NCBI GenBank assembly: GCA_016868305.1
Contig: VGHK01000016.1
Location: 1 to 47,524 of the forward strand
Direction: 5' to 3'
From: Betaproteobacteria bacterium
GTDB lineage: Bacteria; Pseudomonadota; Gammaproteobacteria; Burkholderiales; Burkholderiaceae_A
Length of the DNA stretch: 47,524 nucleotides
Each line of letters begins with the position of its first letter. Position 1 is the first letter of the stretch. Both the position numbers and the translations under genes were made by a program. The notes under the pieces were generated by a model. It was given only the letters and a program-made list of their open reading frames with translations. It was not told the DNA's origin and did no database searches. This document shows positions 1 to 47,524 of this stretch, piece after piece.

Positions 1-77
1 CGATAGGCAGACTCCGACAACTGCCGTTGGGCCGGCTGAAGGCCACCCGCCAAGTCTATGGGCATCTGAAGGCTCAT
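1..77 (-). CDS. nuoE: NADH-quinone oxidoreductase subunit E, N-terminal fragment
   Basis: An ATG on the minus strand at 77-75 overlaps the nuoD stop codon by four bases and opens a frame that runs off the left edge. The 25 visible residues have no stop and end in LSESAY, which resembles the start of NuoE proteins, where an LS-E-x-AY segment leads into the thioredoxin-like 2Fe-2S domain. NuoE is the 24 kDa peripheral subunit carrying the N1a cluster beside the NADH-binding NuoF. None of the cluster cysteines lies inside the window, so the call rests on operon position (directly after nuoD) and this short similarity. Confidence 0.7.
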
Positions 78-1327
78 CGATCAATCTCCCCAAAGACGAT
101 GTCCTGGGTACCGATTAATGTCACGACATCGGCAATCATGTGGCCTCGAGACATCTCATCAAGCGCCTGCAGATGGGCAAACCCCGGGGCCCGGATCTTG
201 ACCCGATACGGCATGTTGGCGCCATCTGAAATAAGGTAAATACCAAACTCGCCCTTGGGGTGCTCTACTGCGGCATAACACTCACCCTCAGGCACATGAA
301 AGCCCTCGGTAAAGAGCTTAAAGTGATGGATCAGCTCTTCCATGTTGGACTTCATGCCGGTGCGCGGGGGCGGAGCTACCTTGTGGTTGTTGGTCATCAC
401 TGACCCCGGATTGGCCCGCAGCCACTGTACGCACTGGGAAATAATCTTGTTGCTCTCGCGCATCTCGGCCATGCGCACCAGATACCTGTCGTAGGAGTCG
501 CCCTCAGTACCCACCGGAATATCAAAGTCGAGCTGATCGTAGACCTCGTAGGGCTGGGTCTTACGCAGATCCCATGCAACGCCCGAACCCCGCAGCATGG
601 GCCCCGTGAAGCCCAGGGCCTTGGCCCGCTCGGGGCTGACCACCCCAATGCCCACCAGCCGCTGCTTCCAGATGCGATTGTCGGTAAGCAGGGTTTCGTA
701 TTCATCAACGCACTTGGGAAACCGCTGGGTAAAGTCTTCGATGAAATCAAGCAGCGAGCCCTGGCGGTTTTCGTTGAGCCTGCGCACCGACGACTTACTG
801 CGCAGACGATTTACCTGGTACTGGGGCATGGCATCCGGAAGATCGCGGTAGACGCCACCGGGCCGATAGTAGGCCGCATGCATACGGGCCCCCGATACGG
901 CCTCGTAGCAGTCCATCAGGTCTTCACGCTCGCGAAAGGCATAGAGGAACACGGCCATGGCGCCGACATCAAGACCGTGTGCGCCGATCCAGAGCAGGTG
1001 ATTGAGAACGCGTGTGATCTCGTCGAACATCACCCGTATGTACTGGGCCCTAATCGGCGGGGTGACCCCCAGCAGCTTTTCGATGGCCATGACATAGGCG
1101 TGCTCGTTAGACATCATCGAGACATAGTCAAGGCGGTCCATATAGGGCACCGACTGCAGAAAGGTCTTAGACTCGGCAAGCTTTTCGGTGCCACGATGCA
1201 GCAGCCCAATATGGGGATCAGCGCGCTGAACCACCTCGCCATCAAGTTCGAGCACCAGGCGCAGCACGCCGTGCGCAGCCGGATGCTGCGGGCCAAAGTT
1301 TAAGGTGTAGTTTTTAAGTTCGGCCAT
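74..1327 (-). CDS. nuoD: NADH-quinone oxidoreductase subunit D (49 kDa subunit)
   Basis: A 417-residue protein of normal length for the separate NuoD of alpha- and betaproteobacteria (not the NuoCD fusion of enterics). The start [20 protein letters not shown] is the highly conserved N-terminus that contributes to the quinone cavity. The HRGTEKL and [10 protein letters not shown] segments and the C-terminal DIVFGEIDR are also typical of the family. NuoD sits in the peripheral arm at the membrane interface, next to NuoB and cluster N2, where ubiquinone is reduced. The start overlaps the 3' end of nuoC by 14 bp and the stop overlaps the nuoE start, so translation is probably coupled along the operon. 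Confidence 0.97.
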
Positions 1328-1973
1328 ACTGCTCTTCTCGAATCACCCGGGGGGTAATATCACGCGGCTCGATAGTGACCGGCTGATAAATAACGCGCCG
1401 CTGCTCCGGGTCGTAACGCATTTCCACGTAGCCTGAGAGTGGAAAGTCTTTTCGAAACGGGTGGCCGGCAAAGCCGTAGTCGGTAAGAATGCGGCGAAGG
1501 TCTTCGTGGCCCTCAAAGACAATACCAAAGAGGTCGAAGGCTTCGCGCTCGTACCAGCCCGCGGCTGGCCAGATGCTGGTCAGCGACGGCACCAAAGGAA
1601 GGTCGTCATCGGGACAGAAGACCCGCAGACGCAGTCTTTGGTTACAGGCAACCGACAACAAATGGGTTACCACAGCAAACCGTGGGCCTTCGTAACGCCC
1701 GTCTTTGTATGTCTGATAGTCGACCCCGCAGAGGTCGATGAGGGTATCGAACTCAAGACCTGGCGCATCGCGCAGTACCTCTGCTGCTGCCAGGGTGTGG
1801 GATGCGGCGACCTCGACAGTGGCCTCGCCGAGGCTGATATGGCTACGCGCCACCATCGGCCCCAGCCTTTCGCAGGCAAGCGCAGCAAGCGACTGTTCTG
1901 CCGAGACAAGCGCGACAGGGTCGGGGCTATCACCTGCCACAGGGCTGGGGTTGGGGCTAGCGGAGCTGGGCAT
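1314..1973 (-). CDS. nuoC: NADH-quinone oxidoreductase subunit C (30 kDa subunit)
   Basis: A 219-residue protein with the complex I 30 kDa signature near its C-terminus: ERE[19 protein letters not shown] followed by [17 protein letters not shown]. This subunit packs against NuoD in the peripheral arm and has no cofactor of its own. The first 30 or so residues are rich in Ser, Pro and Ala and not recognisable, so the true start could lie slightly downstream of the ATG used here. The gene overlaps nuoD by 14 bp and is 28 bp downstream of nuoB, in the usual nuoABCD order. Confidence 0.96.
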
Positions 1974-2001
1974 AAATAAAAGATGGGCCTATGGACATTG
2001 C

Positions 2002-2481
2002 CTAGTCGCGGGCGATGGTACTGGTGCGCTTAATCTTGTTTTGCAGCTGCATGATTCCATAGAGCAGCGCTTCGGCCGTTGGCGGGCATCCGGGTACATA
2101 GATATCCACCGGAACGATACGGTCGCATCCGCGGACAACCGAGTAGGAATAGTGGTAGTAGCCGCCCCCGTTGGCGCACGACCCCATGGAAAGCACCCAG
2201 CGAGGCTCGGGCATCTGGTCGTAGACCTTGCGCAAGGCGGGCGCCATTTTGTTACATAGCGTGCCGGCCACAATCATGAGGTCGGACTGACGAGGGCTGG
2301 GCCGAAAGACCACGCCGAAGCGATCGAGGTCATAGCGGGATGCTCCCGCGTGCATCATTTCGACAGCACAACAGGCCAGCCCGAATGTCATAGGCCAGAG
2401 CGAGCCAGTACGGGTCCAGTTGATGACCTGATCGGCCGTGGTGGTGATAAACCCCTGCTTGAGAACGCCGTCGATTGCCAT
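2002..2481 (-). CDS. nuoB: NADH-quinone oxidoreductase subunit B (cluster N2 subunit)
   Basis: A 159-residue NuoB (PSST/20 kDa) protein. The ligands of the terminal 4Fe-4S cluster N2 are all present: the adjacent pair Cys37-Cys38 in [11 protein letters not shown], Cys102 in [10 protein letters not shown], and Cys132 in [11 protein letters not shown]2 passes electrons to ubiquinone in the pocket formed with NuoD. The conserved [15 protein letters not shown] stretch lies between the first and second ligand groups. The gene starts 4 bp after the nuoA stop. Length and motifs are complete, so this is a functional copy. Confidence 0.98.
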
Positions 2482-2485
2482 AGCC

Positions 2486-2845
2486 TTACTCCCAGTCGAG
2501 GGCGCCCTTCATCCATTCATAGATGAAGCCAAGCACCAGAATCGCCAGAAAGATCATCATCGCCATAAACCCAAAAAAGCCGATGTCTTGCAAGACCACA
2601 GCCCAAGGAAAGAGAAAGGCAATTTCGAGGTCGAAGAGGATAAATAGGATTGCCACAAGGTAGTAGCGCACGTCGAACTGCATGCGGGAGTCTTCGAAGG
2701 CCTCGAATCCGCATTCGTAGGGAGAGAGCTTTTCGGAGTCGGGGCGGTGGGGGCCGATAAGCTTGCCCAGTACCATAGGGCCAACGCCCACGGCGATGCC
2801 GACCAGAATAAACAACAGCACTGGCAGATATGACTCTAGGCTCAT
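2486..2845 (-). CDS. nuoA: NADH-quinone oxidoreductase subunit A
   Basis: A 119-residue membrane subunit. The start is the ATG at 2845 ([12 protein letters not shown]), which matches NuoA N-termini. A longer in-frame version reaching 2902 would translate the 3' half of the tRNA-Leu gene and is rejected. Three hydrophobic helices are visible, at about residues 7-30, 60-82 and 88-110, with the conserved loop [10 protein letters not shown] containing the acidic and Cys residues that border the quinone channel. An unusual G-rich stretch (about eight G) lies immediately upstream and may serve as the ribosome-binding site. First gene of the nuo operon, just downstream of the tRNA. Confidence 0.96.
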
Positions 2846-2860
2846 GAGCCCCCCCCTTTT

Positions 2861-2945
2861 TGGTGCCGACGGCGAGACTCGAACTCGCACAGCTTTCGCC
2901 ACTACCCCCTCAAGATAGCGTGTCTACCAATTCCACCACGTCGGC
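2861..2945 (-). tRNA. tRNA-Leu (anticodon GAG)
   Basis: The minus strand folds as a class II tRNA of 85 nt with encoded CCA. The acceptor stem is GCCGACG paired with CGTCGGC, then discriminator A and CCA. The anticodon arm is CTATC-TTGAGGG-GGTAG with anticodon GAG, followed by a variable arm and the T arm GCGAG-TTCGAGT-CTCGC. It lies 10 bp after the secG stop and 15 bp before nuoA, so it is probably cut out of a tpiA-secG-nuo transcript. A tRNA-Leu in this position is common in betaproteobacteria. Confidence 0.96.
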
Positions 2946-2955
2946 CTACAGCTAT

Positions 2956-3318
2956 TTACTTCGCCGGCGCATCCTCTTTGGGTGCTACCGGTACCGGCGG
3001 CAGTTCGGGCGACACAGCACCCGGGACAGACCCCGGAATAGACTCCATAATACCGCCTCCTGAGGAGGAGGCTCTTAAATCCCGGCTGCCCATGTAGGAC
3101 AAGGCCAAGGTGGACGAAAAAAACACCACTGCCAGCAAGGCGGTGGAACGAGACAGGAAATTAGCAGAGCCCGAGGCCCCAAAAACCGAGCCCGCGCTGC
3201 CCGAACCGAAGGCGGCGCCAAGGTCGGCTCCTTTGCCCTGCTGCAGCAGCACCAGCACAATAATGGCCACGGCAGAGGCAACTTGAACGACAAGTAAAAG
3301 GTTGGTGAGCCAGTCCAT
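2956..3318 (-). CDS. secG: Preprotein translocase subunit SecG
   Basis: A 120-residue protein starting at the ATG at 3318 (MDWLTNLLLVVQV). A longer frame up to 3603 is only the antisense of tpiA. It has the SecG layout: an N-terminal transmembrane helix (about 5-25), the conserved loop LLQQGKGADLGAAFG-GSA, a second helix (about 55-75), and a Pro-rich variable tail ending in APAK. SecG joins SecYE in the inner membrane and helps the SecA-driven export cycle. It is 7 bp downstream of tpiA and 10 bp before tRNA-Leu. Confidence 0.95.
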   Translation of the reverse strand: MDWLTNLLLVVQVASAVAIIVLVLLQQGKGADLGAAFGSGSAGSVFGASGSANFLSRSTALLAVVFFSSTLALSYMGSRDLRASSSGGGIMESIPGSVPGAVSPELPPVPVAPKEDAPAK

Positions 3319-3325
3319 AGGATAG

Positions 3326-4111
3326 TTACTCCACGGTTGAAGGAAGGGCCTGCGCCGCCTGCAAAATTCCCCAGAACTCTTGGGCATGCAGAGAGGCGCC
3401 GCCCACCAGCGCGCCATCGATATCCGGCTGAATAAAGAGGTCGGCAGCAAGAGAGGCCTTGACACTGCCGCCGTAGAGAATGCGTACCGATGCCGCCGCC
3501 GCAGGGGATCGCTCGGCAAGCACAGCCCGGATCGCGGCATGCATGGCCTGGGCATCTGCGGCAGAGGCGGTCTGGCCGGTGCCGATTGCCCAGATCGGCT
3601 CATAGGCGATTGCGATTTTTTGTAAGGCCTCTAGGGACAAGGGGGCAGTGGCAATGCCCACCTGCTCGGATACCAGGGCGACTGCCCTTCCCGCCTGCCG
3701 CTCTGAGAGCGATTCGCCCACGCAGATAACGGGCATGATGCCCTGTGAGAGCAGTTGTTGCGCCTTCAGTGCTACCCGGGGGTCGGTAAGGCCCAACCGG
3801 GACCGGCATTCGGAATGCCCGACCAGGCAGAATTGGCATTCGAAGTCGGACAGCATGGTGGCAGAGACCTCGCCGGTAAATGCGCCGGAGGACTGGTCAG
3901 AGACATCCTGGGCGCCCCAGTCGAACCCACGGCCACGCAGCCGTGTAGCCACCTGAAACAGGTACGGGGCCGGGGCCGCCACCCCTGCCTGAACGCAGTC
4001 GGGTGAAAACTCGCCGCGCTCGGCAATCGCCAAGACTTCGGACAATAGCGCCTCATTGGCGATCATGTCGCCATGCATCTTCCAGTTGCCTATGACAAGC
4101 GGCCTGCGCAC
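3326..4111 (-). CDS. tpiA: Triosephosphate isomerase
   Basis: A 261-residue TIM-barrel enzyme interconverting dihydroxyacetone phosphate and glyceraldehyde 3-phosphate. The catalytic residues are present: Lys11 in GNWKMHG, His99 in LVGHSE, and Glu171 in the signature AYEPIWAIGTG, whose second half is the flexible phosphate-gripping loop. The phosphate-binding motifs YGGSVK and ALVGGASL are at the C-terminus. One deviation is Cys102, in the HSE-C-R motif where most TIMs have HSERR. The gene lies 39 bp after pnp and 7 bp before secG, all on the same strand. Confidence 0.97.
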   Translation of the reverse strand: MRRPLVIGNWKMHGDMIANEALLSEVLAIAERGEFSPDCVQAGVAAPAPYLFQVATRLRGRGFDWGAQDVSDQSSGAFTGEVSATMLSDFECQFCLVGHSECRSRLGLTDPRVALKAQQLLSQGIMPVICVGESLSERQAGRAVALVSEQVGIATAPLSLEALQKIAIAYEPIWAIGTGQTASAADAQAMHAAIRAVLAERSPAAAASVRILYGGSVKASLAADLFIQPDIDGALVGGASLHAQEFWGILQAAQALPSTVE

Positions 4112-4150
4112 GGGGATCTGGGGTGGTCAGCGTTGGGAAGCGAGGTATGT

Positions 4151-6295
4151 TTAAGAGGCTGCCGGCTCTTGGGCAGCTGCCTGCTGTGCACCAGCCTCTT
4201 CGGTGGCAGCCTTCATGGAAAGGCGCAGGCGGCCCTTGTCGTCGGCCTCAATTACCTTAACCCGCACCACCTGGCCTTCTTTGAGGTAGTCAGACACCTG
4301 GTGTACGCGCTCGTTGGCAATCTGGGAGATATGCAGCAGACCATCCTTGCCAGGCAATATCGAAACGATGGCACCAAATTCAAGTAACCGCAGAACCGAT
4401 CCCTCATAGATTTTGCCAACCTCGACCTCAGCGGTGAGTTCCTCGATGCGCTTGATGGCAGCGCGGGCAGCCTCTGCGGTTGTGGCCGCGATGGTAATGC
4501 TGCCCGATTCATCGATATCAATGGTGGTACCAGTTTCTTCGGTAATCGCGCGAATCGTAGAACCACCCTTACCAATCACGTCTCGAATGCGCTCTGGGTT
4601 GATCTTGATGTTGTACAGCCGGGGCGCGTATTCCGACAGCTCGGTTCGGGCATGGCCCATGGCCTCTTTCATCTTGCCCAGAATATGCATGCGGGCATCT
4701 TTGGCCTGGGCCAGAGCCACCTGCATGATCTCCTTGGTAATGCCCTGGATCTTGATGTCCATCTGCAGGGCAGTAACGCCGATCTCGGAGCCGGCCACCT
4801 TAAAGTCCATGTCGCCAAGGTGGTCCTCATCGCCAAGAATATCGGTAAGCACCGCAAAACGGCCGCCTTCTTTAATGAGGCCCATAGCGATACCGGCCAC
4901 ATGGGCCTTAAGCGGAACACCCGCGTCCATTAATGCTAGGCAGCCACCGCAGACCGATGCCATGGAAGACGATCCATTGGACTCTGTGATCTCGCTGACC
5001 ACACGCATGGAATAGGCGAAGTCTTCGGTAGAAGGCAGCACAGCGATCAGGGCCCGCTTTGCCAGGCGCCCGTGGCCGATCTCGCGGCGCTTGGGCGTGC
5101 CCACACGGCCGCATTCGCCAGTGGCATAGGGAGGCATGTTGTAGTGAAGCATAAACCGGTCGCGGTACTCACCGCCAAGCGCATCGATGATCTGCTCATC
5201 ACGATTGGTACCGAGCGTTGCCACCACCAGGGCCTGGGTCTCGCCTCGGGTAAAGAGTGCCGATCCGTGAGCACGCGGCAGAACACCAGAGCGAATGCTA
5301 ATCGGCCGAACAGTGCGGGTGTCTCGGCCATCGATGCGCGGCTCTCCATTGAGGATCTGGCTGCGTACCACTTTAGCCTCCAGGCCAAAGAGCGTGTCGT
5401 TTACCAGGTTACCGGCTGGCAGTGCCACGCCACTGGCGGCGGCGTCTGCCTGCAACTGAGTCTCAACCTGGCTGTAGATTTCTTTGAGACGATTAGACCG
5501 CTCTTGCTTGTTGCGCAGCTTGTAAGCCTCTTGCAGCGGACCTTCGGCGAGGCCGGTGACCTTGGCAACAAAGGCCTCGTCTTTTGCCTCGGGCTGCCAG
5601 TCCCATTCGGGCTTGCCCGCCTTTTCTACGAGACGATGAATGGCATCGATAGCAGCCTTCATCTGGGTGTGGCCAAAGACTACCGCCCCGAGCATGACGT
5701 CTTCGGGCAGTTGATCGGCCTCAGACTCCACCATGAGCACCGCAGACTCGGTTCCGGCAACCACCAGGTCGAGCTTAGACCGCTTGAGGTCGGCGTTATT
5801 GGGGCAGAGCAGATACTGGCCATCGATATAGCCCACGCGGGCAGCGCCTATAGGGCCATGAAAGGGCACTCCCGAGATGGCCATGGCCGCACTGGCACCA
5901 ATCATGGCCGGAATATCGGGGTCGACTTCAGGATTGAGCGACATGACGGTACAGACCACCTGCACCTCGTTGTAAAAGCCCTCGGGAAATAACGGGCGCA
6001 AGGGACGGTCGATGAGACGGCTGGTAAGGGTTTCTTTTTCGCTTGGCCGGCCCTCACGCTTGAAAAAACCGCCGGGGATCTTGCCAGCGGCGTAGGTCTT
6101 TTCCATGTAGTCGACAGTGAGGGGAAAGAAGTCTTGGCCGGGCTTTGCCGACTTGGCAGCCACAACGGTGGCCAGAACCACGGTGTCGTTCATGTTAACG
6201 ACTACGGCGCCAGAAGCCTGCCTGGCGATTTCTCCAGTTTCGAGGCTAACGGTGTGCTGACCAAACGAAAAACTTTCTTTAGCAATATTGAACAC
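4151..6295 (-). CDS. pnp: Polyribonucleotide nucleotidyltransferase (PNPase)
   Basis: A 714-residue phosphorolytic 3'-5' exoribonuclease of the RNA degradosome type. Two RNase PH-like cores are visible, the second with the catalytic-site region [17 protein letters not shown] linker is followed by a KH domain ([17 protein letters not shown]) and an S1 domain (VGKIYEGSV to RLRLSMKA), then a short Ala/Glu/Gln-rich tail. Length is normal. The gene follows rpsO, with a hairpin terminator between them at 6351-6393, as in many proteobacteria. In E. coli this junction is an RNase III processing and autoregulation site; no direct sign of that was checked here. Confidence 0.98.
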
Positions 6296-6350
6296 GAACA
6301 GTTCCTTTTCTTTGAATCATTGGTTCACAGCCGACCAGAAAGCGCTGAGA

Positions 6351-6393
6351 CAACAAAAACCGGCATGTGCATAAGAAGGTGCAGATGCCGGTT
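6351..6393 (-). terminator. Hairpin terminator between rpsO and pnp
   Basis: On the minus strand the arms AACCGGCAT and ATGCCGGTT (6393-6385 and 6366-6358) pair over nine base pairs. A second short pairing, CTGCA with TGCAC, closes the loop further, and the structure is followed by a T-rich run (TTTTTGTTG). It starts 14 bp after the rpsO stop. This looks like an intrinsic terminator that reduces rpsO read-through into pnp. Confidence 0.75.
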
Positions 6394-6406
6394 GCGTAGG
6401 TGCCGA

Positions 6407-6676
6407 TTACTTTCGGAGGCCCAGTTTTTCGATGAGCGATCGGTAGGAAGGCAGATTGGTACGTTTGAGATAGTCGAGAAGTTTGCGACGACGGCTAACC
6501 ATTTTGAGAAGCCCACGACGGGAATGATGGTCTTTGGCATGGGTTTTGAAGTGGCCCGTGAGATAGTTGATGCGGGCCGTAAGCAGGGCTACCTGCACCT
6601 CAGGCGAACCGGTGTCACCCTGGGCGCGCTGAAAATTAGAAACGATGTCGAGCTTGGACATTTCGGCAACGGTCAT
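6407..6676 (-). CDS. rpsO: 30S ribosomal protein S15
   Basis: An 89-residue protein of exact family length that binds 16S rRNA in the central domain and nucleates platform assembly. Typical segments are [32 protein letters not shown] and [10 protein letters not shown] strong ribosome-binding site, AAAGGAG, lies seven bases before the ATG. It heads the rpsO-pnp unit and has its own promoter about 125 bp upstream (TTGCGT, 17 bp, TAGAAT). S15 often represses its own translation through a leader structure; the roughly 118-nt leader here contains two GC-rich inverted repeats that could do this, but that is inference. Confidence 0.98.
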
Positions 6677-6800
6677 GACTTCTCCTTTAAAAATGACCTA
6701 GGCGAAGGGCCGCCGGCCGAGACCGGAAAAACCCTAATGACGCCAACTTGCGCTCATGCCTGCCGGGCATGGCGTGCGGGAATACTGAAATAAGCTTTTG

Positions 6801-6829
6801 ATTCTAATTCAAAAGGGGGCTAGACGCAA
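6801..6829 (-). promoter_or_regulatory. sigma70-type promoter of rpsO
   Basis: On the minus strand TTGCGT (6829-6824) and TAGAAT (6806-6801) are separated by 17 bp. A start near 6794 would give a leader of about 118 nt before rpsO. The -10 box lies inside a perfect inverted repeat, CTTTTGA and TCAAAAG with a 7-bp centre (6795-6815). Confidence 0.6.
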
Positions 6830-6878
6830 GCCTGACCCCACCTGGGGATAAGGCCGCGCCGCCCACACCGAAATAGTC

Positions 6879-8411
6879 CTAAGGCTGCTGGGGATTGGCC
6901 TTAGGCGCCACCGAGAGCCGGTTTAAGGCATTAAGGTAGGCTAGCGCCGAGGCCACCACAATGTCAGGATCGGCTCCCACGCCGTTGACCACCCGACCAT
7001 CTTTCTGCAGGCGCATGGTCACCTCCCCCTGAGACTCGGTGCCAGTGGTGATCGCATTGACCGAAAAGAGCATGAGTTCGGCCCCGCTCTTGGCCTGCTG
7101 CTCTATGGCCTTTACCGTTGCATCGACCGGACCATTCCCCTCGGCCTCGGTGGCAAACTCCTTTCCATCGCAGGCAAAGACCACCTTAGACACGGGACGC
7201 TCGCCCATTTCAGACCGCTGGGCAAGCGAGATGAGCTTGTAGTGCTCGGCCTTTACCTCAGACTCGCCCGAGACAATTGCCTGCAGGTCTTCGTCAAAGA
7301 TCTCCGACTTGCGGTCGGCAAGCTCCTTAAACCGCGCGAAGGCCTCATTAAGCGCCTGCTCGGTTGACGGGGCAATGCCCAGGTCTTCTAGCCGCTGCCG
7401 AAAGGCATTACGCCCAGAAAGCTTACCCAGGGTGATGCGGTTTGCCGCCCAGCCCACATCCTGCGCCCGCATGATCTCGTAGGTCTCCCGGTGCTTGAGA
7501 ACGCCGTCTTGGTGAATGCCGGACTCGTGGGCAAAGGCATTGGCCCCCACGATGGCCTTATTGGGCTGCACCGGATAGCCAGTAATCTGCGAGACCAGTC
7601 GGGAAGACGGCACAATCTGTGTGGTGTCGATATTGGTGTCACAGGCAAAGACATCGCGCCGGGTTTTGACTGCCATGACAATCTCTTCCAGGCTGGCATT
7701 GCCCGCCCGCTCGCCAAGCCCATTGATCGTGCACTCCACCTGGCGCGCCCCGGCGAGCACCGCCGAGAGGGAATTTGCCACCGCCATGCCCAGGTCGTTA
7801 TGGCAGTGGGTGGACCAGACCACCTTGTCTGCGCCCGGCGTACGGGCAATGAGAGTCTCCATAAGCCGGCCCCACTGGCCGGGAACGCTATAGCCCACGG
7901 TATCGGGGACATTAATAGTGGTCGCCCCGGCGCGGATTGCCTCGCCGAAGATTCGCACCAGAAAGTCCACCTCGGATCGCACCGCATCCTCGGCCGAAAA
8001 CTCGATATCGGCGGTGTACTCGCGGGCCATATGAATGGCCGCCACCGCCGCATCGACCACCTGATCGGGGTTCATACGCAGCTTTTTTTCCATGTGGATA
8101 GGGCTGGTGGCAATAAAGGTGTGAATGCGCCCACGGGCTGCGGGCTTAATTGCCTCCCCAGAGGTACGAATGTCGCGCTCGGTAGCGCGGGCGAGCGAGC
8201 AGACAGTGCTGTCTTTAATGGACTCGGCAATGGCACGGACGGACTCAAAGTCGCCAGGGCTGGCAGCAGCAAAACCCGCCTCAATCACATCCACGCGCAG
8301 TCGCTCGAGCTGCCGTGCGATGCGCACCTTTTCGTCTCGGGTCATGGATGCGCCGGGGCTCTGTTCGCCGTCGCGCAGCGTGGTATCAAACACAATTAAT
8401 CGATCGGACAT
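6879..8411 (-). CDS. leuA: 2-isopropylmalate synthase
   Basis: A 510-residue enzyme that condenses acetyl-CoA with 2-oxoisovalerate, the committed step of leucine synthesis. The start is taken at [20 protein letters not shown], the canonical N-terminus; an in-frame ATG ten codons upstream (8441) is less likely. The catalytic barrel shows [12 protein letters not shown] (metal and substrate site), [15 protein letters not shown] (metal-binding histidines) and [11 protein letters not shown]. The C-terminal 120 or so residues match the leucine-sensing regulatory domain. It is the last gene of the ilvIHC-psd-pssA-leuA block but has its own attenuator at 8445-8576, so its expression is probably set separately by leucyl-tRNA charging. 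Confidence 0.97.
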
Positions 8412-8444
8412 GGCTGTCTTCCCTAAGAGAAATATGAACAAAGA

Positions 8445-8485
8445 CTAAAAAATGAGGTCCGCCAGAGAGAGGGCCGGCGCGGACT
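8445..8485 (-). terminator. leuA attenuator: intrinsic terminator (3:4 hairpin)
   Basis: On the minus strand GTCCGC (8484-8479) pairs with GCGGAC (8462-8457) around a pyrimidine-rich loop, and six T follow within four bases. The upstream arm lies within a competing hairpin, CCGGC and GCCGG (8490-8474), which could act as the antiterminator. The terminator sits 20 nt after the leader peptide stop codon and 33 nt before the leuA start. Confidence 0.75.
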
Positions 8486-8494
8486 GCCGGTGGG

Positions 8495-8529
8495 GGGTCG
8501 ATAGTTAGCGCCCGTGGCGCAGTCGACCC
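8495..8529 (-). promoter_or_regulatory. leuA attenuator: pause hairpin over the leader stop codon
   Basis: GGGTCGA (8529-8523) and TCGACCC (8501-8495) form a perfect 7-bp outer stem. An inner perfect stem, GCGCC and GGCGC (8520-8516 and 8512-8508), has a three-base loop. The structure covers the end of the Leu-rich leader ORF, the position of the 1:2 pause hairpin in classical amino-acid attenuators. Confidence 0.65.
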
Positions 8530-8576
8530 AGGGAGGATAGTAGAAGCAGCAGAGAGGCGAGGGGCAAAACGTTCAT
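8505..8576 (-). CDS. leuL: leu operon leader peptide (attenuator peptide)
   Basis: A 23-codon ORF starting with ATG at 8576, nine bases after the pssA stop. It encodes MNVLPLAS, then five consecutive Leu codons (CTG CTG CTT CTA CTA), then SSLGRLRHGR and a TAA stop. Nine of its 23 residues are leucine. It is followed directly by a pause hairpin, a candidate antiterminator and a terminator with a T run, all before leuA. This is the arrangement of ribosome-mediated attenuation: scarce charged tRNA-Leu stalls the ribosome at the Leu run and prevents termination. The ribosome-binding site is weak (AGGG very close to the ATG), so translation may be coupled to pssA. Confidence 0.85.
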   Translation of the reverse strand: MNVLPLASLLLLLSSLGRLRHGR

Positions 8577-8585
8577 TACCCTGAA

Positions 8586-9365
8586 CTATAAATCTTTTCG
8601 CTCGTCATCGGCAAATAGAGAAACGCTGCGGCCGTGGGATTTTTGCCACAGATACATGGCATAGCCAGAGACGGAGTACAGGGCCACCAGCGCGAAAAGC
8701 ATGCTCGGCGGGTCTTGCGAGATCAGCACCAGAAAGACGGCACCGAGGCCGATAAAGATAAAAGGCACGCTTCGGCGCAGATTGGCATCTTTAAAACTAT
8801 AAAAAGGCACATTGCTCACCATCGTGACACCGGCATACACCATCAAGCCCCAGACTACCCAGGCCAGTTCCGAGACGCCCAGATCGATAATCTTGGTCTC
8901 TCGCAGATCGGTAATCAGCCATACAAACCCCGCCACCAGGGCTGCGGCCGCTGGGCTTGGTAGCCCCTGAAAGAACCTCTTGTCGACCACTTCGATGTTG
9001 GTATTAAACCGTGCCAGCCGCAAGGCCGCTCCGGCTACATAGATAAAGGCTGCGAACCAGCCAAGCTTGCCCATGTCCTTGAGCACCCAGACGTAGACGA
9101 TGAGCGCCGGGGCAACGCCGAACGAAACCATGTCCGAGAGGCTGTCATAGTTGGCCCCGAAGTCAGAGGCGGTATTGGTGAGCCGGGCAACCCGACCGTC
9201 GAGACTGTCGAGCACCATGGCCACAAAAATGGCCACGGCCGCCTCGGTAAACTGGCTGCTCATAGCCATTACCATGGCGTAAAAGCCGCTAAAAAGACAG
9301 GCGGTGGTCAAAAGATTAGGCAGCAGGTAGATCGTCTGCCGGCGCCTTTGAGATCGGTCACGCAT
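8586..9365 (-). CDS. pssA: CDP-diacylglycerol-serine O-phosphatidyltransferase
   Basis: A 259-residue integral membrane enzyme making phosphatidylserine from CDP-diacylglycerol and serine. The CDP-alcohol phosphatidyltransferase signature is complete: DGRVARL, then G, D and D spaced as D-G-x2-A-R-x8-G-x3-D-x3-D (in DSLDGRVAR and DFGANYDSLSD). Several hydrophobic helices follow. It lies 25 bp downstream of psd, so the two enzymes that convert CDP-diacylglycerol to phosphatidylethanolamine are made together. The pair sits between ilvC and leuA, a linkage seen in other betaproteobacteria. Confidence 0.96.
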   Translation of the reverse strand: MRDRSQRRRQTIYLLPNLLTTACLFSGFYAMVMAMSSQFTEAAVAIFVAMVLDSLDGRVARLTNTASDFGANYDSLSDMVSFGVAPALIVYVWVLKDMGKLGWFAAFIYVAGAALRLARFNTNIEVVDKRFFQGLPSPAAAALVAGFVWLITDLRETKIIDLGVSELAWVVWGLMVYAGVTMVSNVPFYSFKDANLRRSVPFIFIGLGAVFLVLISQDPPSMLFALVALYSVSGYAMYLWQKSHGRSVSLFADDERKDL

Positions 9366-9390
9366 GGCCGACAGGATACCCTTTTACCCC

Positions 9391-10170
9391 TTAACTTGCC
9401 GCGCCTTCTGTCGGCCCTCTTACCCCTACTGCGGCGGGTTCGCTATTATCGCTATTGTCATCGGAGACAAATGAATCGATCTGCACCGGGGGCTGGGGCC
9501 AGTGCGCCAGTGCCGAGCTGTGGGCAAGCACCATGTCGCCCACCGAGACCAAGGCCTGGCTACCCATCGGAAGGTAGACATCGACCCGCGACCCAAACCG
9601 AATAAAGCCATAGCGGGCACCGCGTTGTACCCGGTCTCCCTCTTCGACGTAGCAGAGAATACGCCGGGCGATCAGCCCGGCAATCTGCACGCAGGTAAGG
9701 CTTCGGCCCTCATCATCCACGATGACCAGGGCATTACGCTCGTTATCGATCGAAGCTTTATCGAGCGCGGCATTGAAAAACTTGCCCGGCGAATAGACCA
9801 CATTAAAGATACGCCCCGCAATCGGCGCCCGATTCGAGTGCACGTTGAAGACGTTCATGAAGACACTGATCTTGAGCGACCTGACCTGGCTGATGGGGTC
9901 TTCAGCAGGCCCCAAATAAACGACACGCCCGTCGGCGGGGCTTGCAATGGCATCAAGGTCGGGGGGCGGCACCCGGGAGGGGTCGCGGAAGAACTGGATG
10001 ATCAAGGCCGAGACAAGCCAGAGTGGAATGGCCCAACTACCAGCACCCAGACCCGTGGCCACGACCGACACGCTCACCGCCAGAGCAATAAAAAACCATC
10101 CCTCCCGTGCGATCACGGGATGGGGGTAGCGGCTGATATCGGGGGAGGCCGCAATGCCTAAGGGCGCCAT
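9391..10170 (-). CDS. psd: Phosphatidylserine decarboxylase (short, proenzyme type)
   Basis: A 259-residue proenzyme that decarboxylates phosphatidylserine to phosphatidylethanolamine. The short form is recognised by the N-terminal YPHPVIAREGW segment, two adjacent membrane helices (about 24-55), FMNVFNVHSNRAP, and RFGSRVDVYLPMGS near the C-terminus. Self-cleavage in this family occurs at the Gly-Ser pair of that last motif, leaving a pyruvoyl group on the small alpha chain. Here the pair reads GSQ rather than the more common GST. It starts 14 bp after the ilvC stop and precedes pssA. Confidence 0.95.
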   Translation of the reverse strand: MAPLGIAASPDISRYPHPVIAREGWFFIALAVSVSVVATGLGAGSWAIPLWLVSALIIQFFRDPSRVPPPDLDAIASPADGRVVYLGPAEDPISQVRSLKISVFMNVFNVHSNRAPIAGRIFNVVYSPGKFFNAALDKASIDNERNALVIVDDEGRSLTCVQIAGLIARRILCYVEEGDRVQRGARYGFIRFGSRVDVYLPMGSQALVSVGDMVLAHSSALAHWPQPPVQIDSFVSDDNSDNSEPAAVGVRGPTEGAAS

Positions 10171-10184
10171 AGTGTTTACAAAGA

Positions 10185-11249
<1,065 letters not shown>

Positions 11250-11741
11250 CTAAACGCGCAAGACACGCTCGCCGCGGGCAATGCCTGAGGAGCCTGTGCG
11301 CACGGTTTCAAGAATCATCTCAGGCTCAAGCGCCTCGATAAAGCCATCGAGCTTGCCGCCGTCGCCGGTGAGTTCAATGGTGTAGGTCTTGTCCGTAACA
11401 TCGATAATGCGACCGCGAAAGATGTCTGCCATGCGCTTCATCTCTTCGCGTTCTTTACCGATCGCCCGCACCTTAATGAGCATAAGCTCGCGTTCGATAT
11501 GGGGCTGCTCAGACAGGTCGATGAGCTTAACCACCTCTACCAGCCTATTAAGGTGCTTGGTAATCTGCTCGATAATCTCCTCTGACCCTCGGGTGACGAT
11601 GGTCATGCGCGACAGCGACGGGTCTTCGGTAGGGGCTACGGTGAGCGTTTCGATGTTATAGCCACGGGCCGAGAAAAGACCCACCACACGCGATAGGGCC
11701 CCCGGTTCGTTCTCCAGCAGGACAGAAATAATGTGCTTCAT
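11250..11741 (-). CDS. ilvH: Acetolactate synthase small (regulatory) subunit
   Basis: A 163-residue regulatory partner of IlvI. The N-terminal ACT domain (residues about 3-77) begins MKHIISVLLENEPGALSRVVGLF and contains RGYNIETLTVAPTED, the region that binds valine for feedback inhibition in characterised homologues. The second domain runs from about residue 80 and includes TGDGGKLDGFIEAL. It follows ilvI by 12 bp. Valine sensitivity was not tested here and cannot be read from sequence alone. Confidence 0.97.
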   Translation of the reverse strand: MKHIISVLLENEPGALSRVVGLFSARGYNIETLTVAPTEDPSLSRMTIVTRGSEEIIEQITKHLNRLVEVVKLIDLSEQPHIERELMLIKVRAIGKEREEMKRMADIFRGRIIDVTDKTYTIELTGDGGKLDGFIEALEPEMILETVRTGSSGIARGERVLRV

Positions 11742-11753
11742 GGTGTCTGTCTC

Positions 11754-13472
11754 CTAGAGGTCTTCTGCACCGAGCAGCATGTCGGTGAGCCCCTTGCCCG
11801 CCTGCACCATCGGCCAGACGTTTTCGCTCTGGTCGGTAATGAAGTCCATGAACACCAGACGGTCCTTCATGGCCAGAGCCTCTTTGAGCGCCGGTTCGAC
11901 ATCGGCGGGTTTTTCAATCTTCATGCCCACATGGCCATACGACTCGGCAAGCTTTACAAAGTCAGGCAGAGACTCCATGTAGCTCTCAGAGTAGCGGCTG
12001 CCGTACTCAATTTCCTGCCACTGACGGACCATGCCCAGATACCGGTTATTGAGGTTAACGATCTTAATGGGCAGACGATACTGCTGGCAGGTGGACAGTT
12101 CCTGGATACACATTTGAATCGAGGCCTCACCGGTAATACAGACGGCATCGGCCTCGGGGTGGACAAACTTCACCCCCATGGCATAGGGAAGGCCCACTCC
12201 CATGGTGCCTAGTCCGCCCGAATTGATCCAGCGCCGGGGCTTGTCAAACTTGTAGTACTGCGCGGCCCACATCTGGTGCTGGCCCACATCGGAGGTGACA
12301 AAGGCCTCCCCCTTGGTGATACGCCAGACGGCCTCGACCACTGCCTGGGGCTTGATGAATTCAGTACTGGTCTTATAGGCAAGGCAGTTCAGGCTGCGCC
12401 AGTCTTCGATCTGCTTCCACCAGGTGGCCAGCGGCTTTTCGGCGGGCTTCTGGCCGGCCGACATAGCCTCTTTGAGCTGCGCAAGCAGGTCGATCAGAAC
12501 CTCTTTAACGTCGCCCACGATAGGCACGTCTACCTTCACCCGCTTGGAAATCGACGACGGGTCAATATCGACATGGATAATTTTGCGTGGGTTCTGGGCA
12601 AAGTGCTTAGGGTTGCCGATCACCCGATCATCAAACCGGGCGCCTATGGCAATAAGTACATCGCAGTGCTGCATGGCCATGTTGCATTCGTAGGTGCCAT
12701 GCATGCCGGGCATGCCCAGAAACTTTTTGTCGGTGGCCTTGTAGGCGCCAAGCCCCATGAGCGTATTGGTGCAGGGATAGCCCAAGAGGTCTACCAATTC
12801 GTTGAGCTGGTCTGACGCGTTGGCAAGGATCACGCCGCCCCCGGTGTAGACCATGGGCCGCTCGGCCGTCAGGATCATCTGCACCGCCTTGCGGATCTGG
12901 CCACTATGACCCTTCACAATGGGGTTGTATGACCGCATGGTGACCTGCTCAGGGTAGTCAAACTTACACCGCGCGACCGTAATGTCCTTGGGCACATCAA
13001 CCAGCACTGGGCCAGGACGGCCCGACTTTGCCAGGTGGAATGCCTTTTTAATCGTCACAGCCAGGTCTTTCACGTCCTTTACCAGGAAGTTGTGCTTGAC
13101 ACAGGGACGGGTAATGCCCACGGTGTCGCATTCCTGGAAGGCATCAAGACCAATCGCATGGGTGGGCACCTGGCCACTGAGAATAACCATGGGAATGGAG
13201 TCCATGTAGGCCGTGGCGATACCAGTAACCGCATTGGTGACACCCGGGCCGCTGGTCACTAGGCAGACCCCCACTTTTTCACTGCAGCGGGCATAGGCGT
13301 CTGCCGCATGCACGGCGGCCTGCTCGTGCCGCACAAGAATGTGCTTTACCTGCTTTTGCTTGAAGATTTCATCGTAGATGTAGAGAACAGCCCCGCCGGG
13401 ATAGCCAAACAGGTGTTCCACCTTCTCTTCCTGGAGGCATCGCACCAGGATTTCTGCGCCAGTCATTTCCAT
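11754..13472 (-). CDS. ilvI: Acetolactate synthase large (catalytic) subunit
   Basis: A 572-residue ThDP-dependent enzyme joining two pyruvates, or pyruvate and 2-oxobutyrate, in valine, leucine and isoleucine synthesis. The activating glutamate is Glu50 (RHEQAAVHAADAYAR). The FAD region LIAIGARFDDRV is at about 273-284. The ThDP/Mg motif is at about 448-472, where the usual GDGS or GEGS reads GEAS (Ala450), followed by LNNRYLGMVRQWQE. It heads the ilvIHC-psd-pssA block behind a consensus-like promoter at 13674-13702. The start shown has only a weak AGGA upstream; an ATG two codons later is also possible. Confidence 0.96.
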   Translation of the reverse strand: MEMTGAEILVRCLQEEKVEHLFGYPGGAVLYIYDEIFKQKQVKHILVRHEQAAVHAADAYARCSEKVGVCLVTSGPGVTNAVTGIATAYMDSIPMVILSGQVPTHAIGLDAFQECDTVGITRPCVKHNFLVKDVKDLAVTIKKAFHLAKSGRPGPVLVDVPKDITVARCKFDYPEQVTMRSYNPIVKGHSGQIRKAVQMILTAERPMVYTGGGVILANASDQLNELVDLLGYPCTNTLMGLGAYKATDKKFLGMPGMHGTYECNMAMQHCDVLIAIGARFDDRVIGNPKHFAQNPRKIIHVDIDPSSISKRVKVDVPIVGDVKEVLIDLLAQLKEAMSAGQKPAEKPLATWWKQIEDWRSLNCLAYKTSTEFIKPQAVVEAVWRITKGEAFVTSDVGQHQMWAAQYYKFDKPRRWINSGGLGTMGVGLPYAMGVKFVHPEADAVCITGEASIQMCIQELSTCQQYRLPIKIVNLNNRYLGMVRQWQEIEYGSRYSESYMESLPDFVKLAESYGHVGMKIEKPADVEPALKEALAMKDRLVFMDFITDQSENVWPMVQAGKGLTDMLLGAEDL

Positions 13473-13667
13473 GTTGTTCGGTCCTAAACAGTTCTAGAGA
13501 TCCCTGCCCGCCGGCACCACCCGCTCTCGCTGTTTGCGAGGCCGGCGACACAGACATTGGAACGGGGCCTTTGAGCTGATGGATCGGCGGCACCAAAAGC
13601 CCTTGTGGGGCCGGTACCGTCGGTTCAATCGCAATCACTCAGTTGGTTTGCCTATTGTTTTGGCAAG
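13473..13667 (-). promoter_or_regulatory. Untranslated leader of the ilvI operon
   Basis: About 195 nt separate the predicted transcription start from ilvI. The stretch contains no gene I can support. It does contain hairpin-forming sequence: GCCGGC arms at 13511-13516 and 13542-13547 flanking CTCGC and GCGAG (13526-13540), and GCCC/GGGC followed by TTTT. An open GTG-initiated frame with several Ile, Val and Leu codons (from 13638) runs on into ilvI out of frame and is not a convincing leader peptide. Attenuation is possible but not shown. Confidence 0.4.
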
Positions 13668-13671
13668 CCAA
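13643..13671 (-). promoter_or_regulatory. Inverted repeat at the ilv transcription start
   Basis: TTGGTTTGCC (13643-13652) and GGCAAGCCAA (13662-13671) form ten-base arms with one G-T wobble around a 9-bp centre. The repeat covers the predicted start site of the ilv transcript, so it could be a protein-binding operator or a 5'-end RNA hairpin. No regulator is identified. Confidence 0.4.
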
Positions 13672-13673
13672 AG

Positions 13674-13702
13674 ATGATAGGGCTTGGCCTAGAACAGGTC
13701 AA
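13674..13702 (-). promoter_or_regulatory. sigma70-type promoter of the ilvIHC operon
   Basis: On the minus strand TTGACC (13702-13697) and TATCAT (13679-13674) are separated by exactly 17 bp. Expected start near 13667. It lies back to back with the clpB heat-shock promoter, with 17 bp between the two -35 elements. Confidence 0.7.
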
Positions 13703-13719
13703 ATGAGGGCAGGTAGTGA

Positions 13720-13747
13720 CTTGAATTAACAAAGATCGGCCTCATCT
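13720..13747 (+). promoter_or_regulatory. sigma32 (heat-shock) type promoter of clpB
   Basis: CTTGAA (13720-13725), a 14-bp spacer and CCTCATCT (13740-13747) fit the RpoH consensus (CTTGAAA, 11-15 bp, CCCCATNT). Expected start near 13753, giving a clpB leader of about 90 nt. A sigma32 promoter agrees with the role of ClpB in heat shock. Confidence 0.7.
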
Positions 13748-13842
13748 AAAAAGTCATCCGGAGCCATGGCACGGGGCCGGTTTTCGGCCTGCGTGGCGCG
13801 TAGAAAGCGCTCCCAGTCATTCTGCAAGGAAATAAGGACATC

Positions 13843-16464
13843 ATGCGACTCGATAAGCTCACGACGGCCTTTCAGCAGGCCTTCTCAGATGCCCAAAGCC
13901 TGGCCATTGGCCAGGACAATTCCGCCATTGAGCCGCAGCATCTGGTGCTGGGCCTGCTCGACCAGGCCGAGGGCTCCACCCGGTCGCTGCTGGCACGGGC
14001 AGGCGCCAACACCAATAAGCTTGCCCAGGATGTCCGCCAGAGCCTAGACCGTCTGCCCAAGGTAAGCCAGGCCACGGGCGAGATCCACGTGGGATCGGAG
14101 CTCGGCCGACTGCTTAACCTTACCGATCGCGAGGCCCAGAAACGCGGCGATCAGTTCATTGCCGGAGAGCTCTTTCTGCTGGTGCTGGCAGACGACAAGT
14201 GCGAAGCGGGCAAGCTGCTGCGCGAAAGCGGCGTCTCCCGACAGAACCTGGAACTCGCGATTCAGGCGGTGCGGGGGGGCGCAAAGGTGGATTCCGCCGA
14301 CTCCGAAGACCAGCGAGAGGCCTTAAAGAAATACACGGTAGACCTCACCGAAAGGGCCATGGCCGGAAAGCTCGACCCAGTCATCGGCCGGGACGATGAG
14401 ATACGCCGTTGCATCCAGATTCTGCAGCGGCGTACCAAGAACAACCCCGTGCTCATAGGCGAGCCGGGCGTGGGCAAGACCGCGATTGCCGAGGGCCTGG
14501 CCCAGCGCATTGTGAATGGCGAAGTGCCTGAGGGCCTGAAGGGCAAAAAGGTACTCACGCTTGATATGGCGGCTCTGCTGGCAGGGGCCAAGTTTCGCGG
14601 CGAGTTTGAGGAGCGCCTGAAGGCCGTGCTCAAAGATGTGGCCGCGATGGCCGAACAGGCCCCCAATGGCCACCCGATTGTCTTTATCGACGAGATTCAC
14701 ACCATGGTGGGCGCCGGAAAGGCCGAGGGCGCCATGGATGCGGGCAATATGCTAAAGCCCGCCCTGTCTCGGGGTGAGCTGCACTGCATCGGGGCCACGA
14801 CGCTTGACGAATACCGCAAGTACATCGAAAAGGATGCGGCGCTGGAGCGCCGGTTTCAGAAGGTGCTCGTGGGTGAGCCGAGCGTGGAGGCCACGATTGC
14901 CATTCTGCGGGGACTGCAGGAACGCTACGAACTGCACCACGGCGTGGAAATCACCGACCCTGCGATTGTGGCGGCGGCCGAATTATCGAACCGCTACATT
15001 ACCGACCGGTTTTTGCCGGACAAGGCCATCGACCTCATCGACGAGGCCGCAAGCCGCATCAAGATGGAGATCGACTCCAAGCCCGAGTCGATGGATAAGC
15101 TCGACCGGCGGCTGATTCAGCTCAAGATCGAGCGCGAGGCGGTTCGCAAAGAAAAAGACGAGGCCTCAAAAAAGCGTTTTGACCTGATTGAAGAGGAGAT
15201 CAAGCGGCTCGAGCGCGAGGCCTCCGACCTCGAGGAGATCTGGCGCGCCGAGAAAATGGCCGTGCAGGGCACCCAGCATATTAAGGAGGAAATCGAACGT
15301 CTCCGACTTGAGATCGAGCAGCACACCCGCAAGGGCGACTGGCAGAAGGTCTCCGAACTCCAGTACGGGCGACTGCCCGAGCTTGAGGCCAAGCTCAAGA
15401 CCGCAGATGACATTGCGGCCAAAGGCGGGGTTGCCTCGCCCGAAGGCGGCCGCCCTAAGCTCTTGCGTACCCAGGTGGGTGCCGAAGAAATCGCAGAGGT
15501 GGTCTCACGCGCCACCGGCATTCCGGTAAGCAAAATGATGCAGGGCGAACGTGAGAAGCTGCTCGAAATGGAGCGGTTCCTGCACCAGCGGCTGGTGGGC
15601 CAAGACGAGGCCGTCACGCTCGTCTCTGACGCCATTCGCCGCTCACGGGCTGGGCTCTCCGACCCCAACCGGCCCTATGGATCGTTTCTGTTTCTGGGGC
15701 CCACCGGTGTAGGTAAGACTGAGCTCTGCAAGGCGCTTGCCCAGTTCTTGTTTGATGCCGAAGACCATCTGGTTCGCATCGACATGAGCGAGTTCATGGA
15801 GAAGCATTCGGTCTCACGCCTCATTGGCGCGCCCCCGGGATATGTGGGCTACGACCAGGGCGGCACCCTTACCGAGGCCGTGCGGCGTAAGCCCTACAGC
15901 GTGATTCTGCTCGACGAGGTGGAGAAGGCCCACCCCGATGTCTTTAATGTGCTTCTGCAGGTACTCGATGATGGCCGGCTTACCGATGGCCAGGGCCGCA
16001 CGGTGGACTTTCGTAACACCGTGGTGGTCATGACCTCCAACCTGGGGTCGCACGAGATACAGCGCCTCTCGGGGCAGCCCGCTGCTGACATTAAGTCGGC
16101 GGTGATGGGCGAGGTGAAGAACCACTTCCGGCCGGAGTTCATTAACCGTATCGACGAGATCGTGATCTTCCATGCCTTAGGCAGAGACCATGTCCGCAGC
16201 ATTGCCCGGATTCAGCTCGAGAGGCTCGCCCAGCGGCTTACCGAGCGCGACCTGCGGCTTGTGGTCTCAGACGAAGCCTTAGACGAGATTGCCAAGGTGG
16301 GCTTTGATCCGCTCTATGGGGCGAGGCCGTTGAAGCGGGCCATTCAGTCGCAGATTGAGAACCCGGTAGCCAGGCTTATTTTGGAAGGGCGGTTTGGGCC
16401 GAATGACGTGGTGCCGGTCGACCTGCAGAACGGGGAGTTCTCGTTTTCCCGCGTGGTGCATTAG
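13843..16464 (+). CDS. clpB: ATP-dependent disaggregase ClpB
   Basis: An 873-residue Hsp100 chaperone that, with DnaK, threads proteins out of aggregates. The order is an N-terminal repeat domain (1-145), the first AAA+ domain with Walker A GEPGVGKT at 206-213, a long charged coiled-coil M domain (about 410-530; characteristic of ClpB as opposed to ClpA), and the second AAA+ domain with Walker A GPTGVGKT at 619-626 and [14 protein letters not shown]. Full length. A sigma32-like promoter lies upstream at 13720-13747. The stop codon overlaps the GTG start of the next gene. Confidence 0.98.
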
Positions 16465-16934
16465 TGCAGGTCACCAATGCATCGGTCTGGCGGCGGTTTG
16501 TCGCCATGGGCTACGAGGCCTTTCTCTTGGTGGGGCCAGTGTTGCTCTTCTCTTTTGTATACACGATGGTAACCGGCCAGACCGATCAAGACGCGCCCGA
16601 CTCCACCGCAGCGATAGCCAAGCGCATGGGGCTGCAGCTGCTGGTGCTGGGAATTCTGATTGGCTACTTTGTCTGGGGCTGGAGCCGCGGCAAGGTAACG
16701 CTGCCCATGCAGACCTTGCAACTGCGCGTGGTGGATGCCACCACGGGTGCTGCCGCCACACCAAGCCAGGCCCTGGTGCGCGCAGTGGTCGGTACTGCCA
16801 GCGTGATCACCGGGCTTTGGCTTGTGGTGGCGATGCTGCGCAAGGACAGGCAGACCCTGCACGACCTGGCCAGTGGCACGCGTCTGGTCTACGCCCGGCC
16901 CGGCCCCAAGCCCACAGCGCCCGAGGCGGCTTAA
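16464..16934 (+). CDS. RDD family membrane protein
   Basis: A 156-residue membrane protein of the RDD family (named for conserved Arg and Asp residues). The GTG start overlaps the clpB TAG by one base. Visible are the N-terminal [15 protein letters not shown], three hydrophobic segments (about 15-38, 55-72 and 105-120), and the C-terminal [13 protein letters not shown] motif typical of the family. The function of small RDD proteins is largely unknown; some have been linked to ion transport or osmotic stress. Co-transcription with clpB suggests it is heat-induced by read-through. Its stop overlaps the dcd stop on the other strand. Confidence 0.85.
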
Positions 16935-17497
16935 GTCTTGGGCAGGGTTACGCCCGTCTGCCCCTGGTACTTGCCCCCGCGGTCTTTATAGGAGGTGGAG
17001 CAGACCTCGTCGCTCTCAAAGAACAACATCTGGGCGCAGCCCTCACCCGCGTAGATTTTTGCTGGCAGCGGCGTGGTGTTGGAAAACTCCAGAGTGACAT
17101 GCCCCTCCCATTCCGGCTCTAGCGGCGTGACATTCACAATAATGCCGGTTCGGGCATAGGTAGACTTGCCCAGGCAGACCACCAGGGTGCTGCGCGGAAT
17201 GCGAAAGTATTCAATAGTGCGGGCCAGGGCAAACGAATTGGGCGGAATGATGCAGACCGGCCCCTTAAAGTCTACGAACGACCCGGTGTCGAAGTTCTTG
17301 GGATCGACAATCGTGCTGTTGATATTGGTGAAGATCTTGAACTCATCGGCGCAGCGGACATCGTAGCCGTAGCTCGATGTGCCATACGAGACAATCTTTT
17401 GGCCGTTGGCGGTACGCACCTGCTCGGGCTCGAAGGGCGCGATCATGCCGTGTTGTGCCGCCATACGGCGAATCCAGTGGTCACTCTTAATGGTCAT
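16931..17497 (-). CDS. dcd: dCTP deaminase
   Basis: A 188-residue enzyme, the normal length, converting dCTP to dUTP for thymidylate synthesis. The start is the ATG at 17497 ([13 protein letters not shown]); an upstream in-frame ATG at 17596 would run through the metG start region and is rejected. Motifs: [30 protein letters not shown], which contains the catalytic Glu and the nucleotide-binding Arg/Ser, and [19 protein letters not shown] hexamer lies seven bases before the ATG with no Shine-Dalgarno sequence, suggesting a leaderless mRNA. It is divergent from metG across 49 bp. Confidence 0.96.
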
Positions 17498-17504
17498 AGC
17501 GCGG

Positions 17505-17538
17505 ATTATCCACCGAATCAATGGTCTTGCCCTACACT
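17505..17538. promoter_or_regulatory. Divergent -10 elements between dcd and metG
   Basis: Minus strand: GATAAT (17510-17505), seven bases before the dcd ATG. Plus strand: TACACT (17533-17538), eight bases before the metG ATG. Neither has a good -35 box at 17 bp, and neither gene has a Shine-Dalgarno sequence. The spacing would make both transcripts start at or next to the initiation codon. Confidence 0.45.
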
Positions 17539-17546
17539 TACGGTCC

Positions 17547-19328
17547 ATGCCCAGCACCCTGCCTCCTAGCGCCTTGAACCCCGCCGCGCGCGTCATATTC
17601 CTTACCTCCGCCCTGCCCTATGCCAACGGGGCTATTCACCTGGGGCATCTGGTGGAGTACATCCAGACCGATATCTGGGCACGTTTTCAGCGGCTGCGCG
17701 GACATGAGGTGGTCTATATCTGTGCCGACGACACCCATGGCACGCCGATCATGCTGCGGGCCGAAAAAGAAGGCATCTCCCCCGAGGCGCTCATCGAACG
17801 GGTCTGGCAGGAACACACCCGAGACTTCGCCGCCTTTGGCATTCAATTCGACCGGTACTACTCAACCCATTCCGAAGAAAATCGGCAGCTCTCAGAGCAG
17901 ATCTATCAGGCCCTGAAGGACGAAGGCCTGATCGAGGTGCGCGAGATTGCCCAGATGTACGACCCGGTGCGCGAGATGTTTCTGCCTGACCGGTTTATCA
18001 AAGGGGACTGCCCAAAGTGCGGGGCCAAAGACCAGTACGGGGACTCCTGCGAGGCCTGTGGTGCCACCTATGCGCCCACCGACCTAAAAAACCCCGTATC
18101 CGCCGTCAGCGGGGCGCAGCCTGTTACGCGGCAGAGTGCCCACCACTTTTTTCGGCTCTCTGACCCGCGCTGTGTATCGTTTCTGCAGGACTGGGCCCTT
18201 GCGTCGGGGCGGCTACAGCCCGAGGCGGCCAATAAACTGAAGGAATGGCTGGGGGAGTCCAGCCCTAGGGCCACCCCTAACACAACAGCAATAAACCACA
18301 GTGCAGAGCCCGGGCAGGCCAGCCTTGGCGACTGGGATATCTCACGCGATGCACCCTATTTTGGCTTTGAGATTCCGGGCGCGCCCGGCAAGTATTTTTA
18401 TGTCTGGCTCGATGCCCCCATAGGCTATTACGCGGGCCTTAAAAAATGGTGCGCCGAAAACCACCGGGACTTCCTGGAATTCGTGAACCCAGAGTCTGAG
18501 GTCGAACAGGTGCACTTCATTGGTAAGGACATTCTCTACTTTCACACGCTGTTCTGGCCAGCAATGCTGCACTTCTCTGGCCACCGAACGCCCACCCGTG
18601 TCTTTGCCCATGGTTTCTTAACAGTCGATGGTGCCAAGATGAGCAAGTCGCGTGGCACCTTTATTACGGCCCAGAGCTATAGTGATCAAAAGCTCAACCC
18701 CGAATGGCTGCGGTATTACTTTGCCTCTAAGCTCAATGGCAGCCTCGAAGACCTCGACCTTAACTTCAACGACTTTATTGCCAAGGTCAATAGCGACCTG
18801 GTGGGAAAGTTTGCCAATATTGCAAGCCGTTCCTCTGGGTTTGTGGTCAAGCACTTTGGCGGCAGCCTGCTACAGGATGCCCGCCTGCTTGCGCCGGGCT
18901 CTAAGCATGCACAGCTAGAAGATCGGCTTGCAGGTTCTGCAGAGAGCCTTGCCCAGGCCTATGAAGACCGCGACACCGCCCGGCTGGTGCGCGAGCTTGC
19001 GGCCCTCATGGATGCTGTCAACGAATATGTGGATGCCTATAAGCCCTGGGAGCTTGCCAAAAAAATGTCCGATCCCGAGGCGGCCCAGACGCTGCATCGC
19101 GTCTGCTCGACAACACTGCGATGCTTTGCCCGACTCTGTGCGGCCGTGGCGCCGATTCTGCCGGCAACAACAGACCGGGCCTTGGCCGAAGTCTTTGGAC
19201 GCAGCAACGGCTGGCGCTGGAAAGAGATCGATATGCCCGAGGTCAGCCAGGTACAGGCGTTTTCGCACCTGATGGCCCGCGTCGACCGTGCCCAGATTGA
19301 CAGCCTCATCGCCGCCAACCGCAGCTAG
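17547..19328 (+). CDS. metG: Methionyl-tRNA synthetase
   Basis: A 593-residue class I synthetase charging tRNA-Met and tRNA-fMet. The start is at [20 protein letters not shown]; a longer frame from 17379 is antisense of dcd. Motifs: the HIGH-type AIHLGH, a zinc knuckle [17 protein letters not shown], and KMSKSRG. It lacks the C-terminal Trbp111-like dimerisation domain found in longer bacterial MetRS, ending after the anticodon-binding helices. A Ser/Pro/Thr/Ala-rich segment of about 25 residues (18251-18332) interrupts the usual join between the NKLKEWL helix and [13 protein letters not shown]. In frame, so probably tolerated. Confidence 0.97.
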
Positions 19329-19356
19329 ACTTTTCGCACCTGCAAGGAGAACCTGT

Positions 19357-19557
19357 ATGCGTCTAAGCCGTCCGCTCTACGAGTCTGATATCACCCAGTT
19401 TATAAAGAACCTTAAGGCCGAACGGCCCGAGCTCGAAGCGGCGCAGGTTGAGGGGCGACTGCGTCTATGGGACAAGCCCCCAATCAGTCTGGAAGAGCAG
19501 CAGCGCCGAAACAAAATGCGCGTGCCTCAGAAGCCCTATGTCTATCACAACGGCTGA
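19357..19557 (+). CDS. DUF3460 family protein
   Basis: A small protein of 66 residues starting MRLSRPLYESDITQFI, with a good ribosome-binding site (AAGGAG) eight bases upstream. It resembles the short DUF3460 proteins that sit just before scpA in Burkholderiales: ES-x-ITQFI-x-LK near the start, LWD in the middle, and a basic, Pro- and Tyr-rich end (RVPQKPYVYH). No function is known. Its last 20 bp overlap scpA in another frame, so the two are probably translationally coupled, which hints at a link with chromosome segregation. Confidence 0.8.
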   Translation: MRLSRPLYESDITQFIKNLKAERPELEAAQVEGRLRLWDKPPISLEEQQRRNKMRVPQKPYVYHNG

Positions 19558-20365
19558 AGGAGTCATTCCATCGGCAGTGGCCCGCCTCTATGGCGAGCCC
19601 TTGATCGATCTTCCCCGAGACCTCTACATTCCACCCGATGCACTGGAGGTGATTCTCGAGGCCTTCGAAGGCCCGCTCGACCTTCTGCTCTATCTGATTC
19701 GTCGGCAGAACTTCAATATTCTCGACATCCCCATGGTCGAGGTGACGCGCCAGTACCTGACATACATTGATGAGGTGCGTAACCACAACCTGGAGCTCGC
19801 AGCAGAGTATCTCTTGATGGCCGCGATGCTCATCGAGATCAAGTCGCGCATGCTGCTGCCGGTGCGCCCCAGAGACGGCGAACCAGAGCCCGAAGACCCG
19901 CGCGCCGAGCTGGTGCGACGGCTTCTGGAGTACGAGAAGATAAAGCTGGCAGCCGAAAAAATCGATGCCATTCCCCAGGTTGGTCGTGAGATTGTGGCTG
20001 CGCAGGTGGTGATCGACCAGTCTATTGCGCGACTGCCCCAGGTGAGCGCCATCGACCTGCAGTCCGCCTGGCGCGATCTGATGCGACGGGCGCGGCTGGT
20101 GGCCCATCATCATGTCAGCCGTGAGGCGCTGTCGGTACGGGAACACATGTCGAAGATCCTACGGCAGCTGCAAGGGGTGGCCTTTGTCGAATTCGCCGAC
20201 CTCTTTGAAGAGGCGCTGGCGCTGGGCGGGGGCCTCCCCGCGGTCGTGGTGCATTTTCTGGCGCTGCTCGAACTGGCGCGCGAGGGCCTGGTGGAGATTA
20301 CCCAGGCAGTGCCGCTCGCCCCTATTTATGTGCGCCTCTCGCAGGGCATGGCGACAGCCGCCTAG
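19538..20365 (+). CDS. scpA: Segregation and condensation protein A (kleisin)
   Basis: A 275-residue kleisin that bridges SMC heads in the bacterial condensin with ScpB. The recognisable core is LEAFEGPLDLLLYLIRRQNFNILDIPMVEVTRQYL, followed by LAAEYLLMAAMLIEIKSRMLLP. The C-terminal winged-helix region (LPAVVVHFLALLELAREGLVEI) binds the SMC cap. The start chosen is the ATG at 19538 inside the end of the DUF3460 gene; the residues before GEPLIDLPRDLY are not conserved, so the start could differ by several codons. scpB is not in the window; murB follows instead. Confidence 0.95.
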   Translation: MSITTAEGVIPSAVARLYGEPLIDLPRDLYIPPDALEVILEAFEGPLDLLLYLIRRQNFNILDIPMVEVTRQYLTYIDEVRNHNLELAAEYLLMAAMLIEIKSRMLLPVRPRDGEPEPEDPRAELVRRLLEYEKIKLAAEKIDAIPQVGREIVAAQVVIDQSIARLPQVSAIDLQSAWRDLMRRARLVAHHHVSREALSVREHMSKILRQLQGVAFVEFADLFEEALALGGGLPAVVVHFLALLELAREGLVEITQAVPLAPIYVRLSQGMATAA

Positions 20366-20418
20366 CGCATCATTCTTGTCTGCCGGATAGACCCCTGCTT
20401 CTCCGATATTTCTGACCC

Positions 20419-21468
20419 GTGATTAGCCTGACCGCCTTGAACACCCTCAGGCTTCCTGCCTATGCCGAGTCTCTTGTGGCTGTGCGCCAGTCTTCGGGCC
20501 TGCTGGCCATCTCCGAGTCGTTGGGCGACAGGCCCCGCGTGATTCTCGGTGGTGGCAGCAACCTGGTGCTGCAGGGGATCGCCGACCATCCGCTAGACGC
20601 CGTAGTACTGCACAACCAGCTACGCGGCATCGTTCGCCTACCAGAGCAAGATGGCCTGACGCGTATCCGCTGCGCGGGCGGCGAGTCATGGCATGCCTTT
20701 GTTATGTGGACGCTCGCACAGGGACTGGCAGGCCTGGAAAACCTGGCGCTTATCCCCGGCACTGTGGGCGCTGCACCGATTCAGAATATCGGGGCCTACG
20801 GTGTGGAGCTGGCAGACCGCATTGAAGCCGTGCATGCCTGGGACTTTGCCAGCCGAGACCATGTGATGTTTGCGCGTGACGACTGCCGGTTTGGATACCG
20901 GCATAGCCTTTTTAAAGAGCCCGAGGTACAGGGCCCCTGGAATGCCCCACGGTTTCTTGTTACCGCGGTGGATTTTTCTCTCTGGCCAGCGGCCCGGTCA
21001 CCGGTGGTCACCGGCTATGCGGGTCTCTCCGAGCGGCTTGGGCAGATGGGAATCCAGGGCAGGCCACAGCCTTTGCAGATTGCCCACGCGGTCATCTCGT
21101 TGCGCAGAGAAAAACTCCCCGACCCAGAAGACCTTGCCAATGCGGGCAGTTTTTTTAAGAACCCGGTGGTACCGGAAGGCCTAGCCTCTGCCCTCAAGGC
21201 GCAGCACCCGGGGCTTCCTGTCTATTCCCAGGCCGATGGCATGAAGCTGTCTGCAGGATGGCTAATCGAGGCGGCGGGTCTTAAGGGCGTCCGCAAGGGC
21301 GGGGCCGGGGTCTATGACCGGCATGCCCTGGTATTGGTGAACCATGGAACGGCCTCGGGCCATGATCTATTGGGCCTGGCACGAGACATTCAGCAGGCGG
21401 TGATGAGCCGCTTTGGTGTCTGGCTGGAGACCGAGCCACAGATACTGCCGCCGCTGCATGCCGGCTGA
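20419..21468 (+). CDS. murB: UDP-N-acetylenolpyruvoylglucosamine reductase
   Basis: A 349-residue flavoenzyme that reduces UDP-GlcNAc-enolpyruvate to UDP-MurNAc in peptidoglycan synthesis. FAD-binding motifs are LGGGSNLVL (43-51) and PGTVGAAPIQNIGAYGVE (113-130). The catalytic proton donor is Ser244 in NAGSFFKNP. The large C-terminal region with the long loop is that of type I MurB, as in E. coli. The start is GTG with no clear Shine-Dalgarno sequence; GATATT lies eight bases upstream, so the mRNA may be leaderless. Confidence 0.96.
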   Translation: MISLTALNTLRLPAYAESLVAVRQSSGLLAISESLGDRPRVILGGGSNLVLQGIADHPLDAVVLHNQLRGIVRLPEQDGLTRIRCAGGESWHAFVMWTLAQGLAGLENLALIPGTVGAAPIQNIGAYGVELADRIEAVHAWDFASRDHVMFARDDCRFGYRHSLFKEPEVQGPWNAPRFLVTAVDFSLWPAARSPVVTGYAGLSERLGQMGIQGRPQPLQIAHAVISLRREKLPDPEDLANAGSFFKNPVVPEGLASALKAQHPGLPVYSQADGMKLSAGWLIEAAGLKGVRKGGAGVYDRHALVLVNHGTASGHDLLGLARDIQQAVMSRFGVWLETEPQILPPLHAG

Positions 21469-21554
21469 GTGCACCCATTGGACATACCGGGCAACGGAAA
21501 ACACAGCCGCAACCAGCCGAAATTGGCAAGCCAGAAAGACATCTGGCAGCCTTG

Positions 21555-22394
21555 CTAGGCCTTGGGCTGGTCCTTGGTAAGACGGCGGAAGACCGGCCGC
21601 TCGGGGGCAGAAGCCTCGGCGGCGTAGAGGTAGCCCTCGAGGTCGAAATCTTTAAGCGCCTCCGGGCGATCGATGCGGTGGTCAATTACAAACCGGGCCA
21701 TCAGCCCGCGGGCGCGTTTGGCAAAAAAGCTGATGATCTTGAAGCTGCCATTCTTCTCATCTTCGAACACCGGGCTTACCACCTGGGCCTGCAGACCGGG
21801 GCCGCCAGCATCTGAAGCCGTGGCAGGCGTGGGCTTACACCGCACCGACTTAAAGTATTCCTCAGAGGCCAGGTTGAGTAGCACCGGCGCATGCTTGGAT
21901 TTTTTGGATTGCGCGGCGATCGCTTCGTTTAAGACATCGGTAATGCGATGGCCCCAAAAGGCATAAAGGTCTTTGCCGCGGGCGGTGGCAAGCCGCGTGC
22001 CCATCTCGAGCCGATAGGCCTGCAGACTGTCGAGCGGCCGCAAGACCCCGTACAGCCCAGAAAGAATGCGGATATGGTCTTGGGCCCAGGCAAGGTCTTT
22101 GGCATTAAGCGTCGATGCATTGAGGCCCTCGTAGACATCCCCATTGAAGGCCAGCAGCGCGGGCCGCGCCACCGGGGGCCCCGCCTTAGGCTTCCAGGCC
22201 TTGAACCGGGCCGCATTGCGTTCGGCCAGGGCGTCGCTAATATCCATGAGCTTGGCAAGGGCCGAGGCAGCCATGGGCTTGAGCAGCTTGGCGAGATCGG
22301 AGGCCTGGTCTTCGAGCTGTGGTTCGGTAACGGTAAGGGCCGGTAACGGAGACTCGAAGTCGAGGCTTTTGGCGGGTGAGAGAACAATCAGCAT
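21555..22394 (-). CDS. yaaA: Peroxide stress protein YaaA (DUF328)
   Basis: A 279-residue member of the YaaA/DUF328 family, which in E. coli lowers intracellular iron during H2O2 stress and has a DNA-binding fold with a helix-hairpin-helix. The N-terminus MLIVLSPAKSLDFESP and the core PALLAFNGDVYEGL, RILSGLYGVLRPLD and MGTRL are diagnostic, as is FKIISFFAKRARGLMARFVI near the end. It is somewhat longer than E. coli YaaA (about 258) owing to the loop PTPATASDAGGPGLQAQ. TAGGAT lies six bases before the ATG and no Shine-Dalgarno sequence is seen. It is convergent with murB; the 86 bp between them hold no clear terminator. Confidence 0.94.
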   Translation of the reverse strand: MLIVLSPAKSLDFESPLPALTVTEPQLEDQASDLAKLLKPMAASALAKLMDISDALAERNAARFKAWKPKAGPPVARPALLAFNGDVYEGLNASTLNAKDLAWAQDHIRILSGLYGVLRPLDSLQAYRLEMGTRLATARGKDLYAFWGHRITDVLNEAIAAQSKKSKHAPVLLNLASEEYFKSVRCKPTPATASDAGGPGLQAQVVSPVFEDEKNGSFKIISFFAKRARGLMARFVIDHRIDRPEALKDFDLEGYLYAAEASAPERPVFRRLTKDQPKA

Positions 22395-22471
22395 TGCGAC
22401 ATCCTAACCGAGGGCAGCGGTAGCTATCCGAGTAGGGATTTACGGGTGTAGGGGGTTACGGCAATACCTTA

Positions 22472-23251
22472 CTACTGATCCGGCGTCCGAATCTGCCGCT
22501 CGAACACCGGACGCGAGCCTTCGGTGGGCATGGTAGCCCAGTCGGGCTGTGGCAGTTCATGAAATGCCTCACGCAACAGTTGGCCCCAGCGTGAGCGGAT
22601 ATGGGCAAAGTAGGGGTCTTCGTCGGTAATGCTGACAAACCGTGCCACCTTAAGATCGTCGGTCCGATAAATAAGCAGGTCGAGCGGCATGCCCACCGAG
22701 ATATTCGACTTCAGCGTAGAGTCCATAGAGATCAGCAGGCACTTTGCCGCCTCATCTAGGTCGGTATTGGGCTTGATCACACGATCAAGAATCGGCTTGC
22801 CGTACTTTGACTCACCAATCTGGAAGTACGGGCAGTCTGATCCCGCCTCGATAAAATTTCCGGCAGAGTAGATATGAAACAGCCGGCACGACTCGCCCTG
22901 AATCTGGCCACCGACCAGAAAGCTGCAGTTAAAGTCGATACCAAAGTCTGCTAATGACTTATGGTCGCGCTCGTAGACCTTACGTACCGCCGCCCCCACA
23001 ATAGCCGCTGCCTCTGACATGGTAGAGACCGACCAGAGCGACTCGGCCTCAGATGACTCGGTGAGCATTTCGCGCACACTCTGGGTAATGGCCAGGTTAC
23101 CAGCGCTCATCAGCACAATCACCCGTTCTCCAGTCCGCTCAAAGACTGTCATTTTGCGAAACGTGGATATCTGGTCCATGCCCGCATTGGTGCGGGAGTC
23201 GGAGAGAAAGACAATACCCTCGTGAAGGCGGGTGGCCACGCAGTAGGTCAT
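22472..23251 (-). CDS. Anbu, proteasome-type peptidase (BPH/Anbu family)
   Basis: A 259-residue member of the Anbu family (ancestral beta subunit, COG3484), an Ntn-hydrolase related to HslV and proteasome beta subunits. The N-terminus is Met-Thr-Tyr-Cys; removal of Met would expose Thr2 as the nucleophile. The conserved SDSRTNAG (17-24) and Lys33 in TFRKM are at the expected positions. Published Anbu structures show open helical rings with no known substrate. It is the third gene of an operon with a circularly permuted ATP-grasp protein and an alpha-E protein, its usual partners. The transglutaminase-like gene often found beside them is absent here: only 10 bp separate it from the alpha-E gene. 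Confidence 0.92.
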   Translation of the reverse strand: MTYCVATRLHEGIVFLSDSRTNAGMDQISTFRKMTVFERTGERVIVLMSAGNLAITQSVREMLTESSEAESLWSVSTMSEAAAIVGAAVRKVYERDHKSLADFGIDFNCSFLVGGQIQGESCRLFHIYSAGNFIEAGSDCPYFQIGESKYGKPILDRVIKPNTDLDEAAKCLLISMDSTLKSNISVGMPLDLLIYRTDDLKVARFVSITDEDPYFAHIRSRWGQLLREAFHELPQPDWATMPTEGSRPVFERQIRTPDQ

Positions 23252-23261
23252 ACCCTGAAGT

Positions 23262-24215
23262 TTAATCGGTAGTCGCCAAAGGCACCAAAAACTCTTCGCT
23301 GATCGCCTGGCCCAGTTGGTTCACCTTGACCAGAAAGCCTGTGAGAAAGTCGTGGATCTGGGATTCGAACTCGGCATCGACCAGTAGGTACTGCAGGTCG
23401 GCCCGCAGCCTGCCTGCCATACGCAGGGCCCGGGCGGCGTGGCCTGGCGACACCTGCTCCAGGTTCATCGTTAGCTCGTTAAGGCAGGCCAGCAAAGACC
23501 GTGGCATATCCCCGCGCTGAATAAGCAGCTCGGCAATACGCAAGGGGGTGATTACGTCACGGTAGACCTTGCGGTAGATCTCAAAGGCAGAGACAGACCG
23601 CAATACCGAGGCCCAGAAATAGTAGTCGCCACGGTCTTGGTTCTGGCTTTCCTGGTTGCGATGGGCCACATACTTCACATCGAGAATGCGGGCAGTGTTA
23701 TCTGCACGCTCGATAAAAGTACCCATACGGCAGAAGAAAAAGGCCTCGTCTTTGAGCAGCGTGCCAATCATCACGCCCCGAAAGAGGTGCGACTGGGTCT
23801 TAACCCAATCAAAAATCTTGTTGGGATCACGCACCCAGCCGGGGTCACGAAACAAGGCGCGCATATCGAGCCACATGGTGTTGACCACTTCCCAGATATC
23901 AGTGGTCACCGCCACCCGCACAGCACGCGCGTTTTCGCGGGCAGCAGTAATACAGCTGTAAATGCTTGAAGGGTTTTCGGGGTCGGTGACCATAAACCGC
24001 AGAACCCGTTCGCCGTCGTTGGCCAGTGACCGCTGGGAAAAAAGCTGCTGCAGCTCGGTGATCTCAAGTACCGCACGCCACTGGTCAAAGGGGTCTGCAG
24101 CAGGGCTGGGCAGCATACTGGCCTGGTGCTGTACATCGAGCATGCGCGCGGTATTCTCGGCCCGCTCGATATACCGCGACATCCAGTAGAGGTGGTCGGC
24201 AAGGCGGCTAAGCAT
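23262..24215 (-). CDS. Alpha-E domain-containing protein (DUF403)
   Basis: A 317-residue, almost entirely helical protein of the alpha-E family (COG2307), named for its many helices and conserved Glu. The N-terminus MLSRLADHLYWMSRYIERAENTARM is diagnostic, and a second, similar motif (GTFIERADNTARILDVKY) lies in the middle, so the protein looks like a tandem duplication of one helical unit. No catalytic activity is established. It overlaps the end of the ATP-grasp gene by 8 bp and is 10 bp before the Anbu gene. The constant co-occurrence of the three suggests a peptide-making or peptide-degrading pathway. Confidence 0.93.
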   Translation of the reverse strand: MLSRLADHLYWMSRYIERAENTARMLDVQHQASMLPSPAADPFDQWRAVLEITELQQLFSQRSLANDGERVLRFMVTDPENPSSIYSCITAARENARAVRVAVTTDIWEVVNTMWLDMRALFRDPGWVRDPNKIFDWVKTQSHLFRGVMIGTLLKDEAFFFCRMGTFIERADNTARILDVKYVAHRNQESQNQDRGDYYFWASVLRSVSAFEIYRKVYRDVITPLRIAELLIQRGDMPRSLLACLNELTMNLEQVSPGHAARALRMAGRLRADLQYLLVDAEFESQIHDFLTGFLVKVNQLGQAISEEFLVPLATTD

Positions 24216-25650
24216 GGTAAAGCACCCAGGTGTCCTTGGTTCCGCCCCCTTGCGAGGAGTTCACCACCAGCGAGCCCTTCTTTAATGCCACACGCGTTAA
24301 GCCCCCGGGCACCATCGAGATCTCCTTGCCACTGAGCACAAAGGGCCGCAGGTCTACATGGCGCGAGGCAATGCCCTCTTCAACAAAGGTGGGGCAGGTG
24401 GAAAGCGCCAGCGTGGGCTGGGCAATGTAGGTCTGGGGCGAGGCGATGATGCGCGCCCGAAACTCCTCGATCTGCGCCTTACTGGCCTTTGGCCCGATAA
24501 GCATGCCGAAGCCGCCGGCCCCATGGGTCTCTTTCACCACCAGCTCATCGAGATGGGCCAGCACATAGCTCAGTTCATCGGGGCGACGACAGAGATAGGT
24601 GGGTACATTGGCCAGCACAGGCTCTTCGCCCAGGTAGTAACGGATCATGTCGGGCACATAGGGATAGACCGACTTATCGTCGGCAATGCCGGTGCCCACC
24701 GCATTGCACAGGGTGACCCTTCCTTCGAATATTGCCCGCATCAGACCGGGCACACCCAGCACCGAATCGGCGCGAAAGACCTCAGGATCGATGAAGTCAT
24801 CATCAATACGGCGGTAGATGACATCGATGCGCCGAGGCCCCCGGGTGGTCTTGGCAAAGACCCGGTCTTCCTGCACAAACAGGTCTTGGCCCTCGACCAG
24901 CTCAACCCCCATCTGCTGCGCCAGGTAGGCATGCTCGAAGTAGGCGCTGTTGTAGACGCCCGGGGTAAGCACCACCACGGTAGGATCATCGATGCCCTGA
25001 GGCGCCACCGATCGCAGATGCTGCAGCAAGAGGTCGGGATAGTGCTCTACCGGGGCCACGCTATTGCGGGCAAAGAGTTCGGGGAAGAGCCGCATCATGA
25101 CCTTGCGGTCTTCGATCATGTAGGAGACACCGGAGGGCACCCGCAAGTTATCTTCGAGTACATAGAACTCGCCCGCCCCAGCCCGCACGATATCGACACC
25201 CCCAATGTGGGCCCAGACATCAAAGGGCATCTTGATACCCTTCATAACCGCACGGTATTGACTATTGCCAAGGATAAGGTCGGCCGGAATGATCCTCTGG
25301 GCCAGAATGCGCTGTTCACTGTAGATATCTTGAATAAAGGCATTGAGTGCCCGCAGGCGCTGGCGCAGGCCGCGCTCTAGTTGCTGCCACTCCTCGCCCG
25401 GAATAATGCGCGGAATCAGGTCGAAGGGAATAAGCCTTTCCGCCCCGGCCTCATCGCCATAGACATTAAAGGTAATGCCCACACGGCGAAACAGCAGGTC
25501 GGCATCCTGCCGGGCTTTTTCAATGGTCTGGTCGGGCTGAGACTGCAGCCAGTTCCAGTAAGACTCACCATGGCTCCGCGGCGCCTGCTGTCCCGGCGCG
25601 GGGGTGTGCAAAAGCTCATCAACTGCGGAAGACAAGTCAGTTACTTTCAT
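24208..25650 (-). CDS. Circularly permuted type 2 ATP-grasp protein (DUF404/DUF407)
   Basis: A protein of 480 residues from the ATG at 25650 (MKVTDLSS); a GTG three codons upstream is the alternative. It matches the circularly permuted ATP-grasp family (COG2308): FRRVGITFNVYG, ERLIPFDLIPRIIP, the ATP-site segment YVLEDNLRVPSGVSYM, TPGVYNSAYFEHA, and VVKETHGAGGFGMLIG, which supplies the glycine-rich part after the permutation. ATP-grasp enzymes form amide or ester bonds through acyl phosphates, and this family is suspected to make a peptide bond, but the substrate is unknown. First gene of the Anbu operon; a sigma54-like element sits immediately upstream. Confidence 0.93.
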   Translation of the reverse strand: MKVTDLSSAVDELLHTPAPGQQAPRSHGESYWNWLQSQPDQTIEKARQDADLLFRRVGITFNVYGDEAGAERLIPFDLIPRIIPGEEWQQLERGLRQRLRALNAFIQDIYSEQRILAQRIIPADLILGNSQYRAVMKGIKMPFDVWAHIGGVDIVRAGAGEFYVLEDNLRVPSGVSYMIEDRKVMMRLFPELFARNSVAPVEHYPDLLLQHLRSVAPQGIDDPTVVVLTPGVYNSAYFEHAYLAQQMGVELVEGQDLFVQEDRVFAKTTRGPRRIDVIYRRIDDDFIDPEVFRADSVLGVPGLMRAIFEGRVTLCNAVGTGIADDKSVYPYVPDMIRYYLGEEPVLANVPTYLCRRPDELSYVLAHLDELVVKETHGAGGFGMLIGPKASKAQIEEFRARIIASPQTYIAQPTLALSTCPTFVEEGIASRHVDLRPFVLSGKEISMVPGGLTRVALKKGSLVVNSSQGGGTKDTWVLYHA

Positions 25651-25661
25651 GATGCCCACGA

Positions 25662-25677
25662 TGCAAAGCCTATGCCA
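25662..25677 (-). promoter_or_regulatory. Possible sigma54 (-24/-12) promoter
   Basis: The minus strand reads TGGCATAGGCTTTGCA. The invariant GG and GC are ten bases apart, and 10 of about 12 consensus positions (TGGCACG-N4-TTGCA) fit. Transcription would begin about one base before the ATG at 25650, which is very close for a sigma54 gene. No enhancer-binding site was recognised, so this is tentative. Confidence 0.35.
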
Positions 25678-25863
25678 TACGGGGAGGAAAGCCCCATGCC
25701 GCGCGAATCAGCATGATGCACTATCTAACGCAGTTGCGCGCTAAAACCGTGAGAAATGGGCTTATGTCGGTGCGTCGGTCAGGCCCGTTTTCAGCAGACG
25801 GGCAGCAGCACCACAGGAGATGCGCATTTGCAGAGCGGGCCCAAGAAATGAAACCATGGCGCT

Positions 25864-26565
25864 ATGGCGCCACGCACAAAACTCCATCAGGCTGCGCAGA
25901 TTCCCGGCTACTGGCACGAGGCGGTTGCCCTTTTGAGTGCAAGAGACCCCGTGATGGGCCGGATTGCCCTGGCGGCCCATCCCCAGACTCTGCGCAGCAG
26001 AGGCGCGCCCTTTACCACCCTGGTGCGTTCTATCGTGGGCCAGCAGATCTCGGTAAAGGCTGCCGATGCGGTCTGGGCCAGGATGACGGCTGTTCTCGGC
26101 GCCCATCCCCAGCAGCCAGAGATTACGCCCTCTGCCGTAATTTCCCAGTCGGCGTTGCTTGCGTCTGTTGGCCTCTCAGCCCGCAAGCGCATCTACATTC
26201 ACGGGCTGGCCCAGTGGTTTATCGCAAACTCAGATCTAAACGACCGGCTAGTAAGTCTCAGTGACCAAGAGGTGATCGGACTGCTCACGGCGCAGCATGG
26301 CATCGGCCGCTGGACAGCGGAGATGTTCTTAATCTTTACCCTGATGCGGCCCGATGTCTTTCCAGTGGACGATCTGGGGGTCTTAAAGGCACTAGACCTG
26401 CACTACAGCCGCGCGCTTGCCGGCTATCGCAGGCACCACCCTGGCGAGACCCCCGCAGCCCGGCGCGCTAGGGCTCTGCGGCTAGCAGAGCGTTGGCGGC
26501 CCTATCGCACCGTAGCCAGCTGGCTCTTATGGCGCAGCCTTGACCCCGTGCCCGTGGAGTACTGA
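25864..26565 (+). CDS. DNA-3-methyladenine glycosylase, AlkA type (HhH-GPD)
   Basis: A 233-residue base-excision glycosylase of the HhH-GPD superfamily. The N-terminal GAPFTTLVRSIVGQQISVKAA is typical of AlkA-like enzymes of this size. The helix-hairpin-helix is LLTAQHGIGRWTAEMFL (140-156) and the catalytic Asp is Asp170 in FPVDDLGV. Trp150 stands where bifunctional lyases have Lys, so it should be monofunctional, removing alkylated purines. It lacks the N-terminal domain of E. coli AlkA. The start is uncertain: no Shine-Dalgarno sequence is evident. The 213 bp between it and the divergent ATP-grasp gene hold the sigma54-like element and no gene. rlmJ follows at 22 bp. Confidence 0.92.
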   Translation: MAPRTKLHQAAQIPGYWHEAVALLSARDPVMGRIALAAHPQTLRSRGAPFTTLVRSIVGQQISVKAADAVWARMTAVLGAHPQQPEITPSAVISQSALLASVGLSARKRIYIHGLAQWFIANSDLNDRLVSLSDQEVIGLLTAQHGIGRWTAEMFLIFTLMRPDVFPVDDLGVLKALDLHYSRALAGYRRHHPGETPAARRARALRLAERWRPYRTVASWLLWRSLDPVPVEY

Positions 26566-26587
26566 GGTTTCACGATAGAGTACCGCG

Positions 26588-27568
26588 ATGCTTGCCTACC
26601 GCCACGCCTTTCATGCAGGAAACCATGCCGATGTGATTAAGCATTCGGTCTTGCTCTACTGCCTCGACTACCTGCAGCAGAAACCCAGCCCGGTGCTGGT
26701 GGTCGACACCCATGCGGGATCGGGCCAGTACCGGGTTGGCGAGCCGCTGATGCGCGGCAGAGGCGAGTTCAATACCGGCATCCTGCCGCTCTTTGAGAAA
26801 AAGGGCGATGGCGTTCCCCCCTTGGTGGACCGCTACCTGCAAGAGGTACGGCGGCTCAACACCGGCGGGCGTCTTGAGCGCATTCCTGGCTCACCACTGC
26901 TACTGGCCGAAAACCTCCGTGCCAAAGATCTCTTACACGCCTTCGAGCTGCATCCGAGCGACTTCAGCCACCTAAGCCAGACACTTGGTGGCTTTGGCCG
27001 TCGCGTGAAGACGCATCATGCCAATGGGTTTGAGGCGCCTCGGGCGCTGCTGCCCAATGTGTCAAAGCGTGCACTCGTGGTCATAGACCCGTCATATGAA
27101 CTACGCACCGACTATGCCAAGGCCTGGGCCTGTATCAAAGAGATACTGCAGCGCATGGCGCACACCGTGGTGATGGTCTGGATGCCGATGATCCAGCGGT
27201 TTGAGCTGCAACGGTTTTTAGGACAGCTCCATGTCATGGAGGCAGAACGGCTGCAGGTCGACCTGAGAGTAGCAGCCCCCCAGGCCGATGGCCTGGGGCT
27301 CATGGGCAGCCATCTGATGGTGATTAACCCACCCTATGGCCTAAAAGAAGCCTGCGATGCGGCGCTTCCGTGGCTGGCCCGGGCATTAGGGGCAGACCCC
27401 CTTTTGCAAAAGCCTCCTTCGGGGGGAACCCTGTTGCCGGAACCCCTTTCGCACCAGGCCCAATGGCGCACGGTGGTCAACCCACGACCCCCGGCGCCAC
27501 CGCGCCATGGAACTACGCCACCTTCTTCATCGTCACATTCGCGTCGAAGAACTGCTCATCTTCGGTAG
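26588..27568 (+). CDS. rlmJ: 23S rRNA (adenine2030-N6)-methyltransferase
   Basis: A 326-residue methyltransferase of the RlmJ family, which modifies A2030 of 23S rRNA. The N-terminus [19 protein letters not shown] is diagnostic, with the SAM motif DTHAGSGQY at 40-48. The catalytic motif at 167-171 is DPSYE where E. coli has DPPYE. The protein is about 45 residues longer than E. coli RlmJ. The surplus is a Pro/Ser/Arg-rich tail, and its last 18 residues are encoded opposite the 3' end of aceA. TAGAGT lies six bases before the ATG, with no Shine-Dalgarno sequence, so a leaderless start is possible. Confidence 0.94.
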
Positions 27569-28835
27569 AGCCTTTGAGCGCCGCCGTGGAGGCCTCGCGC
27601 TCGATGGTGGTGGTCACGGCATCGAAGTAGCCCGTGCCTACCTCGCGCTGATGTTTGACAGCCGTAAAGCCCTTGGCGGCGGCCGCGAACTCTGCCTCTT
27701 GCAGTTCCACAAAGGCCGTCATGTTGTTGCGGGCATAGCCGTGGGCTAGGTTGAACATGGAGTAGTTCAGGGCATGGAAGCCGGCCAGCGTTATGAACTG
27801 GAACTTGTAGCCCATGGCCCCGAGTTCGCGCTGGAACTTGGCAATCGTGGCGTCATCGAGGTTCTTCTTCCAGTTAAACGAGGGCGAGCAGTTGTAGGCC
27901 AGAAGCTTGCCCGGGAACTGCTTATGAATGGCATCGGCAAAGGCCTTGGCATAGGCAAGGTCGGGCGTGCCGGTTTCACACCAGATCATGTCGGCATAAG
28001 GCGCATAGGCCAGACCGCGTGAGATGGCCTGCTCCAGGCCATTGTTGCTGCGGTAGAAGCCCTCAATCGTGCGCTCACCCGTAAGGTAGGGCTTGTCGTT
28101 TTCGTCGACATCGGAGGTGACAAGATCAGCGGCCTCGGCATCGGTGCGGGCGAGCAGCACGGTGGGTACACCCATGACATCGGCCGCAAAGCGGGCTGCC
28201 ACGAGCTTGGCTACCGCCTCACGCGTGGGAACGAGCACCTTGCCACCCATGTGCCCACACTTCTTCACAGAAGCAAGCTGGTCTTCAAAGTGCACTCCTG
28301 CGGCGCCCGCCTCGATCATCGACTTCATCAGTTCAAAGGCATTGAGCACACCCCCGAAGCCAGCCTCGGCATCGGCCACGATGGGCAGGAAATAGTCGAT
28401 ATAGCCCTCTTCACCTGGGTTCTTGCCTTCCATCCACTGGATCTGGTCCGCGCGGGTGAAGGTGTTGTTAATGCGACGCACCACCATGGGCACTGAGTTG
28501 GCGGGATAGAGCGACTGGTCGGGGTACATTTCGCCTGCCAGGTTGGCGTCACCGGCCACCTGCCAGCCCGACAAATAAACGGCCTTGAGCCCGGCCTTGG
28601 CCTGCTGCATGGCCTGGTTACCCGTAAGTGCGCCCAGACTGTTAACAAACGGCTCTGTGTTCACCAGGTTCCAAAGCTTCTCTGCCCCGCGCTTTGCCAG
28701 GGTATGGTCCTGCTGCAAAGAACCGCGCAGACGTATTACGTCTTCGGCGGAATAGCCGCGCTTGATGCCGCGCCACCGGGGGTTTTCGGTCCAGTCTTTC
28801 TGCAGTTTCTGCGCTTCTTGCTCACGTGTGGTCAT
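27513..28835 (-). CDS. aceA: Isocitrate lyase
   Basis: A 440-residue enzyme splitting isocitrate into glyoxylate and succinate, the first step of the glyoxylate shunt, needed for growth on acetate or fatty acids. The catalytic cysteine is Cys193 in KKCGHMGGK. Other family segments are [27 protein letters not shown], and [15 protein letters not shown] strong ribosome-binding site (GAAGGAG) precedes the ATG. Malate synthase is not adjacent. The 3' end overlaps rlmJ by 56 bp on the other strand. The control region upstream (28836-29104) is strikingly AT-rich with several palindromes. Confidence 0.98.
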
Positions 28836-28951
28836 GAAAGAACTCCTTCAAAGGTAAAAATGAAAAAAGGGTGAAAAGAAAAATTTGTCGCGTCCCCATG
28901 CTAGGGAAAACTGCTGCTTTGCATCAGGTCTAGATAAAAAAAAGACAATAT

Positions 28952-28967
28952 TTTTACTTCAGTAAAA
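28952..28967. promoter_or_regulatory. 16-bp palindrome in the aceA control region
   Basis: TTTTACT (28952-28958) and AGTAAAA (28961-28967) are perfect arms around two bases, 117 bp upstream of the aceA ATG and within an AT-rich stretch. It is a plausible operator for a glyoxylate-shunt regulator. It does not match the E. coli IclR box, and no regulator can be assigned. Confidence 0.45.
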
Positions 28968-29030
28968 TCAATACTTAACGACTGTTATTTTGTAATATGA
29001 AATTAAAATCAGCGGGATGGAAATTTATAG

Positions 29031-29045
29031 TGCTGCTTAGCAGCA
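29031..29045. repeat. Short perfect inverted repeat
   Basis: TGCTGC and GCAGCA flank TTA, six bases before a larger nested palindrome. As RNA it would form a tight hairpin with a three-base loop. The role is unknown; together with the neighbouring palindrome it could form the 3' end of the cysQ-like transcript. Confidence 0.4.
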
Positions 29046-29050
29046 TAACA

Positions 29051-29086
29051 TATCACATTGTGAAAAAACGATTTCACTTCGTGATA
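29051..29086. promoter_or_regulatory. Nested 36-bp palindrome between cysQ-like gene and aceA
   Basis: Order on the plus strand: TATCAC, three bases, GTGAAA, six bases (AAACGA), TTTCAC, three bases, GTGATA. The outer and inner pairs are each perfectly complementary, so 12 of 15 positions of each arm match. The site thus has four GTGA/TCAC half-sites. It begins 18 bp after the end of the cysQ-like gene and lies 216 bp upstream of aceA. No T run follows on either strand, which argues against a simple terminator and for a protein-binding site or a processed RNA hairpin. Confidence 0.5.
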
Positions 29087-29104
29087 AATAGCCAAGGGTT
29101 ACTA

Positions 29105-30070
29105 CTAGCGCTGCTGCGGCCGGTATGCGGCAAAGGCGGGATTCAACACTGCCTGAGGATCGGGATAGGTGAGTTCTCTGCGAGTATCTGCATGAACCAC
29201 ATAACCGCCCGCAGCAGACAGAATCGCATGGCCTGCTGCGGTATCCCAGATGCAGGTGGGGCCCATGCGCACATAGAGGTCCGCATCGCCCTGGGCAATC
29301 AGGCAGAACTTTAACGACGAGCCACAGGCTTTCGGCCTCGCGCGCGCTAGATAGGGATTCAACCAGTCGGGAAAATCTTCACCCGCATGGGAGCGGGAAC
29401 CAAGGACCCGGATCGGCTTACCCTCGTCTGCCTGCCAGAAGGCATGGAGCGCGGTCAAGGTGGAGGTCATGGCGCCTCTGGGCAGAATGGGCAACTCGGC
29501 CCAAGGGCCTAGGCGTTCGGAGGGAGAATCACCAGATTCTTTAGCGGATTCCCCACCAGATCCTTCTTTAGGCCTCTGCAGACGACCGAACCAGGAGCGA
29601 GCCCCTACCGGCGCTACTCTGTCTGGATCTTGCCCGGCGAGATCTCGGTCATCTCCACGGATTCCCGCCCAGATGGTTCCAAGGGCCGGGGCACCAATCA
29701 CGCCCAGTCGTGCCACTCCTTTAATAACCAGGGCGATATTTACCGTGAACTCGCCATTTCTCTTGATGAACTCCTTGGTGCCGTCGAGAGGGTCGACCGC
29801 CCAGTAGGTTGCGGCCCCACCACCCTGCCAGGGCGACTCCTCTGACAGAACAGGAATCTCGGGAGAGAGTTCTGCCAGGCCGTTAACAATGATCTGGTTG
29901 GCACAAAGGTCGGCCAGGGTTATCGGAGAACCGTCAGCCTTGTTTTCCACCCTTAACAACTCGGGTTGGTCGTAGACCTGCATGATGGCCTGACCGGCGT
30001 CAAAGGCAATGGCCGCAAGGGAATGCACATACTTTTGATTGAGGTATAAACTCGGGGACACTTTAAGCAT
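29105..30070 (-). CDS. cysQ: 3'(2'),5'-bisphosphate nucleotidase, CysQ-like
   Basis: An inositol-monophosphatase-fold enzyme of 321 residues from the ATG at 30070, predicted to hydrolyse the sulfur-assimilation by-product PAP to AMP. Metal ligands are visible: LSEES (Glu77/78), WAVDPLDGTKEF (Asp93, Asp96) and CIWDTAAGHAIL near the C-terminus. Between GIRG and AMTSTL lies a Ser/Gly/Glu/Arg-rich insert of about 55-60 residues not usual for the family. The start codon sits in the loop of a long inverted repeat (30053-30083), and the first 15 or so residues are unlike other CysQ proteins. An ATG seven codons upstream (30091) is the alternative. The upstream permease gene ends close by, so the two may share a transcript. 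Confidence 0.85.
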   Translation of the reverse strand: MLKVSPSLYLNQKYVHSLAAIAFDAGQAIMQVYDQPELLRVENKADGSPITLADLCANQIIVNGLAELSPEIPVLSEESPWQGGGAATYWAVDPLDGTKEFIKRNGEFTVNIALVIKGVARLGVIGAPALGTIWAGIRGDDRDLAGQDPDRVAPVGARSWFGRLQRPKEGSGGESAKESGDSPSERLGPWAELPILPRGAMTSTLTALHAFWQADEGKPIRVLGSRSHAGEDFPDWLNPYLARARPKACGSSLKFCLIAQGDADLYVRMGPTCIWDTAAGHAILSAAGGYVVHADTRRELTYPDPQAVLNPAFAAYRPQQR

Positions 30071-30083
30071 TAAACTGTCCCCG
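30053..30083. repeat. REP-like inverted repeat containing the cysQ start codon
   Basis: CGGGGACACTTTAA (30053-30066) and TTAAACTGTCCCCG (30070-30083) are 14-base arms with one mismatch around GCA. The CGGGGACA/TGTCCCCG ends resemble extragenic palindromes associated with REP-type (RAYT) transposases. Only one copy was noticed in this window, so repeat status is inferred. As RNA it would present the ATG at the hairpin loop. Confidence 0.5.
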
Positions 30084-30094
30084 AATTGCAATTG

Positions 30095-32629
30095 CTACAA
30101 ATTATTCCGCAGCGCGGCCACCGCAGGGCTATTAAGCACACTGCGTAGGGCCAGCCAGCCAGAGGCCATGCAGATAACCGCCCCAATCACCGACCCCCAG
30201 AAAAGCGGGAGAAACCGAAACGGTACGGGTAGGCTAAAGATCTGCTCAGCCACAATGCCGCCAAGGCCCTGGGCAAGCGCCGCAGAGGCAAGCCCAGCCA
30301 GCGCCCCGACAAAGGCAAGTTCGAGCATCTGCGCCCGCACCAGCTGCGCCCGGCTGGCGCCAAAGGCCCGCAGCAGCGCCGCCTCACGCAGCCGCTCTTC
30401 ACGGGTGGCCACCAAGGCCGCCCAGAGAACCAACGCGCCCGCTATGAGACTAAAGACAAAAAGTGACTGCACCGCGGCGATTACCTGGCCCAGAATTCTT
30501 CTGATCTGGGCAATCAGGCTATCGAGATCGATCAGGCTTAAGCCAGGATACAGGCTGAGTAGCCTGCGCTCGAGGTTGACCCCTTGCCCCTTGGGCAGGT
30601 AAAAAGAGGTGATAAAGGTCTGAGGAAGGTCCTGCAGCACTGCAGGGCTTGCGATCATAAAAAAGTTGGCCTGCATGGAATCCCAGCGCAGGGCCCGCAG
30701 ACTAGTAACCTGCATGGCCACCCGCTCACCGGAGATGTCAAAGACCAGGCGATCGTTCATCCGAATGCCCAGGGTGGCCGCAATACCCTCTTCCACTGAG
30801 ACCTCCTGGCCTGCAGGGTTCAGAGGCAGACCGCGCGCGATGCGATTGTGCGCGGGCAGGTCACGCGCATACGACAGGTTCATTTCCCGGTCCACCAGCC
30901 GCTGGGCGCGTTCGTCGGAATACGACTCAGGCGAGACCTCGCGGTTGTTGATACCCACCAGTCGCCCGCGCACCATGGGATAGAGCACGGCATCGGGAAC
31001 ACCCTCCTCAGAGAGAATCCTCGCCACCCCATCCTGCTGACCAGGGACGATATTGATCAGGAAGCGATTGGGCGCGTCCGGGGGCAGGCTGCGGTCCCAG
31101 GCATTGACCAGGTCGGTGCGGACGAAGGCCAGAAGCATAAGCGCAGACAGTGCCATGCCCAGCCCCAGCACCTGTGCCGACAGTCCTGCGGTGCGCCGCA
31201 GAAGAGCCCGACGAAGACTCACGAAGGCCCAGGGCAGGCCCTTGGATGCGGAGAGCAGTTTGCCCACCCCCTTAAAGATCAGCAGTAACAGGCCAAAGAC
31301 AACGAGCCCAATCAGGGCAAACCCCGCCGTTACCAGCACCGCAAGGCCGAAGTCTTGGCTGCCCAGCCAGAGCAGGCCCGCCATTCCAACCCAGAAAGCC
31401 AGAAACCGCGACAGCCGGGGACCCCAGGAAATGACGCGTCTCGGTACGGAGGCCTCTGCAAGGTCGCGCAGACTGGTCATTGCCGGAACCCGCACCGCCT
31501 GCAGCACGGCAGGCCAGGCAAATACCAGGGTCATGCCAAAGGACAGGGCCAGCCCCTGCAGCAGAGGCTGCCAGGGCAGCGCGGGCATGGGGGGCAGGGC
31601 AACCTGCATCATCGACAGCAGGGCCGAGGCAAGCCCCAGCTGCACCAGATAGCCCAGCAAGAGGCCCGCCGTGGCCGCCCCCAAGACCATGACACCAAGC
31701 GCCAAGGCCCAGTAGCCACGCAACTGGCTGCCCGAGGCGCCCATCACCTTCATCACCGCAAGCCGAGGCCGATAGAGCCCGCCCAGACGGCGCGCCGCCA
31801 GTGCCATCGCGGCACAGGCCGTAAGCATGGCCACCATACCGGTGAGCGAGAGAAACCCATTGGCCCGGTCGAGGGCATTGCGCAGCTCCGGCCGGGCGTT
31901 GTCGATGGTCTCAAAGCGCTGGCCAGCGCCCAGCCCGGGGAGGATCTGCCGGTCAAAGGTGTACAAGCGGCTGGGGTCGTCAGAGCCAAGCCAGAGCCGA
32001 TAACGCACCCGGCTCCCGGTGGTGTCGAGCCCAGTGGCCGGAAGATCGCTATGGTGAGCGATCACCCGGGGCGAGAGGTTGACAAAGTTCATTCCCCGAT
32101 CGGGCTCTAGCAGGATAAGCCCCTGCACCCGCAGCTTCGCCTGGCCCAGCTGCAAGGTATCGCCAATTCCAATATCGAGTCGCGCGGCAAGACTGGGGTC
32201 GATAAAGACATGGCCAGGCTGCACTGCCGGGTTAACCGCGAGACCGGCAGCGGTCTGAATTTCAAGACGGCCGCGCAACGGATAGCCCTCTTCCACCGTT
32301 TTTACTGCCACCAGCTGGCCCCGATCTCCGGCAAGCACCATGCTCGGAAACTGGCTTCCCGCAACGGCCCGAATACCCAGGGACTCCGCAGTGACCCGCC
32401 AGTCTGCGGGAAGAGTCCGGTCCGATACCAGAAGCCTGTCAGCGCCAAGACTTGCCTGGGCGTCTTGTAAGAGGGCCTGCTCGACACGCTTGGCCAGGAT
32501 TCCCACCGCACTGACCGCCGTGACGGAGACCACGATCGCCAGGATCATGAGCGACAGGGCACCGGAGCGAATGTCTCTGAGGGCAAGCCGCCAGGCCGTG
32601 GCAAGCCGCCATCCCGAAGACTGGTGCAT
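30095..32629 (-). CDS. FtsX-like ABC transporter permease (YbbP type)
   Basis: A large inner-membrane permease of about 844 residues from the ATG at 32629 (MHQSSGWRLATAWRLALRDIRSG). A longer frame to 32737 adds a poorly conserved Ser/Pro-rich stretch. It has an N-terminal helix (VVSVTAVSAVGILA), a periplasmic domain, a block of helices near the middle, a second periplasmic domain, and a C-terminal FtsX core including ATREERLREAALLRAFGASR. This is the layout of YbbP (COG3127), which works with the ATPase YbbA. No ATPase gene is adjacent: the upstream neighbour is divergent. Function in lipid or lipoprotein handling is inferred from the family only. Confidence 0.88.
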   Translation of the reverse strand: MHQSSGWRLATAWRLALRDIRSGALSLMILAIVVSVTAVSAVGILAKRVEQALLQDAQASLGADRLLVSDRTLPADWRVTAESLGIRAVAGSQFPSMVLAGDRGQLVAVKTVEEGYPLRGRLEIQTAAGLAVNPAVQPGHVFIDPSLAARLDIGIGDTLQLGQAKLRVQGLILLEPDRGMNFVNLSPRVIAHHSDLPATGLDTTGSRVRYRLWLGSDDPSRLYTFDRQILPGLGAGQRFETIDNARPELRNALDRANGFLSLTGMVAMLTACAAMALAARRLGGLYRPRLAVMKVMGASGSQLRGYWALALGVMVLGAATAGLLLGYLVQLGLASALLSMMQVALPPMPALPWQPLLQGLALSFGMTLVFAWPAVLQAVRVPAMTSLRDLAEASVPRRVISWGPRLSRFLAFWVGMAGLLWLGSQDFGLAVLVTAGFALIGLVVFGLLLLIFKGVGKLLSASKGLPWAFVSLRRALLRRTAGLSAQVLGLGMALSALMLLAFVRTDLVNAWDRSLPPDAPNRFLINIVPGQQDGVARILSEEGVPDAVLYPMVRGRLVGINNREVSPESYSDERAQRLVDREMNLSYARDLPAHNRIARGLPLNPAGQEVSVEEGIAATLGIRMNDRLVFDISGERVAMQVTSLRALRWDSMQANFFMIASPAVLQDLPQTFITSFYLPKGQGVNLERRLLSLYPGLSLIDLDSLIAQIRRILGQVIAAVQSLFVFSLIAGALVLWAALVATREERLREAALLRAFGASRAQLVRAQMLELAFVGALAGLASAALAQGLGGIVAEQIFSLPVPFRFLPLFWGSVIGAVICMASGWLALRSVLNSPAVAALRNNL

Positions 32630-32838
32630 ACCCGTTATGGCAGTGGCAGTGTCCGAGCTGACTGAACTTGCTGAAGGCGGCAGGGGAGAAAGGGGGGGAA
32701 TCACGAGACAGTTTGAGTGAGAGGTATCGCATTGCAATATACGCCAGGCAGCATCCGCGAGGCCGAGGCTATTCTCGGGCTATTGCCACACAGGGTCGAG
32801 ATCATGTCAATATAGGACCCGATAGGGGGGGTTTTTCT

Positions 32839-33537
32839 ATGACCAGTAAATGGATTTCCGTTCCCAGCGCCAACGGGCGCAGCTTTGACGCTTATGTCTG
32901 CCAGCCCGAAACGGGCCGCGGCCCGGGGTTGCTGCTCATTCAAGAAATTTTCGGTGTCAACGAGCATGTTCAGGCCGTGGCACGCCAGTACGCGGCCGAT
33001 GGCTTTGTCGTAATCGCACCCGATATCTTCTGGCGCGACTCGCCCCGAGTAGACCTGGCCTACGACACTGAGGGCTTCGCCCGGGGGCTTTCTCTGCTCT
33101 CAACGCTCAACGTAGACCTCGCGGCCACGGACATGCAGCGGGCAGTTGAGGCGCTGCGCCATGAAGACTCCTGCACCGGCCGGGTGGGCTCGGTGGGATT
33201 CTGCATGGGCGGTATGCTCTCCTTCGTTGCCGCCGCGCGGGCCGGGGTGGATACCGCTGTCTGTTACTACGGCGGCGGCATTGACCAGAGGCTGCACCTG
33301 GTGGCCGATATCTCTTGCCCCCTGCTCTTTCATTTCGCCGAAAAAGACAGCTACATCACTGCCGCCGCCGTGGAGAAGACCCGCCAGGCACTTGCAGGCA
33401 GAGATAACGTGCGCATCCTGGTGCATCCTGGCGTGGACCACGGGTTTAACTGCTGGCGCCGTCCGGCATGGCATCAACAGACAGCCGCGCGGGCCAGAGG
33501 GCAGACCCTGGTGCATCTTTCCGAATCCCTTGGGTAG
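32839..33537 (+). CDS. Dienelactone hydrolase family protein
   Basis: A 232-residue alpha/beta hydrolase starting MTSKWISVPSANG. The dienelactone hydrolase triad is visible: the nucleophile Cys in VGFCMGGML, Asp in FAEKDSYI, and His in GVDHGFNC. The conserved Glu of IQEIFGVN, which orders the Cys thiolate, is also there. A run of seven G lies 6-12 bases before the ATG and may act as ribosome-binding site; an upstream in-frame ATG (32668) would extend into non-conserved sequence. The substrate is unknown: there are no catechol-degradation genes nearby, so a general carboxymethylenebutenolidase or esterase role is likely. Confidence 0.93.
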   Translation: MTSKWISVPSANGRSFDAYVCQPETGRGPGLLLIQEIFGVNEHVQAVARQYAADGFVVIAPDIFWRDSPRVDLAYDTEGFARGLSLLSTLNVDLAATDMQRAVEALRHEDSCTGRVGSVGFCMGGMLSFVAAARAGVDTAVCYYGGGIDQRLHLVADISCPLLFHFAEKDSYITAAAVEKTRQALAGRDNVRILVHPGVDHGFNCWRRPAWHQQTAARARGQTLVHLSESLG

Positions 33538-33555
33538 CTCGCAACGAGCCTTACC

Positions 33556-34800
33556 GTGGCGAAAGGCGCTCAACACACCGCAGAGCATCCCAAGGGCAGT
33601 GTAAGTCAGGGCCGGCGCGAGTCCCTGCGATGGATGTCTGGGGCGGGACTAACGGGCTTCTGGCCCGCCGCCTCTGCCCCGGGGCAGACGGGCCGTTCGG
33701 GGGGGCCGAGCTTCTCCAAAGACCTTGCCCGAGAGTCGCGCAGCAAGGGCTTTACCGTGCGTACGCTGGTCAAAGGGCTGTCTAACCCCTGGTCGGTTGC
33801 CTGGCTTCCTTCGGGCGAACTTTTGGTCACCGAGCGTGCCGGTCGGCTGCTGCTGATATCCAAAGACTTTAGCCTTGACCCCAGCCCCATAAAGGGCCTG
33901 CCTGGGGTCACCGCCAGCGGACAGGGTGGGCTCTTCGACCTCGCCATCCACCCCCGTTACCGACAGAACGGCTGGATCTATCTGTCCTTTGCCGAGGCGC
34001 CAATGCCCGGCCGGATGGCCGCAAGCAGCACAGCCTTAATTCGTGGCCGGCTTGCCGCAGGAAGCCTGGTTGACATAGAGCGGCTGTTTAGCATGCACCC
34101 AAGGTCGCGGGGGGGCCGACATTTTGGAGGCCGAATCGTGCTCGATGGCAAGGGCTATGTCTACCTCACCCTGGGAGACCGCGGGGAGGAGGATCGAGCC
34201 CAAAAGCCCAATGACCATGCCGGAACCGTGGTGCGTCTGCATGAGGACGGCCGGATTCCGCAGGACAACCCCTTCGTAAACCAGCCAGACATCCCCTCGG
34301 AGGTCTTTAGCCGGGGCCACCGCAACATCCAAGGTGCCGTGCTCCACCCAGGCACGGGCGAGCTCTGGGCCCATGAGCACGGGCCCCAGGGCGGCGACGA
34401 ACTCAATATTGTCCGTGCTGGCAGAAACTATGGCTGGCCCAGCATTACCTATGGCGTGAACTACGTTACGGGAACCCGCATCGGCGAGGGCACAGAGAAG
34501 GCGGGACTCGAACAGCCCTTGCATGTCTGGGTTCCGTCGATTGCACCCTCGGGGCTGGCCTTCTACGACAGCGATGCCTTTCCCGCCTGGCGGGGCAGCC
34601 TGCTCATTGGCGCGCTGCGCGAGCAGACCCTAGTGCGGCTGCAGCTCAACGGCAATCGCGTCGTTGCGGAGGAAAGGTTACTCTCCCAAGAGGTGGGCCG
34701 CATACGCGACGTGCGAGTGGGCTCCGATGGGCTGGTGTATCTGCTGACAGACGACAGCACCGATGGACGTTTATTGAGACTGGAGCCCACCGGGCGTTAG
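33556..34800 (+). CDS. PQQ-dependent sugar dehydrogenase (soluble aldose dehydrogenase type)
   Basis: A 414-residue six-bladed beta-propeller of the glucose/sorbosone dehydrogenase family (YliI-like). Diagnostic pieces are NPWSVAWLPSGELLVTERAG, GGLFDLAIHP, GGRHFGGR, LGDRGEEDRAQ, and AHEHGPQGGDELN with AGRNYGWP, which form the PQQ and calcium site. Residues 18-41 look like a Tat signal: a twin arginine (Arg20-Arg21, then ESLRW), a short hydrophobic stretch, and AASA before a likely cleavage site, so it should be periplasmic. The GTG start is not certain. No PQQ synthesis genes or partner cytochrome are in the window. Confidence 0.9.
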   Translation: MAKGAQHTAEHPKGSVSQGRRESLRWMSGAGLTGFWPAASAPGQTGRSGGPSFSKDLARESRSKGFTVRTLVKGLSNPWSVAWLPSGELLVTERAGRLLLISKDFSLDPSPIKGLPGVTASGQGGLFDLAIHPRYRQNGWIYLSFAEAPMPGRMAASSTALIRGRLAAGSLVDIERLFSMHPRSRGGRHFGGRIVLDGKGYVYLTLGDRGEEDRAQKPNDHAGTVVRLHEDGRIPQDNPFVNQPDIPSEVFSRGHRNIQGAVLHPGTGELWAHEHGPQGGDELNIVRAGRNYGWPSITYGVNYVTGTRIGEGTEKAGLEQPLHVWVPSIAPSGLAFYDSDAFPAWRGSLLIGALREQTLVRLQLNGNRVVAEERLLSQEVGRIRDVRVGSDGLVYLLTDDSTDGRLLRLEPTGR

Positions 34801-34909
34801 TACCGACTAGCAAGCGTCAGGCGAGGCCCAAACGCCTGTTGCCAGAGACTGAATACAAGCCCACTAGACCAATCGCAGAGAATCCAAGTGAGAACGTCTT
34901 GATCTACAG

Positions 34910-34927
34910 GTGTTACTATGGTGACAC
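34910..34927. promoter_or_regulatory. Inverted repeat upstream of the toxin-antitoxin genes
   Basis: GTGTTAC and GTGACAC flank TATG (six of seven pairs complementary), 21 bp before the antitoxin start. Antitoxins with ribbon-helix-helix folds usually bind such a repeat to repress their own operon. Confidence 0.45.
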
Positions 34928-34948
34928 TACTGCGTAAAGGAGATTATC

Positions 34949-35233
34949 GTGTCCACTACATCGTTAAAGCTCCATGATGCGCTCAAGCAGCGGGCAGCGG
35001 CAGTTGCGCAGCACCATGGCATGACCCCGCATGCATTCATGGTTCAGGCTATCGAAATAGCCACACGGGCGGCAGAGCAGCGGTCGAGTTTTCTGGCGGA
35101 TGCCAAAGCTGCCCACGAGAACTTTCTTGCTACGGGCAAGAGCTACGATGGCGATGCGTTTGGCCATTACATCAAAGCGCGTGTAGCTGGCAAGGAAACC
35201 AGCAAACCGAGGTTGAAGTCTTGGCGAAGCTGA
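34949..35233 (+). CDS. Antitoxin, ribbon-helix-helix (CopG-like) type
   Basis: A 94-residue protein with GTG start and a good ribosome-binding site (AAAGGAG). The N-terminus TTSLKLHDALKQRAAAVAQHHGMTPHAFMVQAIE has the beta strand plus two helices of a ribbon-helix-helix DNA-binding antitoxin. The rest, rich in Ala, Lys and Glu, would wrap the toxin. It overlaps the next gene by 13 bp, the usual antitoxin-first order. GC content is visibly lower here than in the flanking genes, which suggests acquisition by transfer. An inverted repeat upstream may be its operator. Confidence 0.85.
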   Translation: MSTTSLKLHDALKQRAAAVAQHHGMTPHAFMVQAIEIATRAAEQRSSFLADAKAAHENFLATGKSYDGDAFGHYIKARVAGKETSKPRLKSWRS

Positions 35234-35520
35234 AATTTGCGGAAGAGGCCGGTCGCGATCTGGAGACGCTGACTGACTTCCTGCGCGAAACCGACGTGAC
35301 TGCTGCCATTGAGACAGCGGATTTGATTATTGATGCTGTCTCGGTGTTGAAGCGTCATCCACTAATTGGTCGCCCGGTTGAATATGGCTATCGTGAATTG
35401 ATCATTTCGCGTGGTCGCACTGGCTATGTGGCCCTCTACACATATGAAGAGGCATCCGATATCGTGCTGAGTCTGGCAATTCGACATCAGCGAGAATCTG
35501 GCTACTGGATAGAAGTGTAG
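35221..35520 (+). CDS. Toxin of the RelE/ParE superfamily
   Basis: A 99-residue protein with a TTG start (MAKLKFAEEAGRDLETLTDFL), typical of RelE/ParE toxins. The helix pair is followed by a beta sheet with LKRHPLIGRPVEYGYRELIISRGRTGYVALYTYEE, and a C-terminal IVLSLAIRHQRESGY. The SLAIRHQRE strand is where ParE-type proteins carry conserved basic residues. Whether it attacks gyrase (ParE) or mRNA (RelE) cannot be decided from sequence. Translation is coupled to the antitoxin by a 13-bp overlap. About 90 bp follow before the tRNA-fMet 3' end. Confidence 0.87.
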   Translation: MAKLKFAEEAGRDLETLTDFLRETDVTAAIETADLIIDAVSVLKRHPLIGRPVEYGYRELIISRGRTGYVALYTYEEASDIVLSLAIRHQRESGYWIEV

Positions 35521-35584
35521 AACCAGTATTAAATTTGCGATAACCTCTAGGCCCTACTGCTAAAACTCTCGGGGGGATTTAAAA

Positions 35585-35606
35585 GCGCCTTGAGGATCAG
35601 GGCGTT
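35585..35606 (-). terminator. Possible terminator after tRNA-fMet
   Basis: On the minus strand, just downstream of the CCA, CGCC and GGCG pair across a ten-base loop and are followed by CTTTTAAA. The stem is only four clean pairs plus a mismatch, so this is weak. Confidence 0.3.
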
Positions 35607-35608
35607 AT

Positions 35609-35685
<77 letters not shown>

Positions 35686-35690
35686 CCGTA

Positions 35691-35719
35691 AGAAGATCTA
35701 CAATTCTACATGATCTTCT
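35691..35719. promoter_or_regulatory. Overlapping divergent promoter core, tRNA-fMet / Nudix gene
   Basis: TACAAT on the plus strand (35699-35704) and TAGAAT on the minus strand (35708-35703) overlap by two bases. Both lie between the perfect arms AGAAGATC (35691-35698) and GATCTTCT (35712-35719). The Nudix ATG (35710) is five bases after its -10 box, so its mRNA would be leaderless. The tRNA start would be about 10 nt before mature position 1. The -35 boxes are weak. Confidence 0.5.
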
Positions 35720-36237
35720 GTTCCCAATGCGCTGCCCCTACCGCCCGTATTATTCCGACAGACGACAACCGGCTGCGGGATGTCTGCACCCGCTGCGCCA
35801 CGGTGTTTTACGAAAACCCCAAGATGGTTGTCGGTACGCTTCCCACCTGGAGCGAAAAGGTGCTGCTCTGCAGGCGGGCCATAGAGCCTCGGTACGGGCT
35901 CTGGACGCTCCCGGCGGGCTTTATGGAGCTCGGTGAGTCTACTGAAGAAGGGGCCCTGCGCGAGACCCAGGAAGAGGCAGGCGCCGCAGTCACTCTCGGC
36001 CCACTTTTTTCTGTCTTCGATGTGGTGCAGGCCAACCAGGTGCACATCTTCTTTCTTGCCGAAATGGTCTCCGAGTCAATAGACCCCGGACCGGAGACCC
36101 TCGAGGCGCGGCTTTTTACCGAGCAGGAAGTCCCCTGGGACCTGCTCGCCTTCCGGTCTGTGCGCGGAAGCCTGGAGCGGTTTTTTAAGGATCGGCAGCA
36201 GGGCGCCTTCCGGGTGCATACCCAGACCCTTCGTTAG
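35710..36237 (+). CDS. Nudix hydrolase with N-terminal zinc ribbon
   Basis: A 175-residue protein. A zinc ribbon with two Cys-x2-Cys pairs (Cys4, Cys7, Cys26, Cys29) precedes a Nudix domain. The Nudix box at residues 70-92 is intact: G, five residues, E, seven residues, RE, two residues, EE, one residue, G and a small residue (GFMELGE to EEAGA). The family hydrolyses nucleoside diphosphates linked to another group; the zinc ribbon and WTLPAGFMELGE resemble NudC-like and ADP-ribose pyrophosphatase-like enzymes, but the substrate is not predictable. Likely leaderless, with TACAAT five bases before the ATG. aat follows at 61 bp. Confidence 0.92.
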   Translation: MIFCSQCAAPTARIIPTDDNRLRDVCTRCATVFYENPKMVVGTLPTWSEKVLLCRRAIEPRYGLWTLPAGFMELGESTEEGALRETQEEAGAAVTLGPLFSVFDVVQANQVHIFFLAEMVSESIDPGPETLEARLFTEQEVPWDLLAFRSVRGSLERFFKDRQQGAFRVHTQTLR

Positions 36238-36298
36238 CCGCGTGCAAAAGCACGGCGCGCATATCCCCCAAGGCTTCCGCTAGCGCCACTATTGCTCG

Positions 36299-37072
36299 AT
36301 GCTGCCACCGACAACGCCGCGCCTGGCCTGGCTTGAGGCCCATGACTCCTTCCCGCCTCTGTCCCAGGCCCTCACCGAGGACACTGGCGCCAATGGCCTT
36401 CTGGCCGCCAGCGAAGGCCTTACCAGCGAGATGCTGCACCGGGCCTATCGGCAGGGAATTTTTCCCTGGTCCGGCCCCGGTGAGCCCCTGCTCTGGTGGA
36501 GCCCTGACCCACGGATGGTCTTGTTTGTATCGGAATTCAGGCTGCACCGGTCGCTGCGCCAGGCGGCTGTAAAAGCCCATCGCGTGGGGTGTCTTCTCAC
36601 CTGCGACCAGGCCTTTACCGAGGTGATGCAGGCCTGCGCTGCCCCAAGACCGGGCCAGTCGGGCAGCTGGATTACCCCGCCTATTGTGCAGGGCTATCGG
36701 GAGCTGCATGCCCAGGGCATCGCCCATAGCCTGGAGCTCTGGCAAGACGGCAGACTTGTTGGCGGGCTTTACCTGGTTAGCCTGGGGAGAATGGTCTATG
36801 GGGAGAGCATGTTCAGCCGCATGCCCAATGCCTCAAAGATCTGCCTGGCGGCCCTGGTGCGCTGGCTTACCCGCTGGGACAATGCAGCGGCACCGATGGT
36901 AATCGACTGCCAGCAGCAGACCAGCCACCTGCAGAGCCTGGGCGCGCGACCGATCGGCCGCGGCAGCTTTGTCGATCACCTTCGGCTGCAGACAGGCTAC
37001 CCCGCACTGCCCTGGCCTATTGACCCCTGTGACCTAAACATAGGTATGCTTGCGCATGGCCAGTCTTCGTGA
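36299..37072 (+). CDS. aat: Leucyl/phenylalanyl-tRNA-protein transferase
   Basis: A 257-residue enzyme of the N-degron pathway that adds Leu or Phe to proteins with N-terminal Lys or Arg, marking them for ClpS/ClpAP. Family segments are [72 protein letters not shown] and [16 protein letters not shown]. Its 3' end overlaps bpt by 17 bp, so both aminoacyl-transferases of the degron pathway are made together. No Shine-Dalgarno sequence is clear at the ATG. Confidence 0.97.
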
Positions 37073-37808
37073 CCTACCCGTTGCCGCACTGCAGTTCTAT
37101 GTGACGGCACCCTATCCCTGCAGCTACCTGGGCGGGCGTAAAGCCCGCTCGCAGGTAGCAACCCCCAACCATTTAATTACGCCCGAGGTCTATGGCGACC
37201 TGGTGCAAATGGGCTTTCGCCGCAGCGGCGCCTTTGCCTACCGGCCCTACTGCGATGGCTGTAAGGCCTGCGTTCCCTTGCGTATTCCAGTAGATAAGTT
37301 CGCGCCCAGCCGGTCTCAGCGGCGCGTCGCGCAGCGCCTTGGGGCTCTGCTATCGGTCTCCGAGGAGCCTCTGGCTTTTCGGGATGAGCACTATCAGCTC
37401 TACCAGCGCTACCAGTCTTCGCGCCATGCAGGCGGGGGCATGGACCAGGACAGCCGCGAGCAGTATGCCCAGTTTCTCTTGCAAAGCCGGGTGGAAACCC
37501 AGCTTCTGGCTTTTCGCCGACCGGACCGCAGCCTGGCCATGATCTCCATTATCGACCGTCTGCCCGATGGGTTCTCTGCGGTCTATACCTTTTACGATCC
37601 CGAAGACCCTCGGGCATCCTATGGCACCTACGGGGTGCTCTGGCAGATTCTTGACTGCCAGGCCAAAGGGCTGCCCTATGTCTACCTGGGATACTGGATC
37701 GCCCAGAGCCCCAAGATGTCCTACAAGTCTGGCTTTCGGCCGGCCGAGGTTCTCATTCAAGGACGCTGGCAGCCGGTACCCCCGCCCGAGGTCTTTCGCC
37801 CGGCATGA
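37056..37808 (+). CDS. bpt: Aspartate/glutamate leucyltransferase
   Basis: A 250-residue enzyme (Bpt, related to eukaryotic ATE1) that transfers Leu to N-terminal Asp or Glu, making them substrates of ClpS/ClpAP. The start is the ATG at 37056 ([15 protein letters not shown]); a TTG two codons upstream is less likely. Typical are [19 protein letters not shown], the cysteine motif [13 protein letters not shown], and the GNAT-like core [25 protein letters not shown] with YVYLGYWI. It overlaps aat by 17 bp and pyrD by four bases (ATGA). Confidence 0.96.
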
Positions 37809-38872
37809 GCCAGAGCAGCGCGATCTGGTCCGCCTATCCCGCGGTCCGACCCCTGCTTTTTTCCCTAGACCCTGAACGAGCCCATCACCTGGCCATGGCG
37901 GTGCTATCGGTCGTCCACCGGGGGGCAGGCGTACTACTGCCGCCCAGCGCCCCCCTAGAGGGTGGGGCCCGCACCGTGGCGGGCCTGGTCTTTCCAAACC
38001 CCATCGGGCTGGCAGCTGGGCTAGATAAAAATGCCGTCTATCTGGATGCCCTGGGCCGCATGGGATTTGGTTTTTTGGAAGTGGGTACCGTGACCCCGCG
38101 CCCCCAGCCGGGCAACCCACGACCCCGGATGTTTCGGCTAGCTGCAGCCCAGGCCCTGATTAACCGACTGGGATTTAATAACCTGGGGCTTGAGGCCTTC
38201 CTGCGCAACGTTTCGCGGTCACAGTGGGTGAAAAATCGTCGCGGGGTGCTCGGGCTCAACATAGGCAAGAATGCCGATACGCCAATCGACCGTGCCATTG
38301 ACGACTACCAGACGGGCTTAGAGGCGGTCTACCCCTGGGCAGACTATGTCACGATCAATATCTCTTCGCCCAATACCAAAAACCTGCGTGACCTGCAGTC
38401 CGAACAGGCCCTTGCTGGCCTGCTCACAGCCCTGAAACGAACCCAGGGGCGGCTTCAAGCAATCCACCAGAAACGCGTGCCCCTGTTTCTGAAGATTGCC
38501 CCAGACCTCACAGAGCCGCAGCTCGAGTCGATAGCCCAACTGATACGCAGCCACGAGATTGAAGGCCTGATTGCCACCAACACCACGCGGGATAGAACGG
38601 CCGTGGAGGGCCTTCCAGGCGCTCAGGAGACAGGCGGACTCTCGGGTGGGCCTCTGTCGGAAAAATCTACCCGGGTGCTGGCCCAGATGCGCCAGTTACT
38701 CGGACCCGATACCGCCCTGATTGGGGTGGGCGGCATACTCAGCGCCCAGGATGGTATTGAAAAGGCGCGCGCAGGCGCCGACCTGGTTCAGGTCTACACG
38801 GGCCTTATCTACCGAGGGCCAGCACTGGTTGCAGACCTGGTAAATGCCTTTCGGGCCTGCCAGTCGGCATAG
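37805..38872 (+). CDS. pyrD: Dihydroorotate dehydrogenase (quinone), class 2
   Basis: A 355-residue membrane-associated flavoenzyme oxidising dihydroorotate to orotate with ubiquinone, the fourth step of pyrimidine synthesis. The amphipathic N-terminal helices ([18 protein letters not shown]) mark class 2. FMN and substrate motifs: [56 protein letters not shown] with the catalytic Ser, ATNTTRDR, and LIGVGGI. The start overlaps bpt. Its last 64 bp are overlapped by lutB on the other strand, so both reading frames are constrained there. Confidence 0.97.
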
Positions 38873-40254
38873 CGTTCGGTAAAAGTTTTTCCGGTGGGGG
38901 CGGTCATGTCGCGATACCGCGTCCAGCCGCCGGCCAGCGGCAGGCTGGAGATACGCCCTGACCTTCCGGCCCAGATTCGTAGCGCACGACTGGCCAGGCC
39001 CGACACCAGCCGATAGAAATTGGGCCGCAGGGCCGAGAAGCCCCAGGCCCAGAGCGCCCAGCGCTCCGACAGCGGGCGCAGGTGACGATCGAACTGGCGC
39101 TCTCGCAGCTTACGCAGCAGGTCTGGCAAAGGAATATTGACCGGACAGACAACATGGCATTCCCCACAGAGGGTGGCTGCCTGGGGAAGGTCGAGGGCAT
39201 TTTCCAGCCCCGCGTAGGAAGGCGTGAGAACCGAGCCCATAGGCCCTGGGTAGACCCAGCCATAGGCATGGCCGCCAATCTTTTGATACACCGGGCAGTG
39301 GTTCATACAGGCGCCGCAACGGATACAGCGCAGCATTTCTTGAAACTCACTGCCGAGCAGGCCGGTGCGACCGCCATCGACGAGCACAAAATAAAGATAG
39401 CTTGGCCCATCAGGTTCACCCTTTGCCTTCGTGCCAGTAAGCAAAGAAACATAGTTAGAGATCGACTGTCCCGTGGCCGAGCGGGTGAGCAGACGGGCCA
39501 TCGTGGCGAAGTCTTCGAGCGTGGGCAGCACCTTTTCGATACCGGTAACAACCACATGCACCCGGGGCAGAATGGTGCACATCCCCTCATTGCCCTCATT
39601 GGTAACCAGGGCCACAGAGCCGGTCTCGGCAATGACAAAGTTGCCGCCAGTAACGCCCATCTCGGCCTTGAGAAACTTCGGCCTGAGCTGCTCTCTGGCC
39701 TCACGGGCAAGCTGCGGAATGTCGGTGAGTCGTGGCTTCTCGTGGACACGGGCAAAGAGATCGGAGATCTCTTCTTTGTCTTTGTGAATGACCGGGGCAA
39801 TGATGTGGCTTGGCGCCTCGTTGTCATTGATCTGCAGAATGTACTCGCCAAGGTCGGTCTCTACCGGCTCAACGCCAGCCTGACGCAAGGCCTCATTCAA
39901 GGCCATTTCCTCAGAGACCATCGACTTGGACTTGGTAACGGTTTTTACCTTGTGCTTCTTGGCGATCTGCACCACGAGTTCCGAGGCCTGAGCGGCATTT
40001 TCGGCAAACAGCACCTTCGCACCCTGCTCGGTGGCCTTTTTTTCAAAGAGCTCAAGCCAGATGTCCAGGTTGTCAATGGCCCGGTTACGTCGCTCGACGG
40101 CGGCCTCCCGGGTTGCCTCAAAGTCGATCTCGGTCATGGCCTGACTGCGGGCGGTGACAAACTTTTCGGAAAGGCGCTTTAAGTTTTTCTGCAGACGACT
40201 GTCTGCCAGCTTCTGGCCGGCCCTGGCCTGAAAGTGCATCGATTGAACCTGCAT
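38809..40254 (-). CDS. lutB: LutB-like iron-sulfur protein (lactate utilisation, LldF family)
   Basis: A 481-residue protein with an N-terminal LUD domain (about 60-300, including KTVTKSKSMVSEEM and GVTGGNFVIAETGS) and two 4Fe-4S binding motifs: CIRCGACMNHCPVY, and CGECHVVCPVNIP. These match LutB/LldF/YkgF, the electron-transfer subunit of the LutABC L-lactate oxidase complex. The start codon overlaps the lutA stop. The last 21 residues are encoded opposite the 3' end of pyrD. LutC, the third subunit, is not seen next to it. Confidence 0.93.
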   Translation of the reverse strand: MQVQSMHFQARAGQKLADSRLQKNLKRLSEKFVTARSQAMTEIDFEATREAAVERRNRAIDNLDIWLELFEKKATEQGAKVLFAENAAQASELVVQIAKKHKVKTVTKSKSMVSEEMALNEALRQAGVEPVETDLGEYILQINDNEAPSHIIAPVIHKDKEEISDLFARVHEKPRLTDIPQLAREAREQLRPKFLKAEMGVTGGNFVIAETGSVALVTNEGNEGMCTILPRVHVVVTGIEKVLPTLEDFATMARLLTRSATGQSISNYVSLLTGTKAKGEPDGPSYLYFVLVDGGRTGLLGSEFQEMLRCIRCGACMNHCPVYQKIGGHAYGWVYPGPMGSVLTPSYAGLENALDLPQAATLCGECHVVCPVNIPLPDLLRKLRERQFDRHLRPLSERWALWAWGFSALRPNFYRLVSGLASRALRIWAGRSGRISSLPLAGGWTRYRDMTAPTGKTFTERYADWQARKAFTRSATSAGPR

Positions 40255-41009
40255 TAAGAGACCTCTCCGGCGAGCACCTGCGCCACATGCAGCACCTGGG
40301 TCTTGTGGTCCCCCAGGCGGCGCAGGCGGCCCTCAATATTAAGCATACAGCCCAGGTCGCCCAGCACTACCGCCTGGGCGCCCGTGGCCTGAATATTTCC
40401 AATCTTCTCATCCACGATAGCCGAGGCGACATCGGCATATTTCAGCGAGAAGGTGCCGCCAAAGCCGCAGCATGCCCGGGCGTCTTTCATCTCGCGCACC
40501 TCTAAGCCTGGCAGTTTTTGTAGCAAGGCCCGGGGCTGATCACAGACCCCCAGTTCGCGCAGGCCGCTACAGCTATCGTGATAGGTAACACAGCCTGCCG
40601 AGCGGCCAGGCAGGTTTTCGAGGTGTAAGACCGAATGGAGGAAATCGGTGAGCTCGTAGATTCGCGAAGAGATGTCCGTCAGTCGCTGCTTTAGGCCTGG
40701 GTCGTCGGAGAACAAGTCGGCATAGTGCACCTTGATCATGCCGGCACAGGACCCCGAGGGAATCACCACATAGTCGTAGCCCTCGAGCTGCGCCAAAACC
40801 CGCTCGGCCAGACGATGGGCCGTGCGCCGATCGCCCGAGTTGTAGGCCGGCTGCCCGCAGCAGGTCTGGTCCGGAGGCACGATCACCTCACAGCCGCCAA
40901 ACTCCAAAAGCTTAATGGCGGCAAAGCCAATCTCGGGACGCATCAGGTCCACCAGGCAGGTGACATAGAGGGCAACACGGGGAACGCGGGGCAGGGTTTC
41001 TGCAGCCAT
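40254..41009 (-). CDS. lutA: LutA-like (Fe-S)-binding protein (LldE family)
   Basis: A 251-residue protein with the two CCG domains of the family: DQTCCGQPAYNSG in the first half and ARACCGFGGTFSLK in the second, the cysteine-rich sites that bind Fe-S clusters in heterodisulfide-reductase-type subunits. The start is the ATG at 41009 (MAAETLPRVPRVALYVTCL); a frame extending to 41186 runs into the divergent regulator gene and is rejected. It forms lutAB with the overlapping downstream gene. A perfect repeat, AGGAA and TTCCT, covers the region just before the ATG, and a larger palindrome lies further upstream. Confidence 0.94.
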   Translation of the reverse strand: MAAETLPRVPRVALYVTCLVDLMRPEIGFAAIKLLEFGGCEVIVPPDQTCCGQPAYNSGDRRTAHRLAERVLAQLEGYDYVVIPSGSCAGMIKVHYADLFSDDPGLKQRLTDISSRIYELTDFLHSVLHLENLPGRSAGCVTYHDSCSGLRELGVCDQPRALLQKLPGLEVREMKDARACCGFGGTFSLKYADVASAIVDEKIGNIQATGAQAVVLGDLGCMLNIEGRLRRLGDHKTQVLHVAQVLAGEVS

Positions 41010-41010
41010 A

Positions 41011-41023
41011 AGGAATTTTTCCT
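41011..41023. promoter_or_regulatory. Small palindrome over the lutA ribosome-binding region
   Basis: AGGAA and TTCCT flank TTT, starting two bases before the lutA ATG on the minus strand. It overlaps the only purine-rich stretch that could serve as lutA ribosome-binding site, so a bound regulator or a hairpin there could block initiation. Speculative. Confidence 0.3.
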
Positions 41024-41054
41024 GAATAACACTTGCATTTTGCCATTTCATGAG

Positions 41055-41077
41055 ACGAAATATCATTTCTATTTCGT
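41055..41077. promoter_or_regulatory. Candidate IclR-type operator between lutA and the regulator
   Basis: ACGAAAT (41055-41061) and ATTTCGT (41071-41077) are perfect arms with a 9-bp centre. Nested in it, GAAAT and ATTTC flank ATC (41057-41069). The inner palindrome resembles the E. coli IclR box (TGGAAATNATTTCCA). It lies in the 84-bp region between the divergent lutA and regulator genes, 17 bp before the regulator start. Confidence 0.5.
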
Positions 41078-41093
41078 TTTCGGCCTGAATCCC

Positions 41094-41879
41094 ATGCGCT
41101 ACCCTGCTCCCTCCGTCGTGCCGCCCAAGCCCGCGATTCAAGTTATCGCGCGCATGAACCAGCTCCTTGACGCCCTGGCCCGGCACTCTGAGCCGGTGTC
41201 ACTCAAGGAACTTGCCAAGGTCACCGCACTGCATCCGTCAACGGCCCATCGGATTCTCAACGACCTGGTACTGGCCCGAATGGTCGATCGCACCGAGCCC
41301 GGGCTTTACCAGCTCGGCATGCGGCTGCTTGAACTCGGCAACCTGGTCAAGGCGCGGCTTAATGTCCGCGACGCTGCGGCAGGACCGATGCGTGACCTGC
41401 ATAAGCTAACAGGCGAAACCATCAACCTGGCCGTGCGACAGGCCGATGAGATCGTCTATGTGGAACGTGCCGTGAGTGAGCGATCGGGCATGCAGGTGGT
41501 TCGGGCCATTGGGGGGCGTGCCGCTCTGCACCTCACCTCGTCGGGCAAGCTCTTTCTGGCCGCAGACGACTCCCGGGCAGTGCGCTCCTACGGCATGCGG
41601 ACCGGACTTGCCGGGCAGACCCGCAATAGCATTACCGAAATACCGCGGCTGGAGCGTGAGCTCGAAGAGGTGCGGCGGCAGGGCTTTGCCCGCGACAACG
41701 AGGAGCTCGAACTCGGGGTGCGGTGCATCGCGGCGGCGATTCGGGACGATGCCGGCCGGATTGTTGCTGGGCTCTCTATTTCCGCCCCTGCAGACAGGGC
41801 CAACGATGGCTGGGTGGCAGCGCTCCGCCAGACTGCACAGCAGATTTCCCATGCCCTGGGGTATGAGGCGTCTGCCTAG
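41094..41879 (+). CDS. IclR family transcriptional regulator
   Basis: A 261-residue regulator starting MRYPAPSVVPPKPAIQVIARM; a frame from 40725 is antisense of lutA. The N-terminal winged helix-turn-helix (about 15-75) includes SLKELAKVTALHPSTAHRIL and GLYQLGMRLLELG. The IclR effector domain (about 90-255) includes GETINLAVRQADEIVYVERA, LHLTSSGKLFLA, and CIAAAIRDDAGRIVAGLSISAP. Divergent from lutAB, it most likely controls them in response to lactate or a related acid and may also repress itself through the palindrome at 41055-41077. Effector identity is not deducible. Confidence 0.93.
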   Translation: MRYPAPSVVPPKPAIQVIARMNQLLDALARHSEPVSLKELAKVTALHPSTAHRILNDLVLARMVDRTEPGLYQLGMRLLELGNLVKARLNVRDAAAGPMRDLHKLTGETINLAVRQADEIVYVERAVSERSGMQVVRAIGGRAALHLTSSGKLFLAADDSRAVRSYGMRTGLAGQTRNSITEIPRLERELEEVRRQGFARDNEELELGVRCIAAAIRDDAGRIVAGLSISAPADRANDGWVAALRQTAQQISHALGYEASA

Positions 41880-41900
41880 CGAAGGCTCGGCAATGGAGGG

Positions 41901-43214
41901 CTAGAGGGCCTTTACCAAAACCTGCGACCGACGCAGCGGATTGTAGGCAGCCTGCCGGTCGGGCGGGAGGGTCTCGAGCTCGGTGGGCTTAAAGCCGCGT
42001 TTCAGGAACCAGTGGGTAGTGCGGGTGGTGAGCACAAAGAGCTGTCTTAGCCCTGCCTGCCGGGCCTGGTGCTCAATGCTTTTGAGCAGCCGCTCACCAT
42101 CGCCCTTCTCGCGGGTGTCACTGCGCACCATGAGGCAGGCCAGTTCGCCCATGGGGGAGCGGCCGAAGGTGTAGAGCGCCGCGCATCCAAAGATGACGCC
42201 GTCGTGTTCAATCACCGTAAACCGGTCAATGTCGCGTTCGATCTGCGCCCGGCCACGCGGCACCAAGGTGCCGTCGGCCTCTAGCGGCTCCAGCAATGAC
42301 ACGATCGCGGCCACATCGTCGGGTGTGGCAGGCCGCAGTGCCTCCAGGGTTTCTTCCACAAGCATCACCCCCACCCCATCGTGGGTGAAGAGTTCGAGCA
42401 GCAGGGCGCCATCGGCCGAATAGGGCACCAGGTGCGCCCGCTCGACGCCGCCACGGCAGGCGCGCAGGGCATGCTGCAGCGTGAACCCGGCCTCTTCGGT
42501 GAGCGCGCCAATGGCAAGCAGCTGCTCGGCCTGCTGCTCTGAGACCTCGACTAGCGAGGCTTCACCGTCGCGCGGCAGGCCCTCATCGGTGACGAGATAG
42601 ATCAGCTTATCGGCATCAAGCGCCACGGCCATACTTGCTGCAACATCTTCGAGGCTGAGGTTAAAGGCCTCGCCTGTGGGCGAGAACCCCAGGGGTGGCA
42701 CCAGCACAATAAAACCGCTGTTCAAAGCCAGTTGTATCGAGTCGGCCTCAATCTTGCGCACTAGGCCTGTGAGCTGGTAGTCGATACCATCGACGATGCC
42801 CACCGGCCTTGCCGTGACAAAGTTGCCGCTCATTAACCGAATACGGGAATTGCCCATAGGTGTGTTTGGTAGCCCCGCAGAGAAGGCTGCCTCAATATCC
42901 AGACGCAGCTCACCCGCCGCCTCCTTGGCGCACTCAAGCGCCGCCCGGTCGGTGATTCGTAGCCCCTGGCTGTAGCGTTCCTCGATCTGGCGCAGGCGCA
43001 GCTGCTCCTGCACCTGCGGCCGGGAACCATAGGCCAGAACGATGCGCATGCCCATCGCCTGCAGCAGTGCAACGTCATGCACCAGCGACTCAAGATGGCC
43101 CTCGGCAGCAAGCTCACCGGGCACCGCCAGCACAAAGGTCTTGTTCCGAAAGGCGTGAATATAGGGTGCGACATTGCGCAGCCAGGCAACGAAATCAGGG
43201 GTCGAACTTGTCAT
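41901..43214 (-). CDS. argA: N-acetylglutamate synthase (amino-acid N-acetyltransferase)
   Basis: A 437-residue enzyme making N-acetylglutamate, the first step of arginine synthesis. The N-terminal two-thirds is an amino-acid-kinase-like domain (WLRNVAPYIHAFRNKTFVL, IRLMSGNFVTARPVG), where arginine feedback acts in homologues. The C-terminal GNAT acetyltransferase domain (about 290-437) includes LACLMVRSDTREKGDGERLL and a conserved LTTRTTHWFLKRGF. The start is set at the ATG of MTSSTPDFVAWLR; a GTG three codons upstream is an alternative. TATTGT lies nine bases before this ATG and no Shine-Dalgarno sequence is visible. It is divergent from hrpA and convergent with the IclR gene. Confidence 0.95.
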   Translation of the reverse strand: MTSSTPDFVAWLRNVAPYIHAFRNKTFVLAVPGELAAEGHLESLVHDVALLQAMGMRIVLAYGSRPQVQEQLRLRQIEERYSQGLRITDRAALECAKEAAGELRLDIEAAFSAGLPNTPMGNSRIRLMSGNFVTARPVGIVDGIDYQLTGLVRKIEADSIQLALNSGFIVLVPPLGFSPTGEAFNLSLEDVAASMAVALDADKLIYLVTDEGLPRDGEASLVEVSEQQAEQLLAIGALTEEAGFTLQHALRACRGGVERAHLVPYSADGALLLELFTHDGVGVMLVEETLEALRPATPDDVAAIVSLLEPLEADGTLVPRGRAQIERDIDRFTVIEHDGVIFGCAALYTFGRSPMGELACLMVRSDTREKGDGERLLKSIEHQARQAGLRQLFVLTTRTTHWFLKRGFKPTELETLPPDRQAAYNPLRRSQVLVKAL

Positions 43215-43223
43215 GGTGCGCAC

Positions 43224-43267
43224 ACAATAGGGGCTGACGGGTTCGCATGCAAGCGAGCTCCTATAAT
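43224..43267. promoter_or_regulatory. Divergent -10 elements of argA and hrpA
   Basis: Plus strand: a perfect TATAAT (43262-43267), six bases before the GTG at 43274. Minus strand: TATTGT (43229-43224), nine bases before the argA ATG. Neither gene has a Shine-Dalgarno sequence, so both transcripts would begin at or within about three bases of the start codon. No clear -35 boxes. Confidence 0.5.
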
Positions 43268-43273
43268 GCCGGC

Positions 43274-46200
43274 GTGACTGCGCCCGCTACCCTTACGCCC
43301 GAGGCCCTGCAGAACCGGGCGACGGCCTTGGGGCTCGATTTTCCCGATGACCTTCCTGTCTCTGCCCGGTGGCAGGAAATCGCGCAGGCCCTGCTGGCCC
43401 ATCAGGTGTTGATTCTCTGTGGGGAGACGGGCTCGGGCAAGACCACCCAGCTGCCCAAGATCGCCCTGGCCTGTGGCTTTGGGGCCAAGGGCAAGTCGAT
43501 TGGCCACACCCAGCCGCGCAGGCTGGCCGCCGTGTCGGTGGCCCGGCGCATTGCCCAAGAAATACAGTCGGACTGCGGGCGCATGCCTGGCGCTCGGGTG
43601 GGCTACAAGATTCGGTTTAACGACCAGGCGCGACCCGGCGTGCCGATTAAGCTGCTCACCGATGGCATGCTGCTGGCCGAGACCCAGGCCGATCCCAGGC
43701 TTGAGGCCTACGACCTGATCATCATCGATGAGGCCCATGAGCGTAGTCTCAATATCGATTTTTTGTTGGGCTATCTGCACAACCTGCTCGCGCAGCGCCC
43801 GAGGCTCAAGCTGATCATCACCTCGGCCACACTCGATGCGGAGAAGTTCTCCCGGCATTTTTTCAACGCACCCATTCTCGAGGTCTCGGGCCGGTTGTAT
43901 CCCGTAGCGATACGCTACCAGCCGCCCGAGAAGGACGATGACGACCTCATTGATCGGGTGGTCACTGGCATTACGGCAGCGCTCGCAGAGCCGGTGGGCA
44001 TGGGCCCGGCCGACGTCTTGGTATTCCTGCCAGGCGAGCGGGAGATTCGCGCCACGGCCGATGCCTTGGCCGATCGGCTTCGCCCAGTCTCGGGCCATGG
44101 TCGGCGCCAGAGTGTGGAGGCCTTGCCCCTTTTTTCGCGCCTGACCCAGGCAGACCAGGACCGTATCTTTCGCCCGGCAGAGGGCCGCCGTGTGGTGCTC
44201 TCCACCAACCTGGCCGAGACATCGATTACCGTACCGGGCATTCGCTATGTAGTGGATGCCGGTCTCGCACGGGTGAAGCGGTACCGCTATAAGGGGAAGG
44301 TAGAGCAGTTGCAGATTGAGCCTGTTAGCCAGGCCCAGGCCCAGCAGCGGGCGGGCCGTGCCGGCCGGCTGTCTGAGGGCATCTGCATTCGTCTTTATAG
44401 TGAAGAAGACTTTCACTCGCGGCCGGTGCATGCCGATCCAGAGATTCATCGCAGTTCGCTCGCCTCAGTCATTCTCCAGATGAAGGCGCTGCGCCTGCGT
44501 GCCATAGAGGTCTTCCCTTTTGTCGACCCGCCTTCAAAGAAGGCCATTGCCGATGGTATGGCGCTGCTCAATGAGTTAGGGGCTATTGACAGCGCGGGTG
44601 GGCTGACCGAGATCGGCCGCGACATTGCCGCACTACCGCTCGACCCCAAGCTCGCCCGCATGCTGGTGGCCGCCCGCCAGAGCGGGTGTCTCAAGGAGAT
44701 GGCGGTACTCGTGGCTGCCTTGTCGGTGCAAGACCCCCGCGATCGGCCCTTGGCCGAGCAGCAGGCAGCTGATGCGGCCCACAAAAAGTTTGCCGATGAG
44801 AAGTCAGAGTTCTTGAGCTGGCTTCGGCTCTGGGACTGGATCGAGGCGGCCTTTGCCGAAAAGCTCTCGCGCCGCAAGCTAGACCAGGCCTTACGGGTGC
44901 AGTTTTTGTCGCCCTTGCGGGTGCGCGAATGGCGCGAGCTGCATCAGCAGGTGGTCTCGTGGATTACCGAAAAAAACTGGCGATTCAATGAACGTCCCAC
45001 CGACTATGCCAGCCTGCACCAGGCCATTCTCACGGGCCTGTTATCAAACATTGGCTGCCGTATCGACAGCCCCGTGAAGCAGGCCTCCACCGGCGGCCCC
45101 AAGGGGGGCACGGCGGCCTCGGCGCCCGCTGGAACCGGCCTCTGGCAGGGCACCCACGAGGTGAAGTTTGCCGTCTGGCCTGGATCACACCTGGCCAAAA
45201 AGCCACCGCGCTGGCTGATGGCCGCCGAACAGGTTGAGACCTCACGGCTCTTTGCCCGTACGGTAGCGGGCATTGAACCGGAATGGGTGGAACAGGCAGC
45301 CGCGCGTCTAATTAAGGTGAGCTACTCGGAACCCCACTGGGAGAAGAAGGCCGGTAAGGCGATTGGCTATGCCCGAGGCGTGCTCTATGGGCTGCCGATC
45401 TTTCAGCGGCGACGTGTGGCCTGGTCGAGTCTTGGGCCCGAAGAAGCCCGCGAGGCCCGTGCGCTTCTGATTCGCGAGGGCCTGGTGGCTGGCGAGATCG
45501 ATACGCGGCTGAAGTTCCATGACCACAACCAGCGGCTGATTCACGAAGTTGAAAAGCTCGAACAAAAAGCCCGACGGCTAGACCTCCTGGTGGATGAGTC
45601 GCTGATTGAGGCCTTCTACGACCAGCATATTCCCCAGAACGTGGTGGACCTTGACAGCCTGACTGCATGGCTGCGAAAGGCCGGCGCCCAAGACCCGCAG
45701 CTTTTGTGCCTGCGCAAAGAAGACCTGATGCGGCATGAGGCTGCAGGCATTACGACGGACCAGTTTCCGCGTCAGTATCAGCAGGCCGATCTGCAGTGTG
45801 CACTCGACTATCACTTTGACCCGGGTGCAGCTGATGATGGCCTGATCATTACGGTGCGCGACAGCGACCTCGGGCGGCTGGATGCCCAGCGGCTTGACTG
45901 GCTGGTGCCGGGCATGCGCAAGGACAAGGTCATGGCGATCGTCAAAAGCCTGCCACAGCGGCATCGGCGCCACCTGCTGCCCTTGGCCGACTATGTCGAA
46001 GGCTTCTGTGCGCGCTGGCAGTCTCAGGCGGGCAATAAGCCTTTGGTGAAGGCCTTGATTGAAGACATCGCGCAAGAAAAGGGCCTCGCCCTCACGGCCG
46101 ACGAGTTCAAACGCGATGCCCTGCCCGCGCATCTGTCTGCCTTCATTCGGGTGATCGACCAGCATGGCCGTCAGCTTGCCCAAGGCCGCGACCTGACCGC

Positions 46201-46960
46201 CCTGCGCAGCCAGCTTGGCGTGGCCGATCCGCAGGTCGAAGAGACAGCGGCCTGGCAGCGACTGGCAGACCGGTTTGCCGAGCGCATCAAAGAGCCGATC
46301 AAGGCCATGGCGCGTGACCTGGTGAAGGACGCCTCGCTCACGCTCGCCTGGGCCGCCTGGGGCGGGCGCAGCCATGGCAGCGCCGAGCAGCTCTGTGAGC
46401 AGGTGCGTCAACTGGCCCTGCGGCGTGCTTTTCTGGGCGAACCCTGGCCCGAAACCGACAAAGACTTTGAGCAACGGCTGACCGAAGGCCGTAGCCGGTT
46501 TCTGCTGCTGGCCCAGGAGACGCAGCGCTGGCTCAAGGCGGTGTTTGCGGAGCACCAGGTGATTGCCCGCAAGCTTGCCGCGGCACGGCCCGCCCAGGCG
46601 GTTCACAAAGACATCGAGGAGCAGATCGCGCGGCTGTTGCCCCCCGACTTTGTGGTGCAGACGCCCGATGCGCGCGCCCGTCATCTGCCACGGTATCTCA
46701 AGGCCATGGCGCTGCGTCTCGACAAGCATCGTGCCGACCCTGCCCGAGACCTTGCCCGCTGGCAGGAGCTGCAACGGGTTGAGCAGCCTTTTTGGCGCTG
46801 GGCCAAGGCCAACCCCGGCCCATGGTCGGAGGCCATGACCGAGTTTCGATGGCTTTTAGAAGAATGCCGCGTGGTGCAGTTTGCGCAGGAACTGAAGACC
46901 CCGATGCCCGTGTCGGTCAAGCGTCTGGAAAAGACTTGGGAGACAATCTCGCGACAGTAG
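43274..46960 (+). CDS. hrpA: ATP-dependent RNA helicase HrpA (DEAH box)
   Basis: A helicase of 1228 residues from the GTG at 43274. An ATG nine codons upstream would place the perfect TATAAT inside the coding region, so GTG is preferred. Motifs: Walker A GETGSGKT (50-57), IIIDEAHERSLNIDF (DEAH box), ITSATLDAEKF (motif III), STNLAETSITVPGI, and QRAGRAGR (motif VI). The HA2/OB-fold region and the long C-terminal DUF3418 domain typical of HrpA follow. E. coli HrpA is about 1300 residues and rescues stalled ribosomes. A Gly/Ala/Pro-rich insert (about residues 600-625) separates two domains. Confidence 0.96.
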   Translation: MTAPATLTPEALQNRATALGLDFPDDLPVSARWQEIAQALLAHQVLILCGETGSGKTTQLPKIALACGFGAKGKSIGHTQPRRLAAVSVARRIAQEIQSDCGRMPGARVGYKIRFNDQARPGVPIKLLTDGMLLAETQADPRLEAYDLIIIDEAHERSLNIDFLLGYLHNLLAQRPRLKLIITSATLDAEKFSRHFFNAPILEVSGRLYPVAIRYQPPEKDDDDLIDRVVTGITAALAEPVGMGPADVLVFLPGEREIRATADALADRLRPVSGHGRRQSVEALPLFSRLTQADQDRIFRPAEGRRVVLSTNLAETSITVPGIRYVVDAGLARVKRYRYKGKVEQLQIEPVSQAQAQQRAGRAGRLSEGICIRLYSEEDFHSRPVHADPEIHRSSLASVILQMKALRLRAIEVFPFVDPPSKKAIADGMALLNELGAIDSAGGLTEIGRDIAALPLDPKLARMLVAARQSGCLKEMAVLVAALSVQDPRDRPLAEQQAADAAHKKFADEKSEFLSWLRLWDWIEAAFAEKLSRRKLDQALRVQFLSPLRVREWRELHQQVVSWITEKNWRFNERPTDYASLHQAILTGLLSNIGCRIDSPVKQASTGGPKGGTAASAPAGTGLWQGTHEVKFAVWPGSHLAKKPPRWLMAAEQVETSRLFARTVAGIEPEWVEQAAARLIKVSYSEPHWEKKAGKAIGYARGVLYGLPIFQRRRVAWSSLGPEEAREARALLIREGLVAGEIDTRLKFHDHNQRLIHEVEKLEQKARRLDLLVDESLIEAFYDQHIPQNVVDLDSLTAWLRKAGAQDPQLLCLRKEDLMRHEAAGITTDQFPRQYQQADLQCALDYHFDPGAADDGLIITVRDSDLGRLDAQRLDWLVPGMRKDKVMAIVKSLPQRHRRHLLPLADYVEGFCARWQSQAGNKPLVKALIEDIAQEKGLALTADEFKRDALPAHLSAFIRVIDQHGRQLAQGRDLTALRSQLGVADPQVEETAAWQRLADRFAERIKEPIKAMARDLVKDASLTLAWAAWGGRSHGSAEQLCEQVRQLALRRAFLGEPWPETDKDFEQRLTEGRSRFLLLAQETQRWLKAVFAEHQVIARKLAAARPAQAVHKDIEEQIARLLPPDFVVQTPDARARHLPRYLKAMALRLDKHRADPARDLARWQELQRVEQPFWRWAKANPGPWSEAMTEFRWLLEECRVVQFAQELKTPMPVSVKRLEKTWETISRQ

Positions 46961-47009
46961 CGGCGAGAGCGGCGGCGAGAGCGGGCAGCGAAAGCAGCCA
47001 CAGCACCCA

Positions 47010-47028
47010 TTCAGTATGGTGAACTGAA
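47010..47028. repeat. Inverted repeat upstream of the last gene
   Basis: TTCAGT and ACTGAA are perfect arms around seven bases, 18 bp before the GTG at 47047 and just upstream of its ribosome-binding site (AAGGA). It could be a small operator or hairpin; the role is unknown. Confidence 0.3.
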
Positions 47029-47046
47029 GAGCAAGGAAGACTAAAC

Positions 47047-47524
47047 GTGGAAACCCAAAAAACCCCTGGTGCCAGCCATTCTGACCTGACGGTCGGGCTT
47101 TTTATTATTGGTGATGAGATCTTGTCGGGTAAGCGAGAAGACCGCCATTTTGCAAAGGCCCGCGAGATTCTTGCTGCCCGTGGGCTTGCGCTTTCGTGGG
47201 CGCAGTATCTGGGCGATGACCGGGCCCGCTGCGTGCGCGCGATGCGCGACTCTCTTGCGACACAAGACCTGGTCTTTAGCTGCGGCGGAATTGGCGCTAC
47301 ACCCGATGACCATACCCGCCAGGCGGTTGCCGAGGCACTCGGCCTGCCTCTAGTGTTACATCCTGAGGCCGAACGCCAGATAGCACTGCGCTGCCAAGAA
47401 ACCCAACAGCCTCTTACGCCTGAGCGCCTTCGGATGGGCGAGTTTCCGCAAGGGGCACAGGTGGTGCCCAACCCTTATAACCGTATACCGGGCTTCTCTG
47501 TCGGAACACACTTTTTCCTTCCTG
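47047..47524 (+). CDS. Molybdopterin-binding-domain protein (CinA/MoaB-like), 3'-truncated by the window edge
   Basis: A GTG-initiated frame with no stop to the end of the window (159 residues visible). AAGGA lies about ten bases before the GTG. The start of the conserved part is LTVGLFIIGDEILSGKREDRHF, and LVFSCGGIGATPDDHTRQAVAEAL follows: the MoCF_biosynth fold shared by MoaB, MoeA and the N-terminal half of CinA. Stand-alone versions of about 250 residues are common in betaproteobacteria and are usually annotated as competence/damage-inducible protein A homologues. The role is unclear; whether a CinA C-terminal domain follows lies outside the window. Confidence 0.85.
   Translation, partial: METQKTPGASHSDLTVGLFIIGDEILSGKREDRHFAKAREILAARGLALSWAQYLGDDRARCVRAMRDSLATQDLVFSCGGIGATPDDHTRQAVAEALGLPLVLHPEAERQIALRCQETQQPLTPERLRMGEFPQGAQVVPNPYNRIPGFSVGTHFFLP

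Follow-up and report, generated by a model that had tools for sequence, protein, structure and literature searches.

A predicted leucine-responsive leader upstream of leuA in Betaproteobacteria, with a stop-codon hairpin and a family-specific pseudoknot

The leuA gene in a 47,524-nt stretch of betaproteobacterial DNA (contig VGHK01000016.1; "the window" hereafter means this whole stretch, which was the DNA analyzed) is probably preceded by a leucine-responsive cis-regulatory leader that is read as a leaderless message, has a hairpin over the stop codon of its open reading frame (ORF) and, in the window's family, carries a pseudoknot. Comparison with relatives supports the spacing of the promoter, the ORF, the stop-codon hairpin (P1), and the pseudoknot. 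We infer that the leader responds to leucine, which way it switches, and what its output is; the output may be premature termination, by the U-tract in the window species and by Rho or another factor in relatives.

A leucine-rich ORF lies between pssA and leuA

All features of the leader locus lie on the minus strand. The leuA gene (positions 6879 to 8408), which was identified as that for 2-isopropylmalate synthase by NCBIfam models NF002087 and TIGR00973, is presumably the regulated gene. The leader ORF (8576 to 8505), which is predicted to be leaderless, consists of 23 codons plus a stop and encodes MNVLPLASLLLLLSSLGRLRHGR. It follows pssA (8586 to 9365), whose stop codon is 9 nt upstream of the leader ATG, and the neighbors upstream of pssA are psd, ilvC, and the genes for the small and large subunits of acetolactate synthase. 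These NCBIfam assignments confirm the flanking genes named in the original prediction, which had placed a leucine attenuator between a phospholipid gene and leuA. The sequence also bears out the claim of a 23-codon ORF after pssA with five consecutive Leu codons (CTG CTG CTT CTA CTA, 8538 to 8552) and nine Leu codons in total, and it places this ORF on the minus strand, which had been left unstated. For this one ORF, the binomial probability of at least nine Leu among 22 residues, uncorrected for the number of ORFs inspected, is 5.7e-5, given a background of 8.9% Leu in 12 window genes. CTA, which is used twice in the run, accounts for 3.6% of the Leu codons of those genes. The leader peptide ends in GRLRHGR, the form typical of the window's family.

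When the whole window was searched with 4227 Rfam models at the gathering score, two tRNAs were the only matches and nothing was found at the leader. The 20 loci tried of 215 gave no Rfam match at the gathering score, and a search of positions 8300 to 8700 with E values of up to 10 returned a single snoRNA-like chance match (E = 9.8). Leader peptides had no match in NCBIfam (four tried) or Pfam (six tried), peptides this short being hard for profile searches. The fold energy of the whole pssA-leuA spacer was ordinary (z = -0.94), and the fold energies of leader parts were uninformative (z = 0.19 to -1.70). The case for the leader is a comparative one.

Leucine-rich leaders are common upstream of leuA

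One source of the sequences compared was a set of 80 named contigs, chosen as the best among at least 588 candidates and, by their titles, largely from betaproteobacterial genera. The other sources were 26 genomes of the window's family and 300 genomes drawn from the order, with 80 further regions from these. The start of leuA was mapped in 200 of 215 loci, and 195 upstream regions were left after removal of duplicates, locus L001, and off-target loci. A leader was called where the last 16 residues contained at least 3 Leu and a -10 box with at least 4 of 6 matches ended 5 to 10 nt before the start. This gave 110 regions, of which four (L055, L136, L141, and L164) were dropped by eye as implausible. 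The remaining 106 leaders comprised 17 from the window's family and 89 from outside it, three Halothiobacillus loci among the latter. A Leu leader was therefore found before leuA in 106 of 195 unique, mostly betaproteobacterial upstream regions, counts in which species overlap between genomes is possible and the relatives are not statistically independent. Aromatoleum is among the genera with the leader (L013 and L039). The gap between pssA and leuA was shorter than 60 nt in 24 of the 195 regions.

Across the leaders, Leu richness is conserved and the five-Leu run is not. Among the family loci examined, the run is peculiar to the window species; family leaders have 5 to 9 Leu, and those of L091 and L097 have few consecutive ones. 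The leader reading frame is intact in all 17 family loci, at six different lengths. The peptide ends in LRx(A/G)R plus at most two residues in 69 of the 106 leaders (17/17 in the window's family and 52/89 outside it), and the exact end LLLRx(A/G)R, usually encoded by CTGCTGCTGCGCxxCGCGCGCTAA, occurs in 34 of the 89 leaders outside the family. Conservation of the Leu run and hairpins in relatives, on which the original prediction had staked its case, was thus partial: the exact run varies, whereas most family loci retain both the hairpins and a high Leu content.

The element is dispensable, since it is missing from G001, which is of the same genus as the window and has a pssA-leuA gap of only 12 nt, and from the g3 genomes, six of which have gaps of 20 to 23 nt, so that G001 and these six have no room for it; L091, in addition, lacks the pseudoknot described below. 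A model of the element (R1) found one copy per genome in 17 of the 26 family genomes (10/11 in g1, 7/7 in g2, and 0/8 in g3), these 17 being the sources of its own training sequences. With stricter filters, R1 matched 6 of the 300 order genomes, all six of the window's family. Near copies of the element were sought on plasmids, with no match.

A small protein with the motif RxAxYKWR is encoded in the leader's place upstream of leuA in 28 of 65 regions that have room for a leader and no Leu leader, compared with 0 of the 106 Leu-leader regions. The protein is of the type MQLDIERLI.DFGGP..VSRAAIYKWRERGS and is encoded in the 460 nt upstream of leuA; regions that contain it include L025, L026, L126, L137, L142, L148, and L166. 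The L142 protein weakly matches the P22 Cro family of phage proteins, with an E value of 0.00046 that falls below the Pfam cut-off. The Leu leader and this small DNA-binding-like protein seem to replace each other before leuA, possibly in a swap of repressor for leader.

Leu-containing leaders also precede leuA in L043, L048, L054, and L081, which are Halothiobacillus and Guyparkeria records that we presume to lie outside the Betaproteobacteria. A hairpin is found ahead of the leader stop in the first three.

A promoter-like sequence is positioned for a predicted leaderless start

A predicted sigma-70-type promoter (8614 to 8585) lies just before the leader ORF and consists of TTGCCG (8614 to 8609), an 18-nt spacer, and TATAGT (8590 to 8585). 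It was the only hit in a promoter scan of positions 8300 to 8800, with 0.3 expected from shuffles. The -10 box includes the pssA stop codon (TAG, 8588 to 8586) and ends 8 nt before the leader ATG. TATAGT or TATAAT was found 6 to 9 nt from the leader ATG in all 17 family loci. Because the leader criteria already include a -10 box, the promoter test was run, to keep it from being circular, on 82 regions for which Leu content was the sole criterion. Of these, 61 had a TATAAT-like box (at least 5 of 6 matches) that ended 6 to 9 nt ahead of the leader ATG, whereas the same spacing was found at 4.7 per 100 control ATGs of the same regions (n = 362). A -35 match of at least 4 was present in 49% of the 61 boxed regions versus 11% of shuffled sequences. 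Shine-Dalgarno-like sites preceded the leader in 5 of the 82 regions and leuA in 74. In 16 of the 17 family loci, the promoter sits at the end of pssA, where some of its conservation may reflect coding; the L092 promoter is 43 nt past the pssA stop.

On the strength of these sequence patterns, the leader ORF is predicted to have its own promoter and to be read leaderless, with a start at or within about 2 bases of the leader AUG, as judged from the spacing of the box. The idea that leuA shares a transcript with the ilv and psd-pssA genes is probably incomplete, given the conserved promoter-like sequence just before the leader ATG. Since this ATG has no clear Shine-Dalgarno site, sensing may act mainly on leuA's own transcript. 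Translational coupling from pssA to the leader is possible in the window.

A hairpin spans the leader stop codon

In the window, the P1 hairpin over the leader stop (8529 to 8496) has an outer helix of GGTCGA/TCGACC, with full outer arms of GGGTCGA..TCGACCC, and an inner helix of GCGCC/GGCGC. When the family sequences were aligned, 87.0% of cells were paired in the outer helix and 92.5% in the inner helix. Own arms paired better than swapped arms in the family (p = 0.016; explicit arms, placed by hand). A cruder family test went against pairing (0.9987); its fixed offsets miss loci with extra codons, and its arms hardly vary. The inner stem is nearly invariant and therefore says little by covariation. 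Outside the family, a stop hairpin of at least 4 bp was present in 85 of 89 leaders versus 22 to 27 in shuffles, and own arms beat arms swapped between species, with 0 of 3000 permutations reaching the value. The pause hairpin that had been proposed over the leader stop is therefore present in the window, and a stop hairpin is general among the leaders.

An H-type pseudoknot follows P1 in the window's family

A blind search for H-type pseudoknots was performed on 95 nt from about the leader stop in each of the 17 family loci. One and the same pseudoknot, up to one base of register, was recovered in 16 of them, with at most 1 of 60 dinucleotide shuffles doing as well in each case; in L091, the search of these 95 nt gave no pseudoknot. 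In the window, stem P2 pairs CCGGC (8490 to 8486) with GCCGG (8478 to 8474), as indicated by the blind search and the arm-swap test. The second helix, which is also indicated by the alignment, pairs GTCCGC (8484 to 8479), within the P2 loop, with GCGGAC (8462 to 8457). P2 had been described as an alternative hairpin, CCGGC/GCCGG. Its bases are present, but the two helices share no bases and one lies in the other's loop, so that P2 and the GC stem together make one pseudoknot and are not rivals.

Compensatory changes are present in both pseudoknot helices. P2 reads CCGGC/GCCGG in the window, as against GUCGGU/GCCGAC in L083-L086 and GCUGGC/GCCAGC in L087. For the second helix, the window has GUCCGC/GCGGAC, L084 has GCCUGC/GCAGGC, L094 has GUCUGC/GCAGAC, and L092 has GCCCGC/GCGGGC. 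In L093, an extra hairpin is inserted in the first loop and both helices are retained. Own arms paired better than swapped arms in the second helix (p = 0.0023) and in P2 (p = 0.045), the helix arms in the swap tests, like the ends of alignment A2, having been placed by hand. In alignment A2, pairing in the second helix reached 94.8%, and two of its pairs carried double changes. Three of five whole-structure measures on this alignment exceeded all 500 shuffles; the number of doubly changed pairs was reached by 108 of 500 shuffles, and the value for further pair types was reached by 500 of 500. On a quick FastTree tree of LeuA, from which L106 was left out, the double changes are spread over different clades, those of L083-L086 and of L092 among them.

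A pseudoknot common to all leaders was considered and rejected, the best knots outside the family being at varying places. In 26 of the 89 regions there, no more than 1 of 25 single-base shuffles equaled the best knot. The loops of the strong terminator-like hairpins of L069 and L080 can also pair with a downstream stretch.

Proposed mechanism and alternative readings

We propose that transcription would begin from the leader's own promoter, at or no more than about 2 bases from the leader AUG, and that the leader peptide would be translated from the leaderless 5' end. A ribosome slowed at the Leu codons would cover the 5' arm of P1 and keep P1 open, whereas a ribosome completing the leader would let P1 form. 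The state of P1 would then alter the behavior of the RNA behind it, which in the window's family is the H-type pseudoknot. P1 plus the pseudoknot would be expected to mark the leucine-rich, leuA-low state, and a stalled ribosome would open the structure.

Four other readings of the same region were considered. As a classical attenuator, the form originally predicted, the GTCCGC/GCGGAC stem and the T6 run (8452 to 8447) would make an intrinsic terminator, with an antiterminator forming when ribosomes stall. We regard this as unlikely. The stem and the T run are both present in the window, and the stem of L093 is followed by CGTTTTT, but four bases (CTCA) separate the window's pseudoknot from its T run, and the run is not conserved: at least 5 T in a row stand behind the pseudoknot in only these two of the 17 family loci. 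A terminator scan of the window made no call at this site, which a looser scan for a hairpin plus T did report (-11.1 kcal/mol). A hairpin plus T run was found between leader and leuA in 13 of the 106 regions versus 4 to 9 in five shuffle sets. Strong sites of this kind (-17.7 to -22.0 kcal/mol) are present in the spacers of L069 and L080, the strongest outside the window's family, and of L087, where the site is downstream of the pseudoknot and not at it. With strand 1 omitted, the strand 2-strand 3 hairpin was, by our own reading, the predicted minimum in 9 of the 17 family loci, as an attenuator would have it, yet own arms of the competing 2:3 (antiterminator-type) pairing did no better than p = 0.24 against swapped arms, and a classical attenuator does not need P2 to be conserved. 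Of the architecture of ribosome-mediated attenuation, then, the Leu leader and the stop hairpin are conserved and the terminator is not. The rarity of terminator-like sites in the spacers would fit Rho-dependent attenuation, in which a C-rich, G-poor tract after the stop would be a Rho loading site exposed or hidden by the position of the ribosome; this is a possible but doubtful reading. Outside the family, the G-free run after the leader stop had a mean length of 13.1 nt (n = 89) versus 3.5 nt in shuffles of all 106 spacers, and the first ten bases after the stop were 5% G and 49% C. Such a tract would suit Rho and proves nothing. Against this reading, the G-free run has a mean of only 3.8 nt in the window's family, the tract in the window pairs into P1, and a tract of about 20 nt falls short of a full Rho site, which is generally longer.

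The remaining two readings are both improbable in our judgment. In translational control of the kind proposed for the actinobacterial LEU element, the Leu codons would pair with the leuA Shine-Dalgarno site. In the minimum-energy fold of the window, the Leu run does pair with the ribosome site of leuA (-15.8 kcal/mol for the duplex), and outside the family the last nine codons pair better with their own leuA Shine-Dalgarno site than with swapped ones (p = 0.007). However, the pairing of Leu codons with this site was not significant in the family (own versus swapped, p = 0.058), the Leu-run stretch outside the family went in the opposite direction (0.97), and the distance from the pseudoknot to the leuA ATG ranges from 38 to 120 nt in the family. 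The pseudoknot might instead be the binding site of a protein or small molecule, with the ORF secondary, a reading to which we give little credence. The pseudoknot is compact and conserved, and Seliverstov and colleagues judged a regulatory protein likely for the LEU element (PMC1262725). On the other hand, the pseudoknot occurs less widely than the leader ORF and its hairpin, and the loops vary in length and sequence, with an inserted hairpin in L093, so that there is no obvious ligand pocket.

Three candidate pairings were tried and set aside, the results being not significant or inconsistent between groups: the Leu run with the Shine-Dalgarno site of leuA, strand 2 with downstream sequence, and the C-tract with downstream sequence.

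Relation to known systems

The predicted leaderless leader with its stop-codon hairpin has features of several described systems. The enterobacterial leu operon leader has a Leu-codon leader peptide before leuA and hairpins near the stop of that peptide, as does the leader described here. Unlike the enterobacterial leader, the present one matched no leader family of Rfam, either in the window or in the 20 loci tried of 215, has no conserved terminator, and has an ORF that is usually without a Shine-Dalgarno-like site. In tna of E. coli, free tryptophan is sensed through nascent-peptide arrest. The leader described here resembles Rho-dependent tna in having a leader ORF, no clear intrinsic terminator, and, outside the window's family, a C-rich, G-poor stretch, and it differs in its proposed signal, a slowing of the ribosome at Leu codons.

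Among described arrangements, the nearest that we found is the LEU element upstream of leuA in Actinobacteria, which has a Leu-codon ORF and a pseudoknot, with no terminator described in the available part of the article (Seliverstov et al. 2005, PMC1262725); the likeness is one of described arrangement. Leader mutations in the LEU element are reported not to fit classical attenuation (PMC1262725). As in the LEU element so described, a short Leu-codon ORF in the betaproteobacterial leader is followed by a pseudoknot (16 of 17 family loci) and then leuA (PMC1262725). The LEU element belongs to another phylum, and, as far as that text describes it, differs in its base stem between the Leu codons and the leuA Shine-Dalgarno site, which is unsupported here (p = 0.058). 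The constant parts here, again unlike those in the available description of the LEU element, are P1 around the stop codon and the predicted leaderless start. A leaderless trp attenuator, rnTrpL of Sinorhizobium meliloti, is described as ribosome dependent, with an RNA that starts at the leader-peptide ATG (PMC7298713). As presented there, it responds to tryptophan and has a terminator, whereas the present leader concerns leucine and its start site is only predicted (PMC7298713). No description of this betaproteobacterial leader was found among the papers listed in literature searches, as judged by titles and the beginnings of abstracts, with few subscription papers covered.

The leader described here predicts unannotated leucine control of leuA in many Betaproteobacteria. 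A broader reading, which we offer tentatively, is that of a widespread betaproteobacterial leucine sensor without a terminator, in which a leaderless ORF is joined to a stop hairpin read by the ribosome and, in the window's family, to a pseudoknot as the switched part, convergent with the LEU element. If this is so, a leaderless start would restrict sensing largely to leuA's own transcript, leaving out read-through from ilv-psd-pssA. Should the pseudoknot be the switched part, a structure different from the textbook terminator hairpin would report the position of the ribosome. The leader could also bear on the mechanism of the actinobacterial LEU element.

Two further observations were made. 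Outside the window's family, a motif like CCCACAATT(T/C)G recurs within 60 nt after the leader stop, sometimes with GCAGT next, and CCCACA, CACAAT, and ACAATT are enriched there relative to shuffles. Elsewhere in the window, the 370-nt gap at 13473 to 13842, between ilvB and a divergent 873-aa ORF that we take by eye to be clpB-like, contains short ORFs with several branched-chain residues, which are a possible ilv leader candidate.
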